Shown: positions 1-64,000 of the stretch, one piece after another
How positions within the stretch are numbered: the stretch's first letter is position 1
How the letters are laid out: each line of letters opens with the position of its first letter
Assembly (NCBI GenBank): GCA_018434945.1
Contig: JAHDOI010000020.1
Coordinates: forward strand, 1-64,000
Direction of reading: 5' to 3'
Source of the DNA: Selenomonadales bacterium
GTDB taxonomy: Bacteria > Bacillota > Negativicutes > Sporomusales > UBA7701
Length of the DNA: 64,000 bases
Program-made: the position numbers and the translations under genes
Notes under the pieces: generated by a model
Databases searched by the model: none
What the model was told of the DNA's origin: nothing
The model's input: only the letters and a program-made list of their open reading frames with translations

Positions 1-1
1 C

Positions 2-166
2 CCCACCGGGTTCACGGTGACGGTGCGCGAGGTGCGGGTGGCGGCCGGGGCGGGGTTCCTGGTGGCGATCACCGGCGAGATAATGACGATGCCCGGCCTG
101 CCGAAGAAACCGGCCGCCGAGGTCATGGATATCGACAACAGTGGCAAGATCGTCGGCCTGTTTTAG
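2..166 (+). CDS. fhs: Formate-tetrahydrofolate ligase, C-terminal fragment
   Basis: The frame is open from the window edge to TAG at 164-166 and gives the last 54 residues. The tail ...[15 protein letters not shown]... followed by [12 protein letters not shown] is the typical C-terminus of formyltetrahydrofolate synthetase, which makes 10-formyl-THF from formate, THF and ATP in the cytoplasm. In acetogenic and related anaerobes this is the second step of the methyl branch of the Wood-Ljungdahl pathway. The rest of the gene lies upstream. A strong terminator follows directly, so it is not cotranscribed with the fumarate reductase genes. Confidence 0.9.
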
Positions 167-185
167 GTAGTTTTCGAGGTGTGAA

Positions 186-214
186 ACCCTGCCGTGGGGC
201 AGGGTTTTTCTTAT
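186..214 (+). terminator. Intrinsic terminator after fhs
   Basis: A perfect 10-bp stem (186-195 with 200-209), loop GTGG, runs into a T-rich tail. Confidence 0.9.
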
Positions 215-329
215 ACCCATATAAGATTGTGAAAAAAATATCAAAAAATGCGGTTGGCGGGCGGACGGGCGGCAGGAGTGGACAGCCGGCGGGCGAATTC
301 CAAAAGTTATAACAGAGATGAGGTGACAT

Positions 330-2042
330 ATGCAGATATTCGATGTGTTAGTCATCGGCAGCGGCGGCGCCGGGATGCGGGCGGCGCTTGAGGCGGGGAC
401 CCGCGGCGGGCTGTCGGTGGGCCTGATGACCAAGATGTTTCCGACCCGCTCGGCCACCGGCATGGCCCAGGGGGGCATAAACGGCGTCCTGGGGAACGCC
501 GACCCCACCGATACGGTCGCCAAGCATATCTTCGATACGGTGAAAGGCAGCGACTACCTCGGCGACCAGGACGCGATCGCATTTTTCTGCGGGCAGGCGG
601 CAGCCGCCATCAGGGAGATCGACTACTACGGGGTGCCTTTTTCCCGCGACGCCAAGGGGCAGATCGCCCAGCGCAATTTCGGCGGCCAGTCGGCGCCCCG
701 GACCTGTTTCTCGGCCGACAAGACGGGCCACGTCATCCTCCACACGATGTATGAGCAGTGCCTTAAGCACGGGGTTAAGATGCTGACCGACCGGCAGCTC
801 CTCGACCTGGCGGTGGACGGCGACGGGCTGTGCGGCGTAGTGGCGCTTGATATCAGGACCGGCCGGGTTGTGCCGGTGAAGGCCAAGGCGGTGGTCGTGG
901 CCACCGGCGGGGCGGGGCGGATGTACTGGTCGCGGACGACCAACCCGTTCACGTCGACGGCCGACGGCATGGCGGCCTGTTTCCGGGCGGGCATCCCGCT
1001 GAAGGATCCGGAAATGGTGCAATTCCACCCGACCGGCCTGGCCGGGACGGGGATACTGATGTCGGAGGCTTCCCGCGCCGAGGGCGGTTACCTGTACAAC
1101 AACGCGGGCGAACGGTTTATGGTCCGCTACGCGCCGGAGAAGATGGAGCTGGCGACCCGCGACCTCGTTTCCCAGGCGATCGAGACGGAAATCAGGGAGG
1201 GACGCGGCTTCGGAGAGGGGATGAACGCCTATGTGCTGCTCGACCTCAGGCACCTGGGGCGGGAGAAGATCCTCGAACGCCTGCCGGGTATCCGCGACCT
1301 GGCGATAACCTTCGAGCAGGTCGATCCGATCGAGGCGCCGATCCCCATCCGGCCGAGCTGCCATTATACGATGGGCGGTGTGGACGTGACGGATTTCCGT
1401 ACCGGGGGCACGGCGCTCGCGGGGCTGTTCGCGGCCGGCGAGGCGGCCTGCGTGTCCATCCACGGCGCGAACCGGCTGGGCGGCAATTCGCTCGCCGATA
1501 TCATGGTGTTCGGCAAGTGCGCCGGCGTCGGGGCGGCCGACTATGCCGAGGCGCAGGGCCGTGAGGCCGGCGGCGGGGCGCTTGAGACCAAGGCGGCCGA
1601 ATGGGAGGCGCGGCTGGCGGCGGCGATGGCCCGCGGCGGCGGATCGTCGGTGGCGTCGATCCGCGACCGGCTGGCGGAGGCGATGTGGAACAAGGTCGGA
1701 ATTTTCCGCCGCGGCGCCGAGATGGCGGAGGCGGCGGCGATAGTGGACGGTTTGACCGCCGAGTACGAACGGTGCGCCGTCGGCGACGACAGCCGGGTTT
1801 TCAACACGGCGCTGGTGAATTACGTGGAGCTGGGCAACCTGTTGACGATGGCCAAGGCGGTAGTGCTGGGAGCGGTAAACCGCACCGAGAGCAGGGGCTG
1901 TCACCTGCGCGAAGATTATCCGGCCCGCGACGACGTCAATTTCCTCAAGCATACGCTCGTCACGCTGACGGGGTCACAATACGAGCTGTCTTACCGGCCG
2001 GTGGTCGTTACCGAGCACCAGCCGGCGGAACGGAGGTACTGA
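330..2042 (+). CDS. sdhA: Fumarate reductase/succinate dehydrogenase flavoprotein subunit
   Basis: A 570-aa flavoprotein that interconverts succinate and fumarate. The FAD Rossmann motif GSGGAG is at residues 10-15. Active-site signatures are present: HPTGLAGTGIL with the downstream ASRAEGG, ATRDLVSQ, CHYTMGG and HGANRLGGNS. No Tat or Sec signal, so cytoplasmic. ATG follows GAGGTGA. The usual FAD-linking histidine of FPTRSHT is replaced: the sequence reads FPTRSAT, with Ala at residue 42, so FAD is probably bound non-covalently. The stop overlaps the next start (TGATG), giving tight coupling to the iron-sulfur subunit. The partners point to the SdhABE/TfrAB type, which lacks a membrane cytochrome gene. 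The physiological direction cannot be read from the sequence; the missing histidine hints at fumarate reduction. Confidence 0.88.
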   Translation: MQIFDVLVIGSGGAGMRAALEAGTRGGLSVGLMTKMFPTRSATGMAQGGINGVLGNADPTDTVAKHIFDTVKGSDYLGDQDAIAFFCGQAAAAIREIDYYGVPFSRDAKGQIAQRNFGGQSAPRTCFSADKTGHVILHTMYEQCLKHGVKMLTDRQLLDLAVDGDGLCGVVALDIRTGRVVPVKAKAVVVATGGAGRMYWSRTTNPFTSTADGMAACFRAGIPLKDPEMVQFHPTGLAGTGILMSEASRAEGGYLYNNAGERFMVRYAPEKMELATRDLVSQAIETEIREGRGFGEGMNAYVLLDLRHLGREKILERLPGIRDLAITFEQVDPIEAPIPIRPSCHYTMGGVDVTDFRTGGTALAGLFAAGEAACVSIHGANRLGGNSLADIMVFGKCAGVGAADYAEAQGREAGGGALETKAAEWEARLAAAMARGGGSSVASIRDRLAEAMWNKVGIFRRGAEMAEAAAIVDGLTAEYERCAVGDDSRVFNTALVNYVELGNLLTMAKAVVLGAVNRTESRGCHLREDYPARDDVNFLKHTLVTLTGSQYELSYRPVVVTEHQPAERRY

Positions 2043-2989
2043 TGGAACAGGTCGTTTACCGGATACGCCGTTTCGACGGCGAGAAGGAGTTCTGGCAGGA
2101 ATACAGCTTTGCCCATGAGCCGAATAAGACGGTGCTGTGGGGGCTGCTGAAGATCAAGGAGACGGCCGATCCCTCGCTGTCGTTCGTAGCCGCCTGCCGC
2201 TCGGCGGTGTGCGGGGCGTGCGCGGTGCGGGTCAACGGCGAGGCGGTGCTGGCGTGCGAAACGCCGCTTGACGCGCTGCTGGGGCGCTTCGGCGCGACGC
2301 TGGTCCTGGAGCCGCTCGGTAATTTTCCGGTGATTCGCGATTTGGTGGTGGACTGGGAGCCGAAGGCGGTCAGGCTGGCGGAAGCCAAGCCGTGGCTGAT
2401 GCCGCGGGAGGAGTTTTCGGCGGAGGCCGGCTGCCGCCAGACGCAGGCCGAGTTTAAAATGATCAACGCGCAGACCAACTGCATCCTCTGCGGGTCGTGC
2501 GCGTCGGAGTGCAACAAGCTGAGCATGGGGGACGACGATTTCTACGAGCCGTTCGTCTATACCAAGGCCGGCAAATTCGTCGCCGATTCGCGCGACGGGT
2601 TGGCCGCGGAGCATCTGCGCCCTGTGTTGGAACGCGGCCTGTGGAAGTGCGTGCACTGCCAGGAGTGTGTGGCTAAGTGCCCCAAGCGGGTCGCGCCGGC
2701 GGAGGATATCGCCGCGCTGCGCCGCGAGTCGATCAGGCAGGGGCTGACCGATAACCAGGGGGCGCGGCACGCGCTGGCGTTCGCGGGCGATATCACGAAT
2801 ACCGGCCGCCTTAACGAGACGACCATGGCGGTCAAGACCGACGGCCTGCTGAAGTCTGCCACCCGCCTGCCGTTCGCCCTGCGGCTGCTGCGCCGCGGCA
2901 AGCTCAACCCGTTCCACTTCCCGGCTCCGGTCGAGGGCATCGACGGTGTCCGCGCGATCGTGAAGGCCGCTAAGGAGGCGAAAGAATGA
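2042..2989 (+). CDS. sdhB: Fumarate reductase/succinate dehydrogenase iron-sulfur subunit
   Basis: A 315-aa electron-transfer subunit. The N-terminal ferredoxin domain has the [2Fe-2S] ligands C52, C57, C60 and C72 (CRSAVCGAC...C). The C-terminal part has two cysteine groups, CILCGSCASEC (147-157) and CVHCQECVAKCPKR (203-213), ligating the [3Fe-4S]/[4Fe-4S] centres. It carries electrons between the flavoprotein and the CCG-domain partner encoded next. The start is the ATG overlapping the sdhA stop by one base, preceded by GGAGG; the end overlaps the next gene at ATGATG. A longer upstream open frame is a shadow of sdhA. Confidence 0.88.
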   Translation: MEQVVYRIRRFDGEKEFWQEYSFAHEPNKTVLWGLLKIKETADPSLSFVAACRSAVCGACAVRVNGEAVLACETPLDALLGRFGATLVLEPLGNFPVIRDLVVDWEPKAVRLAEAKPWLMPREEFSAEAGCRQTQAEFKMINAQTNCILCGSCASECNKLSMGDDDFYEPFVYTKAGKFVADSRDGLAAEHLRPVLERGLWKCVHCQECVAKCPKRVAPAEDIAALRRESIRQGLTDNQGARHALAFAGDITNTGRLNETTMAVKTDGLLKSATRLPFALRLLRRGKLNPFHFPAPVEGIDGVRAIVKAAKEAKE

Positions 2990-3862
2990 TGCGTTACGCG
3001 TTTTTCCCCGGCTGCGTGCTGGACGGGGCGGCGGCCGAGGCCCGCGAGGCGACGGTGAGGGTCGCGCGCGCCCTGGATATAGAGCTTGTCGAGCTGCCGG
3101 GCTGGACGTGCTGCGGGGCGTCGCACGCCCAGGACGTGGACGAGCTGGCGGCAGTGGCGGTCAACGCCCGTAACCTGGCGCTGGCGGAGAAGCTCGGCCT
3201 GCCGCTAATGACGGCGTGCAGCACCTGCACGCTGATGCTGCGCAAGGCGAAGGCGTCCCTCGACGGGGGGGCTGAAGGAGAAGGTCAACGGGTTGCTCGC
3301 GACAGCCGGGATGGCTTACGCGGGCACGAGCGACGTAACCCACCTGCTGTGGGCGCTGGTCCGCGACTATGGCCTCGACCGGCTTAAAGCCAAGGTGACG
3401 CGGCCGCTCGCCGGGCTGAGGGTCGCCGGTTATTACGGCTGCCATATCCTCAGGCCGCCGCAGGTGATGGATTTCGAGGACCATGTGCGGCCGCGGTCGC
3501 TGGCGGCGCTGATCGCCGCGCTGGGGGCCGAGCCGGTGGAAATGCCTTCCGCCCGGAAGTGCTGCGGTTTCCACGCCGTGTTCCCCGCCGAGCGGGATGT
3601 CTTCAAGATGACGGGAACGATCAACGCCGACGCGGTTGCCGCCGGCGCCGACTGTATCGTGACGCCCTGCCCGTTGTGTCAGATGCAGCTCGATATGCGC
3701 CAGCCGGAAGGCAGGGCGGCGACCGGGACGGCGGGGGCTATGCCTGTACTGCACCTCGCCCAGCTCGTCGGCCTGGCGTTGGGGATGACTGGCGGCGAAC
3801 TGGGGCTGGGGCGGCATGTGACTGCCGCCGTTCATGTAGCCGCCAGGGCTGGCGGACGGTAG
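2986..3862 (+). pseudogene. sdhE: CCG-domain (HdrB/SdhE-like) subunit of fumarate reductase, frameshifted
   Basis: Two cysteine-rich CCG domains of the heterodisulfide reductase B type lie in different frames. The first (frame from 2986) has C10, WTCCG and CSTC. The second has GCH, RKCCGF and CPLC and ends at 3862. The break is a run of seven G at 3265-3271: removing one G joins ...SLDGG to LKEKVNGLL and gives one continuous protein of about 290 aa. In SdhABE, MfrABE and TfrB enzymes such a subunit passes electrons to or from quinone or thiols and replaces the cytochrome anchor. The extra G may be a sequencing error, a real mutation or phase variation; programmed slippage is less likely. The reading of 3300-3387 in the first frame is nonsense sequence. 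Confidence 0.8.
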
Positions 3863-3965
3863 AAATAGGGATATCCGCGGAACGCAGCCCGGTTTGTAGG
3901 CCAGGCTGCGATTTCTTTTTGCCCTGTGTTTATTTTGAGTATTTTTGTATTTTGACATTGAACAA

Positions 3966-3975
3966 ATGTATACAT
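3966..3975. promoter_or_regulatory. Palindrome, candidate GntR operator upstream of gltA
   Basis: ATGTATACAT is a perfect 10-bp palindrome in the AT-rich region (about 3900-4110) before citrate synthase. It shares its GTATAC core with the other candidate operators at 4084-4095, 6605-6610 and 6717-6728. Nothing else is recognisable between 3863 and 4117 apart from AT-rich promoter-like sequence. Confidence 0.4.
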
Positions 3976-4083
3976 ATTTTTAATTTTGGACGATGATTTA
4001 GAAATGTTGGCAAGTGATTTACAAATAGTGCTTGCATTTCGACCGGCAAACAATTATAATCAAAAATCATACATAGTATTAAC

Positions 4084-4095
4084 GTATACATGTAT
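4084..4095. promoter_or_regulatory. Candidate GntR operator GTATACATGTAT before gltA
   Basis: This 12-mer recurs exactly, in inverse orientation, at 6717-6728 in the acn leader. It contains the perfect palindrome ATACATGTAT (4086-4095). It sits 35 bp before the citrate synthase start, where a bound regulator could block transcription. Confidence 0.5.
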
Positions 4096-4130
4096 TTGAA
4101 AAACCATTAGTTTTGTGAGGAAGGCGGTTG

Positions 4131-5246
<1,116 letters not shown>

Positions 5247-5325
5247 AGGTCATAGCGCGGCGGAGGATTTTCCGGCTCCGGTGGAGAAGAAGTAGCAACA
5301 CGGACAGATTCTCGAGAGGAGCCAG

Positions 5326-5709
5326 ATGATGATGAAAACAATCGTAGCGACAGACCAGGCGCCACAAGCGATCGGACCGTATTCCCAGGCGGTGAAGGCC
5401 AACGGTTTTCTGTTCTTGTCCGGGCAGATTCCCCTCGACCCCGTAACCGGCCAGCTGGTTTACGGCGGAGTGGCCATGCAGACCCGCCAATCGCTCGTCA
5501 ATATCAAGGCGGTGTTGGCCAAGGAAGGGCTGACGCTGGAAAACGTCGTGAAGACGACGGTGTTTCTGCACGACATGAACGACTTCGCCGCGATGAACAC
5601 TGTTTATGCCGAGTTTTTCCCGGCCGAGCCGCCGGCCAGGTCGACCGTCCAGGTGGCGCGCCTGCCCAAGGACGCGGCGGTGGAGATCGAGGTCGTGGCG
5701 GTATACTAG
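5326..5709 (+). CDS. ridA: RidA family 2-iminobutanoate/2-iminopropanoate deaminase
   Basis: A 127-aa RidA/YjgF/YabJ protein. The motifs AIGPYSQAVKANGFLFLSGQIPLDP near the N-terminus and ARSTVQVARLPKDAAVEIEVVAVY at the C-terminus are characteristic, including the Arg that binds the substrate carboxylate. The family hydrolyses reactive enamine/imine intermediates released by PLP enzymes such as threonine dehydratase, as a trimer in the cytoplasm. The start is one of three tandem ATG codons (5326, 5329, 5332) after GAGAGGAG; 5329 is equally good. It ends at a bidirectional terminator shared with the convergent gntR. Confidence 0.93.
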   Translation: MMMKTIVATDQAPQAIGPYSQAVKANGFLFLSGQIPLDPVTGQLVYGGVAMQTRQSLVNIKAVLAKEGLTLENVVKTTVFLHDMNDFAAMNTVYAEFFPAEPPARSTVQVARLPKDAAVEIEVVAVY

Positions 5710-5720
5710 GGAAGCAAGCA

Positions 5721-5756
5721 AAAAGCCGTAATCCCGTCATCGGGATTACGGCTTTT
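5721..5756. terminator. Bidirectional terminator between ridA and gntR
   Basis: A perfect 16-bp stem (5721-5736 with 5741-5756) with loop TCAT; A and T runs on both sides let it serve both convergent genes. Confidence 0.92.
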
Positions 5757-5763
5757 GTCTGTT

Positions 5764-6450
5764 TTACTGTTTGTCGACCGGATCGATCTGCAGTTGGCGC
5801 CGGATGTTCATGTATGCTTTGCGGACGTGCTCGGTGAGCGCTTTTTCCGCGCCGACGGCGTCTTTGGCCTCAAAGGCTTCGAGGATGGCGTGGTGCTCGG
5901 CGAGGGTGTGGGGCAGGCGGTTCTGCATGCCGAGGGATTTGAGGCGGGCCATCTGGACATACTGGTGCAGGTTGTGCAAGGTGAGGTAGAGGATCTTGCT
6001 GCCGGCGGCTTCGTAGATCAGCTGGTGGAACTTGTTGTCCAGCTCGGCGATTTCCTCGACATCGTTCTTCTGAGCGTAGAATTCCATCAGTTCGTAAGTT
6101 TTTTGCAGCTCTTTGAGCTCGAGGGGCGAGAGGCGCTCGGCCGCCCAGCGGGCCGCGAGCCCTTCGACGAGCTGACGGATGGCGTAGATGTCTTCGACGT
6201 CCTGGTGGGAGATGCCGAGAACGATAGCTCCTTTTTTCGTGGTGGTTTCGACGAGACCTTCCATTTCCAGAAGGCGGATGGCTTCGCGAATCGGGGTGCG
6301 GCTTACGCCGAGTTCCTCGGACAGTTTCGATTCCAGCAGTGTTTCGCCAGCGCCGTAGGAGCCGTTGATTATTTGTGACTTAATGTATTTAAATACTTTG
6401 TTGCGCAAAGACGCATCGCTGGCGGGGGAAAATTCTGTTTCCCGTGACAT
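5764..6450 (-). CDS. GntR family regulator, FCD (FadR) subfamily
   Basis: A 228-aa transcription factor. The N-terminal winged helix (about residues 12-80) has the GntR signature ELGVSRTPIREAIRLLEMEGLV. The C-terminal all-helical FCD domain (about 85-220) has metal/ligand residues in ELDNKFHQLIYEA, LAEHHAILEAF and LTEHVRKAY, so it likely senses a small carboxylate. ATG follows GAGGAGG. It lies between gltA-ridA and acn-icd, and GTATAC-type palindromes occur before gltA, before its own gene and in the acn leader. A role as local controller of citrate metabolism is therefore an inference from position, not family knowledge. Confidence 0.88.
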   Translation of the reverse strand: MSRETEFSPASDASLRNKVFKYIKSQIINGSYGAGETLLESKLSEELGVSRTPIREAIRLLEMEGLVETTTKKGAIVLGISHQDVEDIYAIRQLVEGLAARWAAERLSPLELKELQKTYELMEFYAQKNDVEEIAELDNKFHQLIYEAAGSKILYLTLHNLHQYVQMARLKSLGMQNRLPHTLAEHHAILEAFEAKDAVGAEKALTEHVRKAYMNIRRQLQIDPVDKQ

Positions 6451-6589
6451 TGTGTTCCCTCCTCGCGTCTATTGACCATGTTATATTTTATTATATCATT
6501 TTTCCCCGCACAAGCCCAGGAAACATCAAATTTTTCAACGCTTGGCGACCTTTGGCGGGCAGCTGGAGGCGTAGCATTTAAACGAACAA

Positions 6590-6610
6590 ATGTATTTATA
6601 TAGTATACAT
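6590..6610. promoter_or_regulatory. Inverted ATGTAT...ATACAT, candidate GntR operator in gntR-acn intergenic region
   Basis: Half-sites ATGTAT (6590-6595) and ATACAT (6605-6610) are separated by nine bases and resemble the gltA-proximal sites. The region between gntR (start 6450) and acn (start 7046) is 595 bp. It holds this site, an extended -10 promoter, a 31-codon leader ORF with an operator over its start, and a strong attenuator-like structure. Confidence 0.4.
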
Positions 6611-6673
6611 GATTAACAATACAATAAAAAAACAAAAAAATTTTGCGGCCCTCTAGTATTTCTTTACAAAGGG

Positions 6674-6682
6674 TGGTATAAT
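6674..6682 (+). promoter_or_regulatory. Extended -10 promoter for the acn leader
   Basis: TGGTATAAT is an extended -10 element (TGN plus perfect TATAAT). The -35 region is weak. It would start transcription near 6690, giving a leader of about 355 nt before the aconitase start. Confidence 0.55.
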
Positions 6683-6716
6683 GTACCCAAAAATAAACGT
6701 ATTAATGGGGGATGGA

Positions 6717-6728
6717 ATACATGTATAC
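6717..6728. promoter_or_regulatory. Candidate GntR operator ATACATGTATAC in the acn leader
   Basis: This is the exact reverse complement of the 12-mer at 4084-4095. It lies about 35 bp downstream of the -10 box and covers the start codon of the leader ORF, a position suited to a transcriptional roadblock. Confidence 0.5.
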
Positions 6729-6816
6729 GCAAAAAGGCAGCCGCGTCGATCTGGATCTCGTGCTTGAGGAACTTAAGCTCGTCGAGCCTGAGCAGACCGT
6801 TTTCGCCGAGCATTAA
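6721..6816 (+). CDS. Short leader ORF (31 aa) upstream of aconitase
   Basis: The peptide begins MYTQKGSRVDLDLVLEE and ends QTVFAEH before TAA at 6814-6816. A purine-rich stretch GGGGGATGG precedes the ATG. It is the first ORF after the extended -10 promoter and is followed by about 230 nt of GC-rich structured RNA before acn. It has no cluster of one amino acid as in classic attenuation peptides, and no family is recognised. It may be a regulatory leader peptide or fortuitous. Confidence 0.35.
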   Translation: MYTQKGSRVDLDLVLEELKLVEPEQTVFAEH

Positions 6817-6917
6817 ACCGCGAAGACAATACCGGCGAGGCCGGACCGGAGCCCGGGGCCCGATCGGGGGCACTCCCGGCTTGATCTTTTGTGTCCTCTC
6901 TCCATTCCCGGACAATA

Positions 6918-7003
6918 CAATTGCTGTTTCAAGCTGCGACAGAGTTGTCGCGGACGCTGTTTCCGCCGGTCGTCCGTCTTGAAAGAGCAGTTGTTATTTT
7001 TTT
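6918..7003 (+). promoter_or_regulatory. Three-way-junction attenuator-like structure before aconitase
   Basis: A closing helix pairs 6918-6933 with 6978-6993 (15 of 16 positions, including one wobble). Inside are two hairpins: GCGACA-GAGT-TGTCGC (6936-6951) and GGACG/CGTCC (6952-6956 with 6971-6975). The closing helix is followed at once by TTATTTTTTT (6994-7003), so the whole looks like an intrinsic terminator that must be avoided for acn-icd expression. No known riboswitch class was recognised. Confidence 0.6.
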
Positions 7004-7045
7004 ACCGCGGCGAAGGCCGCATATACTGAGAACGGAGGAAGCACC

Positions 7046-8986
7046 ATGGGAAAAACGCTGACGGCAAAGATTCTCGCCGCCCACCTGGTGAGCGGTTCGC
7101 TCGAACCGGGAACGGAGGTCGGCATAAGCATAGATCAGACTCTGACCCAGGATTCCACAGGGACGATGGCTTATCTGCAGTTCGAGGCCATGGAGGTGCC
7201 GCGGGTCAGGACAAAGCTGTCGGTGGCATATGTCGACCACAACACGCTGCAGTGCGGGTTCGAGAACGCCGACGACCACCACTACATAGAAACGGTGGCC
7301 GCCAGGCACGGGGTGGTGTTTTCCAAGCCCGGCAACGGCATCTGCCATCAGGTCCACCTGGAAAGATTCGGCCGTCCCGGCTGGACGCTGCTTGGCTCGG
7401 ACAGCCATACGCCGACCGCCGGCGGCCTGGGGATGCTGGCGATCGGCGCCGGCGGTCTGGATGTGGCTGTGGCGATGGCGGGCGGCGCATATTATCTGAC
7501 GATGCCCAAGGTGTGCCGGGTGGAGCTTGTCGGCAAGCTGCCGCCGTGGGTGACGGCCAAGGATGTGATCCTTGAGCTGCTGCGCCGCCTGTCGGTAAAG
7601 GGCGGGGTGGGGAGGATCTTCGAGTTCGGCGGGCCGGGCGTGGCGACGTTGAGTGTCCCCGAACGGGCGACGATCACCAATATGGGCGCCGAGCTGGGGG
7701 CGACGACGTCGATTTTTCCCAGCGACGAGGCGACTAAAGCATTCCTGGCCGCCCAGCGGCGGGGCTGTGAATGGGTGCCGCTTTCCGCCGATCCGGACGC
7801 TGTTTACGACGAGACGGTGACGATCGATCTTGGCGGCCTGGAGCCGCTGGTCGCCGCGCCCCACAGCCCGGACAACGTGGTGCCGGTGAGCGAGGCGGCG
7901 GGGACGAGGCTCGATCAGGTGGCGATCGGCAGCTGTACGAATTCCTCGTTCAGCGACCTATACAAGGTGGCGAAGATTCTCGAGGGCAAGCGGGTCGACG
8001 CAGGCGTGTCGCTGGTGATCGCCCCCGGCTCGCGGCAGGTGCTGGGCATGCTGGCCGACTGCGGCGCTCTCGGCGCCCTCATCCGCGCCGGCGCCCGCAT
8101 CCTCGAATGCGCCTGCGGGCCGTGCATCGGCATGGGGCAAGCTCCCCGTTCGGGCGGGGTGTCGCTGAGAACATTCAACCGCAATTTCCCCGGCCGCAGC
8201 GGCACGCCGGATGCCGGCATCTTTCTCGCCAGCCCCGAGGTGGCGGCGGTGAGCGCGCTGACCGGGATGATTACCGACCCCCGCCTATGCGGCGCGCCGC
8301 CCGTGGCTGTCGGCGAAGACGCCGCCGGCCGCAACGCCGGCGACAATCTGTTCGTTTTTCCGCCGGCTGTCGGCGACGACCTGGCGGTTGTGCGGGGCCC
8401 GAATATCAAGCCGTTCCCCCGGGCGGCCAAGCCGCCCGCGGAGCTTGCGGCGCCGGTTCTCCTCAAGGCGGGCGACAATATCACGACCGACGATATCATG
8501 CCGTCCCACGCCGGACTGCTGCCGTACCGCTCGAATATCCCCCATCTGGCCGATTATTGCTTCAGCGGCCTGGACGCCGGTTTCCCGGCCCGAGCCAAAG
8601 CGGCGGGCGGCGGGATAATCGTCGCCGGGAACAATTACGGGCAGGGATCGAGCCGCGAGCACGCCGCGCTCGTGCCGCTATTCCTGGGCGTCAAGGCGGT
8701 GATTGCCAAGTCGTTCGCCCGCATCCACCGCGCGAACCTGATAAACTTCGGCATCCTGCCCCTGCTGTTCGCCGACCCGGCGGATTACGAGGCGCTGGCC
8801 GAGGGAGATGTTCTGACGTTCGCCGGCTTGACGGAACATATAGCGGCCGGGGGGGCTTTGGCGGCCCGGACCGGCACCGGCCGGACGGTGAGCCTGAAGC
8901 TGGAGATGACGCCGCGGGAGCGGGAGGCCATTTTGGCCGGAGGGCTGCTTAATCTGGCCGGAAAGGGAGGCGGGGCCCATGCATAA
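7046..8986 (+). CDS. acnA: Aconitate hydratase
   Basis: A 646-aa aconitase of the short bacterial form related to isopropylmalate isomerase. It isomerises citrate to isocitrate with a labile [4Fe-4S] cluster. Cluster cysteines are visible in SCTNSS (near residue 296) and CGPCIGMG (near 358-361); GSDSHTPTAGGLGM marks the substrate domain. The C-terminal swivel domain has DNITTDDIMPSH and NNYGQGSSREHAAL with the substrate-binding serine/arginine. ATG follows GGAGGAAG by a usual distance. It overlaps the isocitrate dehydrogenase start by eight bases, forming a two-gene operon under the structured leader. Confidence 0.93.
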   Translation: MGKTLTAKILAAHLVSGSLEPGTEVGISIDQTLTQDSTGTMAYLQFEAMEVPRVRTKLSVAYVDHNTLQCGFENADDHHYIETVAARHGVVFSKPGNGICHQVHLERFGRPGWTLLGSDSHTPTAGGLGMLAIGAGGLDVAVAMAGGAYYLTMPKVCRVELVGKLPPWVTAKDVILELLRRLSVKGGVGRIFEFGGPGVATLSVPERATITNMGAELGATTSIFPSDEATKAFLAAQRRGCEWVPLSADPDAVYDETVTIDLGGLEPLVAAPHSPDNVVPVSEAAGTRLDQVAIGSCTNSSFSDLYKVAKILEGKRVDAGVSLVIAPGSRQVLGMLADCGALGALIRAGARILECACGPCIGMGQAPRSGGVSLRTFNRNFPGRSGTPDAGIFLASPEVAAVSALTGMITDPRLCGAPPVAVGEDAAGRNAGDNLFVFPPAVGDDLAVVRGPNIKPFPRAAKPPAELAAPVLLKAGDNITTDDIMPSHAGLLPYRSNIPHLADYCFSGLDAGFPARAKAAGGGIIVAGNNYGQGSSREHAALVPLFLGVKAVIAKSFARIHRANLINFGILPLLFADPADYEALAEGDVLTFAGLTEHIAAGGALAARTGTGRTVSLKLEMTPREREAILAGGLLNLAGKGGGAHA

Positions 8987-9974
8987 GGTGACGCTCATCC
9001 CCGGTGACGGAATCGGGCCGGAAATCAGCGCCGCGGTACGGGATATCTTCGCCGCCGCGGGAGCGCCGGTCGTGTGGGAAGTCCACCACGCCGGCCAGGG
9101 CGGCATCGACCGCCACGGCGACCCGCTGCCGGAGGCGACGCTGGCCAGCATCATGGGCAACAGGGTCGCGCTGAAGGGGCCGCTGACCACCCAGGTGGGC
9201 GAAGGATACCGCAGTATCAACGTGACGCTGCGGCAGACGCTGGATTTGTACTGTAACCTTAGGCCGGTGAAGTCGCTGCCCGGGGTGAGGAGCCGCTATG
9301 AGGGGATCGACCTGGTGATTTTCCGCGAGAACACCGAAGATCTTTACGCCGGTGTCGAGCACCGCGTCGGCCGCCACGCGGCCGAGGCGGTCAAGATCAT
9401 CACCAAGGAGGCGTCGGTCCGCATCGCCCAGGCCGCTTTCGACTACGCGGCGCGGCACGGCCGGAAAAGGGTGACCGCCGTCCACAAGGCCAACATCATG
9501 AAGCTAAGTGACGGACTTTTCCTGGCGAGCGCCCGCGAGGTGGCGACGTTCAACCCGGATATCCGCTACGACGAGGTGATCGTGGACAATCTCTGCATGC
9601 AGCTGGTGCTGCGGCCGGAGGAGTACGATATCCTCCTCGCCCCCAACCTGTACGGGGATATAATATCCGATCTGTGCGCGGGCCTGGTGGGCGGCCTGGG
9701 GGTGGTCCCAGGGGCGAACATCGGCGAGGGCGGCGCGGTCTTCGAGGCGGTACACGGCACGGCGCCGGACATCGCGGGCAAGGACGCCGCCAACCCCGCG
9801 GCGCTGCTGCTGTCGGCGGTGATGATGCTGGAATATCTCGGCGAGAGCGGGGCGGCGGCCCGCATCCGCGCTGCCCTGGAGGCGGTGCTGGCCGAAGGCC
9901 GGACGGTGACGCCAGACCTGGGCGGCAGCGCCACGACGACCGAGATGACGGCCGCTATTATAAGGAAGCTGTGA
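8979..9974 (+). CDS. icd: Isocitrate dehydrogenase (isocitrate/isopropylmalate dehydrogenase family)
   Basis: A 331-aa beta-decarboxylating dehydrogenase giving 2-oxoglutarate and CO2. IPGDGIGPEI marks the N-terminus; SINVTLRQTLDLYCNLRPV is the isocitrate-binding segment with Ser and Arg residues; the metal-binding and catalytic region is NLYGDIISDLCAGLVGGLG, followed by HGTAPDIAGKDAANP. The Ser/Asn pattern and the operon with aconitase favour isocitrate over isopropylmalate. The short length resembles NAD-dependent forms, but the cofactor is not settled by inspection. The start ATG lies inside the acn 3' end after GGGAGG. Confidence 0.88.
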   Translation: MHKVTLIPGDGIGPEISAAVRDIFAAAGAPVVWEVHHAGQGGIDRHGDPLPEATLASIMGNRVALKGPLTTQVGEGYRSINVTLRQTLDLYCNLRPVKSLPGVRSRYEGIDLVIFRENTEDLYAGVEHRVGRHAAEAVKIITKEASVRIAQAAFDYAARHGRKRVTAVHKANIMKLSDGLFLASAREVATFNPDIRYDEVIVDNLCMQLVLRPEEYDILLAPNLYGDIISDLCAGLVGGLGVVPGANIGEGGAVFEAVHGTAPDIAGKDAANPAALLLSAVMMLEYLGESGAAARIRAALEAVLAEGRTVTPDLGGSATTTEMTAAIIRKL

Positions 9975-9976
9975 GG

Positions 9977-10008
9977 AAATGCCCTTCCGGTTGCGGAAGG
10001 GCATTTTT
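9977..10008 (+). terminator. Intrinsic terminator after icd
   Basis: A perfect 13-bp stem (9977-9989 with 9994-10006), loop GTTG, and a T-tract. Confidence 0.92.
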
Positions 10009-10051
10009 GCAGGAAGCCGGCCGTCGGGGGCAGAAATAAGGTGATGGGGGG

Positions 10052-10369
10052 ATGGAGCCTGTGAAGATCGTGATCGTTGACGCGGCGCGCGAGTATATCG
10101 CCGCCCGCAGCCCGGAAAGGGCGATAACGCTGGCGGTAGGCGAGCGGCCCGGCGGCGCCTGAGCGGGCGGATGCGCGGGCGGTGCCCGCTACCCGTCCGT
10201 GAGACTGGGCAAGGCCGGAAATGTCCATTGTTATCAACTGACCGAGTGCGACGGGATCGCGGTTTATTACCTCGACAGGCTGCCTGAGCTGTTCGCGTCG
10301 GTGACCGTCAAGACCGAGAAGCTGCTTTTCTGGCCCCGCCTGGTGGCGGAAGGCGAGAGGCGATATTGA
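10052..10369 (+). CDS. Candidate selenoprotein, CC/Se-motif type, with in-frame UGA at 10160-10162
   Basis: One frame runs from ATG 10052 to TGA 10367, interrupted only by TGA at 10160-10162. Reading that codon as selenocysteine gives a 105-aa protein with U37 in the context RPGGA-U-AGGCAGG. The parts on either side look like one folded domain: AREYIAARSPERAITLAVGERPGG before, and YPSVRLGK...DGIAVYYLDRLPEL...KLLFWPRL after. From memory this matches small (seleno)proteins with a CC/Se motif, loosely HesB/IscA-like, found in anaerobic Firmicutes. Their Cys homologues should carry Cys at this position. A GGU-loop hairpin lies 18 nt after the UGA. The gene stands alone between two terminators. 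A conventional caller would see only a 36-aa stub. A nonsense-mutated pseudogene is the alternative. Confidence 0.68.
10163..10190 (+). promoter_or_regulatory. Candidate bacterial SECIS element
   Basis: Just after the UGA, GCGGGC (10175-10180) pairs perfectly with GCCCGC (10184-10189) around a GGU loop. The apical loop starts 18 nt after the UGA. Bacterial SECIS elements typically have a small apical loop with an early G and a GU at 16-37 nt. A competing seven-pair stem, 10162-10168 with 10184-10190, is also possible. Confidence 0.55.
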
Positions 10370-10373
10370 CGAG

Positions 10374-10404
10374 AAACCCTATCGGGTCAAACCGATAGGG
10401 TTTT
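10374..10404. terminator. Bidirectional terminator between the selenoprotein gene and the ABC operon
   Basis: A perfect 12-bp stem (10374-10385 with 10392-10403), loop GTCAAA, with T/A runs usable from both sides. Confidence 0.9.
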
Positions 10405-10408
10405 GTGT

Positions 10409-11529
<1,121 letters not shown>

Positions 11530-11533
<4 letters not shown>

Positions 11534-12435
11534 GCTACCGCCTCCTTGCGGTGGGATTTGACGAGGTAGACGAAGACGTCTTCCAGCGAGGGGGCGATGA
11601 CGGCCGGATTATAGGCCGCGAGCCGGTCGGCCTGCCCGGGGGCGGCGAGGATGTGGACGCTGGCGCCGAAGGGGTAGACGTCGAGGAAGGGGTCGTCGCC
11701 GCCTTCGAGCTCGGAGAGCAGGGCCATCGGTTCGGGGGTGGCGATGGCGAGCAGCGTGCCGGGGAGGCTTTTCTTGAGGTTTGTGGGGGTATCGCTTGTA
11801 AGGAGGGCGCCTTCGAAGATGAAGCCGATTTCGTCGCAGTGCTCGGCTTCGTCCATGAAGTGGGTGGTGACCATGATGGTAGTGCCCTGACGGGACAGGT
11901 CGTAGATGATGTCCCAGAAGAGGCGGCGGGATTTGGGGTCGACGCCGCCGGTGGGTTCGTCGAGGAAGAGGATGGGCGGGTTGTGGAAGATGGAACAGCC
12001 GAGGGCCAGCCGTTGCTTCCAGCCGCCGGAGAGGTTGGCGGCCAGCTCGTGCTGCCGTTTCTCGAGGCCGGCGAGGGCCAGCATGGCGGCGATCCGCTCT
12101 TTCTCCACGGCCGGCGTCAGGCTGTACATGCCGGCGTAGAACGAGAGGTTCTCCGCGACGGTCATGTCATCGTAAAGGCTGAATTTCTGGGACATATAGC
12201 CGATTTTGTGCTTGATGGCTTCGCTGTCGGCGGCGATGTCGAGGCCGAGGATGCGGCCGCCGCCGGCGGAAGGGGTGAGCAGGCCGCAGAGCATCCGGAT
12301 GGTGGTGGACTTGCCGGAGCCGTTGGGGCCGAGGAAACCGTAGATGCTGCCCTGGCGGATGTTGAGGGTGACGTTGTCGACGGCGGTGAAGGCGCCGAAA
12401 CGGCGGGTGAGGCCACTCAGTTCGACGGCGTACAT
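11530..12435 (-). CDS. ABC transporter ATP-binding protein
   Basis: A 301-aa nucleotide-binding subunit. Walker A is GPNGSGKST, the signature is LSGGWKQRLALG, Walker B is PPILFLDEPTGGVD and the switch histidine is in TTHFMDEAEHCD. The C-terminal 80 residues form the extra domain of drug-type ABC-2 exporters. It is separated by one base from the upstream paralogue, and ATG follows a GGTGG-type site. In E. coli YbhF two such domains are fused; here they are separate genes. Confidence 0.92.
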
Positions 12436-12436
12436 G

Positions 12437-13336
12437 TCAGGCCACCTCGCTTGCGAGGGCGACGAAGACGTCCTCGAGGGTTGGGGGAACCTCGTCCAGC
12501 GATACTACTGGTACGCCGGCGGCGTCCAGGACGGCGCGCACTTCGGCCGCGGCGGCTTCGGCGTCGGCGGCGACGAGATGGTATTTATCGCCGAAGGGGT
12601 TGATGTCGATGAGCCGGCTGCCGGCCAGCAGTTGTTTGACGTTTTTGCCGGGGGTGGCCAGCTCGAGCACTTTGTGGGGGTATGAGCCGCGCAGGCCGCG
12701 GGGCGAGTCGCAGGCGACGATGCGGCCGTTGTGCATGAAGGCTACGCGGGTGCAGAGCTCGGCCTCGTCCATGTAGGGGGTGGAGACGAAGACGGTGGTG
12801 CCTTCTTTGTTGAGATTGTAGAGCATCCGCCAAAACTCGCGGCGCGAGACGGGGTCGACGCCGGTGGTGGGTTCGTCGAGGAAGTAGAGCCGCGGCTTGT
12901 GCATGAGGCCTGCGGCGAGGGCGAGTTTTTGCTTCATGCCGCCGGAGAGGTTGTCGGCAAGGCGGTCCTTGAAGGGCAGGAGGTTGGTGAAGGACAGGAT
13001 GGCGGTGGCGCGGGCTTCGATTTCCGCGTCGCCCTGGCCGTAGAGGGAGCCGAGGATACGGATGTTCTCCATTACGGTGAGGTCGCCGTAGAGGCTGAAT
13101 TTCTGAGGCACATAGCCGAGTTGGTCTTTGACGGCCTCGGGGTTGGCCGCCCCCATGACGCTGAGGCTGCCGCCGGTGGGGGCTAGGATGCCGCAGAGCA
13201 TGCGGATGACGGTCGTTTTGCCGGCGCCGTCGGGGCCGACGAGGCCGAAAATCTCGCCGGCGGCTACGCTCAGGGTTACGCCGTCCACGGCGACGGTGGC
13301 GCCGTAATGTTTGCGGATGTTTTCGAGGGCGATCAT
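12437..13336 (-). CDS. ABC transporter ATP-binding protein
   Basis: A 299-aa paralogue of the next ATPase. Walker A GPDGAGKTT, signature LSGGMKQKLALAAG, Walker B PRLYFLDEPTTGVD; the switch position reads STPYMDEAELCT, with Pro-Tyr where the switch His would be. The lack of a normal H-loop His suggests this half forms a degenerate site in a heterodimer, a reading from sequence only. The start MIALENIRKHYG overlaps the hlyD stop as ATGA. An apparent longer N-terminus reads into hlyD and is rejected. Confidence 0.9.
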   Translation of the reverse strand: MIALENIRKHYGATVAVDGVTLSVAAGEIFGLVGPDGAGKTTVIRMLCGILAPTGGSLSVMGAANPEAVKDQLGYVPQKFSLYGDLTVMENIRILGSLYGQGDAEIEARATAILSFTNLLPFKDRLADNLSGGMKQKLALAAGLMHKPRLYFLDEPTTGVDPVSRREFWRMLYNLNKEGTTVFVSTPYMDEAELCTRVAFMHNGRIVACDSPRGLRGSYPHKVLELATPGKNVKQLLAGSRLIDINPFGDKYHLVAADAEAAAAEVRAVLDAAGVPVVSLDEVPPTLEDVFVALASEVA

Positions 13337-14307
13337 TTTATGACCACATCCGCGGGCATGCCGGGTTTGAGGATGCCTTCGGCGTTGTCGACCCTGATCT
13401 TGACGGCGAAGACGAGGTTGGCCCGCTCGCGCTGGGTGATGCTCTGGCGGGGGGTGAATTCGGCGTTCTGGCTGATTTCCTTGATAGAGCCGGGGAAGGT
13501 GCGGCCGGGGAAGGAATCGACCTTTACGGACACCTGTTGGCCGACCTTGATGAGGCCGAGCTGGGTGGAGGAGATGTAGACTTTCACCCAGCAATCGTTC
13601 ATATCGCCGACGGTGGCGATGGCCGAGCCGGGGTTGATGTATTCGCCGTTTTCGAAGTTTTTGGTGAGTACGACGCCGTTTATCGGGCTGGTGACGACGG
13701 TGTCGCCGAGGAGGGCGCGGCTGGCGTCGACGATGGCCTGCGATCTTTGGACTTCGAGACGCTGGGCTTCGATGGTGTCGGGGCGGTTGCCCTCTTCGAC
13801 GAGGCTCTGGCGGGACCGGGCGGCGATGAGGGCGCTGTGGGCCACGTCGTAGCCGGACTGGGCGGCGTCGAGCTGCTGGGTGGAGATGGCGCCGTTTTTG
13901 TGGAGGGCGCGGTAGCGTTCGAGGTCGGTGCGCGCTTTGTCGTACACCGCCTGGGCGGACGCGAGGTTGGCGGATGCTTCGCTGCGCTCCTGGCTGCGGG
14001 CGCCTTTTTCGAGGTCGTCGAGCTGGACCTTGGCCTTGACGAGGGCCGATTCGTCGCGGAGGAGCTGGGCCTCGAGGTCGGGACGGGCGATGCGGGCGAC
14101 CACCTGGCCGGCCTTGACGGTGTCGCCGGCCTGGATGGTGAGTTCGCCGAGGTAGCCGTTGACTTTGGGCATGACGTCGGCGCGGGTGACTTCGATGGTG
14201 CCGGTGGCGGTGATGCCGTCCTCGCGCGCCATGTAGAGCTTGTAACCGGCGAGGCCGGCGAGGGTGAGGAAGATCACCGCTCCGACGATGATAAGCCGCT
14301 TATTCAT
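13333..14307 (-). CDS. HlyD family membrane fusion protein
   Basis: A 324-aa periplasmic adaptor. One membrane anchor (about residues 5-23, LIIVGAVIFLTLAGLAGYKLY) is followed by a lipoyl half (ITATGTIEVTRADVMPKVNGYLGELTIQAGDTVKAGQVVARI), an alpha-helical hairpin and a beta-barrel (SPINGVVLTKNFENGEYINPGS). It resembles YbhG and would link the ABC-2 exporter to an outer-membrane channel, consistent with a diderm cell. The start MNKRLII at 14307 is chosen because AGGAGG lies eight bases upstream. It overlaps the tetR stop by eight bases. Confidence 0.9.
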   Translation of the reverse strand: MNKRLIIVGAVIFLTLAGLAGYKLYMAREDGITATGTIEVTRADVMPKVNGYLGELTIQAGDTVKAGQVVARIARPDLEAQLLRDESALVKAKVQLDDLEKGARSQERSEASANLASAQAVYDKARTDLERYRALHKNGAISTQQLDAAQSGYDVAHSALIAARSRQSLVEEGNRPDTIEAQRLEVQRSQAIVDASRALLGDTVVTSPINGVVLTKNFENGEYINPGSAIATVGDMNDCWVKVYISSTQLGLIKVGQQVSVKVDSFPGRTFPGSIKEISQNAEFTPRQSITQRERANLVFAVKIRVDNAEGILKPGMPADVVIK

Positions 14308-14905
14308 TGTCTTTCCTCCTGATGCCGTCAAGATAGATGGCGAACGCCTGGTTTACGTACCGCTCGTCGGAAAACTCGTTGATGGGCAAGAGCTGGCTGG
14401 CCATCGGCCTGACGATGAAGTAGAAATTCAGTATTCCCGCCAGCGAGATAGTGGCGAACCCGAGGTCGAGGCCGGGCCGGAAATCGCCGGCGGCTACGCC
14501 TTCCGCCAGTGACTGGTGGAGGAAGTGGAAGATGCGCGGGATGTATTTTTTGATGACCGCCTCGAAGGCGGCGGTGGGGCTGGTCAATTCGCTGTGGACG
14601 AAGCGCAGCAGGTAGGGGCGCTGGTGGTGGACGCCGGCGACGAGCGACGCGTAATGGCTCAGGCGCTCGACCGGAGGCAGGGTGGACATGGTTTTGATGC
14701 GTTCGAGCGCCGCGGCGATCGGCTCGAACTGGTACTCCAGCACCGCGTGGTACAGGCCCTCCTTGCCGCCGAAATGGTAGGAGACGGCGGCGACGTTGGC
14801 GCCGGCCGCCTGGGCGAGCTCGCGCACCGACACGACGGCGAGGCCATTGTCGGCGAACAGGGGGGTGGCGGTATCGATCAGCTTTGTGCGGGTATCTTTC
14901 TCCAT
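14300..14905 (-). CDS. TetR family regulator, CecR-like
   Basis: A 201-aa repressor. The N-terminal TetR helix-turn-helix is at about residues 8-54 (VSVRELAQAAGANVAAVSYHFGGKEGLYHAV). The C-terminal ligand domain resembles E. coli CecR/YbiH, which also heads a ybhG-ybhF-ybhS-ybhR exporter operon. It is first in the operon with hlyD and the ABC genes, and ATG follows GAGGTGAG. An inverted repeat overlapping its own promoter implies autorepression and induction by an exported compound. Confidence 0.9.
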   Translation of the reverse strand: MEKDTRTKLIDTATPLFADNGLAVVSVRELAQAAGANVAAVSYHFGGKEGLYHAVLEYQFEPIAAALERIKTMSTLPPVERLSHYASLVAGVHHQRPYLLRFVHSELTSPTAAFEAVIKKYIPRIFHFLHQSLAEGVAAGDFRPGLDLGFATISLAGILNFYFIVRPMASQLLPINEFSDERYVNQAFAIYLDGIRRKDNE

Positions 14906-14920
14906 AACGTCTCACCTCGC

Positions 14921-14949
14921 AAACAAACAGTTGTTTCAAACGTTTGTTT
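14921..14949. promoter_or_regulatory. Operator for the TetR-regulated exporter operon
   Basis: AAACAAAC (14921-14928) and GTTTGTTT (14942-14949) form an inverted repeat with a perfect inner palindrome CAAACGTTTG (14937-14946), directly upstream of the tetR start and just downstream of the -10 box. Confidence 0.7.
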
Positions 14950-14951
14950 TA

Positions 14952-14981
14952 AAAATAGCACGGTGCGAGCCTGTCTGTCAA
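14952..14981 (-). promoter_or_regulatory. Promoter of the tetR-hlyD-ABC operon
   Basis: On the minus strand TTGACA (14981-14976) and TATTTT (14957-14952) are 18 bp apart, so the operator lies at the start site. The remaining stretch 14982-15135 up to the NRDE gene shows no recognisable element. Confidence 0.65.
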
Positions 14982-15150
14982 GATATTTATGCCAAAAAAT
15001 GGAGGAATATTATCGGTCGTGGAGCGTTCGGCGGCGGCCGGCGGCGATCGGCGGGGGGATCCGGGGACGGCGGCAGGTGGCGGCGGGTGTGGTGGAGAAC
15101 AAAGACAAGAGGGTGTTATCCGCCCGATATAAGGATTAAAGGAGTACGGT

Positions 15151-15894
15151 ATGTGTCTGATCGCGTTCGCGTATAGAACCCATCCCCGCTATAGCCTCGT
15201 CGTCGCCGCCAACCGGGACGAGTTTTACCGCCGGCCGACCGCCCCGGCCGGTTATTGGCCAGAATGCCCCGGGATGCTGGCCGGGCGGGACCTTGAGCAG
15301 GGCGGGACGTGGCTTGGCGCGACCCGCGACGGGCGGTTCGCAGCCCTGACAAATTACCGCGACCCGGCCGCCAACCGCCCCGATGTCCGGTCGCGGGGCG
15401 AGCTGGTGCGCGATTACCTATGCGGAAGCCTGCCGCCCCAGGTGTACCTGGAGCAGGCTAGGGCGGCCGGCGGCGACTATAACGGATTCAACCTGCTGGC
15501 GGGCGATGCCGGCGGGCTGTGGTACTACTCGAACCTGACTGATACCGTGGCGGCGGTGCCTCCCGGCGTTCACGGACTTAGCAATCATCTGCTGGATACG
15601 CCCTGGCCGAAGGTGACGAAGGCGAAGGCGGGGCTGGCCGCCTGCCTGACCGGCCCGGACGAAAGGCTGGCGGAGGGGCTTTTCGCACTGCTGGCCGATG
15701 ACGCGCCGGCGCCGGACGCGTCGCTGCCTGACACGGGGGTGGGGCTGGCGTGGGAGCGGACGTTGTCACCGGTGTTCATAGCGAGCGACGATTACGGCAC
15801 CCGTTCGTCGACGGTGGTGCTGCTGGGCGGCGGCGGCACGCGGTTCGCCGAGCGGAGCTGGCCGGCGGGGACGGAGCGCGTATATACGTTTTAG
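15151..15894 (+). CDS. NRDE (TANGO2-like) family protein
   Basis: A 247-aa protein beginning with Met-Cys (MCLIAFAYRTHPRYSLVVAANRDEFYRRP), where the eponymous NRDE motif occurs, followed by GGTWLGATRDGRFAALTNYRDP. The N-terminal Cys suggests an Ntn-hydrolase-like fold. The biochemical role of bacterial members is not established; the human homologue TANGO2 is linked to lipid or haem handling. ATG follows AAAGGAG. It is monocistronic and ends in its own terminator. Confidence 0.88.
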   Translation: MCLIAFAYRTHPRYSLVVAANRDEFYRRPTAPAGYWPECPGMLAGRDLEQGGTWLGATRDGRFAALTNYRDPAANRPDVRSRGELVRDYLCGSLPPQVYLEQARAAGGDYNGFNLLAGDAGGLWYYSNLTDTVAAVPPGVHGLSNHLLDTPWPKVTKAKAGLAACLTGPDERLAEGLFALLADDAPAPDASLPDTGVGLAWERTLSPVFIASDDYGTRSSTVVLLGGGGTRFAERSWPAGTERVYTF

Positions 15895-15900
15895 GAAGGG

Positions 15901-15930
15901 AAAACCGCGGCTTCGGGGCCGCGGTTTTTT
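15901..15930 (+). terminator. Intrinsic terminator after the NRDE gene
   Basis: An 11-bp stem (15901-15911 with 15918-15928) around TTCGGG, then T6. Confidence 0.9.
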
Positions 15931-16009
15931 GTCGGGGCGGGCGAATGGTTTTGCGGCGGCGGCGCAAGCTAAGACGAAGTGGCGATAATCAATTTGTGCG
16001 CGGGAGGAT

Positions 16010-16624
16010 ATGATGCTGGAGGAGCGCTGGAACGCGCTGGCGGCAAGGATCAGCGCCGGAGACGGCGGCCGGGAGGTGTATGAAGCGGTAGCCGGCGCGT
16101 ACGGGAGCGGGACGCGGTTTTACCACGGGCTGGAGCATTTGCGGCGCTGCCTGGCCGAGTTGGACGGGGCCGCGGGGCTGGCCGCCGGCGAGACGGAGCT
16201 CGAGTATGCCTTGTGGCTTCACGATCTGGTGTGCGAGCCCGGCAGCCCGGCCAACGAGACGATCAGCGCCGCCGCGGGGCGCTATTTCGCCGTGCGCCTG
16301 GGCGCGCCGCCGGCTTTTGCCGACCGGGCCGCGGCCCTCATTCTGGCGACCCGTCACGATCGGCCGCCGGCGGACGGCGACACCGCCCTGATGCTCGATA
16401 TCGACCTGGCGGTGCTGGGCGACCCGTGGCCGGCGTTTGCCGCCTATGAGGCGGGCATCAGGCGCGAGTACGCGTATGTGGCGGCTCCGCTCTACGCCAG
16501 GCGTCGGCGGGCTTTCCTCCGCTCGCTGCTGGCCAGGGAGAGTATTTTCCGCAGCGCGTTCTTCCGCGGGCGCTACGAGGGACAGGCCAGACGCAACCTG
16601 GAACGCCTGCTGGCGGCGCTCTGA
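16010..16624 (+). CDS. Predicted HD-superfamily metal-dependent phosphohydrolase
   Basis: A 204-aa protein of the small HD hydrolase group represented by COG4339. The HD-type metal ligands appear as YHGLEHL (near residue 42), ALWLHDLVCEPG (near 70) and MLDIDLAVLGD (near 130). The order of motifs and the length match the family, whose substrate is unknown. Start: two ATG codons, 16010 and 16013, follow GGGAGG; the second has better spacing. It lies between the NRDE gene and the flavodiiron protein with no sign of operon coupling. Confidence 0.83.
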   Translation: MMLEERWNALAARISAGDGGREVYEAVAGAYGSGTRFYHGLEHLRRCLAELDGAAGLAAGETELEYALWLHDLVCEPGSPANETISAAAGRYFAVRLGAPPAFADRAAALILATRHDRPPADGDTALMLDIDLAVLGDPWPAFAAYEAGIRREYAYVAAPLYARRRRAFLRSLLARESIFRSAFFRGRYEGQARRNLERLLAAL

Positions 16625-16706
16625 CGCGGTCATGATTCCGGCAGGAGCGGCGAAGCCGGGTGACGAAATATAGTGAAGCGATATATTTCCGGGAGGCGAG
16701 GTACAA

Positions 16707-17894
16707 ATGGGTTTTAAGGTGAAGGATAATATTACCTGGGTGGGCAAGGTCGACTGGGAGCTCCGCCGCTTCCACGGCGAGGAGTACCATACCCAGCGGG
16801 GTTCGAGTTACAATTCTTATTTGGTCAGGGACGAAAAGACGGTGCTGATCGATACCGTCTGGGCGCCGTTCGCCAAGGAGTTCGTCGCCAATCTCAAGAA
16901 GGAGATCGATCTGAAGAAAATCGATTATATCGTCGCCTGCCACGGCGAGGTCGACCACAGCGGCGCGCTGACCGAGCTGATGCGGGAGATCCCCGGCACG
17001 CCCATTTACTGCACGGCCAACGCGGTGAAGTCGATCAAGGGGCAGTACCACCAGGACTGGGATTTCCGGACGGTGAAGACAGGCGACAGGCTCAGCCTGG
17101 GCTCCAAGGAGCTGGTGTTCATCGAGGCGCCGATGCTGCACTGGCCTGACAGCATGTTCTGCTATCTGACGGGCGACGCGGTGCTGTTCAGCAACGACGC
17201 TTTCGGCCAGCACTACGCGTCGGAGAAGATGTTCAACGACCTTGTCGACCAGGGCGAGCTCTATCAGGAAGCGCTTAAGTACTACGCCAACATCCTCACG
17301 CCGTTCAGCAAGCTGGTGGACAAGAAGATCAAAGAGGTGGTGGGCCTCGGCCTGCCGGTGGCGATGATCGCGCCGAGTCACGGCATCATCTGGCGGGACA
17401 ACCCCCTGCAGATCGTGGAGAAATACGCCGCGTGGGCGGCCGACTACCAGGAGAACCAGATAACGATTGTTTACGATACGATGTGGAACGGCACCCGCCG
17501 TATGGCCGAGGCGATCGCCCAGGGTATCCGCGAGGCCGATCCGGCGGTGACGGTGAAGCTATATAACTCGGCCCGCTCGGACAAAACGGACATCATCGGC
17601 GAGGTATTCAAGTCCAAGGCGATCATCGTCGGTTCGCCGACGGTCAACAAAGGGGTGCTGTCGTCGGTCGCCGGCATAATGGAGGAGATCAGGGGCCTGG
17701 GGTTCAAGAACAAAAAAGCGGCGGCGTTCGGCGCCTATGGCTGGAGCGGCGAAGCGGTCAAGCTCATCGGCGAGGAGCTCCAGAAGGGCGGCTTCGCGTT
17801 GGTGGGCGACGGCCAGCGGGAGCTGTGGTACCCGGGCGACGAGGCGCTCGCCAACTGCGTCTCCTTCGGCCGCGAACTGGCGGGCAAACTGTAG
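16707..17894 (+). CDS. fprA: Flavodiiron protein (FprA-type oxygen/NO reductase)
   Basis: A 395-aa cytoplasmic protein that reduces O2 to water or NO to N2O. The N-terminal metallo-beta-lactamase-like domain holds the diiron ligands: HGEVDHSG (the H-x-E-x-D-H motif, near residues 79-84), HWPDSM, the SNDAFG aspartate and PSHGIIW. The C-terminal flavodoxin domain (from about residue 255, [18 protein letters not shown]) binds FMN. There is no rubredoxin domain, so an external reductant is needed. ATG follows GGGAGGCG. Such enzymes are standard oxygen-detoxification tools of acetogens and other strict anaerobes. Confidence 0.94.
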
Positions 17895-17951
17895 CGGGGA
17901 AGCCTTCCGCGGCTTGAGCCCGCCCGTGTTCGGGGGGCGGAAAATTTCCGC

Positions 17952-17979
17952 TTGCACTTTCGGGGGATTGTGTTAAAAT
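17952..17979 (+). promoter_or_regulatory. Promoter of the lysine/ornithine decarboxylase gene
   Basis: TTGCAC and TAAAAT with a 16-bp spacer, giving a leader of about 120 nt. Confidence 0.55.
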
Positions 17980-18009
17980 CATAGCGTATGTTTTATGGGT
18001 ATCGGACGG

Positions 18010-18081
18010 AGAACCCGACTTTAGCCGGGCACATTGGCGGGAGTTTGGGTTCTTCAGTCTGCGGAAATCGTGGATTTCCGC
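18010..18081 (+). promoter_or_regulatory. Structured 5' leader of the decarboxylase mRNA
   Basis: Two helices precede the start: AGAACCC (18010-18016) with GGGTTCT (18047-18053), enclosing GCC/GGC pairs, and a perfect nine-pair hairpin GCGGAAATC-GTG-GATTTCCGC (18061-18081). No T-tract follows the second hairpin, so translational rather than transcriptional control is more likely. It does not match a lysine riboswitch or T-box by eye. Confidence 0.4.
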
Positions 18082-18108
18082 GCGGACCAGAAAGGCGGGG
18101 TGATTGAC

Positions 18109-19254
18109 ATGCAATCCTATTTCAAGCTCACCCGTCCGGCGACCGAGTCGCTGGCGGAAAAGTACGGCACACCGCTGTTAGTCCTGTCGCTCGACCAGGT
18201 GAAGGCCAACTACCGGTTCCTCACCGAACACCTGCCCGGAGTAAAGGTCCACTACGCCGTGAAGGCCAATCCGGAGAGACGGCTGGTGCAGGCGCTGGCG
18301 GACGAGGGCTCGTGCTTCGATGTCGCTTCCGACGGCGAAATGCTCGAACTGGCGGCGATGGGCGTCGCGCCCGACCGCATCATATACGCCAACCCGATCA
18401 AGACGGCCAGCGGCCTGGCGGTTGCCCGCCGCACCGGCGTAAACAGGTTCACTTTCGACAGCGAGAACGAGATCGGCCGCATCGCGCGGGCCATCCCCGG
18501 CGGCACGGTGCTGCTGCGGATCAGGGTGGACAACCCGCAGGCGCTTGTCGATCTCAACAAGAAATTCGGCGCGCCGCCCGAGGACGCCCTGCGGCTTCTC
18601 AGGCTGGCCCGCGAGCAGGGGCTGGACGTCGCCGGGCTCTGTTTCCACGTCGGCAGCCAGTCGACGAGCGCCAAAGCGTACACCGAAGCGATCAGGGTCT
18701 GCCGGCGGTTGTTCGACGCCGCGGCTCAGGACGGGTTCAAGCTGCGCTTCCTCGATATCGGCGGCGGGTTCCCCATCCCCACCCCGCAGGAGAACGTGGA
18801 TGTGGCGGCGATGCTGGCCGAGATCCGGGCGGCGCTGGCCGTTTTCCCGGACACCGAGATATGGAGCGAACCGGGCCGCTTTATCTGCGGCACGGCTGTC
18901 AATCTCATCACCCGCGTGATCGGCGTCCAGACCCGCAACGATCAGCAGTGGTATTTCCTCGACGAAGGATTGTACGGGACGTTCTCCGGGGTTATATTCG
19001 ACCACTGGGATTTCGCCCTGGAGACTTTCCGCGAGGGCGAACAAATCGCCGCCACTTTCGCCGGGCCGAGCTGCGATTCGTTCGACGTCATGTTCCGCGA
19101 CAAGCCGACTGTGCCGCTGGCGGTGGACGACCTCATCCTGGTGCCGAACTGCGGCGCGTACACTTCGGCGTCGGCGACGACCTTCAACGGCTTCGCCAAG
19201 ACCGATATCCATATCTGGGAGGAACTGCGGGCCGAAGTGGCCGAGGCGGTGTAG
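18109..19254 (+). CDS. ldc: Lysine/ornithine decarboxylase (type III PLP fold)
   Basis: A 381-aa decarboxylase closely resembling the Selenomonas ruminantium lysine/ornithine decarboxylase, which makes cadaverine (or putrescine) for covalent attachment to peptidoglycan. The PLP lysine is K52 in YAVKANPE; GEM, CFHVGSQS, DIGGGFPIP, WSEPGRF and the catalytic GPSCDSFDV near the C-terminus follow in family order. The start MQSYFKLTR at 18109 is preceded by GGGGTG. An earlier in-frame ATG (18034) would add residues encoded by the hairpin region and is less likely. Diamine-substituted murein is a Negativicutes trait that tethers the outer membrane, so this gene supports the assignment. Lysine versus ornithine preference is not decided. 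Confidence 0.85.
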   Translation: MQSYFKLTRPATESLAEKYGTPLLVLSLDQVKANYRFLTEHLPGVKVHYAVKANPERRLVQALADEGSCFDVASDGEMLELAAMGVAPDRIIYANPIKTASGLAVARRTGVNRFTFDSENEIGRIARAIPGGTVLLRIRVDNPQALVDLNKKFGAPPEDALRLLRLAREQGLDVAGLCFHVGSQSTSAKAYTEAIRVCRRLFDAAAQDGFKLRFLDIGGGFPIPTPQENVDVAAMLAEIRAALAVFPDTEIWSEPGRFICGTAVNLITRVIGVQTRNDQQWYFLDEGLYGTFSGVIFDHWDFALETFREGEQIAATFAGPSCDSFDVMFRDKPTVPLAVDDLILVPNCGAYTSASATTFNGFAKTDIHIWEELRAEVAEAV

Positions 19255-19266
19255 TTTTCCGAAGAG

Positions 19267-19297
19267 AAAAAGGTTGGGCGACAGCCCAACCTTTTTT
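19267..19297. terminator. Bidirectional terminator after ldc
   Basis: A 13-bp stem (19267-19279 with 19284-19296), loop GACA, T6; it also faces the convergent methyltransferase gene. Confidence 0.92.
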
Positions 19298-19325
19298 GTG
19301 TCTATGAACGTTGATGTGGCCGCTG

Positions 19326-19985
19326 CTATTCGCCCAGCAGGAGACGGAACCGCAGACTGCCGACGAGTCCCGTGCGCCGGTAGTAGTCGCGGTATTCGGG
19401 GAACGTGGCCAGCAACAGTTTTTCTTCGCGGTTGAGCCTGAGGACGAGGACGGCGATGTGGGCGGCGGAGACGGCGATCATCGGCAGGGAGGGGAACATC
19501 ATCATGTTGGCGGCCGCCCAGACGATGTAGCACACGTACAGCGGATGGCGGGAATATTTGTAGATGCCGTGGGCGACGACGCCGTGGGCTTCGGGTAGGA
19601 CTGTGAGACAGTCTTTGAGACAGAGCAGCGCCCAGAGGATGAAGGGGTAGGGAAAGAGGGCGACGATGCCGCCAGCCTGCCGCAGGGCGGGCGCGAGAGC
19701 GAATTCGGGCACCGGGTACGTTATGGCGAAGGCGCTGCCGATGAAGCCGAGCGAGCCGACGACGCCCAGCAGAAAGCCTCCCGGCGAGGTGTCGATGTTT
19801 TTGGGTTTGTTGAAGGAGCTTTTGACGAGAAAGTAGATGTCGAGCAGTGAGACGATAACGGCCACGCCGCCCCACAGCAGGTGATAGCCGGAGGAGGGGA
19901 AGGAACCGAGCCGGGCGACGACCAGCAGGAGGCAGAAGGTGGTTATGGCGGCGTTGGCTATAAAGCGGACATGGTTGGCGGACAT
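19326..19985 (-). CDS. Isoprenylcysteine carboxyl methyltransferase-like membrane protein
   Basis: A 219-aa integral membrane protein with about six hydrophobic helices. The C-terminal half has the ICMT/PEMT SAM-binding signature: HGIYKYSRHPLYVCYIVW followed by NREEKLLLATFPEYRDYYRRT. Bacterial homologues methylate small or lipid substrates of unknown identity. ATG follows AAGGAG. It is a single gene convergent with ldc. Between it and corA (19986-20265) only GC-rich sequence without a recognisable regulatory element is seen. Confidence 0.82.
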   Translation of the reverse strand: MSANHVRFIANAAITTFCLLLVVARLGSFPSSGYHLLWGGVAVIVSLLDIYFLVKSSFNKPKNIDTSPGGFLLGVVGSLGFIGSAFAITYPVPEFALAPALRQAGGIVALFPYPFILWALLCLKDCLTVLPEAHGVVAHGIYKYSRHPLYVCYIVWAAANMMMFPSLPMIAVSAAHIAVLVLRLNREEKLLLATFPEYRDYYRRTGLVGSLRFRLLLGE

Positions 19986-20265
19986 GGCGGCAACTCCTTG
20001 TTTATGATTCGTATTCTGTATTTTCCCGGCCCGGCGCCTTGCTTCCTTGAGACCGCGGGTTCAATTTGCCGGGACCGCCGTCCTAAGGCGGGGCGTGAGG
20101 GAGGGCGGCCGCCTGTGGCGAAAAGGCGCAGACATCACCGGCATTACGACTTTTCCCTGACGAGGTAATTATTTCACCGGCAAAAAGGAGTCGGGCGGAC
20201 GGGGTGGAATATATCGGTAGCACAAAAGCGGGCGGACAGCCGCCTGCGGCGGGGAGGCCGAGGGT

Positions 20266-21324
20266 GTGGCGGAGAAGCGCGGTATGGCCGGGAAGGCGGG
20301 GCTGCCTCCGGAATCTCTTGTCCATGTAGGCCGCGAGTACGGCGGGTCTGCGAAGGTGACGGTGCTCGATTACGACGCCGCCGGCGCCCGGGAACGGACC
20401 GCCGCCGACGTCGCGGGGCTGGCGGCGTTCCGGTCGGCGGATACGGTGACGTGGATAAGCGTGGACGGGCTGCATAATGTCGGCCTGATCGAAAAAATCG
20501 GCGCTGCGTTCTCGATTCATCCGCTGGTGCTGGAGGATATCTTAAACACCCACCAGCGTCCCAAGCTGGAAGATTACGAGGACTATCTCTACATAGTGCT
20601 GCAGGCGTTCGCGCCGGAGCAGGACGGAAAGACGGCCGGAGAGCAGGTGAGCCTGATCGTCGGCGACGGGTATGTGCTTTCTTTTCAGGAGAGCAGCCGG
20701 GAAATTTTCAAGGCGGTCCGGGAGAGGATCAACGGCGGCAAGGGCCGCATCCGGCGCGAGGGCGCGGATTATCTGGCCTATTCGTTGCTCGATACGATCG
20801 TCGACAATTATTATCTGGTGCTTGAAGAAATGGCGGAGCGGCTGGAGGATTTGGAGGACACCATGGTTACCCGGCCGGGGCAGGGAACGCTGCAGGACAT
20901 CCATTCCCTCAAACGGGAGATGCTTTTTTTCCGCAAGGCGCTGTGGCCGCTGCGCGAGGTGGCAGGGGTGCTGAGCCGCGGCGAGTCGCATCTGATACGG
21001 CAGACGACCCTGCCGTATTACCGGGATGCTTACGACCATACCATTCAGGTCATCGATACGCTGGAGACGTATCGCGACATTTTGTCCGGGATGCTGGACA
21101 TTTACCTGTCGAGTATCAGCAACAGGCTTAACGAGATCATGAAGGTGCTGACGATCATCTCGACCATCTTCATCCCGCTGACGTTTCTCGCCGGGGTTTA
21201 CGGGATGAATTTCAAGTATATGCCGGAGCTGGAATGGGAGTACGGCTACCCGGCGGTATGGGCGGTGATGATTCTGGCGGGTCTGGTGATGGTGGGCTTC
21301 TTCCGCAGACACAGATGGTTGTAG
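20266..21324 (+). CDS. corA: CorA family magnesium/cobalt transporter
   Basis: A 352-aa pentameric channel. The large cytoplasmic N-terminal domain (about 1-285) ends in a long helix. The two C-terminal membrane helices follow, with the selectivity motif YGMNF (G313-M314-N315) after the first and a basic tail (FFRRHRWL). WISVDGLHN and HPLVLEDILNTHQRPKLEDYEDYLYIVL are typical CorA N-domain motifs. GTG at 20266 follows GGGGAGG; the ATG at 20284 is an alternative. A terminator follows. Confidence 0.93.
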   Translation: MAEKRGMAGKAGLPPESLVHVGREYGGSAKVTVLDYDAAGARERTAADVAGLAAFRSADTVTWISVDGLHNVGLIEKIGAAFSIHPLVLEDILNTHQRPKLEDYEDYLYIVLQAFAPEQDGKTAGEQVSLIVGDGYVLSFQESSREIFKAVRERINGGKGRIRREGADYLAYSLLDTIVDNYYLVLEEMAERLEDLEDTMVTRPGQGTLQDIHSLKREMLFFRKALWPLREVAGVLSRGESHLIRQTTLPYYRDAYDHTIQVIDTLETYRDILSGMLDIYLSSISNRLNEIMKVLTIISTIFIPLTFLAGVYGMNFKYMPELEWEYGYPAVWAVMILAGLVMVGFFRRHRWL

Positions 21325-21345
21325 ATATATAGGACAGTATTATGG

Positions 21346-21369
21346 CGGTCCCGGGAGGGACCGTTTTTT
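21346..21369 (+). terminator. Intrinsic terminator after corA
   Basis: CGGTCCC (21346-21352) pairs with GGGACCG (21357-21363), loop GGGA, then T6. Confidence 0.9.
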
Positions 21370-21522
21370 GTTTGGGAAGGCTTATATGGGGACTGTGGGC
21401 CCGTGGTCCCAGAAAAACGAGACTGTCGCCGCCACCTGTTTAAGGCCGTGGTCGGATGAGGAGACGGAGGCTTTGCGCTACAATTAAAGCATGACAGCGT
21501 AGTATCATTTGGAGGGAAAGAT

Positions 21523-22353
21523 GTGGCGAAATTATCGACCAAAGGGCTGATTGCCATAGCCCTGGTTTTCAGTTTATTAGCGGCTGTACTGGTTTACAGC
21601 TTTCTGAAGGGCCTGGCCGACCAGACCGCCAAGCAGGGGCTGCCGGTGGTGGTGGCCAAGGCCGACGTGCCGCCGAAAACGCGGCTGACGGCCGAGATGC
21701 TGCAGGTCGTGAACGTGCCGGCCGAGTATATCCAACCCGGGGCGGTGCAGGAGCTCGACAAGGCGGTGGGGATAGTGGCCCGCGAGCAGATCGTCGCGGG
21801 CGAGCAGGTGACCCAGCGCCGGCTGCTCCTCGAAGGCAAGTCGGCCGGGTTCACCGGCATTATCCCGCCGGACAAGCGGGCGGTGTCGGTGGCGGTGACG
21901 GAGGTTACCGGCGTGGCCGGACTCGTCAAGCCCGGCGACTATGTGGATGTCATCGTGACCTTCGACACCAATATCCTTGGCGAGCATCTCAGCCAGATTT
22001 TCCTGCAGAACGTCAGAGTGCTGGCCGCCAACCGCGATACCGAGGCGGCTGCCGCCGAAGCGGGTAAGAAGGAAACGACCACGAACACGAAGATGACGGT
22101 GACGCTGGCGGTGTCGCCTGAGGAGGCGACCCGGCTGACGGTGGCCGACGAGAAGGGCAAGATCCGCCTGGTGCTCCGGCCTTATCTGCCCGACGGCGCG
22201 GTGGTCGTCGCCAACGCGCTGAAGCCGCGCGACATCGTGAATGCCTCCGCTCCCCAGCCGGCTCCCGCGGCCGGCTGGTCCGGCCCGGCGCCGGCGCCCA
22301 AGGGGATCCAGGTCATCCGCGGCACAAAAACGGAAATGGTTCCGGTCAATTAG
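21523..22353 (+). CDS. cpaB: Flp pilus assembly protein CpaB/RcpC
   Basis: A 276-aa periplasmic protein and first gene of the Tad locus. One N-terminal membrane helix (about residues 8-27) is followed by a SAF domain (VVVAKADVPPKTRLTAEMLQVVNVPAEYI) and the RcpC/CpaB domain (AVSVAVTEVTGVAGLVKPGDYVDVIVT). A Pro/Ala-rich stretch precedes the C-terminus. It probably binds peptidoglycan or helps the secretin gate. GTG follows GGAGGGAAAGAT. It is 19 bp from the secretin gene. Confidence 0.9.
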   Translation: MAKLSTKGLIAIALVFSLLAAVLVYSFLKGLADQTAKQGLPVVVAKADVPPKTRLTAEMLQVVNVPAEYIQPGAVQELDKAVGIVAREQIVAGEQVTQRRLLLEGKSAGFTGIIPPDKRAVSVAVTEVTGVAGLVKPGDYVDVIVTFDTNILGEHLSQIFLQNVRVLAANRDTEAAAAEAGKKETTTNTKMTVTLAVSPEEATRLTVADEKGKIRLVLRPYLPDGAVVVANALKPRDIVNASAPQPAPAAGWSGPAPAPKGIQVIRGTKTEMVPVN

Positions 22354-22372
22354 GGCCGGCGGAGGTTTTGCG

Positions 22373-23707
22373 ATGAAAAGGGCAACTATGAGGATAATCA
22401 TGCTGGTGCTGTGTTTCGCGCTCCAGGTCGCGCCGGCATCGGCGGCCAACGAGAAGATCGCGGTGGCGGTCAGCCAGTCGTGCCTCGTCAGTATCGACGG
22501 GGTGGCCAGGGTGGCGGTGGCCAACCCGGAGGTGGCCGATGTCCTGGTCGTGTCCGGGTCGGAGCTGCTGGTCGTAGGCAAGCAGCCGGGGGTGACGACG
22601 CTGCATATCTGGGCGTCGTCCGGACAAAGCAGCTACGATATCGAGGTCGGCACCAACGATACGCAGATCGCCAACGATATCAAGACCATCCTGGGCTACG
22701 ACATCCGCGTGAGCAAGGTCGGCAAGAACGTCATCCTCGAGGGCGGCGTCAACGACCAGTACCAGAAGATGCGGGCCGAGAAGGTGGCCGGCGCGTACGG
22801 CGAAAAGGTGATAAACCTGCTGGAGATCGTGCGGCCGGTGCAGGTGAAGATCGAGGCCAGGGTGATCGAGATCAACCGGTCGAAGACGGACAACCTGGGG
22901 ATCAAGTGGGGCAACAGCGTGTCGACGCCGGGGACATTCCGGGTCGGCCAGACGCCGCAGGCGGACTGGAAGGTGACCTATGGCGCCAACGAGTCGGGTT
23001 ACGCGTACAATAACGCCCTGATCGACAGCAAGAAGTACGGCAAGACCTGGGGCGGTTACGGCGGCTACTGGGACGTCAACGCCCAACTGGATGCGCTGAT
23101 CAAGGACGGCCTGGCGAAGGTCCTCTCGCAACCGAACGTCATCACGCTGAGCGGCGAGAAGGCCAGCATCATGGTCGGCGGCGAGATCCCCATCCCGGTG
23201 TCGGTCGCGAACGGGGTGGTGTCGGTGGAGTGGAAGCAGTTCGGCATCAAGCTGGACATCTCCCCCGAGGTCAACAGCGAGGGGCTGATCAACAGCAGGA
23301 TCAAGGCCGAGGTCAGCACTGTCGACTGGAGCGACGACCATAAGATCGGGCTGAGTGCGAATTTCCAGATCCCGCCGATCAACACCCGCAAGGCGGAGGC
23401 GGCGATCGCGCTGGCTTCGGGCCAGACGATGGCCCTCGGCGGGCTGATCGCCAGCGAGACGACGAAAGCGGTGACGAAGATCCCCGGACTGGCGAATATC
23501 CCCGTGCTGGGCAAGCTGTTCACAAGCACGTCGTTCTCCACCCAGGAGACCGAGCTGGTTGTCCTGATAACGCCGACGATCGTCGATCCTAAGGAATACG
23601 TTCCGAGCATGACGACAGAGATGAATGACTTCGTCAAGGAAGACCCGTATGCCGACAAGAACAAGGCGAAAACGGCGGGAGGAAAGCAGAATGGCGACAA
23701 AAATTAA
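22373..23707 (+). CDS. cpaC: Tad secretin (CpaC/RcpA)
   Basis: A 444-aa outer-membrane channel subunit. A signal peptide (about residues 1-24, ending APASAA) is followed by the pilus-formation N domain (VSQSCLVSIDGVARVAVANPEVADV), a BON-like region and the secretin domain (VLSQPNVITLSGEKASIMVGGEIPIPV ... LGGLIASE ... IPVLGKLFTS ... LVVLITPTIVDP). It implies an outer membrane, in line with a diderm Negativicute. The start is set at ATG 22373 after GGAGG; the upstream in-frame extension reads out-of-phase cpaB sequence. It overlaps cpaE by 17 bases. Confidence 0.92.
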   Translation: MKRATMRIIMLVLCFALQVAPASAANEKIAVAVSQSCLVSIDGVARVAVANPEVADVLVVSGSELLVVGKQPGVTTLHIWASSGQSSYDIEVGTNDTQIANDIKTILGYDIRVSKVGKNVILEGGVNDQYQKMRAEKVAGAYGEKVINLLEIVRPVQVKIEARVIEINRSKTDNLGIKWGNSVSTPGTFRVGQTPQADWKVTYGANESGYAYNNALIDSKKYGKTWGGYGGYWDVNAQLDALIKDGLAKVLSQPNVITLSGEKASIMVGGEIPIPVSVANGVVSVEWKQFGIKLDISPEVNSEGLINSRIKAEVSTVDWSDDHKIGLSANFQIPPINTRKAEAAIALASGQTMALGGLIASETTKAVTKIPGLANIPVLGKLFTSTSFSTQETELVVLITPTIVDPKEYVPSMTTEMNDFVKEDPYADKNKAKTAGGKQNGDKN

Positions 23708-24896
23708 GGTGCTGATCGTCGACGATGTCGCGGCAACGAGGGAGAATATCGGCAAGCTGATGGCGTTCGACCAGGAAATAACGGCCGTGGGCCAGGCGGC
23801 CAGCGCCGAGGAGGCGATCGCCAAGGCCAGGGAACTGCAGCCCGATGTCATCCTGATGGATATCAACATGCCGGGCATGGACGGGCTGGCGGCCACCGCG
23901 CTGCTCAGCGGCGAACTGCCCAATGTCTGCGTGATCATCATGAGCGTGCAGGGCGAGCAGGAATATCTGCGCCGGGCGATGCTGGCCGGGGCCAAGGATT
24001 ATCTCATCAAGCCGTTCAGCGGCGACGAGCTGCGGCAGGCGGTCAAGCAGGTGTACGCCAGCGAGCAGAACAGGCGGAAGGTCATCCCGTTCGATGCGCG
24101 GCAGCCCGAGGCCGGCAAGGTGATAACGGTATTCAGCACCAAGGGCGGGGTGGGTAAAACGACCATCGCCACCAATCTGGCGGTGGCCCTGGGGACCCGC
24201 ACCCGGCAGAAGGTGTGCGTCGTCGACGCCGACCTGACCTTCGGCGATGTCAGCCTGTTCCTCAACGTGCTGCCCAGGGCGACGGCCGCGGATCTGGCCG
24301 CGGACGGCGACGCCCTGGAAAGCGGCCAGGTGGGCGACTACCTGACCCGCTATAATGATTACGTCGACGTGCTGGCGGCGCCGCTCCGGCCCGAGCAGGC
24401 GGAACTGGTCACCGCCGCCCATCTGGGGTCGATGCTGAAGGCGCTGCGCGCTGTTTACCGGTACGTCATCGTCGATACCGCCCCGTCGTTCAGCGAGACG
24501 ATGCTGACGGCCCTCGACGAGGCCGACCACGTGCTGGTGGTCTCGTCCCTCGATCTGCCGACGATCAAGAACGTCAAACTGTGCCTGGAGATTATGGACT
24601 CTTTGGCCTACAGCGGCGACAAGGTGAAGCTGGTGCTCAACAGAGCCAGCGGCGAGGGTGGCATGGACGTGCGGGAGGTGGAGGAGAGCCTGCGGCGGCC
24701 GTTCGCCGCCGTGCTGCCGAGCGACGGCAAGGTGGTGATGCCTTCGGTCAACCGGGGGATACCGTTTGTGGTCACAAATCCCGAGGCGGCGGTTTCCCAG
24801 GGGCTTTTCAACCTGGCGAAGAACATTGCCGGCGAGGCCGAGGGCCGCGAGGAGCCCCGCGGAGTGGTGCACCGGCTTAAGCGTCTGCTGGGCTGA
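23691..24896 (+). CDS. cpaE: CpaE/TadZ-like localisation ATPase with response-regulator receiver domain
   Basis: A 401-aa protein. The N-terminal receiver domain (about 1-125) has VLIVDDV, the phospho-acceptor region ILMDINMPGMDG and the KPF lysine, so it may be a true phosphoreceiver. The C-terminal MinD/ParA ATPase has the deviant Walker A KGGVGKTT near residue 151. TadZ/CpaE positions the pilus machine at a cell pole. The start is ATG 23691 after GGGAGGAAAG, inside the cpaC 3' end. The DegS-like kinase two genes downstream is a conceivable but unproven partner. Confidence 0.9.
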   Translation: MATKIKVLIVDDVAATRENIGKLMAFDQEITAVGQAASAEEAIAKARELQPDVILMDINMPGMDGLAATALLSGELPNVCVIIMSVQGEQEYLRRAMLAGAKDYLIKPFSGDELRQAVKQVYASEQNRRKVIPFDARQPEAGKVITVFSTKGGVGKTTIATNLAVALGTRTRQKVCVVDADLTFGDVSLFLNVLPRATAADLAADGDALESGQVGDYLTRYNDYVDVLAAPLRPEQAELVTAAHLGSMLKALRAVYRYVIVDTAPSFSETMLTALDEADHVLVVSSLDLPTIKNVKLCLEIMDSLAYSGDKVKLVLNRASGEGGMDVREVEESLRRPFAAVLPSDGKVVMPSVNRGIPFVVTNPEAAVSQGLFNLAKNIAGEAEGREEPRGVVHRLKRLLG

Positions 24897-24914
24897 CGGG
24901 AGGAGGCGACAGGA

Positions 24915-25889
24915 ATGGAATTCGCGATCGCGGCGGTCACTTTTCTGGCGGTGCTGACGGTGTTGGCGGCTGCGACCATCTCGGCGGCCTCGTCCCGCCG
25001 CGCCGTCGCCGTGCGGCTGAACCGCTACGTCGAACTGCCGGAAGCGGGGAGCGGGACGCTCCAGGTGCCGCTGACCGGCGCCGGACTGCCCGGCTGGCGG
25101 GCGACTGTGCGGCGACTGAGCAAGCACTTCGAATCGCCCCGCGGTTCCCGGACCGTAGAACGGAAGCTGGTGCAGGCCGGTCTGCCGCTCCGCCCCTCGG
25201 AGTTCTCGGTCATCTGCGCGGGAATGACGGTGCTGGGCGCCCTGCTGATGCTGATGCTGTCCGGCGGCAAGTTCGCCGCCGCGGCGGTCGGCGCCTGCTG
25301 CGGCCTGGTCGCGCCGCACGCCGTGCTGCGGCTGAAGGCGGCGCGGCGTCTGCGGCGGTTCAACGACCAATTGGGCGACGCTCTCGTGCTTGTGGCCAAT
25401 TCGTTGCGCACCGGCTACAGCTTCCTGCAGGCCCTCGAGATGGTGGCCAGGGAAATGCCGGAACCGATCGCCGCCGAATTCGGCCGCACTCTCAAGGAGA
25501 TGGCCCTCGGGGTTACGACCGAGCAGGCGATGAATAACCTCGCCCGCCGGATAGACAGCGACGACCTCGATCTTGTCGTGACCGCGGTGCTTATCCAGCG
25601 GCAGGTGGGCGGCAATCTGGCCGAGGTGCTGGACAACATCGCCGGCACTATCAGGGCGCGGGTCAAGCTCAAGGGCGAGATCAGGACGCTGACCGCCCAG
25701 GGACGGATTTCGGGGCTGATCCTCTGCCTGCTGCCGATCGTGGTGGGGTTCGGCACCTATGTGGTCAACCCGGGATATATTTCGGTGCTGTTCAACCACC
25801 CGATCGGCCAGGTGATGATCGGCGGGGTGGTCGTGAGCCAGCTGTTCGGGGCGCTGCTCATCCGCAAGATTGTCAGTATCAATATTTGA
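24915..25889 (+). CDS. tadB: Tad inner-membrane platform protein TadB
   Basis: A 324-aa GspF-type membrane protein. One N-terminal helix is followed by a cytoplasmic stretch, two helices (about residues 95-140), and the T2SSF domain (DQLGDALVLVANSLRTGYSFLQALEMVAREMPEPI ... QVGGNLAEVLDNIAGTIRAR) with C-terminal helices. It pairs with TadC to form the platform on which the ATPase acts. ATG follows GGGAGGAGG. A terminator-like hairpin separates it from the kinase gene. Confidence 0.9.
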   Translation: MEFAIAAVTFLAVLTVLAAATISAASSRRAVAVRLNRYVELPEAGSGTLQVPLTGAGLPGWRATVRRLSKHFESPRGSRTVERKLVQAGLPLRPSEFSVICAGMTVLGALLMLMLSGGKFAAAAVGACCGLVAPHAVLRLKAARRLRRFNDQLGDALVLVANSLRTGYSFLQALEMVAREMPEPIAAEFGRTLKEMALGVTTEQAMNNLARRIDSDDLDLVVTAVLIQRQVGGNLAEVLDNIAGTIRARVKLKGEIRTLTAQGRISGLILCLLPIVVGFGTYVVNPGYISVLFNHPIGQVMIGGVVVSQLFGALLIRKIVSINI

Positions 25890-25895
25890 AGGAAG

Positions 25896-25920
25896 GGGGA
25901 GGAGCCGTCCTCCCCTTTTT
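25896..25920 (+). terminator. Intrinsic terminator after tadB
   Basis: GGGGAGGA (25896-25903) with TCCTCCCC (25908-25915), loop GCCG, then T5. Confidence 0.8.
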
Positions 25921-25996
25921 ATGTGGCCGGCGGCAGGGATATGGCTTCGGGGCCGCGAATTGCCTGGGAGAAAGATTGTGCGGGAAGGGTGGCCTT

Positions 25997-27136
25997 ATGC
26001 AGAAGCTCGACGCCAAAATACTCGATAAGATCGTCAAGCAGACGATCGCCGCCGTGGAGAAAGGCAAGTCGCAGATTTTCGAGATTTACGAGGCGGCCCG
26101 CGCCGAGATGGAGAACGTCAAGAAGGATCTGGAGAGGATCAAGCAGGAAACGAACGAGATCATCGTCCGCGTCGACGGGCTTGAGAAAAAGGAGCGGCGG
26201 ACCCGGCTGCGCCTGGCCGAAGTCCACCGCAATTTCAAGGTTTTCAGCGAGGAGGATATGAAGCAGGCGTACAAGGACGCCGAGAATGTGCGCGTCGAAC
26301 TGGAGGTGGCCCGCGAGCAGGAACGCAACCTCCGCCGCCAGCGGGATGATATGGAGCTGCGCCTGCGGAATCTTAAGGATACGTTGCAGCGCGCCGAGGG
26401 GCTGGTGTCCCAGGTGGGCGCCGCGCTGGGCTTTTTGGGCGATCATATGGAGACGGTGCTTACGCAGATCGATTCCCTGCAGCAGCGACAGGAGTTCGCC
26501 GCCAAGATCATCAAGGCCCAGGAGGAGGAGCGGCGGCGGGTGGCGCGGGAGATCCACGACGGCCCGGCCCAGGCGATGGCCAACGTCGTCTTCCGGGCGG
26601 AGGTGTGCGAGCGGCTGCTTGAGAGCGACCTCAACCGGGCGCGGGAAGAGCTCAAGGATCTGCAGGAGCAGATCCGCTATGTGCTGAAGGAAACGCGCAA
26701 GATTATCTTCGGCCTCAGGCCGATGACGCTCGACGATCTTGGCCTGGTGCCGACGCTGCGGCGGGTGCTCGACACGATGCGGGAGCGGTCCGGCGTCTAT
26801 CCGGAGATCAAGGTGACGGGCGAGGAGAAGCGGCTGAGCACTCACCTGGAGGTCGGCCTCTTCCGGACGGTGCAGGAGGCGCTCAATAATATCGAGAAAC
26901 ACGCCAGGGCCACCACCGGTTTGGTCAGGCTCGATTACCGCCCGGCGATGGTGACCGCGCTCGTCGAGGACGACGGAACGGGCTTCGATCCCGACGCCGA
27001 CCGGAGCGGGACGGAGAGCTTCGGCATCATGGGGATGCAGGAGAGGATCGCGCTCCTCGGCGGCGAGTTCGCGGTGAAGTCGCACAAGGGCCGAGGCACG
27101 AAGGTCATTATCAAGGTGCCGCTGAAGAACGAATAG
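25997..27136 (+). CDS. DegS-like cytoplasmic sensor histidine kinase
   Basis: A 379-aa kinase without membrane helices. The N-terminal half (about 1-170) is a long coiled coil as in Bacillus DegS (QIFEIYEAARAEMENVKKDLERI ...). HisKA_3 follows with the phosphorylated His187 in EERRRVAREIHDGPAQAM, then the HATPase domain (EALNNIEKHARA, VEDDGTGFDPDA, GIMGMQERIALLGG). No DegU-type regulator with an HTH is adjacent; the only receiver nearby is in CpaE. The start ATG 25997 follows GGGAAGGGTGG. Its position inside the Tad locus suggests control of pilus expression or assembly. Confidence 0.9.
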   Translation: MQKLDAKILDKIVKQTIAAVEKGKSQIFEIYEAARAEMENVKKDLERIKQETNEIIVRVDGLEKKERRTRLRLAEVHRNFKVFSEEDMKQAYKDAENVRVELEVAREQERNLRRQRDDMELRLRNLKDTLQRAEGLVSQVGAALGFLGDHMETVLTQIDSLQQRQEFAAKIIKAQEEERRRVAREIHDGPAQAMANVVFRAEVCERLLESDLNRAREELKDLQEQIRYVLKETRKIIFGLRPMTLDDLGLVPTLRRVLDTMRERSGVYPEIKVTGEEKRLSTHLEVGLFRTVQEALNNIEKHARATTGLVRLDYRPAMVTALVEDDGTGFDPDADRSGTESFGIMGMQERIALLGGEFAVKSHKGRGTKVIIKVPLKNE

Positions 27137-27145
27137 GACCAACAA

Positions 27146-27289
27146 CCCTGTATTGTCTGGGACCGGGCTGCGCCCCGCCTGAGACCATCAGACCAGCAAA
27201 GATAAGACTTGCGGTCGATGGCAGGGTGCAGGCGGAGTGCTAGAATAAAATCACAACACGGTCCCCAATTTTAAATTTACAATACAGGG
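27146..27289. repeat. Bipartite inverted repeat flanking the flp promoter
   Basis: Outer arms CCCTGTATTGT (27146-27156) and ACAATACAGGG (27279-27289) are perfect inverted copies. Inner arms GGGACCG (27159-27165) and CGGTCCC (27259-27265) lie inside them. Between the arms is the extended -10 promoter (27238-27246) pointing at the pilin gene; the right arm abuts the pilin ribosome-binding site. Confidence 0.5.
27238..27246 (+). promoter_or_regulatory. Extended -10 promoter of the flp pilin gene
   Basis: TGCTAGAAT, an extended -10 motif. The same TGCTAGAATA is found before tadE at 27627-27636, which supports both. Confidence 0.5.
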
Positions 27290-27300
27290 AGGAAAAAGAA

Positions 27301-27474
27301 ATGATGATGAAGGTGTGGAACCGTCTCCGCGATCAGAGAGGTCAAGGCATGGTCGAATACGGACTTATTCTCGCCCTGATCTCGATCGCCGCCATCGCGG
27401 TCATGACCCCGATCGGCACTCAGATTACCTCTGTTTTCACTGCCGTCACCGCAGCTCTCGCCGCCGCGCTGTAA
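27301..27474 (+). CDS. flp: Flp/Fap-type pilin
   Basis: A 57-aa class IVb prepilin: a basic leader (MMMKVWNRLRDQRG), a processing site G14|QGMVEYGL with the conserved Glu at +5 and Tyr at +6, then a hydrophobic helix (LILALISIAAIAVMTPIG) and a short Ala-rich tail. It is the major structural subunit of the pilus built by the surrounding genes. Three ATG codons in a row follow GGGAGGAAAAAG. A strong hairpin after the stop probably limits readthrough, so pilin can be made in excess over the machine. The prepilin peptidase (TadV) is not in this window. Confidence 0.93.
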   Translation: MMMKVWNRLRDQRGQGMVEYGLILALISIAAIAVMTPIGTQITSVFTAVTAALAAAL

Positions 27475-27488
27475 ATGGCCGCAACTTG

Positions 27489-27516
27489 AGTACCCCCCGG
27501 ACATCCGGGGGGTACT
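27489..27516 (+). terminator. Strong hairpin after flp
   Basis: A 12-bp stem (27489-27500 with 27505-27516) with loop ACAT. The following TTGCCATTTT is only moderately T-rich, so it may act as a partial terminator or an mRNA-stabilising hairpin. Confidence 0.65.
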
Positions 27517-27626
27517 TGCCATTTTCCAGGACCGGGGATTTCGCCGGGACGAAACGCCCAGACGAGGTTGGGACTTAGTCCTTAGGAGAATAAGACCGTG
27601 GCACGATGCGGGCCGGCCGGCGCCGG

Positions 27627-27635
27627 TGCTAGAAT
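27627..27635 (+). promoter_or_regulatory. Extended -10 promoter before tadE
   Basis: TGCTAGAAT, identical to the element before flp. It allows separate transcription of tadE-tadG-tadA-tadC. Confidence 0.45.
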
Positions 27636-27709
27636 AGAGGTGCGGCAGTATGCCGCGCCGTCCGCCCGCCGGGCGCGACGGCAATAGAGCCACGAAGGAG
27701 GCATCCGAA

Positions 27710-28114
27710 ATGCAGAGAATTTTTCGCTGTATCCGCAACCGGCGGGGCCAGAGCGTGCTGGAACTTGGCCTGGCGCTGCCAATCCTGCTCCTGTTGGTTA
27801 TCGGCATGTTCGATATCGGCCTGTATGTCTACAAGCACACTCTCGCCAACGAAGCGGCCCGGGCGGGCGCGCGCATGGCGGTGGTGAGCCTCGACAACGC
27901 CAAGGTCGAGGAGGCGATGAACAATGCCGCCCCGCTGGTGCTGGAGGATAAGGTGCCGACGCTGCCGCCAGTGACCCGCGCTAAGGGCGACGAGGTGAAG
28001 GTGGCCATCGAGGGCAAGCACCCGCTGATCACGCCGATGTTCGGGGCGATGCTCGGCGCCGACAGTATGAACAGGGTTGTCGTGCGCGGCGAAGCGACGA
28101 TGCGGATGGAATAG
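27710..28114 (+). CDS. tadE: TadE-like minor pseudopilin
   Basis: A 134-aa protein. A short basic leader and the TadE motif RRGQSVLELGLALPILLLLVIGMFDIG (about residues 10-36) form the N-terminal membrane helix with the conserved Glu. A periplasmic domain with NEAARAGARMAVV follows. TadE-type pseudopilins prime or regulate Flp pilus assembly. ATG 27710 follows AAGGAGG. It is 19 bp upstream of the TadG-like gene. Confidence 0.88.
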   Translation: MQRIFRCIRNRRGQSVLELGLALPILLLLVIGMFDIGLYVYKHTLANEAARAGARMAVVSLDNAKVEEAMNNAAPLVLEDKVPTLPPVTRAKGDEVKVAIEGKHPLITPMFGAMLGADSMNRVVVRGEATMRME

Positions 28115-28133
28115 GGGAAAGGAGGTGGCCGCG

Positions 28134-29225
28134 ATGCTACGCAAACTGCTCAGGGAGGAGCGGGGCAGCACGATCGTCATCCTGGCCGGGGCCATGGTGG
28201 TGCTGATGCTGATGGCCGGCCTGGTTGTCGATGTCGGCTATCTGTATATGCAGAAGACCATGGCCCAGACGGGCGTGGACGCCGCCGCCCTCGCCGGCGC
28301 CGCCGATCTGCCCGATCAGGGAACGGCCCGGACGAACGCCGACAAATACGCGGTACTCAACGGTCTCGAATCGAGCGGCCTGACGTCCGATTTCACCAAA
28401 GCGCCGGGGCGGATCGACCTCACCTACGCCAAAGAATTCGATACATTTTTTATGCGGGTGATGAGTATCCTCGATTCTGCAAGCACCGGCAAGGTGACGG
28501 TGAAGGTTGCGGCCGCCGCGCAGAAGGCGGGGCCGGGACGAGCCTTCGATTTCACCATCTTTTCCGGCAGCCTGCTGGATATTCTGCCGCTTAACGGGAC
28601 CAGGCTGTATGTGGACGGGTCGGTGCATTCCAATGATTTCCTGCGGGTCAACGGCAGCAATATCACGATAACCGGGGTGGCCGAGGCGGTGGAGAAGGTG
28701 ATCGTCAACGGCACCAATATCAGCATCGGCTCGCAGGCCTCGGGGGTCGCGCTTGTGGACATGCCCGACTACAGCAGCCAGATAGCCGCCCAGGCGGCCG
28801 CGGCCAACCAGGTGTTCTACGGGAACAAGACATATAACGGCAGCCTGATAAACGTGCACGGCTCGATCCACGTCAACGGCGCGGTGACCCTCAACGGCAA
28901 TTCGATCAGCGGCACGGGGGCCATCCTGGCGAGCGGCTCAAGCGGCGACATTTATATAAACGGCAATGTCATCAACGCCGAGTCCGGCTCCCAGGTGGCG
29001 CTGTACTCTGAGCTCGGCGACATCCACGTCAACGGCAACAGGATCACGATCGACGGCATCCTTTACGCGCCTAACGGCGATATCCACATCAACGGCACCG
29101 ATCTGACCGTCAACGGCCGCATCATCGCCAAGACGGTCCATATCAACGGCAGCAACTTCCGGGCGAACGGCAGCAATGTCGCCGTCACCTCGCTGCCGAG
29201 CGGCGGCGTGAAGCTCGTCCAGTAA
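28134..29225 (+). CDS. TadG-like protein with C-terminal beta-helix (polymer-forming) repeats
   Basis: A 363-aa protein. The N-terminus is TadG-like (EERGSTIVILAGAMVVLMLMAGLVVDVGYLYMQKTMAQTGVDAAALAGA, about residues 9-60). From about residue 160 the protein consists of irregular hydrophobic/NG repeats such as VNGSNITI, VNGTNISIG, VHGSIHVNG, INGNVINA, VNGNRITIDG, INGTDLTVNG and INGSNFRANGSN, as in bactofilin/right-handed beta-helix proteins. No von Willebrand A domain is present, unlike classical TadG. A pilus-associated or surface-exposed rod is likely. ATG 28134 follows AAAGGAGG. Confidence 0.8.
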   Translation: MLRKLLREERGSTIVILAGAMVVLMLMAGLVVDVGYLYMQKTMAQTGVDAAALAGAADLPDQGTARTNADKYAVLNGLESSGLTSDFTKAPGRIDLTYAKEFDTFFMRVMSILDSASTGKVTVKVAAAAQKAGPGRAFDFTIFSGSLLDILPLNGTRLYVDGSVHSNDFLRVNGSNITITGVAEAVEKVIVNGTNISIGSQASGVALVDMPDYSSQIAAQAAAANQVFYGNKTYNGSLINVHGSIHVNGAVTLNGNSISGTGAILASGSSGDIYINGNVINAESGSQVALYSELGDIHVNGNRITIDGILYAPNGDIHINGTDLTVNGRIIAKTVHINGSNFRANGSNVAVTSLPSGGVKLVQ

Positions 29226-29237
29226 CGGGGGATTGAA

Positions 29238-30605
29238 ATGTCACTGTTGAAGCGTCTGGAAGCGAACAAACAGGTTGAGGCGAGCCCGGCGGCCAAGGAG
29301 CGTCCCAAGGGCGCGGCCGTTCTGCGGCTGGATATTTTCCAGGCGCTCAAGATGCGCATCCACAAGCGGATAGTCGACGAGCTGGGGGCCGAGGAGAGCA
29401 AGCTGCTGACCGACAAGGACGCCGACCGGCGCCAGCTCGACGATATCGTGGCCAAGCTGGCCAACGCCCTGATGGACGAGGAGCCTGTGCCGGTGCCCCG
29501 CGGCGAGCGGGCCCGCATAATCACCGAGGTGGTGGACGAGGTCCTGGGCTACGGGCCGATCGACCCGCTGCTCCAGGACGAGACGATCTCCGAGGTGATG
29601 GTGAACGGGCCGGCACAGGTCTATGTCGAGCGCAAGGGGAAGATCATTCTCACCGATGTTCGCTTCCGCGACGACGCCCATGTGATGCATGTGATCGAGA
29701 AGATCGTCGCCCCGCTGGGCCGCCGGATAGACGAGGGGTCGCCGATGGTCGACGCCCGCCTGCCGGACGGCTCGCGCGTCAACGCCATCATCCCGCCGCT
29801 GGCCCTCAAGGGGCCGTGCCTGACGATCCGCAAGTTCGCCAAGGAACCGCTGACGGTGGACGACCTCATCGGCTTCGGGACACTGACCCGCGATATGGCC
29901 GATCTTCTGCGGGCCTGCGTGGAGGGTAAGCTCAATATCGTCGTCGCCGGCGGCACGGGTTCCGGGAAGACGACGACCCTCAACGTCCTGTCGTCATTCA
30001 TCCCCGACGACGAACGCATCGTCACGGTGGAGGACGCCGCCGAGCTGCAGCTCCGCCAGGAGCATGTCGTGACGCTGGAGACCCGCCCGCCCAACATCGA
30101 GGGCAAGGGGGCGATCACGATGCGCGATCTGGTGCGCAATTCGCTCAGGATGCGGCCGGACCGCATCGTGGTGGGCGAGGTTAGGAGCGGCGAGGCGCTC
30201 GATATGCTGCAGGCGATGAACACAGGCCACGACGGGTCGCTGACCACCGGCCACGCGAACAGCCCCCGCGATACTTTGAGCCGCCTGGAGACGATGGTGC
30301 TGATGGCCGGCATGGATCTGCCGGTGCGGGCTATCCGCGAGCAGATCGCGTCGGCGGTCGACGTCATTGTCCAGCAGGCGAGGCTGCGGGACGGCAGCCG
30401 CAGGATTACCCACATCACAGAAGTGCAGGGCATGGAGGGCGAGGTCATCACTCTCCAGGACATATTCGTGTTCGAACAGACCGGCAAGGACGAGGCGGGA
30501 CGGATAACCGGCCGCCTCAAGCCCACGGGCATCAGGCCGAAGTTTATCGAGAAGCTGGCCGCTAACGGCATCCAACTGGCCCCAGAGATATTCTGGGCCA
30601 AATAG
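29238..30605 (+). CDS. tadA: Tad pilus secretion ATPase (CpaF/TadA)
   Basis: A 455-aa GspE-type hexameric ATPase. The N-terminal domain (PIDPLLQDETISEVMVNGPAQVYVERKGKI) precedes Walker A GGTGSGKTTT near residues 236-245, the Asp box (RIVTVEDAAELQL), Walker B (RPDRIVVGEVRSGEALDMLQAMNTGHDGSL) and the His box (TTGHANSP). It powers polymerisation, and possibly retraction, of the Flp pilus. ATG follows GGGGG; it is 12 bp from the previous gene and 11 bp from tadC. Confidence 0.94.
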   Translation: MSLLKRLEANKQVEASPAAKERPKGAAVLRLDIFQALKMRIHKRIVDELGAEESKLLTDKDADRRQLDDIVAKLANALMDEEPVPVPRGERARIITEVVDEVLGYGPIDPLLQDETISEVMVNGPAQVYVERKGKIILTDVRFRDDAHVMHVIEKIVAPLGRRIDEGSPMVDARLPDGSRVNAIIPPLALKGPCLTIRKFAKEPLTVDDLIGFGTLTRDMADLLRACVEGKLNIVVAGGTGSGKTTTLNVLSSFIPDDERIVTVEDAAELQLRQEHVVTLETRPPNIEGKGAITMRDLVRNSLRMRPDRIVVGEVRSGEALDMLQAMNTGHDGSLTTGHANSPRDTLSRLETMVLMAGMDLPVRAIREQIASAVDVIVQQARLRDGSRRITHITEVQGMEGEVITLQDIFVFEQTGKDEAGRITGRLKPTGIRPKFIEKLAANGIQLAPEIFWAK

Positions 30606-30616
30606 GCGGTGAGAAG

Positions 30617-31552
30617 ATGCTGCTCCTTATCACTACCGTTATATTTTTCACGGTTTTCCTGCTGACCTATGTGCTGGTGTCGGCTTACGCTCCTGCCTGG
30701 GGCGCGCAGGTCACGCTAAGGCTGAAGGAGCTTGAAGGCGGGGGCGCGCCAAGGGCCGGCGGCGAATACGACGAAGAACTGGCCAGACCCTTCAGCCAGC
30801 GGGTGCTGGCGCCGGCGACCGGCAGCCTTGCCGGGTTCCTGTTGAGGTTCACGCCCCGGTCGACCAAGCTGATGACCGAGGAACGGCTGGCGGCCGCGGG
30901 CGGGTTCGGCGGCCTGAGCGCCGGCCAGTTTCTCGTCCTGACGGGGTTTTTCGCCGTTATGCTGGCCGTGCTGAGCGCGGCCGCCGCCGACGCCGCCCGC
31001 GTGGCGGCGAACAAGACGGTCGGGGTGGCGATATCCGCTCTGGCGGTCGGCCTGGTGCTGCCGTTTTTCCTGCTCAACGGCAAGGCCAAAAACCGCAAGG
31101 CCAGTATGCAGAGGGATCTGCCCGACGTGCTCGATATCCTGACGGTCAGCGTTGAAGCCGGCCTCGGCTTCGACGGCGCGCTTGTGAAGCTGTCGGAGAA
31201 GATGCGCGGGGCGCTTGTCGACGAGTTCAGCCGCCTGCTGCAGGAGATCCGGGTGGGGGTTCCCCGCCGCGACGCCCTGCATGCCATGGCCGTGCGCTGC
31301 GACGTTCCCGATGTATCGCTGTTCACGACTTCGCTCATCCAGGCCGACCAGCTGGGGGTGAGCATCGGCAGCGTGCTGAGGGTGCAGTCGGCGGCGGTGC
31401 GGGAGAAGCGCCGCCAGCGGGCCCAGGAGAAGGCGATGAAAGCGCCGATCAAGATGCTGATACCGCTGGTTATGTTTATTTTCCCGGCAATTTTCATCGT
31501 GTTGCTCGGCCCGGCGATGATCCAGCTGTTCACGACTTTTATCAAAAGGTAG
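30617..31552 (+). CDS. tadC: Tad inner-membrane platform protein TadC
   Basis: A 311-aa GspF-family protein with an N-terminal helix (LLITTVIFFTVFLLTYVLVSAY), two central helices, and the T2SSF domain (RDLPDVLDILTVSVEAGLGFDGALVKLSEKM ... TTSLIQADQLGVSIGSVLRVQSAAVREKRRQRAQEKAMKAPIKM) before C-terminal helices. It partners TadB. ATG follows GGTGAGAAG. The DUF192 gene begins six bases after its stop and is probably cotranscribed. Confidence 0.9.
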   Translation: MLLLITTVIFFTVFLLTYVLVSAYAPAWGAQVTLRLKELEGGGAPRAGGEYDEELARPFSQRVLAPATGSLAGFLLRFTPRSTKLMTEERLAAAGGFGGLSAGQFLVLTGFFAVMLAVLSAAAADAARVAANKTVGVAISALAVGLVLPFFLLNGKAKNRKASMQRDLPDVLDILTVSVEAGLGFDGALVKLSEKMRGALVDEFSRLLQEIRVGVPRRDALHAMAVRCDVPDVSLFTTSLIQADQLGVSIGSVLRVQSAAVREKRRQRAQEKAMKAPIKMLIPLVMFIFPAIFIVLLGPAMIQLFTTFIKR

Positions 31553-31558
31553 GAAGAC

Positions 31559-31897
31559 ATGGAAATTATCAATGTTACGACAGGCAAATCATTGGCCAGG
31601 GAGGCGCGGCTGGCGGACAGCTTTTTTTCCCGCCTGAAAGGCCTGCTGGGGACGAAGAGTCTGCTTATGGGCGAGGGGCTGGTTATCAGGCCATGCAACA
31701 GCATCCACACATTCGGGATGAGCTACTCCATCGATGTGGTGTTCGCGGCGGACGGCGACCGGGTAACGCGCGCCGTAAGCTGCCTAGAGCCGGGGCGGAT
31801 GCTGGCGAGCCGGGGCAGCCGCTATGTTGTGGAACTGCCGGCCGGGACAATCGCTCGCACGGGAACGAAACCGGGCGACCAGCTGCGGCTCGGATAA
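31559..31897 (+). CDS. DUF192 family protein
   Basis: A 112-aa single-domain protein of the DUF192 family (ADSFFSRLKGLLGTKSLLMGEGLVIRPCNSIHTFGMSYSIDVVFAADGDRV). The family's function is unknown; members are often exported, but this one has no signal peptide. DUF192 genes recur at the end of Tad loci, which fits its position six bases after tadC. It is followed by the terminator that ends the pilus locus. Confidence 0.88.
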   Translation: MEIINVTTGKSLAREARLADSFFSRLKGLLGTKSLLMGEGLVIRPCNSIHTFGMSYSIDVVFAADGDRVTRAVSCLEPGRMLASRGSRYVVELPAGTIARTGTKPGDQLRLG

Positions 31898-31913
31898 TTT
31901 CAGGGTAGAATCG

Positions 31914-31938
31914 CCCCTGCCGCAGGCGGGGGTTTTTG
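31914..31938 (+). terminator. Intrinsic terminator ending the Tad locus
   Basis: CCCCTGCC (31914-31921) pairs with GGCGGGGG (31925-31932) with one wobble, loop GCA, then T5. Confidence 0.88.
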
Positions 31939-32032
31939 CGTGTCAGGGCGCCGGGGCGGCAATGCGGCCCGGGCATCTATTTTATTTGTGTAGCGTTATC
32001 CACTATGATACAATTAATAATGATTTCTATCG

Positions 32033-32078
32033 TTAGTGCTTACACTAAGGACAGCCGTCCTTCGAGTACGGGTTTTTT
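32033..32078 (+). promoter_or_regulatory. Overlapping leader hairpins before the Orn/Lys/Arg decarboxylase
   Basis: TTAGTG-CTTA-CACTAA (32033-32048) and AAGGAC-AGCC-GTCCTT (32047-32062) share two bases, so they exclude each other's full pairing. A weaker CCGT/ACGG pairing (32055-32058 with 32068-32071) is followed by GTTTTTT (32072-32078). The layout resembles a small attenuator. A TATGATACAAT -10-like stretch lies upstream (about 32003-32013). Confidence 0.35.
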
Positions 32079-32106
32079 CGTTCCCTATTCCGGGAGGTGA
32101 AGACTG

Positions 32107-33582
32107 TTGCCGGGTTATCCGCAGGAAGAAACGCCTCTGCTCGCGGCAATGAAACGTTACGTGGACGACGGGGTTATCCCTTTTCATACACCGGGACACA
32201 AATTCGGCAAGGGGATGCATCCCCGCCTTGAGAGTATCATCGGCCGGGCTTCGCTGGAGCTGGACCTGGCTCTGCTCCCCGAACTGGATGATTTGCACGA
32301 GCCCCATGGCTGCATCAAGGCGGCCCAGGATCTTGCGGCCGAGCTCTACGGGGCCGACCACAGCTTTTTTACCGTCAACGGTACGACCGGCGGCATTTAC
32401 GCGATGATCCTGACCATCGCCGGCCCCGGCGATAAGATCATCGTGCCCCGCAACGCCCACCGGTCGATAATCGGCGGGGTTATTCTCAACGGAGCGATAC
32501 CTGTTTTCATGCACCCCGAGGTGGACAAGCATCTCGGCCTCGCCCACGGGGTTACGCCCGAGACGGTGGAGGAGGCTGTCCACAGGCACCCCGACGCCAA
32601 AGGGGTGCTGATAATCAACCCCACTTATTACGGCGTGGCCACCGATCTGCGCCGCATCGTCGAGATCGTCCACGACCACAACATGCCGGTGGTGGTGGAC
32701 GAGGCCCACGGCCCACACCTGCGTTTTTCCTCCCGCCTGCCGTTGCAGGCTTTGGACGCGGGGGCGGATATCTGCGCGCAGAGTACCCATAAGATCATCG
32801 GTGCGCTGACGCAGTGCTCGATGGTTCATTGCCGCGAAGGCCGCGTAAGCGTGCCCCGCCTGAAGGCGATGCTCCAGCTTGTGCAGTCGACCAGCCCGAA
32901 TTATCTGCTCATGGCTTCGCTGGATGTGGCCCGCATGCAGATGGCCACCGAGGGCCGCGAGCTTGTGGCGCGGGCGGTCGAGCTGGCCGCCTGGGCGCGG
33001 GCGGAGATCAACGATATTCCCGGGTTGTACTGTTTCGGCGCCGACAAGATCGGCGCACCCGGCGTATACAGTCTCGACCCCACGAAGGTGACGGTGACGG
33101 TCAAGGGCCTGGGCCTCAAGGGGGCGGAAGCCGAACGCATCCTGCGCCACGAATACAAGGTGCAGGTGGAATTGTCCGATATGTATAATGTCCTGTTCCT
33201 GATAACACTGGGCGACGGCGAGGCCGAGGTCCGGGCGATGGTGGAGGCTCTCCGGGCTCTTGCGGTCAATCACGCCGGGCAGAGCGATTTTTCCGCCGTC
33301 GAGGACGCCTACAACAGCCTCGATTATCCGCCTATTCCCGAGCAGGTTCTGTCGCCCCGCCAGGCGCTGTTCGGCCACACAAAGACCATCCCCTTCAAGC
33401 AGGCGGCCGGCCGGGTGTGCGCCGAAATCATCACATTTTACCCTCCCGGCATACCGCTGCTCTGTCCTGGGGAGCGCATCTCGACGGAGGTCATCGATTA
33501 CTGCCTGAGGCTGCAGAAAGCCGGCCTGCATATTTCCGGGCCGGAAGACTATATGTTAAAAACGGTCAAAGTGGTGGAATAA
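32107..33582 (+). CDS. speA: Orn/Lys/Arg decarboxylase (fold type I, YaaO/SpeA-like)
   Basis: A 491-aa PLP enzyme. The N-terminal PFHTPGHKFGKG, FFTVNGTTGG, VVVDEAHGPHL and the PLP-binding lysine in AQSTHKIIGALTQCS are diagnostic. The smaller C-terminal domain (PPGIPLLCPGERIS) completes the fold. Activity is probably arginine or lysine decarboxylation for polyamines; the exact substrate is not readable from the sequence. TTG start after GGGAGGTGA at good spacing. In many Firmicutes this gene stands directly before tmk, as here, where the stop overlaps the tmk ATG by one base. Confidence 0.88.
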   Translation: MPGYPQEETPLLAAMKRYVDDGVIPFHTPGHKFGKGMHPRLESIIGRASLELDLALLPELDDLHEPHGCIKAAQDLAAELYGADHSFFTVNGTTGGIYAMILTIAGPGDKIIVPRNAHRSIIGGVILNGAIPVFMHPEVDKHLGLAHGVTPETVEEAVHRHPDAKGVLIINPTYYGVATDLRRIVEIVHDHNMPVVVDEAHGPHLRFSSRLPLQALDAGADICAQSTHKIIGALTQCSMVHCREGRVSVPRLKAMLQLVQSTSPNYLLMASLDVARMQMATEGRELVARAVELAAWARAEINDIPGLYCFGADKIGAPGVYSLDPTKVTVTVKGLGLKGAEAERILRHEYKVQVELSDMYNVLFLITLGDGEAEVRAMVEALRALAVNHAGQSDFSAVEDAYNSLDYPPIPEQVLSPRQALFGHTKTIPFKQAAGRVCAEIITFYPPGIPLLCPGERISTEVIDYCLRLQKAGLHISGPEDYMLKTVKVVE

Positions 33583-34217
33583 TGGTAGGGATACTGATCA
33601 CTTTCGAGGGGCCCGACGGCGGGGGCAAGACGACCCAGCTGGGCCTCCTGGCGGAGCATCTCCGCCGGCAGGGCCATACCGTTGTCTGCACGCGCGAACC
33701 GGGGGGCAGCTCGCTGGGCGATAAGATCCGCGACCTGCTGCTCGACCCCGCCAACGCCGGAATGGCCCCGCGCGCCGAGGCGCTGCTGTATATGGCCGCC
33801 AGGGCCCAGCACGTGGCAGAGGTGATCGCCCCGGCGCTGGCCCGCGGTGATGTGGTCCTTTCCGACCGCTATGCCGATTCGACGCTCGTTTATCAGGGAG
33901 CGGCCCGCCGCCTGGAGCGGGAAGAGTTGTCCGCCATCAACCTGTTCGCCACCGGAGGGGTGGCTCCCGACCTGACCATTCTGCTGGACGGCGATGCCTC
34001 CACCCTTTGCGGGCGCCTTGCGGAACGCGGCGGCGCCGATCGCATCGAGGGTGAGGCAGCCGGCTTCCACGCTTTGGTGCGCCAGGGTTTCAAGGAGTTG
34101 ATCGCGGCCGAGCCCGCACGGGTAAAGGCTGTGGCCGCCGACCGCGGCGTAGGGGAGGTTCACCTTAAGGTGGTCGAGGTCGTGGAGGAGTTTTTGCGCA
34201 GGAGGGCTTATGGTTAA
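33582..34217 (+). CDS. tmk: Thymidylate kinase
   Basis: A 211-aa dTMP kinase making dTDP for DNA synthesis. The P-loop is FEGPDGGGKTTQ (residues 7-18), followed by CTREPGGSSLGDKIRDLLL, the substrate segment ALLYMAARAQHVAEVI and the SDRYADSTLVYQGAAR motif. ATG 33582 is fused to the preceding TAA. An in-frame extension upstream belongs to the decarboxylase region. It overlaps the yaaR start by eight bases. The gene order tmk-yaaR-holB-yaaT is conserved, but yaaQ (darA), usual between tmk and yaaR, is absent. Confidence 0.95.
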   Translation: MVGILITFEGPDGGGKTTQLGLLAEHLRRQGHTVVCTREPGGSSLGDKIRDLLLDPANAGMAPRAEALLYMAARAQHVAEVIAPALARGDVVLSDRYADSTLVYQGAARRLEREELSAINLFATGGVAPDLTILLDGDASTLCGRLAERGGADRIEGEAAGFHALVRQGFKELIAAEPARVKAVAADRGVGEVHLKVVEVVEEFLRRRAYG

Positions 34218-34659
34218 AATAAACAACGTGCGTTCCGGCGGGACGCCGGTGCTGCCGGAACGTGAGGCGGCCGGCCACCCGGAGAAGGTCGGGGGGCTGT
34301 TCACCGCCGATCTGTCCAAGGCCCAGGACTCGCTTTCCAAGGAGAAGATGAACGAGCTGCTGGACAAGATCACCGAGCAGGGCCGGCGGCTGGGCGAGGT
34401 GCCTACCTACGCCGAGCTGAAGGCTTACCGTGAGCTTGTGCGCTCTTTCCTCGGCGAGGCGGTGGGGCAGGCTTACACGCTGCAGTCCCAGACGGGCTGG
34501 GACCGCCAAGGGCGCCAGAAGATGTACGCCGTTGTCAAGGAAATCGACCACCAGCTGGCCGAACTGGCGGAGGACGTCCGCCAAGGGCAGGAGCGCCAGC
34601 TGCAGATCATGGGTCGGCTGGACGCCATCCGCGGCATGCTGGTCGATTTGTACAGCTGA
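34210..34659 (+). CDS. yaaR: YaaR family protein (DUF327)
   Basis: A 149-aa, mostly helical protein of the YaaR/DUF327 family (DKITEQGRRLGEVPTYAELKAYRELVRSFLGEAV). Its function is not established. It sits in the replication-linked cluster between tmk and holB. ATG lies within the end of tmk after GCAGGAGGG, and the holB start follows its stop by one base. Confidence 0.9.
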   Translation: MVKINNVRSGGTPVLPEREAAGHPEKVGGLFTADLSKAQDSLSKEKMNELLDKITEQGRRLGEVPTYAELKAYRELVRSFLGEAVGQAYTLQSQTGWDRQGRQKMYAVVKEIDHQLAELAEDVRQGQERQLQIMGRLDAIRGMLVDLYS

Positions 34660-34660
34660 T

Positions 34661-35683
34661 ATGGTTACACGCTGGGAGGATATCGCCGGCCACGAAGATG
34701 TGACGGCGATGCTGCGCAACATGCTTTCCGCGGGCCGTATGCCCCATGCCCTGCTGTTCGTGGGACCGGCCGGCATCGGTAAGATGCTGGCGGCACGGAC
34801 GCTGGCGGCCGCAATCCTCTGCGGAGCCGCGAACGGGCCGTGCGGCGAATGCCCGTCCTGCCGGCTTGTGGAGCAGGGCGCGCATCCCGATCTTGTAGTA
34901 CTGGCAGCCGACGGGACGAGTCTGAAAATCGACCAGATCCGGGCGCTGCAACACGAGGCGGCGCTCGCGCCATATTACGGAGCCGGCAGGGTTTTTCTGA
35001 TCGAGGAGGCGGAAAGGCTCACGGTCCAGGCGGCCAACAGCCTGCTGAAGATCCTCGAGGAACCTCCGGCCGGTTCGGTGTTCATCCTGACGGCGGTTTC
35101 CCAGCACGCGATGCTGCCGACCGTCGTGTCCCGCTGCCGGGTCTTCACGTTCCGGCCGCTGGCGCCGGAGCCTCTCGCCCGCCTGCTGGCGGCGCGGGGA
35201 GCGGACGGGACGCGGGCGGCGACGGCGGCCCGTTTATCGGGGGGGCGGGTCGGCGAGGCGTTGGCTTTGCTGGCCGAAGGAGGACTGGCGCTCAGGGACG
35301 CCGCCCTGGCCGTCGTGGCCGGCCTGCCGGCCGGCGGGGCTTCGCTGGTATGGACGCAGGGCGCGGCGCTCGACAAACTTGCGGCGCCAGAGCTGACGGC
35401 GTTTCTCCGTCATCTGAGCCAGGTGCTGCGCGATCTGCTGGTCATCGTCAGCGGCCGTGAAGAACTGGCGCTCAATAGCGACGCGGTCGGCGAACTGCGC
35501 CGCGCCGCCGCCGACTGGGACGCCGCCCGGCTCGACGAGGCGCTCAAAGCGGTGAGGGACGCGGGACGGGCGCTGGAAGGGAACGCAAATACCCGCCTCA
35601 CGCTTGAGGCGATGTTGATACATTTACTGGAAGCAGCAAGGGAGGGGACGCGATATGCAGACCGTCGTCGGTATACGGTTTAA
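34661..35683 (+). CDS. holB: DNA polymerase III delta' subunit
   Basis: A 340-aa clamp-loader subunit. AAA+ features: GHEDVTAMLRNMLSAGRMPHALLFVGPAGIGK (Walker A), zinc-binding cysteines in CGAANGPCGECPSCRL, and the VFLIEEAERLTVQAANSLLKILEEPP segment with SRCRVF. It loads the beta clamp together with tau/gamma and delta. The start ATG 34661 sits one base after the yaaR stop; a longer open frame upstream is yaaR in another phase. The 3' end overlaps yaaT by 29 bases. Confidence 0.92.
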   Translation: MVTRWEDIAGHEDVTAMLRNMLSAGRMPHALLFVGPAGIGKMLAARTLAAAILCGAANGPCGECPSCRLVEQGAHPDLVVLAADGTSLKIDQIRALQHEAALAPYYGAGRVFLIEEAERLTVQAANSLLKILEEPPAGSVFILTAVSQHAMLPTVVSRCRVFTFRPLAPEPLARLLAARGADGTRAATAARLSGGRVGEALALLAEGGLALRDAALAVVAGLPAGGASLVWTQGAALDKLAAPELTAFLRHLSQVLRDLLVIVSGREELALNSDAVGELRRAAADWDAARLDEALKAVRDAGRALEGNANTRLTLEAMLIHLLEAAREGTRYADRRRYTV

Positions 35684-36473
35684 GAAAGCTGGCAAGGTTT
35701 ATTATTTTGATCCCGGGCAGCTCAAGCTGGCTGAGAACGACCACGTGATCGTGGAGACTACGCGGGGGCTGGAGTTCGGAAAGGTGGTCATCGGGCCGCG
35801 CGAAGTGAAAGACGAGGATATCGTCGCTCCTCTTAAGCCTGTGCAGCGCAAGGCGACTCCCCAGGACGAGGCCAAGGTGCGCGACAACGAGGCCAAGGAG
35901 GAAGAGGCTTTCCGCGTCTGCCAGCAGAAAATCCAGGCCCATAATCTGCCGATGAACCTGGTGGATGTCGAGTATACTTTTGACGTGAATAAGATCATCT
36001 TCTATTTCACCGCCGAGGGACGGATAGATTTCCGCGAACTTGTCAAGGACCTCGCGGCGGTGTTCCGCACACGGATCGAACTCAGGCAGATCGGGGTGCG
36101 GGACGAGGCGAAGATGGTGGGCGGCATCGGCTGCTGCGGGCGGCCGCTGTGTTGCGCGACTTTCCTCGGCGATTTCGAGCCGGTATCGATCCGCATGGCC
36201 AAGGATCAGAACCTGTCCCTCAACCCGACGAAGATTTCCGGTATCTGCGGGCGGCTGATGTGCTGCCTGAAGTACGAGAGCGACTGCTACGGCTCGTGCT
36301 GCAAGAAGGTGGCGGCGCCGGCGGCGGGCCGCGAGGTCGTGACGGTGGAGGGCGATGGCAAGATCGTTGCCGTGAACGGCCAGAAACGGACGGCGTCCGT
36401 CCGGCTTAAGGACGGCAAAATGCTGGAGATTCCCTGGGAAGAGGTCGTGGAAAAAGAGGAAAATGGCAAATGA
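35655..36473 (+). CDS. yaaT: PSP1 domain protein YaaT (RicT-like)
   Basis: A 272-aa cytoplasmic protein with a PSP1 domain. Cysteine clusters CCGRPLCC (near 158-168) and CGRLMCCLKYESDCYGSCC (near 198-217) match the Fe-S-binding residues of Bacillus RicT/YaaT. There, with YlbF and YmcA, it accelerates Spo0A phosphorylation and RNase Y-dependent mRNA processing. ATG follows GGGAGGGGACG. It overlaps holB upstream and the methyltransferase gene downstream by eleven bases. Confidence 0.92.
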   Translation: MQTVVGIRFKKAGKVYYFDPGQLKLAENDHVIVETTRGLEFGKVVIGPREVKDEDIVAPLKPVQRKATPQDEAKVRDNEAKEEEAFRVCQQKIQAHNLPMNLVDVEYTFDVNKIIFYFTAEGRIDFRELVKDLAAVFRTRIELRQIGVRDEAKMVGGIGCCGRPLCCATFLGDFEPVSIRMAKDQNLSLNPTKISGICGRLMCCLKYESDCYGSCCKKVAAPAAGREVVTVEGDGKIVAVNGQKRTASVRLKDGKMLEIPWEEVVEKEENGK

Positions 36474-37212
36474 GTTTTTGCGTCCGGGCGAACGCCTGGA
36501 CGATTTGCTAATCGGAGGTCTCAAGATTATCCAGCAGGCCGGCCAGTTCCGGTTTTCCCTCGACGCGGTGCTGCTGGCCCACTTCGCCACAGTCAAACGG
36601 GGCGCGGCCGCGGTCGACCTGGGTGCAGGCACGGGAGTGCTGGGGCTGCTGCTCGCGGCGCGGGGCGCGAAGCGGGTGGCGGGGGTGGAGATAAACCCCG
36701 GGATGGCCGATATGGCCAGTCGCAGCATTGCTGTCAACGGTCTGGGCGACCGGTTATCGGTGGTATGCGCCGATGTGCGGGAAATTCCGGGAGGCGCCCT
36801 TCTGACCGGGCAAAGCTGGGACCTGGTGGTCGCCAACCCTCCTTACCGGCCGCTGGGCGGCGGAGGGGTCAATCCCCGGGAGGAACTGGCGCTGGCCCGC
36901 CACGAGATCGCCGGCGGGCTGGACGATTTCGTCGCCGCCGCCGCATTTCTTCTGAAGGAAAAAGGCCGCATGGCGATGGTGCACCTGCCGGAGCGGCTCG
37001 CCGATATCGTCGGCGCACTGCGCGGGGCGGGTATCGAGCCCAAACGGCTGAGGCTGGTGCATCCAGCCCCCAGCAAAGCGGCCAAGCTGTTGTTGGCCGA
37101 GGGGGTGCGTGGCGGAAGGCCGGGCCTGGCCGTGGATCCGCCGCTCTATATTTACGGCGAGGACGGCCGCTACGGCGGGGAGATAATGGCTTATTACCGG
37201 GCAGGTGAATAG
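36463..37212 (+). CDS. trmN6: tRNA1(Val) A37 N6-methyltransferase-like protein
   Basis: A 249-aa SAM-dependent methyltransferase of the YfiC/YabB group. The SAM loop is VDLGAGTGVLGLLLAARG, and the N6-adenine catalytic motif is VVANPPYRPLGGG (NPPY). It would methylate A37 of tRNA1(Val). The start ATG overlaps the yaaT stop by eleven bases. YabA, which often lies before this gene in Bacillus, is missing. Confidence 0.88.
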   Translation: MANEFLRPGERLDDLLIGGLKIIQQAGQFRFSLDAVLLAHFATVKRGAAAVDLGAGTGVLGLLLAARGAKRVAGVEINPGMADMASRSIAVNGLGDRLSVVCADVREIPGGALLTGQSWDLVVANPPYRPLGGGGVNPREELALARHEIAGGLDDFVAAAAFLLKEKGRMAMVHLPERLADIVGALRGAGIEPKRLRLVHPAPSKAAKLLLAEGVRGGRPGLAVDPPLYIYGEDGRYGGEIMAYYRAGE

Positions 37213-37213
37213 C

Positions 37214-38062
37214 ATGGAGAATAACACCGGGACGCTATACCTGTGCGCGACCCCGATCGGCAATCTGGAGGATATGACGTTCAGGGGCGTGAGGGTGCTG
37301 AAGGAGGCGGCGGTTATCGCCGCCGAGGATACCCGGCATACGCGGAAGCTGCTCAGTCATTTCGATATCCATACGCCGCTCGTGAGTTACCACGAGCATA
37401 ACAAGGCGGCCCGCGGACCGGAACTGGTCGCCCGTCTGCTGAACGGCGAGGATGTCGCGGTGGTCAGCGACGCCGGGCTGCCGGGAATCTCCGATCCGGG
37501 CGCCGACCTCGTGAGACTGGCGCTGGCGGCGGGGGCGGAAGTGACGCCCGTGCCGGGGGCGAACGCGGCCCTTGCTGCGCTGGTGGCTTCCGGCCTCGAT
37601 ACGGGGATGTTCCTGTTCGTCGGCTTCCTGCCGCGGGTGGCCAAAAAGCGGCGCCAACTAGTGACTTCGCTGGCGGAGCAGCCGTACACGCTGATTTTTT
37701 ACGAATCGCCCCACCGGCTGGCGGCCACGCTGGCCGAACTGACGGCGGCGTTTGGCGAACGTCCGGCTGTTGTGGGCAGGGAGCTGACCAAGAAGTTCGA
37801 GGAGTTTTCCCGCGGTCCGCTGTCCGAACTGGCCAGCCGCTTCGCCGCGCAGGCGCCCCGCGGCGAGATAACGCTTGTGGTGGCGGGAGGCACGGGGAAG
37901 GCTGCGAAGGCGCCGGCTACGACGCCGGATGAGCCGGTGGCGGCGGTGGCGAAGCTGGTGGCCGCGGGGACGGCCAAGAAGGAGGCCATCAGGATGGTGG
38001 CGGCGGAACGCGGTTTGCCGCGCCGGGAGGTTTACCAGGCGGTCGTCGCGGCGGAAAGGTAA
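37214..38062 (+). CDS. rsmI: 16S rRNA (cytidine(1402)-2'-O)-methyltransferase
   Basis: A 282-aa tetrapyrrole-methylase-fold enzyme that 2'-O-methylates C1402 in the decoding centre. Motifs: LYLCATPIGNLEDMTFRGVRVL, AEDTRHTRKLL, VSDAGLPGISDPGADLV and PVPGANAALAALVASGL. ATG 37214 is preferred because AGGTGA lies just upstream; GTG 37205 would overlap the previous stop. The C-terminal part after residue 230 is Ala/Pro-rich and then ends in the usual helical tail. Confidence 0.93.
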   Translation: MENNTGTLYLCATPIGNLEDMTFRGVRVLKEAAVIAAEDTRHTRKLLSHFDIHTPLVSYHEHNKAARGPELVARLLNGEDVAVVSDAGLPGISDPGADLVRLALAAGAEVTPVPGANAALAALVASGLDTGMFLFVGFLPRVAKKRRQLVTSLAEQPYTLIFYESPHRLAATLAELTAAFGERPAVVGRELTKKFEEFSRGPLSELASRFAAQAPRGEITLVVAGGTGKAAKAPATTPDEPVAAVAKLVAAGTAKKEAIRMVAAERGLPRREVYQAVVAAER

Positions 38063-38091
38063 ACGGACGGCGTTTTTCGACGGGAAAAACA

Positions 38092-38118
38092 AAAAAGAGG
38101 CATTTTCAGCCTCTTTTT
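38092..38118. terminator. Bidirectional terminator between rsmI and abrB
   Basis: AAAAAGAGGC (38092-38101) with GCCTCTTTTT (38109-38118), loop ATTTTCA, usable in both directions. Confidence 0.9.
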
Positions 38119-38132
38119 CGTCAAAATCGTAA

Positions 38133-38381
38133 TTAGACGGCCTTTTGTCCCATGGTGGCCATGCACTCTTTGCAAACGTTTTTGCCGCGGAAATTGGTGA
38201 TTTCGTCCGCATTGCCGCAGAAGACGCAAGCAGGCTCGTATTTGCGGAGGATGATGCGGTCGTTGTCCACGTAGATTTCCAGCGCATCCTTCTCTTCGAT
38301 GTCGAGGGTCCGGCGAAGTTCGATGGGGATTACGACGCGTCCAAGCTCATCCACTTTGCGTACGATGCCAGTTGATTTCAT
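38133..38381 (-). CDS. abrB: AbrB family transition-state regulator
   Basis: An 82-aa swapped-hairpin DNA-binding protein. The N-terminal AbrB domain MKSTGIVRKVDELGRVVIPIELRRTLDIEEKDALEIYVDNDRIILRKY is near canonical. The C-terminal part has four cysteines (CVFCG ... CKEC), giving a possible zinc site not found in Bacillus AbrB. In Bacillus it represses post-exponential and sporulation genes. ATG 38381 follows AAGGAG; a longer frame upstream includes the promoter and is rejected. It is divergent from metG, as in other Firmicutes. Confidence 0.92.
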   Translation of the reverse strand: MKSTGIVRKVDELGRVVIPIELRRTLDIEEKDALEIYVDNDRIILRKYEPACVFCGNADEITNFRGKNVCKECMATMGQKAV

Positions 38382-38432
38382 GTTCAGTTCTCCTTTCCTT
38401 TCAACACGATTCGACAAGATTTGTCTACCTAA

Positions 38433-38461
38433 ATAATACCAGAACTTACAATGCTTGTCAA
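38433..38461 (-). promoter_or_regulatory. Sigma-A promoter of abrB
   Basis: On the minus strand, TTGACA (38461-38456) and TATTAT (38438-38433) with a 17-bp spacer, 52 bp from the start codon. Confidence 0.8.
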
Positions 38462-38526
38462 CCCCCTGTTTTGACAACAAAAAACAATTTTTCCAACAAA
38501 TGTTCATTTCTGTCGAACGCTATTAT

Positions 38527-38555
38527 TTGACATTGCTGGCCAATTTATCTATAAT
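38527..38555 (+). promoter_or_regulatory. Sigma-A promoter of metG
   Basis: TTGACA (38527-38532) and TATAAT (38550-38555) with a 17-bp spacer: a consensus promoter, about 65 bp before the metG start. No T-box is visible in the short leader. Confidence 0.88.
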
Positions 38556-38621
38556 TGTTGAGAATACAAGCTTTTTAGCCTCTAAAGGCGCCAGAAAAAA
38601 TTGTCGATAAGGAGAGCTAAT

Positions 38622-40541
38622 ATGTCCAAAAAAAAATTCTATATCACTACGCCGATCTATTATCCGAGCGATAAGCTCCATATCGGCCACGCTTACTGCA
38701 CGACGGTGGCCGACGCCCTCGCCCGCTATAAAAGGCTGGCCGGCTACGATGTTTTCTTCCTGACCGGGTCGGACGAGCACGGGCAGAAGATTCAGCGCAA
38801 GGCCCAGGAAAATGGCGTATCGCCGCAGGAATATGTCGACAAGATCGTCGCGTCTTTCCGTCATCTGTGGGAAAAAATGTCGATTTCGTACGACGATTTC
38901 ATCCGCACCAGTGAAGCGCGTCATCATGAGGTAGTGCAGACGATCTTCCAGAAGATTTATGACCAGGGCGATATTTACAAGGCATCTTACGAGGGCTGGT
39001 ACTGCACTCCCTGCGAGACTTTCTGGCTGGAGCGGCAGCTCAGCGAGGGCAACTGCCCAGACTGCGGCCGGCCGGTGGAGCTGCTCAAGGAAGAGAGCTA
39101 TTTCTTCCGGATGTCCAAATACCAGGAGCGGCTGCTTGCTTACATAGAGGCTAATCCCGATTTCATCCAGCCGACATCGCGCCGCAACGAGATGATCAAT
39201 TTCATCAAGGGCGGGCTGGACGATCTGTGCGTGTCCCGCACGACCTTCGACTGGGGCATCCCGGTGCCGTTCGACACCAAGCATGTCGTTTATGTATGGT
39301 TCGACGCCCTTACGAATTATATCACCGCTGCCGGATATCTGCAAGACCGTGGTAAATTTGCCAGGTATTGGCCGGCGGATATTCACCTCGTGGGCAAGGA
39401 GATCGTGCGTTTCCACGCGATTATCTGGCCGGTTATCCTGATGGCGCTCGGGGTCGAGCTGCCGAAGATGGTGTACGGTCACGGATGGCTGGTGATGGAA
39501 GGGGACAAGATGTCGAAGTCGAAAGGCAACGTCATCGACCCGCTGGTGCTGATCGACGAATTCGGCGCCGACGCTATCCGCTATTTCCTGCTGCGCGAGA
39601 TAATGCTCGGCAGCGACGGCAATTTTTCCCGCGCGGCTCTCATCAACCGCATTAACGCCGATCTGGCCAACGACCTCGGCAACCTGCTGCACCGCACGGT
39701 CAATATGGTGGGCCGCTTCAGCGGCGGCGTGGTGTTTGCGCCCGAGGCGCGGGAGGCGGTGGACGAAGAACTGGTCCGGCTGGCGCAGGATACGGCGGCC
39801 GAATACGAACGGGCGATGGAGCGGCTGGAGGTCAACGCCGCCGTCAAGGCGGTATGGGCGCTCATCGGCCGTGCCAACAAGTATATCGACGAGACCGGCC
39901 CGTGGGCGCTGGCCAAAGACCCGGCCAAGAAGGGCCGCCTAAATACGGTGCTGTATAATCTGGCCGAGGTGCTGAGGATAGTGGCTATCCTGATTTCGCC
40001 CTTTATGCCGGGCACGACGCCGCGCATCTTGCGGCAGCTCGGTCTGGCCGGCGATGCCGCGGCCGTGAGCCTGAACGACGCCCAACGCTGGGGACTGCTG
40101 CCGGCGGGTACGAAGATGAGCGCGCCGGAGGCGCTTTTCCCGCGCATCGAGGAGAAGGAGGAGGCTGAGAGCGAGGCTCAGCAGCCGGCCGCGCCGGCGA
40201 AGCCCGCCTTGCCTGTTCTGCCCGAGGTCAGTATCGAGGATTTTGCGAAGATGGATCTGCGCACCGCCAGGGTGCTGGTGGCCGAGAAGGTCGAGAAGGC
40301 CGACAAGCTGCTGAAGCTGACGGTCGACCTGGGCGGCGAGGAGCGGACGATCATCTCGGGCATTTCCCAGCATTATGCGCCTGGCGACCTTGTGGGCAAG
40401 GATGTGGTGATGATCGTCAACCTGAAACCGGCCAAGATCCGTGGGATCGAATCGCGGGGGATGGTGCTGGCGGCGGTGGACGGCGATAAGCTGGCGCTGG
40501 TGACTGCTCCCGGGATGGAACCCGGCAGCAAGGTCAGGTAA
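38622..40541 (+). CDS. metG: Methionine-tRNA ligase
   Basis: A 639-aa class I synthetase. HIGH is at residues 20-23 (KLHIGHAY), KMSKS near 297-301 (DKMSKSKGN). One zinc knuckle is formed by C128, C131 and the CPDC pair near 145-148. The anticodon-binding helical domain is followed by a C-terminal Trbp111/EMAP-type tRNA-binding domain (about 535-639, SIEDFAKMDLRTARVLVAEKVEKADKLLKL). ATG 38622 follows AAGGAGAG. It charges initiator and elongator tRNA-Met. No terminator but a hairpin repeat follows. Confidence 0.96.
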   Translation: MSKKKFYITTPIYYPSDKLHIGHAYCTTVADALARYKRLAGYDVFFLTGSDEHGQKIQRKAQENGVSPQEYVDKIVASFRHLWEKMSISYDDFIRTSEARHHEVVQTIFQKIYDQGDIYKASYEGWYCTPCETFWLERQLSEGNCPDCGRPVELLKEESYFFRMSKYQERLLAYIEANPDFIQPTSRRNEMINFIKGGLDDLCVSRTTFDWGIPVPFDTKHVVYVWFDALTNYITAAGYLQDRGKFARYWPADIHLVGKEIVRFHAIIWPVILMALGVELPKMVYGHGWLVMEGDKMSKSKGNVIDPLVLIDEFGADAIRYFLLREIMLGSDGNFSRAALINRINADLANDLGNLLHRTVNMVGRFSGGVVFAPEAREAVDEELVRLAQDTAAEYERAMERLEVNAAVKAVWALIGRANKYIDETGPWALAKDPAKKGRLNTVLYNLAEVLRIVAILISPFMPGTTPRILRQLGLAGDAAAVSLNDAQRWGLLPAGTKMSAPEALFPRIEEKEEAESEAQQPAAPAKPALPVLPEVSIEDFAKMDLRTARVLVAEKVEKADKLLKLTVDLGGEERTIISGISQHYAPGDLVGKDVVMIVNLKPAKIRGIESRGMVLAAVDGDKLALVTAPGMEPGSKVR

Positions 40542-40551
40542 ACATTACATG

Positions 40552-40676
40552 GGAGGCTGTCCATAACGCCCAGCTGCTTCGTTGCTCCTCGGCTACCATC
40601 CTCAGCGTACGTTCGTGTACGCTTCCGGTGTCAGCCTCCGGTGCGCCTTGCATCTGGAGCGTTCTGAACAGCCTCC
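40552..40676. repeat. Dispersed GC-rich hairpin repeat, copy 1
   Basis: The 125-bp element between metG and tatD is bounded by the perfect inverted repeat GGAGGCTGT (40552-40560) and ACAGCCTCC (40668-40676). It contains the hairpin AGCGTAC-GTTCGT-GTACGCT and shares CGTTGCTCCTC and CCGGTGCGCCTTGCATCTGGA with copy 2 at 46432-46612. No ORF of its own is apparent. It may double as the metG terminator. Confidence 0.75.
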
Positions 40677-40695
40677 GGCATTTCATGGAGGTTTT

Positions 40696-41460
40696 ATGCT
40701 ATTCGATTCTCATGCCCATTTGGACGATAAGAGGTTTAACGACGACCGCGACGAGGTGGTTTCAAGGGCGGCGTCCGGCGGGTTGGCCGGGATATTGAAC
40801 GCCGGCGCTGATATGTTTTCGTCGGCGCGGGCGGTGGAGCTGGCGGCGAAGCACGATATCGTGTGGGCGGCGGTGGGCATCCACCCCCACGACGCCAAGG
40901 ACGCCCGCGAGGATGATTACGCAAGGCTGGCGGCCTGGTGCGCCCTGCCAAAGGTGGTGGCGGTGGGCGAGATCGGCCTCGATTACCATTACGATTTTTC
41001 GCCCCGCGAGGTGCAGCGGGCGGTCTTTGTCCGCCAGCTCGCCCTGGCCCGCGAGACGAACAAGCCGGTTATCATCCACGACCGCGAGGCTCACGCCGAT
41101 GTGCTGGCGACCGTGAAGCTGGAGGGCAAGGGGCTGACCGGGGTGTTCCACTGTTTTTCGGGCAGCGTGGAGATGGCCCGCGAAGTGCTGAAGATGGGAT
41201 TCTACGTTTCGGTGGCCGGGCCGGTGACGTTCGCCAACGCCCGTAAGTTGCACGAGGTTGTGAAGGCGGTGCCGCTGGAGCGTCTGCTGGTTGAGACGGA
41301 TTGCCCGTATCTGACGCCCGAGCCTTTGCGGGGGCGGCGCAACGAGCCGGCCAATGTGCGTTATGTGGCGGAGAAGGTAGCCGGGCTGCTGGGCATGGAA
41401 CCGGCGACTCTGGCGAAGGCGACGACGGAGAATACGAAAAGACTATTCGGGATCAAGTGA
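40696..41460 (+). CDS. tatD: TatD family metal-dependent deoxyribonuclease
   Basis: A 254-aa TIM-barrel hydrolase. Metal ligands and motifs in order: FDSHAHLDDKRF, VGIHPHDA, VGEIGLDYHYDFSP, VIIHDREAH, GVFHCFSG and LVETDCPYLTPEPLRGRRNEPA. It is a 3'-5' DNA/RNA exonuclease linked to repair and RNA turnover. ATG 40696 follows TGGAGG just after the hairpin repeat. A strong terminator follows directly after the stop. Confidence 0.94.
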   Translation: MLFDSHAHLDDKRFNDDRDEVVSRAASGGLAGILNAGADMFSSARAVELAAKHDIVWAAVGIHPHDAKDAREDDYARLAAWCALPKVVAVGEIGLDYHYDFSPREVQRAVFVRQLALARETNKPVIIHDREAHADVLATVKLEGKGLTGVFHCFSGSVEMAREVLKMGFYVSVAGPVTFANARKLHEVVKAVPLERLLVETDCPYLTPEPLRGRRNEPANVRYVAEKVAGLLGMEPATLAKATTENTKRLFGIK

Positions 41461-41486
41461 AAAAAGCTGCCGGCAGGCAGCTTTTT
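41461..41486 (+). terminator. Intrinsic terminator after tatD
   Basis: A perfect 11-bp stem (41461-41471 with 41476-41486), loop GGCA, T-tract. Confidence 0.92.
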
Positions 41487-41568
41487 CGGTTGACGGGCGG
41501 CGGCAGGATAGCGGGCGGCGATGGGGAATATTATTAGCACATGTTGCTTTGCAGGGGGGTAAAGACGG

Positions 41569-42771
41569 GTGATAAAGCAGGAACTGCTGGAGTTTTTGTA
41601 CGAGAGCGCCCATATTCAGCGCTGGAATGACCATATGCGCCCCAGGGGCGGGTTCACCGAACTCGACAAGCAGGCCCATAAGATGATTATCGCTTACGTC
41701 CTCGCCAAGTACGAGATCGAGGATCGCAAGGCGCCGGTGAGCTGGCGCCTGCTGATCGAGGGGGGCCTGTACGAGTTTCTGCACCGTGTGAGGGTGACGG
41801 ATATCAAGCCGCCGGTTTTTCACGAACTGATGGCCAGGCACGGGGCGGAACTGAACCGCTGGGTGCTGGACAAGCTGCGGGATATGGTGGCTCCGCTTGC
41901 GGGGGAGTTCGCCGCCGGGTTTGCCCGTTATCTGACCGACCCGACATATGCGGCCGCTGAGAAGAAGATTCTCCGGGCGGCCCATTATCTGGCGACCGAC
42001 TGGGAGTTTCAGATGATATATCAGCTCAATTCCCACCTCTACGGGGTGGAGGAGACCAAGACGCGGATCGCCAACGAGCTTGAGGAGCATTATGATCTCG
42101 TAGGGGTGCAGAAGATCGGCCTGGGCCGCAAGACGCGCCATTTCATCGACCTGGTGGGCCAGCTGCGCTTCCAGCAGCGCTGGGCTCAGTCACCGCGCGT
42201 GCCGGAGACGTCGGTGATGGGCCATATGCTGATCGTGGCCATGCTGGCGTACTTCTGCTCGCTGGAGATGGGGGCGTGCGAGGCGCGCCTGGTCAACAAC
42301 TATTTCGCCGGCCTTTTCCACGACCTGCCGGAGGTGCTGACCCGCGATATCATCTCGCCGGTGAAAAGTTCGGTCGCCGGGTTGGACGATCTCATAAAGG
42401 AGATCGAGGCGCGGCAGGTGGCCCAGAAGCTTTATCCGCTGCTGCCGGACGGCTGGCACCAGCAAATCAGGTATTTCATGGAAGACGAGTTCGCCAACAA
42501 GATACTGGTGGACGGCAAGGTGGAGAAGGTGGCTGCCGGGGCTATCGGCGCCCGTTACAACGAAAACAGATTCTCGCCCATCGACGGGGAATTGGTCAAG
42601 GCCTGCGATCATCTGGCGGCTTATATAGAGGCGTCGCTGTCGATCGCTCACGGCATAACATCGCGGCCGCTCCGGGACGGCGTCGAGGCCCTTTATGCGC
42701 GGTATGATAACTGTCGCGAGGTGGCGGGGGTGGATTTCGGCCGCTTGTTCGACTATTTCAAAACAGTCTGA
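41569..42771 (+). CDS. HD domain-containing protein (YfbR-related)
   Basis: A 400-aa protein containing an HD phosphohydrolase domain in its central part: VMGHMLIVAMLAYF, NNYFAGLFHDLPEVLTRDIISPVK and KACDHLAAYIEASLSI supply the H, HD and D ligands. This resembles the 5'-deoxynucleotidase YfbR group. The N-terminal 180 residues (RWNDHMRPRGGFTELDKQAHKMII ...) show a second, degenerate HD-like pattern. The substrate is unknown. GTG follows GGGGGGTAAAG. It is not part of the usual tatD-yabE order and looks like a lineage-specific insertion. Confidence 0.8.
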   Translation: MIKQELLEFLYESAHIQRWNDHMRPRGGFTELDKQAHKMIIAYVLAKYEIEDRKAPVSWRLLIEGGLYEFLHRVRVTDIKPPVFHELMARHGAELNRWVLDKLRDMVAPLAGEFAAGFARYLTDPTYAAAEKKILRAAHYLATDWEFQMIYQLNSHLYGVEETKTRIANELEEHYDLVGVQKIGLGRKTRHFIDLVGQLRFQQRWAQSPRVPETSVMGHMLIVAMLAYFCSLEMGACEARLVNNYFAGLFHDLPEVLTRDIISPVKSSVAGLDDLIKEIEARQVAQKLYPLLPDGWHQQIRYFMEDEFANKILVDGKVEKVAAGAIGARYNENRFSPIDGELVKACDHLAAYIEASLSIAHGITSRPLRDGVEALYARYDNCREVAGVDFGRLFDYFKTV

Positions 42772-42906
42772 TAGGGAACAAGCGAAGAGCAAGTTTTCTT
42801 TACAGGAGGAAATACCGCCGTTCCTGCGAATATTAACAGCGGTTATTAGATTAGAGACAGGTTGGTCCGGATTGTTTGTTTTATTTTATTGTGGGGGGAA
42901 TTTCAA

Positions 42907-43758
42907 ATGGCAGGAGAGCTGACAGGCAGCGAGGTTATCGAGTTGTTCACCAAGGTTGCGCCGTACCTCAACGATGTCCTGGCTACCGATGTGGGCGTGA
43001 CCATCGCGCGCGACGGCAAGTACGTTCTGTACGTCCCCGCCGAAGATCTCGATCTTAAGACAAAAATCGGCGAGCCGGTGCTGCGCGGGGCGACCAAGGA
43101 GGCCATGGAGACCGGAAAGCAGGTCGTCAAGCTGATCCCGAAAGACAAATCGTCGTATGGAGTGGCCTATATCGCGAACGCGATGCCGTTCAAAGACGGC
43201 GGTCAGGTGGTTGGGTGCGTGACGACGACCCAGAGCATGAGTTCTTTCGAACAGGTTACTTCGATTTCCGGCGATCTGGCGGCGTCGTCCGAGGAGCTGA
43301 CCGCCGGGATGGAGGAGCTGGCCAGCCGGGCGGTGGAAGTGTCCAGTGCCTGCAAGCGCCTGGACGAACTGGGCAGAAACCTGGCCGCAGCTGCTCAGCA
43401 GACGGACGAGATTGTCGCCTTTATCCGCACGGTGGCCGGGCAGACCAACCTGCTGGGCCTGAATGCCGCTATCGAGGCGGCCAGGGTCGGGGAGGCGGGC
43501 CGCGGCTTCGGCGTGGTGGCCGAGGAGGTGCGTAAGCTGGCTGACGCGAGCGGCGACTCGGTGAAGAGGATCGCCGGCTCGCTGAGCAATATCCGCGAGG
43601 CCATCGCCACGCTGACGAAGGAAATAAACCTGATCGATCAGAGTGTCGGCGGTCAGACGGAGGGCATTGACGAGATGGCCAGGGCCAGCCAGTCGCTGGC
43701 GATGATGGCCACTCAGCTTTCCGGGGCGGCCAGGGATATGTATCAGGTTACCGATTGA
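42907..43758 (+). CDS. Soluble methyl-accepting chemotaxis-type signalling protein
   Basis: A 283-aa cytoplasmic receptor without membrane segments. The first 125 residues form a small sensor domain ([39 protein letters not shown]). A short MCP signalling domain follows with the conserved hairpin tip [40 protein letters not shown]. It lacks HAMP and most of the methylation helices, so it is a minimal receptor interacting with CheA/CheW. ATG 42907 follows GTGGGGGGA. A terminator follows. Confidence 0.88.
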
Positions 43759-43770
43759 GAGAATATGCGG

Positions 43771-43800
43771 ACGGGGCCGGCTTTAGCCGGCCCCGTTTTC
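43771..43800 (+). terminator. Intrinsic terminator after the MCP gene
   Basis: A perfect 11-bp GC-rich stem (43771-43781 with 43786-43796), loop TTTA, T4. Confidence 0.9.
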
Positions 43801-43867
43801 TGTTTGTAAGGTATAAAATCCGCCTGTTCCGGGTATAACTTGACCAGGGAGGAAAACAATGGCATGT

Positions 43868-43897
43868 TTGACACCCGGTTACCTGCTATGGTATAAT
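43868..43897 (+). promoter_or_regulatory. Sigma-A promoter of the G5/3D gene
   Basis: TTGACA (43868-43873) and TATAAT (43892-43897) with an 18-bp spacer and an extended TGG before the -10 box. Confidence 0.88.
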
Positions 43898-43923
43898 TTA
43901 CGAACCTGGAAAGGGGGAAGTGA

Positions 43924-44928
43924 ATGAGTGGCTTAAAAACCATAAGTTTACGTAAGCTTGGGGCCAATCTTGATAGGGGCAGGACACTGCTTGTCGCTGC
44001 GCTTATCATAACATCTCTGGTGATCACAGGAGCTGTCTGGGCAAGCAAAAACGTTACTGTTGTGGCCGACGGCAAGAGGACCACCATATATACTGTTCAT
44101 GATAATCCGGAAGATATTTTGCGCCAGACGGGAATCTATCTAGCCAGCAAGGACGAGTTCCGGATGTCCACCGCCAAGGTGACGGAAGGGACTGTCATCA
44201 CGGTATACCGGGCTGTTCCGGTAGAGGTGATTTTCAAGGACCGCACGCGGGTTGTGCTTACCGGCCAGCCCACGGTGGGCGAGGTGGCGGCCAGCCTGGG
44301 ATACGGTCCCGGCCATGGCCGGACGGAGCCCACGGAGGCGACACCTGTTAAACCGATGATGAAGGTAAGAATCATTTCGCTGACGGAGAGCCTGGTCACC
44401 CGCAAGGTGCCTATTCCGCCGCCGGTGGTCCGCCAGCCTGACGGTACGCTGGAACGGGGGCTGGAAGAGGTCCTCGATGAGGGCGAGGAAGGCCTGAAGG
44501 AGGCTACCGTTAAGCTGCATTACGAGGATGGCACCCAGACGGCCACCACTACGGTGGCAGAAAAGGTGCTGGCGGAGCCTAAGCCGCAGATCCTGCGGGT
44601 GGGTACCCGTGAGACGGTTGCGACGTCGCGGGGCACGATGCGCTTTAAGAGGGTGTACGCGATGGAGGCGACTGCGTACCTGCCTACCGACGGCGGCGGC
44701 CACGGTATAACGGCAAGCGGTCTCGCCGCCCGGCACGGCATCGTGGCGGTCGACCCGTCCGTAATCCCGCTCGGCACCCGCGTATATGTGCCCGGATACG
44801 GGCTGGCGCTGGCGGCCGATACAGGCAGCGCGATCATCGGCAACAGAATCGACCTGTGCATCGAAGATTACGATGCCGCCTGGCGATTCGGGCGACAGAT
44901 GGTCAAGGTGTACGTGCTGGCTGATTAA
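43924..44928 (+). CDS. yabE: YabE-like protein: ubiquitin-like DUF348, G5 and 3D domains
   Basis: A 334-aa envelope protein. A membrane anchor/signal (about 20-40, LLVAALIITSLVITGAVWA) is followed by DUF348 repeats (VTVVADGKRTTIYTVHDNPEDILRQTGIYL), a G5 domain (about 150-230) and a C-terminal 3D domain (MEATAYLPTDGGGHGITASG ... GIVAVDPSVIPLGTRVYVPGYG ... DTGSAIIGNRIDLC). The 3D domain has the three conserved Asp residues of the Sps/Mlt A-type lytic transglycosylase fold, so a peptidoglycan-cleaving role is likely. In Bacillus yabE lies directly before rnmV, as here. Confidence 0.9.
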   Translation: MSGLKTISLRKLGANLDRGRTLLVAALIITSLVITGAVWASKNVTVVADGKRTTIYTVHDNPEDILRQTGIYLASKDEFRMSTAKVTEGTVITVYRAVPVEVIFKDRTRVVLTGQPTVGEVAASLGYGPGHGRTEPTEATPVKPMMKVRIISLTESLVTRKVPIPPPVVRQPDGTLERGLEEVLDEGEEGLKEATVKLHYEDGTQTATTTVAEKVLAEPKPQILRVGTRETVATSRGTMRFKRVYAMEATAYLPTDGGGHGITASGLAARHGIVAVDPSVIPLGTRVYVPGYGLALAADTGSAIIGNRIDLCIEDYDAAWRFGRQMVKVYVLAD

Positions 44929-44942
44929 ACAAGGGTAAGAAA

Positions 44943-44975
44943 GGGGTAAATCCTTCGGGGTTTACCCCAATATTT
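44943..44975 (+). terminator. Terminator between yabE and rnmV
   Basis: GGGGTAAA (44943-44950) pairs with TTTACCCC (44961-44968), the stem extended inward by TCC/GGG pairs. It is followed by AATATTTT, so termination may be partial. Confidence 0.65.
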
Positions 44976-45020
44976 TGTCGGTCGGGGGAAGAATAGCTTT
45001 GGCAGGCGGGGTGTGAAGAC

Positions 45021-45557
45021 GTGATTCGGGAAGTGATTGTGGTCGAAGGGAAGAAGGACGTGGCGGCGGTTAAACGGGCCGTGGAGGCGGAGTGCCTCGT
45101 GACGGGCGGGTTCAGTCTCTCGCGGCACCTGCTTTCGCAGATCGAGGCCGCTTACGGCCGCAGCGGCATCATCATCCTAACCGATCCTGACAGCGCCGGC
45201 GAAAGGATTCGCAAGGTGCTGTCCGCGCGTTTCCCGGCGGCCAAGCACGCGTTCGTGCCGCGGGATGAGGCTACGGCCGCGGATGACGTGGGTATCGAGC
45301 GGGCCTCGGCTGAGGCTATCAGGGCGGCGCTGGCGAAGGCCCGCTGCCAGGAATGGCAGCCGGAGGCGGTGTTCGCGATGGAGGATTTGCACAGCGCGGG
45401 TCTGGCGGCTTCGCCTGCCGCCGCCGAGAGGCGGGCCGCACTCGGGGCGGCTCTGGGAATCGGCTACGCGAATGCCAAGACTTTTTTGCGCCGCCTCAAC
45501 AATTACGGGGTGACGAGGACGGAATTTACGGCGGCTTTGGCTGCTATGGAGGCCTGA
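45021..45557 (+). CDS. rnmV: Ribonuclease M5
   Basis: A 178-aa Toprim nuclease that performs the last step of 5S rRNA maturation. The Toprim motifs are VIVVEGKKDVAAVKRAV (conserved Glu) and GIIILTDPDSAGERIRK (DxD). The C-terminal DUF4093 region (LGIGYANAKTFLRRLNNYGVTRTEFTAAL) is characteristic. GTG start after GGCGGGGTGTG. The stop lies one base before the rsmA ATG, the usual rnmV-rsmA pair. Confidence 0.94.
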   Translation: MIREVIVVEGKKDVAAVKRAVEAECLVTGGFSLSRHLLSQIEAAYGRSGIIILTDPDSAGERIRKVLSARFPAAKHAFVPRDEATAADDVGIERASAEAIRAALAKARCQEWQPEAVFAMEDLHSAGLAASPAAAERRAALGAALGIGYANAKTFLRRLNNYGVTRTEFTAALAAMEA

Positions 45558-45558
45558 G

Positions 45559-46422
45559 ATGCTTAAACCGCGGATTGCCAAACGCGAGGTTACCCTTCAT
45601 GTTTTACGGGCTTTCGGCCTTCATGCCAGCAAGCGGCTCGGCCAAAATTTCCTGGTGGACGAGACGGTGGTGGACCGAATCGTTGCCGCTGCCGGGGTGG
45701 CTCCGGGGGACGCGGTGCTCGAGATCGGTCCCGGTATCGGTACGCTGACTCAGGGGCTGCTTGAGGCCGGCGTCAAGGTGGTGGCGGTGGAGCTCGACCG
45801 GCGCCTGGTGGAGGTGCTGGCCGATACGCTGGCCGGCTACGACGCTTTGCGGGTGGTGCATGGTGATATTCTAAAAACCGATATTTCCCGGGAAATGGCG
45901 ACAGCGCCTTTCAAAGTTGTCGCCAATCTGCCGTATTATATCACGACCCCCATCCTGATGGGGATTCTGGAGCAGCGTCTGCCGGTGTCTGTGCTGGTGA
46001 CGATGGTTCAGAAGGAGGTGGCCGAACGGATGGTGGCCGCCCCGGGAGGCAAAGATTACGGGGCGCTGTCGGTGGCGGTGCAGTATTATACCGTCCCGGA
46101 GATCGCCTTTCTCGTGCCGCCGCAGGCTTTTATCCCGGCACCGGCGGTCGAGTCGGCGGTCATCCGCTGTGCCGTCCGCTCAGAGCCGCCGGTGGCGGTT
46201 GATAGTGAGGCGACTTTTTTCCGGGTGGTGAAGGCGGCATTCGCCCAGCGCCGCAAGACCCTGGCTAACGCTCTGAAGGCGGCGGGCCTGGCGGCGGAAG
46301 CGGCGGCAGTGCTGGCCGCGGCCGGCATCGACGGCAACCGCCGGGGAGAGACGCTGTCGCTGGCGGAGTTCGCGGCGGTGGCGAATGCGTGGGAAAAGAA
46401 TAAAAACGGCCGCTCTTTATGA
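45559..46422 (+). CDS. rsmA: 16S rRNA (adenine(1518)-N6/adenine(1519)-N6)-dimethyltransferase
   Basis: A 287-aa KsgA enzyme that dimethylates A1518 and A1519. LGQNFLVDETVVDRIV, the SAM motif LEIGPGIGTLTQGLLE and the catalytic VANLPYYITTPILM are all present; the C-terminal domain ends in EFAAVANAWEKNKNGRSL. ATG follows GGAGG. The last codons (NGRSL) and the stop lie inside a terminator hairpin (46406-46430). The same hairpin recurs 225 bp downstream, where it carries the C-terminal codons of the convergent glycosyltransferase. Confidence 0.95.
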   Translation: MLKPRIAKREVTLHVLRAFGLHASKRLGQNFLVDETVVDRIVAAAGVAPGDAVLEIGPGIGTLTQGLLEAGVKVVAVELDRRLVEVLADTLAGYDALRVVHGDILKTDISREMATAPFKVVANLPYYITTPILMGILEQRLPVSVLVTMVQKEVAERMVAAPGGKDYGALSVAVQYYTVPEIAFLVPPQAFIPAPAVESAVIRCAVRSEPPVAVDSEATFFRVVKAAFAQRRKTLANALKAAGLAAEAAAVLAAAGIDGNRRGETLSLAEFAAVANAWEKNKNGRSL

Positions 46423-46431
46423 GCGGCCGTT
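46404..46431. terminator. Terminator hairpin at the rsmA end, left copy of a 28-bp direct repeat
   Basis: ACGGCCGCTC (46406-46415) pairs with GAGCGGCCGT (46421-46430), loop TTTAT. The whole 28-bp unit is repeated exactly at 46629-46656. The rsmA stop TGA (46420-46422) spans the loop and the right stem. Confidence 0.85.
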
Positions 46432-46612
46432 CAGACTGTCGATAAAGGCCCATCTGCGGCGTTGCTCCTCAGAGCGCTTGCTTGCGTACGCCCCAAAGTA
46501 CGCGGCGCGGCGCGCTCGCACCCTTCCGGGTATAAGCGACCACATCAACGCTAAAGCGTTGTGTGTCTGCTTATCCGGTGCGCCTTGCATCTGGACCTTT
46601 CTCACCAGTCTG
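46432..46612. repeat. Dispersed GC-rich hairpin repeat, copy 2
   Basis: This 181-bp element is bounded by inverted CAGACTG (46432-46438) and CAGTCTG (46606-46612). It carries the same internal modules as copy 1: GCGTTGCTCCTC, a GCGTAC...GTACGC hairpin, and CCGGTGCGCCTTGCATCTGGA. It is longer than copy 1 because of an extra GC-rich middle section. It lies between two copies of a terminator, as if inserted into one. Confidence 0.75.
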
Positions 46613-46628
46613 ACTTTGTCTACAAGCT

Positions 46629-46656
46629 AAACGGCCGCTCTTTATGAGCGGCCGTT
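46629..46656. terminator. Terminator hairpin at the glycosyltransferase end, right copy of the 28-bp direct repeat
   Basis: Identical to 46404-46431. On the minus strand it encodes the last residues NGRS and the TAA stop (46644-46642) of the glycosyltransferase. Confidence 0.85.
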
Positions 46657-47439
46657 TTCGCTGAGAAACAGGTCTAGCAGGTCAAACCGCCTTTCGCTGT
46701 GATAGCCCAGATAGGTCGAGTTTTGCCACTGGCGGGTGCGGGGCTCGCCACGGAAGACGGCGATGGCCTCCAGGCAGTCGCCGACGATGGTGTCGATGAT
46801 TTTGTTGGTGTGGATCTGATTTTTGATGGAGGAGCCCAAACGGTAATGGGGGATCGTGGTGGCGACGTCGAGGCGGAGTTTGGCCTGCCTGGCCAGGGCC
46901 ATGACCACGGGGGGGACGGCGATTTCCCGGACGGGGATGGTTTCCAGAAGCCGCCGCGATACTGCGTGAGGGCCGTGGGCGGTGGAGGCCAGGCCGATTT
47001 TCTTTTCCAGGCCGAGTTCTTTGTTGAGGTTGAGCCGCCACTGGAATGTGGGGTTATACCGTTCGATATGGCGGGGCGGGGAGGGATAGCAGTTGGTGAG
47101 GGCGAGGTCGAGATGTTTCAGGGTTATCCCGTCGGCCAGTTCCATCAGGTTTTCGTTGAAGGTGCCCACCATGTCGCCGTCTACGAAGGCGACAACGTCG
47201 CTGCCGAGAGACAACGCCACTTTTGCGCCGATGGCCCGGGGAACGTCGATGCCCAGGCAATCGTGGAAGTAGATGATCTGGAGTTTGGGGAGGCGGAGGT
47301 TGAGAATTTCGCGCATTGTCGCGTCTTTGGACCCGTTGGCGATCACGATGATGTGGTCCACCGGCAATGTGCCCAGGTTCTGCAGAACGGTAGCGATGCG
47401 GCCTGCTTCGTTTCGTGCGGGGACAACCACGCTGATCAA
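46642..47439 (-). CDS. Family 2 glycosyltransferase
   Basis: A 265-aa GT-A fold enzyme without membrane helices. The nucleotide-sugar region is ISVVVPARNEAGRIATVLQNL, and the metal-binding motif is AFVDGDMVG. Acceptor-side residues (STAHGPHAVSRRLLETIP, VPPVVMALARQAKLRL) follow. The sugar and acceptor are unknown; its location beside yabG may indicate spore or envelope glycosylation, an inference only. TTG 47439 is chosen because GAGGTGATG lies seven bases upstream and the family N-terminus begins at this point. Its last codons overlap the right terminator hairpin. Confidence 0.82.
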   Translation of the reverse strand: MISVVVPARNEAGRIATVLQNLGTLPVDHIIVIANGSKDATMREILNLRLPKLQIIYFHDCLGIDVPRAIGAKVALSLGSDVVAFVDGDMVGTFNENLMELADGITLKHLDLALTNCYPSPPRHIERYNPTFQWRLNLNKELGLEKKIGLASTAHGPHAVSRRLLETIPVREIAVPPVVMALARQAKLRLDVATTIPHYRLGSSIKNQIHTNKIIDTIVGDCLEAIAVFRGEPRTRQWQNSTYLGYHSERRFDLLDLFLSENGRS

Positions 47440-47619
47440 GCGCCATCACCTCGGTGGGACTAATGCGGCAGAGCCCTCTTCGGCTTTACTACAGTATATT
47501 GGCGGACAAGAAGCTTTGCCACTTGTCCGCGGGGGGAAAATATACCCTTTGCCGGCGCCTGTCCGCCGCCGGTGGCAAACGCCGGCAATGCCACATAGTA
47601 TGTAATAATCGGGGGAGGG

Positions 47620-48501
47620 ATGAGCGTGCCGGAATTAGCGGTGGGCGATTTGGTGATCCGCAGGTCGCACGGCGGCGATATCGTGTTCAAGGTCATGGGG
47701 CTTGAAAACGATGAGCAGGGGCGCGCGGTATATACGCTGCGCGGGCTGCATCTTAGGCTGCTGGCGGACGCGCCGCCGGACGATCTTGAAAAAGTGGACG
47801 CTGAACATCTGAAACAGGAAATAATCCGTAACGAAAGTGTGCATAACGACTCGATGCGCCGGGTGATGATGAGGCGCGGTCTGGAGGTAGAGCAGCGGGA
47901 ATTCAGCAGGGCCGAGCCGACAAAAAAGTACGCATTTTTTGACGTTCCCGGCCGAGTGCTGCATATCGACGGCGACGAGGATTATCTGAAAATGTGCCTC
48001 AAGACTTACGGACAGCTCAATATCGAGGCAGAGGGCCGCTATATCGAGGAGGATAAACAGCCGGATGCCTTGGCGGCGCTTCTGAAGGAGTACCGGCCGG
48101 ACATCTTGGTGGTTACGGGGCATGACGCGCTGATCGGCGGCGGGAAGAAGGGTTTCCGGGATATTAATAATTACCGGACGTCGAAGTATTTCGTGCGCTC
48201 GGCCCAGATTGCCAGGGAATTTCAGCCGTCGCGGGACGATTTGGTGATTTTCGCAGGCGCCTGCCAGTCATATTTCGAGGCCATCCTTGAGGCGGGAGCA
48301 AATTTCGCCAGTTCGCCGACGAGGATTTTCATCCATGCCTACGACCCGGTTTTTATCGCCGAAAAGGTGGCGTTCACACCGATCGGCAAGACGGTGGATG
48401 TAAGCGATGCGATCACCGCTTCCGTTACCGGGGCTGAAGGGGTGGGCGGCATAGAAACCCGCGGCAAGTTCCGGCTGGGGATGCCGAAATCGCCGTATTA
48501 G
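47620..48501 (+). CDS. yabG: Sporulation-specific protease YabG
   Basis: A 293-aa cytoplasmic protease made in the mother cell that trims spore coat and cortex-related proteins. Family motifs: GDLVIRRSHGGDIVFKV, HIDGDEDYLKMCLKTYG, ILVVTGHDALIG, and FAGACQSYFEAILEAGANFASSPTRIFIHAYDPVFIAEKV. The cysteine near residue 215 in GACQS is the candidate catalytic residue. ATG follows GGGGGAGGG. It is strong evidence that the organism forms endospores. The veg gene normally after yabG is absent. Confidence 0.94.
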   Translation: MSVPELAVGDLVIRRSHGGDIVFKVMGLENDEQGRAVYTLRGLHLRLLADAPPDDLEKVDAEHLKQEIIRNESVHNDSMRRVMMRRGLEVEQREFSRAEPTKKYAFFDVPGRVLHIDGDEDYLKMCLKTYGQLNIEAEGRYIEEDKQPDALAALLKEYRPDILVVTGHDALIGGGKKGFRDINNYRTSKYFVRSAQIAREFQPSRDDLVIFAGACQSYFEAILEAGANFASSPTRIFIHAYDPVFIAEKVAFTPIGKTVDVSDAITASVTGAEGVGGIETRGKFRLGMPKSPY

Positions 48502-48506
48502 AAACG

Positions 48507-48538
48507 AGGGCGCGACGAGGTCGCGCCCTTGGGTTTTT
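48507..48538 (+). terminator. Intrinsic terminator after yabG
   Basis: AGGGCGCGAC (48507-48516) with GTCGCGCCCT (48520-48529), loop GAG, then TTGGGTTTTT. Confidence 0.88.
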
Positions 48539-48629
48539 CCTGCTTTGGGACAGGCAGTCGGTTGATAGGGATTTGCTCGTCCGGCGGCGAATCTATTTGA
48601 TAAGCTAGAAGCAGGGAGGATGAGCGGGC

Positions 48630-49115
48630 GTGAAAAGGTTGCTGAAGGCGGCGGCGGTGCTGCTCCTGCTTGCGGCGGTCGCCACGATGCCGGCGGCCGG
48701 GGCCGCAGATGGCGCATCACATATGCAGGCTCTTACCGCCGATGAGGAACAGGCGGTCGCGCTGCTTAATGCCGACCGGTCCGCGCATGGCCTCCCGCCG
48801 CTGCGGGTTAATTTGACGCTGGCCGCTTTGGCGCGGGAATATGCCCAGGATATGATCGACCGAGGGTATTTTTCCCATGTGAGCCCTGAAGGAGAGGAGT
48901 TTTCCGACCGGCTGGCCAGATATGGCGTCGCTTTCCGCAGCGCCGGCGAGAATCTGGGGATGCACGGCAGTGTGGCTGCCGCCGAGCGGATGCTGATGAA
49001 CAGCCCCTCTCACCGGGCCAATATCCTCGGCAGGGATTTTGACGAGCTGGGCATCGGGGTGCGCTCCGCCGCCGATGGTTCGGTTTATATAGTGCAGGTG
49101 TTCGTGGGACGGTGA
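48630..49115 (+). CDS. Secreted CAP-domain (SCP/YkwD) protein
   Basis: A 161-aa protein with an N-terminal signal peptide (KRLLKAAAVLLLLAAVATMPAAGA) and one CAP domain (about 38-160): ALLNADRSAHGLPPLRVNLTLAALAREYAQDMIDRGYFSHVSPEGEEF, GENLGMHGSVAAAERMLMNSPSHRANILGRDFDELGIGV. The conserved His and Glu residues of the CAP cleft are present. Function in bacteria is not defined; relatives (YkwD, SafA-associated) occur in spore coats or are exported. GTG follows GGGCGGGCG weakly. Confidence 0.88.
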   Translation: MKRLLKAAAVLLLLAAVATMPAAGAADGASHMQALTADEEQAVALLNADRSAHGLPPLRVNLTLAALAREYAQDMIDRGYFSHVSPEGEEFSDRLARYGVAFRSAGENLGMHGSVAAAERMLMNSPSHRANILGRDFDELGIGVRSAADGSVYIVQVFVGR

Positions 49116-49291
49116 TACAGGTGAGTTGACAGTAGTACCGACCCTCGGCAGGGGGCGCTTTGTAAACATTGCCATTGTTATGTTAACAGGATAATGCTCC
49201 GGCGACGAGAATATATATAGCAGACTAGTCGGGAAGTTTGACATTGACGTGGCCTGTCCTTAATTTTTTAACTCTGAAAGGCAGGTTACAC

Positions 49292-50017
49292 ATGGGAAAA
49301 AAGCGATGGACCAGGTTATTGATAACGGGTTTCGTGGCCTTTTCTCTGGTTAGTACTTCCCTGGGGGGAGCCTTCGCCACCGCCGCGCAGGCGGCGACCC
49401 CGGAGAAGGCGGCCCGGGATTCGGAAGACGATTCGAAGGCGATCATCGGCGGAATAGCTGCTCTCGGCCTGATAGCCATGTTGGCGAAAGGCGGAGATGG
49501 CTCCGGCGGGACGTCCGCTCCCAAGAACCCGGCCCCGGCGTCCACACCGGCACCGACTCCGAAACCGGTTCCGCAGCCTACCCCCAAACCGACCCCGGCT
49601 CCCAAGCCGGCCCCCAGCCCGAGCCAGTCGGGGGTGGCGGCGGATGAGCAGAAAGCTTTAGCGCTTCTTAACGCCGACCGGGCGGCCCAAGGCCTGCCAC
49701 CCGTACGCCCGAACGCTAAGCTGGCCGCATTGGCCGGGGACTACGCCCAGGACATGATTAACCGCAACTTTTTCGCTCATAACAACCCCGAGGGGCAGAC
49801 GCCTTTCGACCGGATGCGGCAGCGGGGCATCAGCTTCGGTTACGCAGGCGAGAATCTCGCCATCAATACCAGTGTGGCCGGCGCCGAGCAGGCTTTCATG
49901 AACAGCCCCGGCCACCGCGCGAATATCCTGAACCCCCGCTATACCCAGGTGGGAATAGGGGTGCGTTACAGCCGCAGCGGTTCGGTGTATGTCGTGCAGG
50001 AATTCACTGACGGCTGA
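49292..50017 (+). CDS. Secreted CAP-domain protein with proline-rich linker
   Basis: A 241-aa paralogue of the preceding protein. A signal peptide (about 1-35, LLITGFVAFSLVSTSLGGAFATAAQA) is followed by a short hydrophobic stretch, a Pro/Ala/Lys-Pro linker (about 90-125, APAPTPKPVPQPTP-like repeats) and a CAP domain (about 130-241) with AHNNPEGQTPFDRM and NSPGHRANILNPRYTQVGIGV. The linker suggests attachment to or passage through the wall. ATG 49292 follows AAAGGCAGG. Confidence 0.88.
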   Translation: MGKKRWTRLLITGFVAFSLVSTSLGGAFATAAQAATPEKAARDSEDDSKAIIGGIAALGLIAMLAKGGDGSGGTSAPKNPAPASTPAPTPKPVPQPTPKPTPAPKPAPSPSQSGVAADEQKALALLNADRAAQGLPPVRPNAKLAALAGDYAQDMINRNFFAHNNPEGQTPFDRMRQRGISFGYAGENLAINTSVAGAEQAFMNSPGHRANILNPRYTQVGIGVRYSRSGSVYVVQEFTDG

Positions 50018-50021
50018 GTAC

Positions 50022-50070
50022 ATGCAACAAAGAGGCAAAGCGATTACGCTTTGCCTCTTTGCATTTTTTT
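50022..50070. terminator. Terminator after the second CAP gene
   Basis: AAAGAGGCAAAGCG (50029-50042) pairs perfectly with CGCTTTGCCTCTTT (50047-50060), loop ATTA, flanked by TGC/GCA and followed by T7. Confidence 0.92.
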
Positions 50071-50079
50071 GCATCAGGT

Positions 50080-50382
50080 CTACCTGCATTTGGGGCACAG
50101 ACCGCGGCACCCGTAATAATCAAATTCCGTCCCGCAGCGCGTGCATACCTTGTAGAGGCGATAGGTGCAAATTTTGTACATTTTGTAGTAGGTTTTATAG
50201 GTTTTGACACATTCCTTGCTTGTTTTGCATTTTATTTTCGGCATACCGCCTTCGCAGCTTTCAAAGTCGTAACACAATTCGTCTTCATTCCAGCCGCACC
50301 CCCACTTGGGGTCTCCCTGGCAATACATGCCGGCGCCAAAGAAGCTGCCGTGCATCATCCCACGGTCACAGTCTTTCACCAT
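50080..50382 (-). CDS. Small Cys/Tyr-rich protein, unknown
   Basis: A 100-aa protein with about 13 cysteines and ten tyrosines. The middle TYKTYYKMYKICTYRLYKVC is strikingly repetitive, and the C-terminus CTRCGTEFDYYGCRGLCPKCR looks like a zinc ribbon (two CxxC-type pairs). It has no signal peptide or homologue that I recognise. ATG-GTG follows GGGGGG. On the minus strand a CATACAAT box (50442-50435) resembles a sigma-E -10 element. With YabG, CAP and SPOCS genes around it, a cross-linked spore-coat role is a reasonable guess. The GC content is clearly lower than in neighbouring genes. Confidence 0.7.
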   Translation of the reverse strand: MVKDCDRGMMHGSFFGAGMYCQGDPKWGCGWNEDELCYDFESCEGGMPKIKCKTSKECVKTYKTYYKMYKICTYRLYKVCTRCGTEFDYYGCRGLCPKCR

Positions 50383-50607
50383 TCACTACCCCCCGTCTTG
50401 TATCGTCCGGTTTTTCCCGAAGCGGTTTTATTACATTGTATGATGAGGCGGGTAAAAGTGTTATGTTCTCCTGCGGCAATGCTTGGCTGTTTTTTGGCCT
50501 CCGGTGGCGGCAAATTTGCTGCAGCGGCCTTCTGAGGGCGCTTTTTTGTCACATAAGATAAAATGCAGGCATATATATAACTAGAAAACACAAAGGGGGG
50601 AATATGT

Positions 50608-51288
50608 GTGGACGATAAAAGCTTGCGGCAGACGGTAAGTGCCTCGGCCGTTGGTTCGACCATGGTCGCACCGCCCAACTGCACGCTGGGCGTACAGGCG
50701 GGGCCGATTATTGTGCGGCAGGTTGTCGGCGAGGTTGAGAAGCAGAAGGTTCTCGATATCAATGTGGTGGTTCCGCCCGAAAAACCGGCCATAGAGCAGA
50801 TTATCGACGTTTTTGTGAAAGATGTGGATGTTAACAGCGTCGATGTTATCACCGACAAGGTCATCGTTCGCGGCGACCTCGAGATCAAGGCCATCTATGT
50901 TGCCGATCAGCCCAATCAAGCGGTGCATGCGGTCGAGGTCAGGCACATCAAATGGACGCAGGATATCGAGATTGTCGGGGCCCGCAAGGGAATGGACGCC
51001 GAGGCCAGTGTCGTGGTGGAATTCGTCGATTACGACGTCGATGAGCATAGCCACGCACACCGCGCTAAGTACGGTACCATGAAGAAGTGGCACGACGACG
51101 ATGAGTGCGACGATGACGATCACGATCACGATAACGACAATTGCGACGACGAATGCGATCACCATCACCACCACTGCGGCAATCTGCGCGATTTCGACGT
51201 GTCTGTGGTGCTGAAGATCACCGCCAAGGTGCTTACCGACCGCGAAGTGCAGATCGGGGCGGCGATGCCCACGACGCCCAAGGGCTAA
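50608..51288 (+). CDS. SPOCS-domain (DUF3794) protein with metal-binding-like His/Asp cluster
   Basis: A 226-aa spore-envelope-type protein. The SPOCS domain (about 30-140) has IEQIIDVFVKDVDVNSVDVITDKVIVRGDLEIKAIYVAD and VVVEFVDYDV. Between about residues 155 and 190 lies a dense acidic/His/Cys stretch (WHDDDECDDDDHDHDNDNC, then DDECDHHHHHCGN) before the last beta strands (VSVVLKITAKVLTDREVQIG). DUF3794 proteins occur in spore coat/exosporium assembly. GTG follows AAGGGGGGAATAT. It is a paralogue and likely operon partner of the next gene. The upstream 225 bp holds a CATATATATA box reminiscent of mother-cell promoters. Confidence 0.85.
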   Translation: MDDKSLRQTVSASAVGSTMVAPPNCTLGVQAGPIIVRQVVGEVEKQKVLDINVVVPPEKPAIEQIIDVFVKDVDVNSVDVITDKVIVRGDLEIKAIYVADQPNQAVHAVEVRHIKWTQDIEIVGARKGMDAEASVVVEFVDYDVDEHSHAHRAKYGTMKKWHDDDECDDDDHDHDNDNCDDECDHHHHHCGNLRDFDVSVVLKITAKVLTDREVQIGAAMPTTPKG

Positions 51289-51324
51289 ACGGGTTTCCAA
51301 ACTCCAGGAGAAGGGGGGAAGACA

Positions 51325-52245
51325 ATGGCTGACAAGAAAAGACAAAGCTCCAACTCAACCTCCGCGACGTCGGAAACCGTCATGGTGACTACTGGCACCG
51401 GGACGGTGGACAGCGCCGAGCTGGTGTGCGGCTGCCCTGAGCCCGGTCCGGCAACTATCCAGGTGGAACAGGTTTTGGGCGCCAATATGGAGCAGCGGGT
51501 CGTGGAGTTCGATATGGTCGTTCCTGACCCGAAACCCAGTATCGAACAGGTCATCGATGTTTTCGTCAAAGATGTCTGTATAAAAAGTGTCGACGTTATT
51601 CCCAATAAGATTATCGTCCGCGGCAAACTGGAAGTAAAGGTGCTGTATGTAGCCGATCTGCCCAGTCAGCCGGTGCACGCTTTCGAGCGGGAGCAGCGCT
51701 GGACGCGGGACATCGTGGTCGAAGGCGCCATGCCTGATATGAAGGCGACCGCCGACGTAGTGGTGGAGTATGTCGACTATGACTTCCACCGGCGCCATAA
51801 CGACCGGAAGGTACACATAACCATCGTACTTAAAGTGTGGACCAGGGTGGTGACGACCACCGAGATGGATGTTTACGCTCTTTCGCCGATCGATGAGGTC
51901 GGGGTGGTGGAGGTGACTTCGGCCAGCGCCGCCGACGCCCTGGCATCGGGCAGTGTGGTATCTACGGGTAACGTCTTCGTCACCGGCCCGGGGGTAGAGC
52001 CGACGGCGGGGGTGAGTATGGGAGTCAGCGGCACGGCGACGGTGACAGGTACCAGGGTCAACGTCCGTACCGGCCCCGGCACTAATTTCCCGGTCGTAAC
52101 CCAGGTAAACACTAACGATGTGGTGACGCTCAAGGATCAGGCGTTCGGCTGGTACCGGGTGGTGCTCAGCGACGGCTCCACGACGGGCTGGATCGCCGGC
52201 TGGCTGCTGAGTGTGGGCGCGGCCGCCGGGACGCCGAAAGGTTAA
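51325..52245 (+). CDS. SPOCS-domain (DUF3794) protein with C-terminal SH3b domain
   Basis: A 306-aa paralogue of the preceding protein. The SPOCS part (about 40-185) reads SIEQVIDVFVKDVCIKSVDVIPNKIIVRGKLEVKVLYVADLPSQPVHAFEREQRWTRDI. A Ser/Val/Gly linker leads to a bacterial SH3 domain (about 235-300, VTGTRVNVRTGPGTNFPVVTQV ... GWYRVVLSDGSTTGWIAGWLL), which binds cell-wall peptides. Both paralogues end in TPKG. It probably anchors a spore layer to murein or cortex. ATG follows AGGAGAAGGGGGGAAG. Confidence 0.88.
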   Translation: MADKKRQSSNSTSATSETVMVTTGTGTVDSAELVCGCPEPGPATIQVEQVLGANMEQRVVEFDMVVPDPKPSIEQVIDVFVKDVCIKSVDVIPNKIIVRGKLEVKVLYVADLPSQPVHAFEREQRWTRDIVVEGAMPDMKATADVVVEYVDYDFHRRHNDRKVHITIVLKVWTRVVTTTEMDVYALSPIDEVGVVEVTSASAADALASGSVVSTGNVFVTGPGVEPTAGVSMGVSGTATVTGTRVNVRTGPGTNFPVVTQVNTNDVVTLKDQAFGWYRVVLSDGSTTGWIAGWLLSVGAAAGTPKG

Positions 52246-52254
52246 CAAGAACGG

Positions 52255-52280
52255 GCCACGGTTATTGCCGTGGTCTTTTA
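52255..52280 (+). terminator. Intrinsic terminator after the SPOCS pair
   Basis: CCACGG (52256-52261) with CCGTGG (52268-52273), loop TTATTG, then TCTTTTATTTT. Confidence 0.8.
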
Positions 52281-52359
52281 TTTTGGCTTAAGGTGTCAAA
52301 AGAGGATATTTCGCCGCCGCCGGGGAATGTTGTTGAAAACGTAATCAGGAGGCAACGGT

Positions 52360-53187
52360 ATGGACTTCGGCCAGTTTTTCTGGATTATCTTCATTGTTTT
52401 CACGGTGTGGCCCATGCTGCGGCAGCAGGGTATAGAGAGGGCCCGTCTCAAGCTGATAAGGACGATTGAGGAGCGCCGTCATTCGCGCCTCATTACGATG
52501 ATCCACCGGCAGGAGGCCATCAGTATTCTCGGCCTGCCGATAAGCCGCTATATCAATATCGAAGATTCTGAACAGGTGCTGCGGGCGATCTATCTGACTC
52601 CTGACGATATGCCCATCGATATCGTTCTTCATACCCCTGGCGGGCTGGTGCTGGCGTCGGAACAGATTTCGCACGCGCTGATGCGCCATAAGGCCAAGGT
52701 GACGGTTTTCGTGCCCCATTATGCCATGAGCGGGGGGACGATGATCGCCCTGGCCGCCGACGAGATTGTGATGGATTGCAACGCGGTGCTGGGGCCGGTC
52801 GATCCGCAGCTCGGCCAGTATCCGGCGGCGTCGATTTTAAAGGCGGTGTCGCAGAAGAACATCAACAGGGTCGACGATAATACGCTGATCCTCGCCGATA
52901 TGGCGGGGAAGGCGATGCGCCAGGTGGAAGATTTCCTTACAAGGCTGCTGTCCGACAAACTGTCGCCGGAGGCCGCCAAGGACCTGGCCCGCACCCTGAG
53001 CGAGGGCCGCTGGACCCACGATTATCCGATTACCTGCGATCAGCTCGTCGACATGGGGCTGCCGGTGGTGCGCGAGCTGCCGGCGGAGGTGTACGAACTG
53101 ATGAACCTCTATCCCCAGCCCGCGCAGCGACGTCCGTCAGTACAGTATATCCCGGTGCCTTACGGGCGGGATACGTTCAAGAAATAG
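52360..53187 (+). CDS. Membrane-anchored Clp-fold serine protease (SDH family)
   Basis: A 275-aa protein. An N-terminal membrane segment (FFWIIFIVFTVWPML, residues 6-20) precedes a ClpP/crotonase-fold domain: IDIVLHTPGGLVLASEQISHALM, the nucleophile region HYAMSGGTMIALAADEIVMD, and the downstream LGPVDPQLGQYPAAS with the candidate Asp. It belongs to the SppA-like group sometimes called SDH Clp-fold serine proteinases. The target is unknown; membrane protein or signal-peptide turnover is likely. ATG follows AGGAGG. Confidence 0.87.
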   Translation: MDFGQFFWIIFIVFTVWPMLRQQGIERARLKLIRTIEERRHSRLITMIHRQEAISILGLPISRYINIEDSEQVLRAIYLTPDDMPIDIVLHTPGGLVLASEQISHALMRHKAKVTVFVPHYAMSGGTMIALAADEIVMDCNAVLGPVDPQLGQYPAASILKAVSQKNINRVDDNTLILADMAGKAMRQVEDFLTRLLSDKLSPEAAKDLARTLSEGRWTHDYPITCDQLVDMGLPVVRELPAEVYELMNLYPQPAQRRPSVQYIPVPYGRDTFKK

Positions 53188-53209
53188 CAGGAGCCGATCG
53201 AAAAGATTC

Positions 53210-53238
53210 AATCCCGGACAATTGTCCGGGATTTTTCT
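53210..53238 (+). terminator. Intrinsic terminator after the Clp-fold protease
   Basis: AATCCCGGAC (53210-53219) with GTCCGGGATT (53224-53233), loop AATT, T5. Confidence 0.92.
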
Positions 53239-53302
53239 TCTGCCGGCAATTTGCTTCTACCGTTTTCATATATTATAGCGTTGAAACGGGGAGGGGATAG
53301 CT

Positions 53303-54103
53303 ATGTTGGCAGCTATCGAGCATCTTGGCGCCACCGCGCGGGGCGTGACGTCGCCCCAGCTTTTCCGGGCGGACGACGGCCGGGTGTATGTGGTCAAGCT
53401 GCAGAACAACCGCCTGGGGCCGAAGGTGTTGGCGAACGAGTATATCGGGTTCCGGCTGGGGGAGGCTCTGGGGCTGTGTTTTCCGCCGAGCGGGGTTATA
53501 AAGCTGGAGGAGGGGCTGCTGAAGCGGACACGGCGGCTGGCGGCGGCCGGGGTGCCGCCGGGGCGGCATTTCGCCTGCCGGTACCTGAGCGGGGCAGAGT
53601 ACTTATGCCGCCACAATGTGGCGAGGGCGGTCAACCGGCCGGAGATGGCGGGGGTGATGCTGCTCGACCATCTCGCCCATAATATGGACCGGACGCTCAA
53701 CCGGCGCAACCTCCTGCTCCGGCGTGAGGCTCACGGCTGGCGGATTTACGCGATCGATAATTCCCATTTTTTCCGCCGCGCCTTGTGGACGGAGGAGACC
53801 CTCAGACGGCTTACGCCGCGGGTGAGGGTCAACAGCCACGGCGTTTACGGCACGCTGCTGCGCCACTATTTGCGGCCGGAGGATTTCGCCCCGTATCTTG
53901 CCAAGGTGCAGGGCTGGCGCGATGCGTTCCTGGCCGAGCTGGTGGCGGGTGTGCCGGTCGAGTGGCTGCCCCACGAAGGCGAGCGACAGGCGGTGGCGGC
54001 TTTTTTGGCAGCGCGGCGCGATATGGCGGCCGATATCGTTACCTGTCTGGCGGCGCTAATTCCTGATAATCACCGGGCAACCGACGGTAATAAGGTGGAA
54101 TAG
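53303..54103 (+). CDS. HipA-like kinase family protein
   Basis: A 266-aa protein with a HipA/PI-kinase-like fold. The ATP-binding lysine is in RVYVVKLQNN, the catalytic loop is DHLAHNMDRTLNRRNLLL (Asp and Asn), and the metal-binding Asp is in IYAIDNSHFF. It stands alone, with no HipB-type antitoxin next to it, so it is not a classical toxin-antitoxin pair; related stand-alone proteins occur in many Firmicutes with unknown role. ATG follows GGGGAGGGGA. Its 3' end overlaps the convergent L,D-transpeptidase gene by 48 bp. Confidence 0.78.
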   Translation: MLAAIEHLGATARGVTSPQLFRADDGRVYVVKLQNNRLGPKVLANEYIGFRLGEALGLCFPPSGVIKLEEGLLKRTRRLAAAGVPPGRHFACRYLSGAEYLCRHNVARAVNRPEMAGVMLLDHLAHNMDRTLNRRNLLLRREAHGWRIYAIDNSHFFRRALWTEETLRRLTPRVRVNSHGVYGTLLRHYLRPEDFAPYLAKVQGWRDAFLAELVAGVPVEWLPHEGERQAVAAFLAARRDMAADIVTCLAALIPDNHRATDGNKVE

Positions 54104-54691
54104 TTCCTCGGCGTTCGGATTGTGCATGCGGACGCAGCCGTTGGAGACCATCTGGCCGATTTTCCACGGGGCGTTGGTGCCGTGGATGCCGTAGGCATCG
54201 AAGTTGAGGCCCATCCAGCGGCTGCCGAGGACGCCGCCGGGGTTGAGGATCTTGGTGGCGATGGCGAAGTTGCCTTCCGGGGTTGGGGTGGAGGGTTTGC
54301 CGATTGCCACGGGGTATTGCCTGATGGCGGTGCTGCCGTCAAAAAGAGTCAGGCGGCGAACCGATTTTGTTATGTGGATTTTGGCGCGGGGCAATGCGGT
54401 GACGGCGCGGTCACTTGCGGCTATGGGCCGGATGTCGGTGGTGGCGGCGGGTGTGAGCAGTTGGCAGTAGGTGACGGGATCAAGCTGACCGGTGTTGCTG
54501 AGGCCTCGCATTTCCTGGAATCGCCTGATGGCATCGGCGGTGGCGGTGTCGAAGCAGCCGTGGGTTTCGCCTGCATAAAGGCCGTAAAGGGCGAGGACTT
54601 TCTGGACTTCGGCGACGATGGGCCGGCTGTCGCCTTCCTTGAGCCACGCCTCAATAGGGCGGCGGGGCGGGTAGAGAAACCGGAGTTGCAT
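54056..54691 (-). CDS. L,D-transpeptidase (YkuD) with peptidoglycan-binding domain
   Basis: A 211-aa protein. An N-terminal peptidoglycan-binding domain (about 20-78, DSRPIVAEVQKVLALYGLYAGETHGCFDTATADAIRRFQEMRGL) is followed by a YkuD domain (about 95-210) with the catalytic signature HGTNAPW ... SNGCVRMHN. No signal peptide is present, as in several spore-associated L,D-transpeptidases acting in the mother-cell compartment. It would make 3-3 cross-links or attach proteins. ATG follows GAGGTTGG on the minus strand. Confidence 0.9.
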   Translation of the reverse strand: MQLRFLYPPRRPIEAWLKEGDSRPIVAEVQKVLALYGLYAGETHGCFDTATADAIRRFQEMRGLSNTGQLDPVTYCQLLTPAATTDIRPIAASDRAVTALPRAKIHITKSVRRLTLFDGSTAIRQYPVAIGKPSTPTPEGNFAIATKILNPGGVLGSRWMGLNFDAYGIHGTNAPWKIGQMVSNGCVRMHNPNAEELFHLITVGCPVIIRN

Positions 54692-54844
54692 TTTTCCAAC
54701 CTCCTCGGTGAGGGATTCTCCCTGACTAAATCATTATATGTAGTCGGGGATGGCGGTGTTTTCCGGAAATTTTTGTATAGACCGGGGCTGGGCCGGGCAA
54801 AAATAGCATTGGAAGTTTGTATGCCGGATTGATCGGGAGGCGGG

Positions 54845-55654
54845 ATGAGCGGAGCGGGTACAGGCAACTTGCTTGTTATCGGCGGAAACGAGGACAAGCG
54901 GGGAGATTGCGTTATTTTGCGCAAGTTCGTGGCGATGGCCGGCGGACGCGATGCGATTATTGCGGTTGTGACTACGGCCACCGAACACCCCGGCGAGACA
55001 GGGGAGGAATACCGCGCTATCCTGACCGAACTGGGAGCCGCAGGCGTCAGCATCGTATCGGTGGCCAACCGCCAGACGGCTAACGCCAGGCATCATGACG
55101 GCGAGTTGGATAACTGCACAGGGATTTTCTTCACCGGCGGCGACCAGCTCCGACTGACGAGTATTCTCGGCGGGTCGGAGGTGGACGCGGCTATTCGCCG
55201 TGCATACCGGCGCGGGGTGGTGATAGCCGGCACGAGCGCCGGCGCATCGGTGATGAGCGACACGATGATCGTCGACGGCGGGTCGAGCGAGACGCCGAAA
55301 AAGGCGGCGCTGAGCATGGCGCACGGGATGGGCCTTATGGAAGAAGTGGTGATCGACCAGCATTTCGCCCAGAGGGGCCGGATAAACCGTCTTCTGGCGG
55401 CGGTTGCCCAAAATCCGCATATTCTTGGGGTGGGCATCGACGAGGATACGGCGCTGGTTGTGTCGCCGCAGCGAGTTTTCGAGGTTATCGGATCGCAGAC
55501 GGTGACGGTGATTGACGGGCAGCGGGTGGTGCACTCGAATATTTCCGAGTCGAAGCGGCACGATCCGCTGGCGCTCACTAACGTTATCCTGCATATTCTG
55601 CCCAGCGGGTACGGGTACGATTTGAAGCGGCGTTTGCCACACGAACGCGGCTAA
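54845..55654 (+). CDS. cphB: Cyanophycinase
   Basis: A 269-aa serine exopeptidase of the peptidase S51 fold that releases beta-Asp-Arg dipeptides from cyanophycin. GNLLVIGGNEDKRGDCVILRKFV starts the domain; the nucleophile is in AGTSAGASVMSD; FFTGGDQLRLTSIL and DQHFAQRGRINRLLAAVAQNPHILGVGIDEDTALVV are typical. There is no signal peptide, so it acts on intracellular granules. ATG follows GGGAGGCGGG. It precedes the synthetase by 74 bp containing a terminator-like hairpin. Confidence 0.94.
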   Translation: MSGAGTGNLLVIGGNEDKRGDCVILRKFVAMAGGRDAIIAVVTTATEHPGETGEEYRAILTELGAAGVSIVSVANRQTANARHHDGELDNCTGIFFTGGDQLRLTSILGGSEVDAAIRRAYRRGVVIAGTSAGASVMSDTMIVDGGSSETPKKAALSMAHGMGLMEEVVIDQHFAQRGRINRLLAAVAQNPHILGVGIDEDTALVVSPQRVFEVIGSQTVTVIDGQRVVHSNISESKRHDPLALTNVILHILPSGYGYDLKRRLPHERG

Positions 55655-55676
55655 GGGTTAGCCGCGGCGTTTTTTG
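55647..55676 (+). terminator. Terminator-like hairpin at the cphB end
   Basis: GCGGCTAA (55647-55654) with TTAGCCGC (55658-55665), loop GGG, overlaps the cphB stop and is followed by GGCGTTTTTT. It probably lowers cphA expression relative to cphB. Confidence 0.75.
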
Positions 55677-55728
55677 CGTACTGCCGGGAACGGCTTGCCG
55701 GCGGAGAAGGCACTAGGAGGACTAGGAG

Positions 55729-58389
55729 ATGCAGATACTTTCGGTACATACAATGCCGGGGGCCAATATTTACAGTCACCACCCCGTGCTGCGGGTGAGG
55801 CTTGGGCTCGACGCGGGCGAAGATGTCCCCACGAACGAGCTGGGGGATTTTGCCGCCCGCCTGCTGGCGTCCCTGCCGGGACTGGCGGAGCACGGCTGCA
55901 GCCGGGGTTATCCGGGCGGGTTTGCGGAACGGCTGCTGGAAGGGACTTATCTGCCTCATGTCTTCGAGCATGTGATGATCGAGCTGCAATGCCGGGCGGG
56001 TTATGAGGTTAGTTTTGGAAAAGCGCGGGAAACAGGCCGGGCAGGCGTGTACGATATTGTGGTCGGATACCGGGTGGCGCAGGCGGCCTCGGCGGCGGTC
56101 GACGCGACTGAAGAGCTGTTGGCGGCGCTGCTCGGGGGCGGTGCTTACGACGCGGCAGCGGCGATTGCCCGCATCCGCCAGGCCGGAGAGGCGGGCAGCC
56201 TCGGGCCGAGCACGGCTGCGATAGCTGCGGCGGCCGGGAGGCGCGGCATTCCGGTCACGCGGGTTGCTGACGAGGATTTGCTGATTCTGGGCTACGGACG
56301 CTGTCAGCAGAGGATATGGACGACGGTCACCGGCAGGACGGGGGCGGTGGCTGTGGATCTGGCGTGCGACAAGGCGCTGACGAAGCTGGTGCTGGGCGGA
56401 GGAGGCGTGCCTGTTCCTGAGGGGTATTCGGTAGAATCGGCGGCGGAGGCGGTGCGGACGGCGGCGTCTCTCGGCCGGCCGGTGGCGGTAAAGCCGGCCA
56501 CCGGCAACCAGGGCAAGGGAGTGACGCTCAACATCGAAACTCCGGCCGAGGTGGAGCGGGCGTTTGAGATCGCCGCCGCTTTCGACCGGCGGGTGCTGGT
56601 GGAGGCGTTCATCCCCGGCCGGCAGTACCGCTTATGCATAGTGGGCGGCAAGCTGGCGGCGGCGGCCGAGCGCATCCCGGCGTATGTGATGGGCGACGGC
56701 GTCCATACCGTGGACGAGCTCGTGGCGATGGTCAATCGTGACCCGCTCAGAGGCGAAGGGCACGAACGGCCGCTTACGAAGATCAAGATCGACCCGGTGG
56801 CGATCATGGTGCTCGCCAGACAGGCGCTTACACCGCGGGATGTGCCTGCGGCCGGGCAGGTCGTGTATATCCGCGAGAACGCCAATCTGAGCACCGGCGG
56901 TACGGCGGTGGACGTTACGGACGCCGTCCACCCCGATAATGTGCTGCTTGCGGAACGAACGGCGATGCTGCTGGGTCTTGATGTTGCCGGAGTGGATATT
57001 GTGGCCGAGGATATCGGCCTGCCGATATGCGGTGGGCGGGGGGGCGTTATCGAGGTGAACGCCGCGCCTGGCATCCGCATGCATCATTACCCGTCGGCCG
57101 GAAAGCCGCGCGACGTGGCGGCCCGGATTATAGAGTATCTTTTCCCCCGCGGCGACGGCCGGATTCCTGTTATCGCCATCACCGGCACCAACGGCAAAAC
57201 GACGGTGAGCAGGATGATCGGGCATATCTGGCAGCAAGCCGGATACCGCGCCGGGATGACCACCACCGACGGCATTTATATCGACAACCGCCGCGTCGTG
57301 GAGGGGGATACGACCGGCCCCGTAAGCGCGCGGACGGTGCTCACCGACCCTACGGTGGAGGTGGCGGTGCTGGAGACGGCCCGCGGCGGCATGCAGCGCA
57401 GCGGACTGGGATTCGACGCCTGCGATGTCGCTGTCGTCACCAATATCAGCGAGGACCATCTCGGTCAGGACGGGATCGAAGATGTCGACGATCTTGTTTT
57501 TATTAAATCGCTGCTTGTCGAGGTCGTGCGGCCGGACGGCCATACGCTTTTAAACGCCGACGATCCATATGTGACCGCGCTCAGGGGGCGGGCCAGAGGC
57601 GAAATCGTCTATTTCAGCACCGAACCGGAAAATCTGCTTATCCGTCGGCACTTAAGCGTCGGCGGCAAAGCCTTTTTCGTGCAGGACGGCATCATCTACG
57701 CCGCCTGCGGCCGCCTCGGGCGGCCGATTGTCAGGGTGGAGGATGTGCCGGTGACGCTGGGCGGGGCAGCCCTCCACAACGTGCAGAACGCGGTGATCGC
57801 GGCAGCGGCCTGCTACTGCATGAAGGTGCCGGTCAGTTACATCCGCGGGGGACTGTCGAGTTTCGACCAGAATCCCGGACGGCTGAATATGATGGAAATC
57901 GGCGATTTCCGGGTGTGCGTCGATTACGGCCACAATCCGGCCGGCTACCAGGCTTTGCTTAATACGGCCAAACGCCTTGGCGCCAGCCGGCTTGTGGGGG
58001 TTATCGCCGCCCCGGGGGACCGGAGGGACGATGTCATCAGGAACGTCGGCCGGGTGGCCGGCTGCGGCTTCGAGTATCTGTTCATCAAAGAGGATACCGA
58101 CCTGCGCGGCCGTCAGCCGGGCGAGACGGCGGAACTTCTGCGCCGAGGCGCTTTGGAAGCCGGTATTCCCGCCGAGCGGATCACGACGATCTTCGCCGAG
58201 GATGCTGCGGTGCAGGCCGCGCTTTCCGCCGCCATGCCGGGGGATCTGATCGTGGTGTTTTACGAGAAGTACGATAAGGTGCTCGCGGTGATCGAGGCGT
58301 TCCGGCAGAGCCGGCCGGAAAGGGCAGGCGGGTTCGCCGGCGGATACGCGCCTGTGCCGGCGCTGGTTGTAAGCGCCAATTCGCTTTGA
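55729..58389 (+). CDS. cphA: Cyanophycin synthetase
   Basis: An 886-aa three-domain ligase that polymerises Asp and Arg into cyanophycin using ATP. The N-terminal domain (about 1-160) is followed by an ATP-grasp domain (about 210-480, GRPVAVKPATGNQGKGVTLNI, EVNAAPGIRMHHYPS) and a Mur-ligase-like domain with the P-loop ITGTNGKTT (near 484-491) and VTNISEDHLGQDGI. Length and domain order match CphA1. ATG follows AGGAGGACTAGGAG. Together with cphB it gives a complete make-and-break nitrogen store. Confidence 0.95.
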   Translation: MQILSVHTMPGANIYSHHPVLRVRLGLDAGEDVPTNELGDFAARLLASLPGLAEHGCSRGYPGGFAERLLEGTYLPHVFEHVMIELQCRAGYEVSFGKARETGRAGVYDIVVGYRVAQAASAAVDATEELLAALLGGGAYDAAAAIARIRQAGEAGSLGPSTAAIAAAAGRRGIPVTRVADEDLLILGYGRCQQRIWTTVTGRTGAVAVDLACDKALTKLVLGGGGVPVPEGYSVESAAEAVRTAASLGRPVAVKPATGNQGKGVTLNIETPAEVERAFEIAAAFDRRVLVEAFIPGRQYRLCIVGGKLAAAAERIPAYVMGDGVHTVDELVAMVNRDPLRGEGHERPLTKIKIDPVAIMVLARQALTPRDVPAAGQVVYIRENANLSTGGTAVDVTDAVHPDNVLLAERTAMLLGLDVAGVDIVAEDIGLPICGGRGGVIEVNAAPGIRMHHYPSAGKPRDVAARIIEYLFPRGDGRIPVIAITGTNGKTTVSRMIGHIWQQAGYRAGMTTTDGIYIDNRRVVEGDTTGPVSARTVLTDPTVEVAVLETARGGMQRSGLGFDACDVAVVTNISEDHLGQDGIEDVDDLVFIKSLLVEVVRPDGHTLLNADDPYVTALRGRARGEIVYFSTEPENLLIRRHLSVGGKAFFVQDGIIYAACGRLGRPIVRVEDVPVTLGGAALHNVQNAVIAAAACYCMKVPVSYIRGGLSSFDQNPGRLNMMEIGDFRVCVDYGHNPAGYQALLNTAKRLGASRLVGVIAAPGDRRDDVIRNVGRVAGCGFEYLFIKEDTDLRGRQPGETAELLRRGALEAGIPAERITTIFAEDAAVQAALSAAMPGDLIVVFYEKYDKVLAVIEAFRQSRPERAGGFAGGYAPVPALVVSANSL

Positions 58390-58417
58390 CCTAGGCAGCT
58401 GTTGAAAATATTCCCTT

Positions 58418-58437
58418 GGTATTTGCAGGCAAATACC
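58418..58437. promoter_or_regulatory. Perfect inverted repeat before cheW
   Basis: GGTATTTGC (58418-58426) and GCAAATACC (58429-58437) are separated by AG. It is either a protein-binding operator or a weak terminator after cphA; no T-tract follows. Confidence 0.45.
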
Positions 58438-58486
58438 CTTATGTGTAGAATATCAAAAGCAATATACTACGGATGGGGGTTTTACG

Positions 58487-58957
58487 ATGGACGACGTCAC
58501 AGCTAATGAAGAGCTGCAGTTGGTCATTTTTCGCCTCGCCAAGGAAGAGTACGGGTTGCCGATAACCAAGGTTCAGGAAATAAACCGTCTCGTGCCGATC
58601 ACAAAATTGCCGCAGACGCCTTCTTTCATGGAAGGGATAATCAATCTGCGCGGCCGGATAATCCCGGTGATCGATCTGAGGAAACGCTTCCAGGTGGCTG
58701 CCGCCGAGCAGAACGACGATAACCGCATCATCATCGTCGAGGTCAGCGGCCAGACAATCGGCATAATCGTCGACGCGGTGACCGAGGTCGTGCGCCTGCC
58801 CGGCTCGAGCGTCGAACCGCCGCCGCCGACTTTTATCCTCGATGCCCAGTATATCCACGGGGTCGGCAAGCTCGACGAGCGGCTGCTGATTATGCTTGAT
58901 ATCGATAAGATACTGACCAGCCAGGAAGAAATTATGCTTAAACAGATCAAACAATAA
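58487..58957 (+). CDS. cheW: Chemotaxis coupling protein CheW
   Basis: A 156-aa CheW domain protein (LQLVIFRLAKEEYGLPITKVQEINRLVPITKLPQTPSFMEGIINLRGRIIPVIDLRKRF ... IGIIVDAVTEVVRLP). It links receptors to CheA. No other che genes are adjacent apart from the soluble MCP 15 kb away; the gene is coupled to ispE by a one-base overlap (TAATG). ATG follows GGATGGGGGTTTT. Confidence 0.92.
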   Translation: MDDVTANEELQLVIFRLAKEEYGLPITKVQEINRLVPITKLPQTPSFMEGIINLRGRIIPVIDLRKRFQVAAAEQNDDNRIIIVEVSGQTIGIIVDAVTEVVRLPGSSVEPPPPTFILDAQYIHGVGKLDERLLIMLDIDKILTSQEEIMLKQIKQ

Positions 58958-59856
58958 TGAGCGGTGACCGACTGGTTCTTGCCGCCAGGGCCAAGATAAA
59001 CCTGGCGCTCGACGTGCTGTTCAAACGGGCGGACGGCTATCATGAAGTGGCGATGGTAATGCAGACTCTGGCGCTTGCCGACAGGGTCACGCTCGCGGCC
59101 GACGATGAGATAAGCGTCGTTTCCACGGCGGCGGATCTCGACTGCGGGCCGTCCAACCTGGCCTGCCGGGCCGCCGCAGTGCTCAGGGAACGGTGCGGAG
59201 TCGGCCGCGGGGTCCGCGTCACGCTGGAGAAGAATATTCCGCTGGCGGCGGGACTGGCCGGCGGCAGCGCCGACGCTGCCGCCGTCTTGCGCGGCTTAAA
59301 CATTCTGTGGGGTCTAGGCCTTTCGCTTGGCGACCTGGAAGAGATCGGCGCCGCGTTGGGGTCGGACGTTCCTTTCTGCCTGCGCGGCGGCACGGTGCTG
59401 GCCACAGGCAGGGGCGAGAAGCTCAGGACGTTGCCGGCACTGCCTCGCGCCTGGGTGGTGCTGGCCAAACCGCCGGTGTCCGTTTCCACTGCCTGGGTAT
59501 ACGGCAATTACCGTGGCGAGCGGGTGACCGCCCGTCCCGACGTGGCCGGTATGTCCGCCTGTCTGGCCGCAGGCGACCTCTCCGGAGTGGCGGGCCGTCT
59601 GGCCAACGTCCTGGAGACGGTGACTGTGCCTGCCCATCCCGAGATAGCGGCGCTGAAGGCGGCGATGATGGATCGGGGGGCCATGGCCAGTCTGATGTCA
59701 GGCAGCGGGCCGACCGTTTTCGGCCTTGTGGATAATCTTCGCCAGGCGGAACAGATCGCCGCCGCGCTCAGGAGTTCGACCGACTCTTGGGTGACGGTAA
59801 CGGAGACGGCTGGTGAGTTGGGGGGAGAAGATGGAACGACGGTTGCCGCCGATTAA
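58957..59856 (+). CDS. ispE: 4-(cytidine 5'-diphospho)-2-C-methyl-D-erythritol kinase
   Basis: A 299-aa GHMP kinase of the MEP isoprenoid pathway. The ATP loop is NIPLAAGLAGGSADAAAVLRGL; ARAKINLALDVLFKRADGYHEVAMVMQTL starts the protein and LMSGSGPTVFGL closes the fold. It is a conserved part of the ispE-purR-glmU region. ATG overlaps the cheW stop, and the gntR start lies inside its 3' end. Confidence 0.95.
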   Translation: MSGDRLVLAARAKINLALDVLFKRADGYHEVAMVMQTLALADRVTLAADDEISVVSTAADLDCGPSNLACRAAAVLRERCGVGRGVRVTLEKNIPLAAGLAGGSADAAAVLRGLNILWGLGLSLGDLEEIGAALGSDVPFCLRGGTVLATGRGEKLRTLPALPRAWVVLAKPPVSVSTAWVYGNYRGERVTARPDVAGMSACLAAGDLSGVAGRLANVLETVTVPAHPEIAALKAAMMDRGAMASLMSGSGPTVFGLVDNLRQAEQIAAALRSSTDSWVTVTETAGELGGEDGTTVAAD

Positions 59857-60517
59857 GCTTGACAGTTACCGGCCTTTGCGCGAAGTTGTCGGCGAGGCGC
59901 TGCGCGAAGCTATTACGGCCGGTATTCTCAAACCAGGAGAGCGTCTGATGGAGATCCAGATGGCCGAGGAGCTGGGGGTTAGCCGCACACCCGTGCGGGA
60001 AGCGATCCGGCGGCTCGAACTGGAGGGTTTCCTTGTCATGGTGCCGCGGCGCGGCACATATGTGTCCGACCTGTCGATAAAGGACATAAACGAGGTGTTC
60101 GAGATCCGCACCGCGCTGGATGTTCTGGCGGCCGGGCTGGCCGCCGAGCGGATCACCGAGGAGGAGCTTGAGCAGATGGAACGTCTGCTTGTCGAGATCG
60201 GCGAATATATTGATACAGGCGAAGCGGACAAAATCGTCGACGCCGACAGCCAGTTTCACGATTTTCTTTACCGGGCGAGCCGCAACGACCGGCTTGTGGG
60301 GATCATCAATAATCTGCGCGAGCAGTTCACCCGTTTCCGGTCGATATCGATGGCTTATCCAGGGCGGGTCAAGAACACGCTGGAAGAGCACCGGCGGCTG
60401 GTCGAGGCGATCGCCCAGCGCAATCCCGAACTCGCCCAGCAGTATGCCCGCGAGCATATGGAGAATGCAGAGCAGACTCTGCTGAACGATCTCAGCGAAC
60501 GCCGGCAGAAACGATAG
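59831..60517 (+). CDS. GntR family regulator, FCD (FadR) subfamily
   Basis: A 228-aa regulator. The winged helix (about 10-75) reads ELGVSRTPVREAIRRLELEGFL; the FCD domain (about 85-220) has DADSQFHDFLY, NTLEEHRRLVEAI and YAREHMENAEQ as metal/ligand residues. ATG 59831 is chosen after GGGGGGAGAAG; an in-frame GTG at 59813 is an alternative. It overlaps ispE by 26 bases and is followed by the NTP transferase, so its target may be this operon. It is a paralogue of the 5764-6450 regulator. Confidence 0.88.
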   Translation: MERRLPPIKLDSYRPLREVVGEALREAITAGILKPGERLMEIQMAEELGVSRTPVREAIRRLELEGFLVMVPRRGTYVSDLSIKDINEVFEIRTALDVLAAGLAAERITEEELEQMERLLVEIGEYIDTGEADKIVDADSQFHDFLYRASRNDRLVGIINNLREQFTRFRSISMAYPGRVKNTLEEHRRLVEAIAQRNPELAQQYAREHMENAEQTLLNDLSERRQKR

Positions 60518-60542
60518 TATTTTCAGGGAGGGAAGCGCCTCG

Positions 60543-61301
60543 ATGTACGACGCCATAATACTGGCGGGTGGCGAAAACAGCAAAGAGATGTGCCAGCATA
60601 CGCCCCAGTCCTACGAAGCACTTATCGACATCGCCGGAAAGCCTATGGTGACGTTTGTCGCCGATGCGCTGGCGAGGTCCCGCCAGGTCGACCGCATCTT
60701 CGTGCTTGGCCCGGTTGCCGAGCTGGAGAGGTGCGATTTTCCTCCCGGGACGCAGCTTGTGGCGAGCGGACCTACGATTATCGATACTATCCGCCTCGGG
60801 ATGCGTACCCTCGGCCATGATCGCCACGTGCTTGTGGCGACCGGCGATATCCCGCTTCTCACAGCGGAGGCGGTGAACGACTTTCTCGCCCAGTGCGGGA
60901 AGGCGGAGGCCGACCTCTATTATCCCATCGTGCCCAAAGAGGTCAACGAAATCAGCTTCCCCGGCAACAAACGCACTTATGTGCGGCTGCGCGAAGGCGT
61001 TTTCACCGGCGGCAATCTCTTCCTGGTAAAACCGGGGATCGTGGATCAGTGCGCCCTGGTGGCGGAAAAGTTCATCGCCGAGCGCAAGCACCCGCTGGTA
61101 CTGTGCCGGATGCTGGGCTGGTCGTTCGTGATCCGCTTTCTGCTGGGAGTGCTCTGCCTGGCGGATGTGCAGCAGCGGGTGTCGGCGCTTCTCGGCGTGC
61201 GGGGCGCGGTCGTGAAGTCGCCTTTTCCCGAGCTGGGCATCGATGTCGACAAGCCGAGCGACCTTGAGCTTGTCAGGGCCACGTTTTCCCTGCGGGGCTA
61301 A
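60543..61301 (+). CDS. MobA-like NTP transferase domain protein
   Basis: A 252-aa nucleotidyltransferase. The N-terminal AIILAGGEN is a variant of the LAGGxGxR nucleotide loop (Glu-Asn in place of Gly-x-Arg region), and the metal-binding region is VLVATGDIPLLTAEAV. A C-terminal helical section (KFIAERKHPLVLCRMLGWSFVIRFLLG) is unlike MobA or GlmU. The product is unknown. Homologues stand before purR in related clostridia-like genomes. ATG follows GGGAGGGAAGCG. Confidence 0.78.
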   Translation: MYDAIILAGGENSKEMCQHTPQSYEALIDIAGKPMVTFVADALARSRQVDRIFVLGPVAELERCDFPPGTQLVASGPTIIDTIRLGMRTLGHDRHVLVATGDIPLLTAEAVNDFLAQCGKAEADLYYPIVPKEVNEISFPGNKRTYVRLREGVFTGGNLFLVKPGIVDQCALVAEKFIAERKHPLVLCRMLGWSFVIRFLLGVLCLADVQQRVSALLGVRGAVVKSPFPELGIDVDKPSDLELVRATFSLRG

Positions 61302-61313
61302 AGGCTGTTGTTT

Positions 61314-61343
61314 AAAGCGCGATACAGGGTCGCGCTTTTTGAC
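61314..61343 (+). terminator. Intrinsic terminator before purR
   Basis: AAAGCGCGA (61314-61322) with TCGCGCTTT (61330-61338), seven-base loop, T5. Confidence 0.88.
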
Positions 61344-61454
61344 TTTTTCTCTTCTTTCGGTCAGGGAGCAGGAATTGCTGCGTCGGCGCGAGAAAGTGAA
61401 TAAAAAAGTTTTTTTACAGGGGAATGTTCGCTTTTCCCCTGCTGCGGAGGGCTA

Positions 61455-62264
61455 ATGGACAAGACTAACCGGCAGGCGCGCAGGATCGCCCTGACCAAGA
61501 TGCTGGCCGACCATCCGGGCCAGTTGTTTTCCCTGAATCATTTCAGCACCCTGTTCGGTGTCGCCAAATCGACGCTCTCGGAGGACCTGGAGGCCGTGCG
61601 CCAGGCGCTGGCCGGTTTCGGTCTGGGGCGGCTTGAATCGGTGTCCGGAGCGGCCGGCGGCGTGCGGCTCGTGCCGATGAAGACGGACGAGGCCATTCAC
61701 GGTCTGCTGGCCGACCTGGCGGAGAAGATGTCGGCACCCGACCGGATAATCCCCGGCGGGTTCCTTTATATGTCGGACATCCTTTTTTCCCCCCAGCTTA
61801 TGGCCCAGGTGGGGGAGGTTTTCCTGACCCGCTTCGCGGCCGCCGCTCCCGACCATATAATGACGGTGGAGACGAAAGGCATACCGCTGGCGTTCGCGAC
61901 CGCCCGGGCGTTCAACCTGCCGTTGGTTACGGTGAGGCGGGGTAGCCGGGTGACGGAGGGGACGGCTGTAAGTATTAATTATGTGACAGGGTCTTCGCGC
62001 CGCATCCAGACGATGTCGCTGCCCAAGCGGGCCGTACCGCCGGGCGCCAGGGTGCTGATAATCGACGATTTCATGAAGGCGGGCGGCACTGCCTGCGGCA
62101 TGGTCGATCTGGCCACTGAGGTGGGGGCCACGGTTGTCGGTACCGGCGTGCTTGTGGCTACTGCCGAGCCAGCGGACAAGCTTGTAGACCGCTTTTTGCC
62201 GCTTCTCATCCTTCGGGGTGTTGATGAGCATAATAAGAAAACGGATATCCGGCCTGCCTTGTGA
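61455..62264 (+). CDS. purR: Pur operon repressor
   Basis: A 269-aa regulator of purine genes. The N-terminal winged helix (about 1-75, RRIALTKMLADHPGQLFSLNHFSTLFGVAKSTLSEDLEAV) is joined to a phosphoribosyltransferase-like domain. Its PRPP motif is VLIIDDFMKAGGTACG (near 198-212), which senses PRPP. ATG follows GGAGGGC. In many Firmicutes yabJ (ridA) and spoVG follow; here threonine ammonia-lyase follows and ridA is at 5.3 kb. Confidence 0.94.
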   Translation: MDKTNRQARRIALTKMLADHPGQLFSLNHFSTLFGVAKSTLSEDLEAVRQALAGFGLGRLESVSGAAGGVRLVPMKTDEAIHGLLADLAEKMSAPDRIIPGGFLYMSDILFSPQLMAQVGEVFLTRFAAAAPDHIMTVETKGIPLAFATARAFNLPLVTVRRGSRVTEGTAVSINYVTGSSRRIQTMSLPKRAVPPGARVLIIDDFMKAGGTACGMVDLATEVGATVVGTGVLVATAEPADKLVDRFLPLLILRGVDEHNKKTDIRPAL

Positions 62265-62291
62265 CCCGTGGCCGGGGACGGGGGGAAAGCT

Positions 62292-63509
62292 ATGGGTAAA
62301 TCGATTGGCGTTCGGCTGACGGACATCCAGGAGGCACTGACTGCCATGGCGGGAGTGGCCCACGCCACGCCGCTCGACCGCAGCCGGACGTTCAGCGAGA
62401 TGGCGGGCTGCGATGCTTATCTCAAACTGGAAAATATGCAGAAGACAGGGTCGTTCAAGATCCGCGGCGCGTACAATAAGATCCGCACGCTGTGTGCGGA
62501 GGAGCGGGCCCGCGGCGTGATCGCCGCTTCCGCCGGCAACCACGCCCAGGGGGTAGCCTCGGCGGCCTGCGTCGCCGGCACGAAGGCGACGATCGTGATG
62601 CCCGAGGTGGCGCCGCTGGCCAAGATCATCGCCACCCGCGGTTACGGGGCGGAGGTGGTGCTTAGCGGCACCGTGTACGACGAGGCATACGAGCGGGCGC
62701 TTGAGCTGCAGCAGGCCGGCGGGCAGACCTTTATCCACGCATTCAACGATAACGCCGTTATCGCCGGACAGGGCACAATCGGCCTGGAAATCCTCCGGGA
62801 GCTTGAGGATGTTTCCAGCATCGTCGTGCCGGTCGGCGGCGGGGGTCTTGCGGCAGGCATCGCCCTGGCGGTAAAGGAGACCGCGCCGCACGTCAAAGTG
62901 TACGGCGTACAGGCCCAGGGGGCGCCGGCGATGTATATGTCCAAACGCTCCCACGCTCTCAAGACCGTACCCGATGCGGTGACGATGGCTGACGGGATCG
63001 CGGTCAAGGTGCCGGGGGACCTGACTTTCGCCATTATCGACAAGTATGTCGACGATATATTCGTTATCGATGACGAGGCCATCGCCAGCACCATCCTGAT
63101 GCTGCTGGAGAGGGCGAAGCTGATGGTCGAGGGGGCAGGGGCGGTAAGCCTCGCCGCTCTACTCCACGGCAAGGTTCCCGCCCAGGGCAAGGTGGTAAGC
63201 GTGATCTCGGGCGGGAATATCGACGTGAACATGATTTCGCGCATTATCGAGCGCGGCCTGGTCAAGGCCGGCCGGCGGGTGAAGATTTCCACCATGGTGG
63301 TGGACCGTCCGGGGGCGCTGCACAGGCTGCTGTCGACGATCGCCGCGCTAAGGGCCAACGTGATTCATATTTACCACGACCGGGTTGAGCGCAACGTGCC
63401 GATCGGCCAGTCGATCGTCGAGATCGGCCTGGAGACCCGCGACACCATGCATACCGAGGAAATCCTCTCAACCCTCCGCAAGGAAGGATATAACGTCGAG
63501 GTTCTGTAG
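62292..63509 (+). CDS. tdcB: Threonine ammonia-lyase with C-terminal ACT domain
   Basis: A 405-aa PLP enzyme that deaminates threonine to 2-oxobutanoate. The PLP lysine is in KTGSFKIRGAYNKI (near residue 57), ASAGNHAQGVA and the phosphate loop VGGGGLAAGIALAVK follow. A single ACT domain (about 325-405, RRVKISTMVVDRPGALHRLLSTIAALRANVIHIYHDR) marks the catabolic/TdcB-like bacterial form with allosteric control. ATG 62292 follows GGGGGGAAAGC. Whether it feeds isoleucine synthesis or threonine catabolism is open; the enamine product is a RidA substrate. Confidence 0.92.
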   Translation: MGKSIGVRLTDIQEALTAMAGVAHATPLDRSRTFSEMAGCDAYLKLENMQKTGSFKIRGAYNKIRTLCAEERARGVIAASAGNHAQGVASAACVAGTKATIVMPEVAPLAKIIATRGYGAEVVLSGTVYDEAYERALELQQAGGQTFIHAFNDNAVIAGQGTIGLEILRELEDVSSIVVPVGGGGLAAGIALAVKETAPHVKVYGVQAQGAPAMYMSKRSHALKTVPDAVTMADGIAVKVPGDLTFAIIDKYVDDIFVIDDEAIASTILMLLERAKLMVEGAGAVSLAALLHGKVPAQGKVVSVISGGNIDVNMISRIIERGLVKAGRRVKISTMVVDRPGALHRLLSTIAALRANVIHIYHDRVERNVPIGQSIVEIGLETRDTMHTEEILSTLRKEGYNVEVL

Positions 63510-63540
63510 AGGAATCGCGCGACAAGTGTCGAATTTTACT

Positions 63541-63557
63541 TCCTTTGAGACAAAGGA
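63541..63557 (+). promoter_or_regulatory. Hairpin overlapping the glmU ribosome-binding site
   Basis: TCCTTT (63541-63546) pairs with AAAGGA (63552-63557), which is part of the AAAGGAGG Shine-Dalgarno sequence. Translation of glmU may be tuned by this small stem. Confidence 0.35.
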
Positions 63558-63566
63558 GGCAGTTAT

Positions 63567-64000
63567 ATGGCAGATTTTGTTGCGGTTGTTCTCGCCGCCG
63601 GCAAGGGGACGAGGATGAAGTCGGCCTTGCCGAAGGTGCTCCACCGGGTGGGCGGACAGCCGATGCTGGCCCATGTTCTGGCCGCGGCGCTGCAGGCCGG
63701 CGCTGCCCGCAGCGTCACCGTGGTGGGCTTTGGCGCCGCCGCTGTCGAGGAAGAGATCGGCGCGGCGAGCGAATTCGTCGTCCAGGCCGAACAGCTGGGC
63801 ACCGGACACGCCGTGATGCAGGCGCGCGCGGCCCTCGGAACATACAACGGCACGGTGATGGTGCTGTGCGGCGATACGCCGCTGCTGACCGCCGACCTTC
63901 TTGGCAGGCTCTATGCCGCTCACCGGGAAGCGAACGCGGCCGCGACCGTACTCACGGCCAGGATGGCTGACCCCGCCGCCTACGGACGGGTGATCCGCGA
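63567..64000 (+). CDS. glmU: Bifunctional N-acetylglucosamine-1-phosphate uridyltransferase/glucosamine-1-phosphate acetyltransferase, N-terminal part
   Basis: The first 144 residues before the window edge. [22 protein letters not shown] is the uridyltransferase signature, [13 protein letters not shown] and [12 protein letters not shown] follow as in GlmU. The enzyme makes UDP-GlcNAc for murein and lipopolysaccharide. ATG follows AAAGGAGG. The acetyltransferase half lies outside the window. Confidence 0.93.

Follow-up and report, generated by a model that had tools for sequence, protein, structure and literature searches.

The gene at positions 10052-10369 of the plus strand of the window, the whole 64,000-nucleotide stretch of DNA analysed here, probably encodes a selenoprotein in which UGA 10160-10162 is read as selenocysteine (Sec). 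We put the probability of this reading at about 0.94. The reading is based on the equivalence of UGA and Cys among homologues, the Sec machinery of the genome, a conserved RNA hairpin, and family homology. The interest of the gene lies in a link to a known fold, a proposed shared selenocysteine insertion sequence (SECIS), and the metal context of its relatives; all of these are deduced from sequence.

Gene structure and surroundings

The reading frame starts with ATG, runs through a 36-residue stub to TGA 10160-10162, and continues for 68 sense codons up to its TGA stop, 10367-10369. The first-pass annotation had described the frame as open past the first TGA for 68 codons, and the translation agrees, as TGA 10160-10162 is the only stop codon before the terminal one. 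Ordinary annotation would miss the gene or shorten its product. The features of the locus are as follows.

9977-10006, plus strand: perfect inverted repeat followed by a T-run, terminator of the upstream isocitrate dehydrogenase-like gene.
10052-10369, plus strand: probable selenoprotein gene, 105 amino acids, Sec as residue 37; identified from the frame, family match, and homologue alignment.
10052 (ATG) or 10061 (GTG), plus strand: candidate starts of the selenoprotein gene, from the family alignment.
10160-10162, plus strand: in-frame UGA, probably read as Sec; the only invariant column of a 48-sequence family alignment with Sec and Cys pooled.
10175-10189, plus strand: hairpin GCGGGC-GGU-GCCCGC with its loop 18 nt past the UGA; within the subfamily, only long-loop members have a counterpart.
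10192-10209, plus strand: hairpin CCC-GUC-CGUGA-GAC-(U)-GGG within the codons for xPSVRLG, with its loop 35 nt past the UGA; proposed SECIS core, from comparative evidence.
10374-10403, plus strand: perfect inverted repeat followed by a T-rich tract, directly 3' of the terminal TGA; terminator of the selenoprotein gene itself.

The gene lies alone between the two terminator-type perfect inverted repeats. Its neighbors, named by reading their translations, are the isocitrate dehydrogenase-like gene (icd) upstream and a convergent ABC-2 transporter gene downstream. The best explanation is that the gene is transcribed singly and encodes a 105-residue selenoprotein of the CC/Se-motif family (NF041239). 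GTG 10061 corresponds to the position at which most family members start. An Rfam search of positions 9900-10500 returned nothing but one chance match.

Family membership and the UGA column

PMC13188914 lists the CC/Se family among the known selenoprotein families, with Moorella thermoacetica as the organism of its first prediction. The first-pass annotation had suggested a link to this family, and the link is right. The read-through product matches the NCBIfam model NF041239, "CC/Se motif family (seleno)protein", along its whole length with 37.2 bits (E 2e-9), and the product of the shorter start matches model positions 1-90 of 91 with 38.7 bits (E 8e-10), both 1-3 bits short of the curated cut-off of 40 bits. 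The orthologue of the window protein (41.2 bits) and close subfamily members (46-58 bits) score above the cut-off, and the model matches all 30 relatives that were first aligned. Judged by homology, the window protein is a member of the known family that falls narrowly under its curated cut-off. From the family name, a Cys directly before the Cys/Sec appears to be a defining feature of NF041239. The window protein has Ala36 in place of this Cys; the residue is Val in most of the subfamily, and Cys in L033, L065, and L070. A Pfam search of the window protein gave no match, the family profile retrieved no relative from the PDB sequences, and a search for related loci with the window protein singly recovered the orthologue alone.

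The genome of the window contains six family members, five with an in-frame TGA and one Cys paralogue (L018). Relatives in the same genus have five to ten members each, and in a class-wide search, 50-53 of 380 genomes had members of the subfamily or family. In the alignments, about 42 distinct homologues from many genomes of the same bacterial class have TGA in the same column. Every usable TGA falls there, except that of the divergent L022, which is one position off. Members of the same subfamily carry Cys at the UGA column in the motifs RPGG-C-CGGGC (L068), RPGGV-C-SC (L071), RPGGA-C-SC (L088), and RPGSC-C-VG (L089) and in two HCGCG/NCGCS forms (L060, L069); Cys is also present in the same-genome paralogue L018. 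Homologues with Cys or Sec aligned at residue 37, for which a search had been suggested, were thus found in numbers. When Sec is written as Cys, the UGA position is the sole invariant column among the 48 sequences. The orthologue from a sister species (L041 = L030) is 88% identical to the window protein, keeps the TGA, likewise follows icd, and has equal amounts of change before and after the TGA. Another family member, L074 (G301:C1:3288651-3288944), has lost the Sec/Cys site and retained the remainder of the protein.

Predicted fold and possible function

Two AlphaFold models, calculated from different alignments, have a pLDDT of 83. The modelled order of elements is strand-helix-strand-[Sec loop]-three strands-helix-two strands, and the Sec loop is the least confident part, with pLDDT below 50 at residues 35-38. 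The first ten Foldseek matches of either model are A-type carriers or A-type-carrier-like proteins (SufA, IscA, HI1723, DsrR, and others), with a top probability of 1.0, and the VIA Z for IscA against the predicted structure is 9.4. Profile comparison with hhalign pairs the family with HesB-like selenoproteins (probability 96, E 1.5e-9, Sec on Sec) and with IscA/SufA (probability 87-91, Sec aligned to Cys35 of E. coli IscA), as against a probability of 0.2 for an unrelated ArsR control. The comparison is weaker when the subfamily is used alone (68 and 7). The Pfam model of A-type carriers, PF01521, does not match the window protein even with an E limit of 1 and matches five of the 30 relatives weakly (best E 9e-4). 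The ligand cysteines of A-type carriers are spaced C-x(63-65)-C-G-C; in the window protein, the first of the three is replaced by Sec and the C-terminal pair is absent. The C terminus of some paralogues is Cys-Cys. The models, supported by the profile comparison, predict that the CC/Se family has an IscA/SufA/HesB-like A-type carrier fold. The Sec would sit in the loop that in IscA holds the first metal-ligand Cys, preceded by Ala36 and followed by a Cys four residues later (U-A-G-G-C). A limited search of the literature did not find this link between the CC/Se family and the A-type carrier fold, which is no proof of novelty.

Genes of subfamily relatives adjoin those for a CadA-type P-type ATPase, ArsR-type regulators, cation efflux proteins, an ArsP-type permease, a DGC-domain protein, and MsrA, according to a survey of about 35 loci read by eye without statistical control. 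The window gene itself has no heavy-metal neighbor, as it is adjoined by icd and the ABC-2 transporter gene. The locus L093/L094 (G001:C1:497000-523000) has at least four members of the CC/Se family within about 23 kb of heavy-metal genes; two members come directly after genes for P-type ATPases, with an ArsR-type regulator nearby.

From the fold, the Sec/Cys loop, and the genomic context, we infer that binding or transfer of a metal, metalloid, or Fe-S unit is the most likely function, with redox catalysis second. Specifically, the selenolate and the neighboring thiol may bind a thiophilic metal, a metalloid, or an Fe-S intermediate, which we rate at slightly better than even odds. A selenoprotein that is instead a redox enzyme, forming a selenenylsulphide across U-x-x-x-C, is a possible but rather unlikely alternative. 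According to PMC9312934, the majority of prokaryotic selenoproteins are believed to have redox roles; most subfamily members have a Cys after the Sec, and the gene for a peptide methionine sulphoxide reductase adjoins one relative. However, the predicted fold resembles that of A-type carriers and is not of the thioredoxin type, and the downstream Cys is gone in several Sec members, for example in that with the motif PGSVUKGGR.

RNA hairpins downstream of the UGA

The hairpin with a GGU loop 18 nt past the UGA, to which the first-pass annotation had drawn attention, is located at 10175-10189. Published limits for a bacterial SECIS (PMC13188914) concern the loop size, a G in the first two loop positions followed by U, the spacing from the UGA, and an energy of -7.5 kcal/mol, and the GGU hairpin satisfies every one of them. 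Its folding energy proves nothing, since it is unremarkable for such GC-rich DNA: compared with shuffled sequences, z is -1.3 for a 53-nt stretch and -2.0 for the hairpin. The signals above chance are comparative, namely the TGA column shared by about 42 homologues, the Cys replacements, and the frozen synonymous codons downstream. The GGU hairpin thus exists as described, but the RNA element that comparison supports best is a second hairpin, at 10192-10209.

All six pairs of hairpin 10192-10209 form in 40 of 43 UGA members (39 of 42 once a duplicate is removed) and in two of the eight Cys members scored; the count omits six further Cys members, left unscored by the script, in which the codons differ. 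One hairpin-positive Cys member, L068, has retained CGA, the rare codon, and appears to be the product of a recent Sec-to-Cys change. The residues P-S-V-R-L-G are encoded in UGA members mostly by CCR TCC GTG CGA YTG GG, which gives CCC-GUC-CGUGC-GAC-(U)-GGG, and random synonymous coding at the codon usage of the window would produce the complete hairpin at a frequency of 3-16% per gene. Compensatory change links Pro CCA to Leu TTG and CCG to CTG (5/0/1/23, Fisher p 5e-5, a value inflated by related sequences, with about three lineages involved). Pairing is present in 100% of cells at the position of the hairpin and in at most 56% when the hairpin is slid along; this control is supportive and not independent, because the sequences were picked as UGA members that fit. 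Synonymous sites are frozen at this hairpin only, and equally conserved residues elsewhere in the gene have mixed codons. The Arg codon of the hairpin is CGA or AGA in all 26 subfamily members, and CGA makes up 0.8% of the Arg codons of the window. The pattern CCRTCCGTGNGRYNGGG has five matches in the 3.8-Mb genome, which are exactly the five UGA family genes, and its reversed control has none; as those five genes were the main source of the pattern, the informative part of this search is the absence of other matches. In L091 (G305:C128:200-490), a second in-frame TGA takes the place of CGA, the conserved Arg codon of the hairpin, and the pairing is intact.

The loop size, the placement of G, and the 35-nt spacing of hairpin 10192-10209 are within the published SECIS limits, and its energy in the window, -6.2 kcal/mol, does not reach the limit of -7.5 kcal/mol. 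We propose that this hairpin is the SECIS, perhaps together with the GGU hairpin. Long-loop members such as the window gene could carry the two hairpins in tandem; in the predicted minimum-energy fold, part of hairpin 10192-10209 is instead paired with the sequence beside the UGA. We consider it improbable that the GGU hairpin alone is the SECIS and that hairpin 10192-10209 is a by-product of codon preference. Similar hairpins occur in the long-loop members, but they are missing from the short-loop subfamily members and from the paralogues, all of which keep hairpin 10192-10209; in addition, the latter covaries and uses rare codons.

Selenocysteine machinery and decoding of the UGA

The genome was searched for the Sec machinery, as the first-pass annotation had advised, and selA, selB, selD, and tRNA-Sec are all present. 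The genes selA (551 bits) and selB (383 bits) are adjacent on contig 52, with selD (393 bits) nearby; the score of the tRNA-Sec, 72.6 bits, exceeds the gathering score of 47. The selD gene, L050 (G000:C52:29651-30568), also encodes a selenoprotein and has an in-frame TGA (SGGUAAKIG). SelB and Sec-tRNA would decode UGA 10160 as Sec, guided by a hairpin of the coding sequence just downstream; the guide would be hairpin 10192-10209, possibly together with hairpin 10175-10189.

Decoding by ordinary leaky readthrough, or insertion of an amino acid other than Sec, is very unlikely. The evidence for Sec comes from sequence, but Cys replaces the UGA residue in homologues, the machinery is complete, other genes of the window end with TGA as a stop codon, and the UGA is followed by a conserved hairpin. 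Least probable of all is a pseudogene or sequencing error, with the TGA as a true stop or an artefact and the codons beyond it in decay: the source is a 100-contig assembly and some relatives show decay (a TAA in L092, the site loss in L074), but this reading is already refuted by the conservation of TGA in one column of about 42 distinct genes from many genomes, and the sister-species orthologue retains the TGA with equal change on both sides, and the codons past it are under protein and RNA constraint.

Comparison with known systems

The PF01521 model matches nine of 14 control genomes and none of the 380 genomes of the window's class. CC/Se genes were considered as a simple replacement of the standard A-type carriers; this is unsupported, because the presence and absence of the two do not trade off (PF01521 in 0 of 380 genomes, the CC/Se family in only 53 of 380). 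We tentatively suggest that the CC/Se family may represent a Sec-bearing branch of the A-type carriers, with Fe-S or a thiophilic metal as its cargo, in a bacterial class in which none of 380 genomes yielded a standard A-type carrier; the branch would have expanded to 5-10 copies in the window's genus and would have ties to heavy-metal resistance genes in several relatives.

The window protein shares with NF041239 full-length homology, small size, and a Sec/Cys in the same column. The CC/Se family as described in PMC13188914 has the motif CxxU, whereas the Cys of the window protein follows the Sec (U-A-G-G-C). HesB-like selenoproteins (TIGR01911/PF01521) are similar to the window family in the alignment of Sec on Sec and in the predicted fold. 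They differ in the motif after Sec, which is UxGP, and in their hairpin, GACUC-UGGAA-GAGUC, and the window protein, unlike them, has no significant sequence match to PF01521. The HesB-like selenoprotein genes of the phylum (L104-L112) have their own conserved hairpin past the UGA, with this sequence or one close to it. The window protein differs from IscA/SufA/ErpA (PF01521) in having no C-terminal Cys-Gly-Cys and only 10-19% identity, whereas it resembles them in the predicted fold and in the position of its Sec at the place of Cys35 of E. coli IscA.
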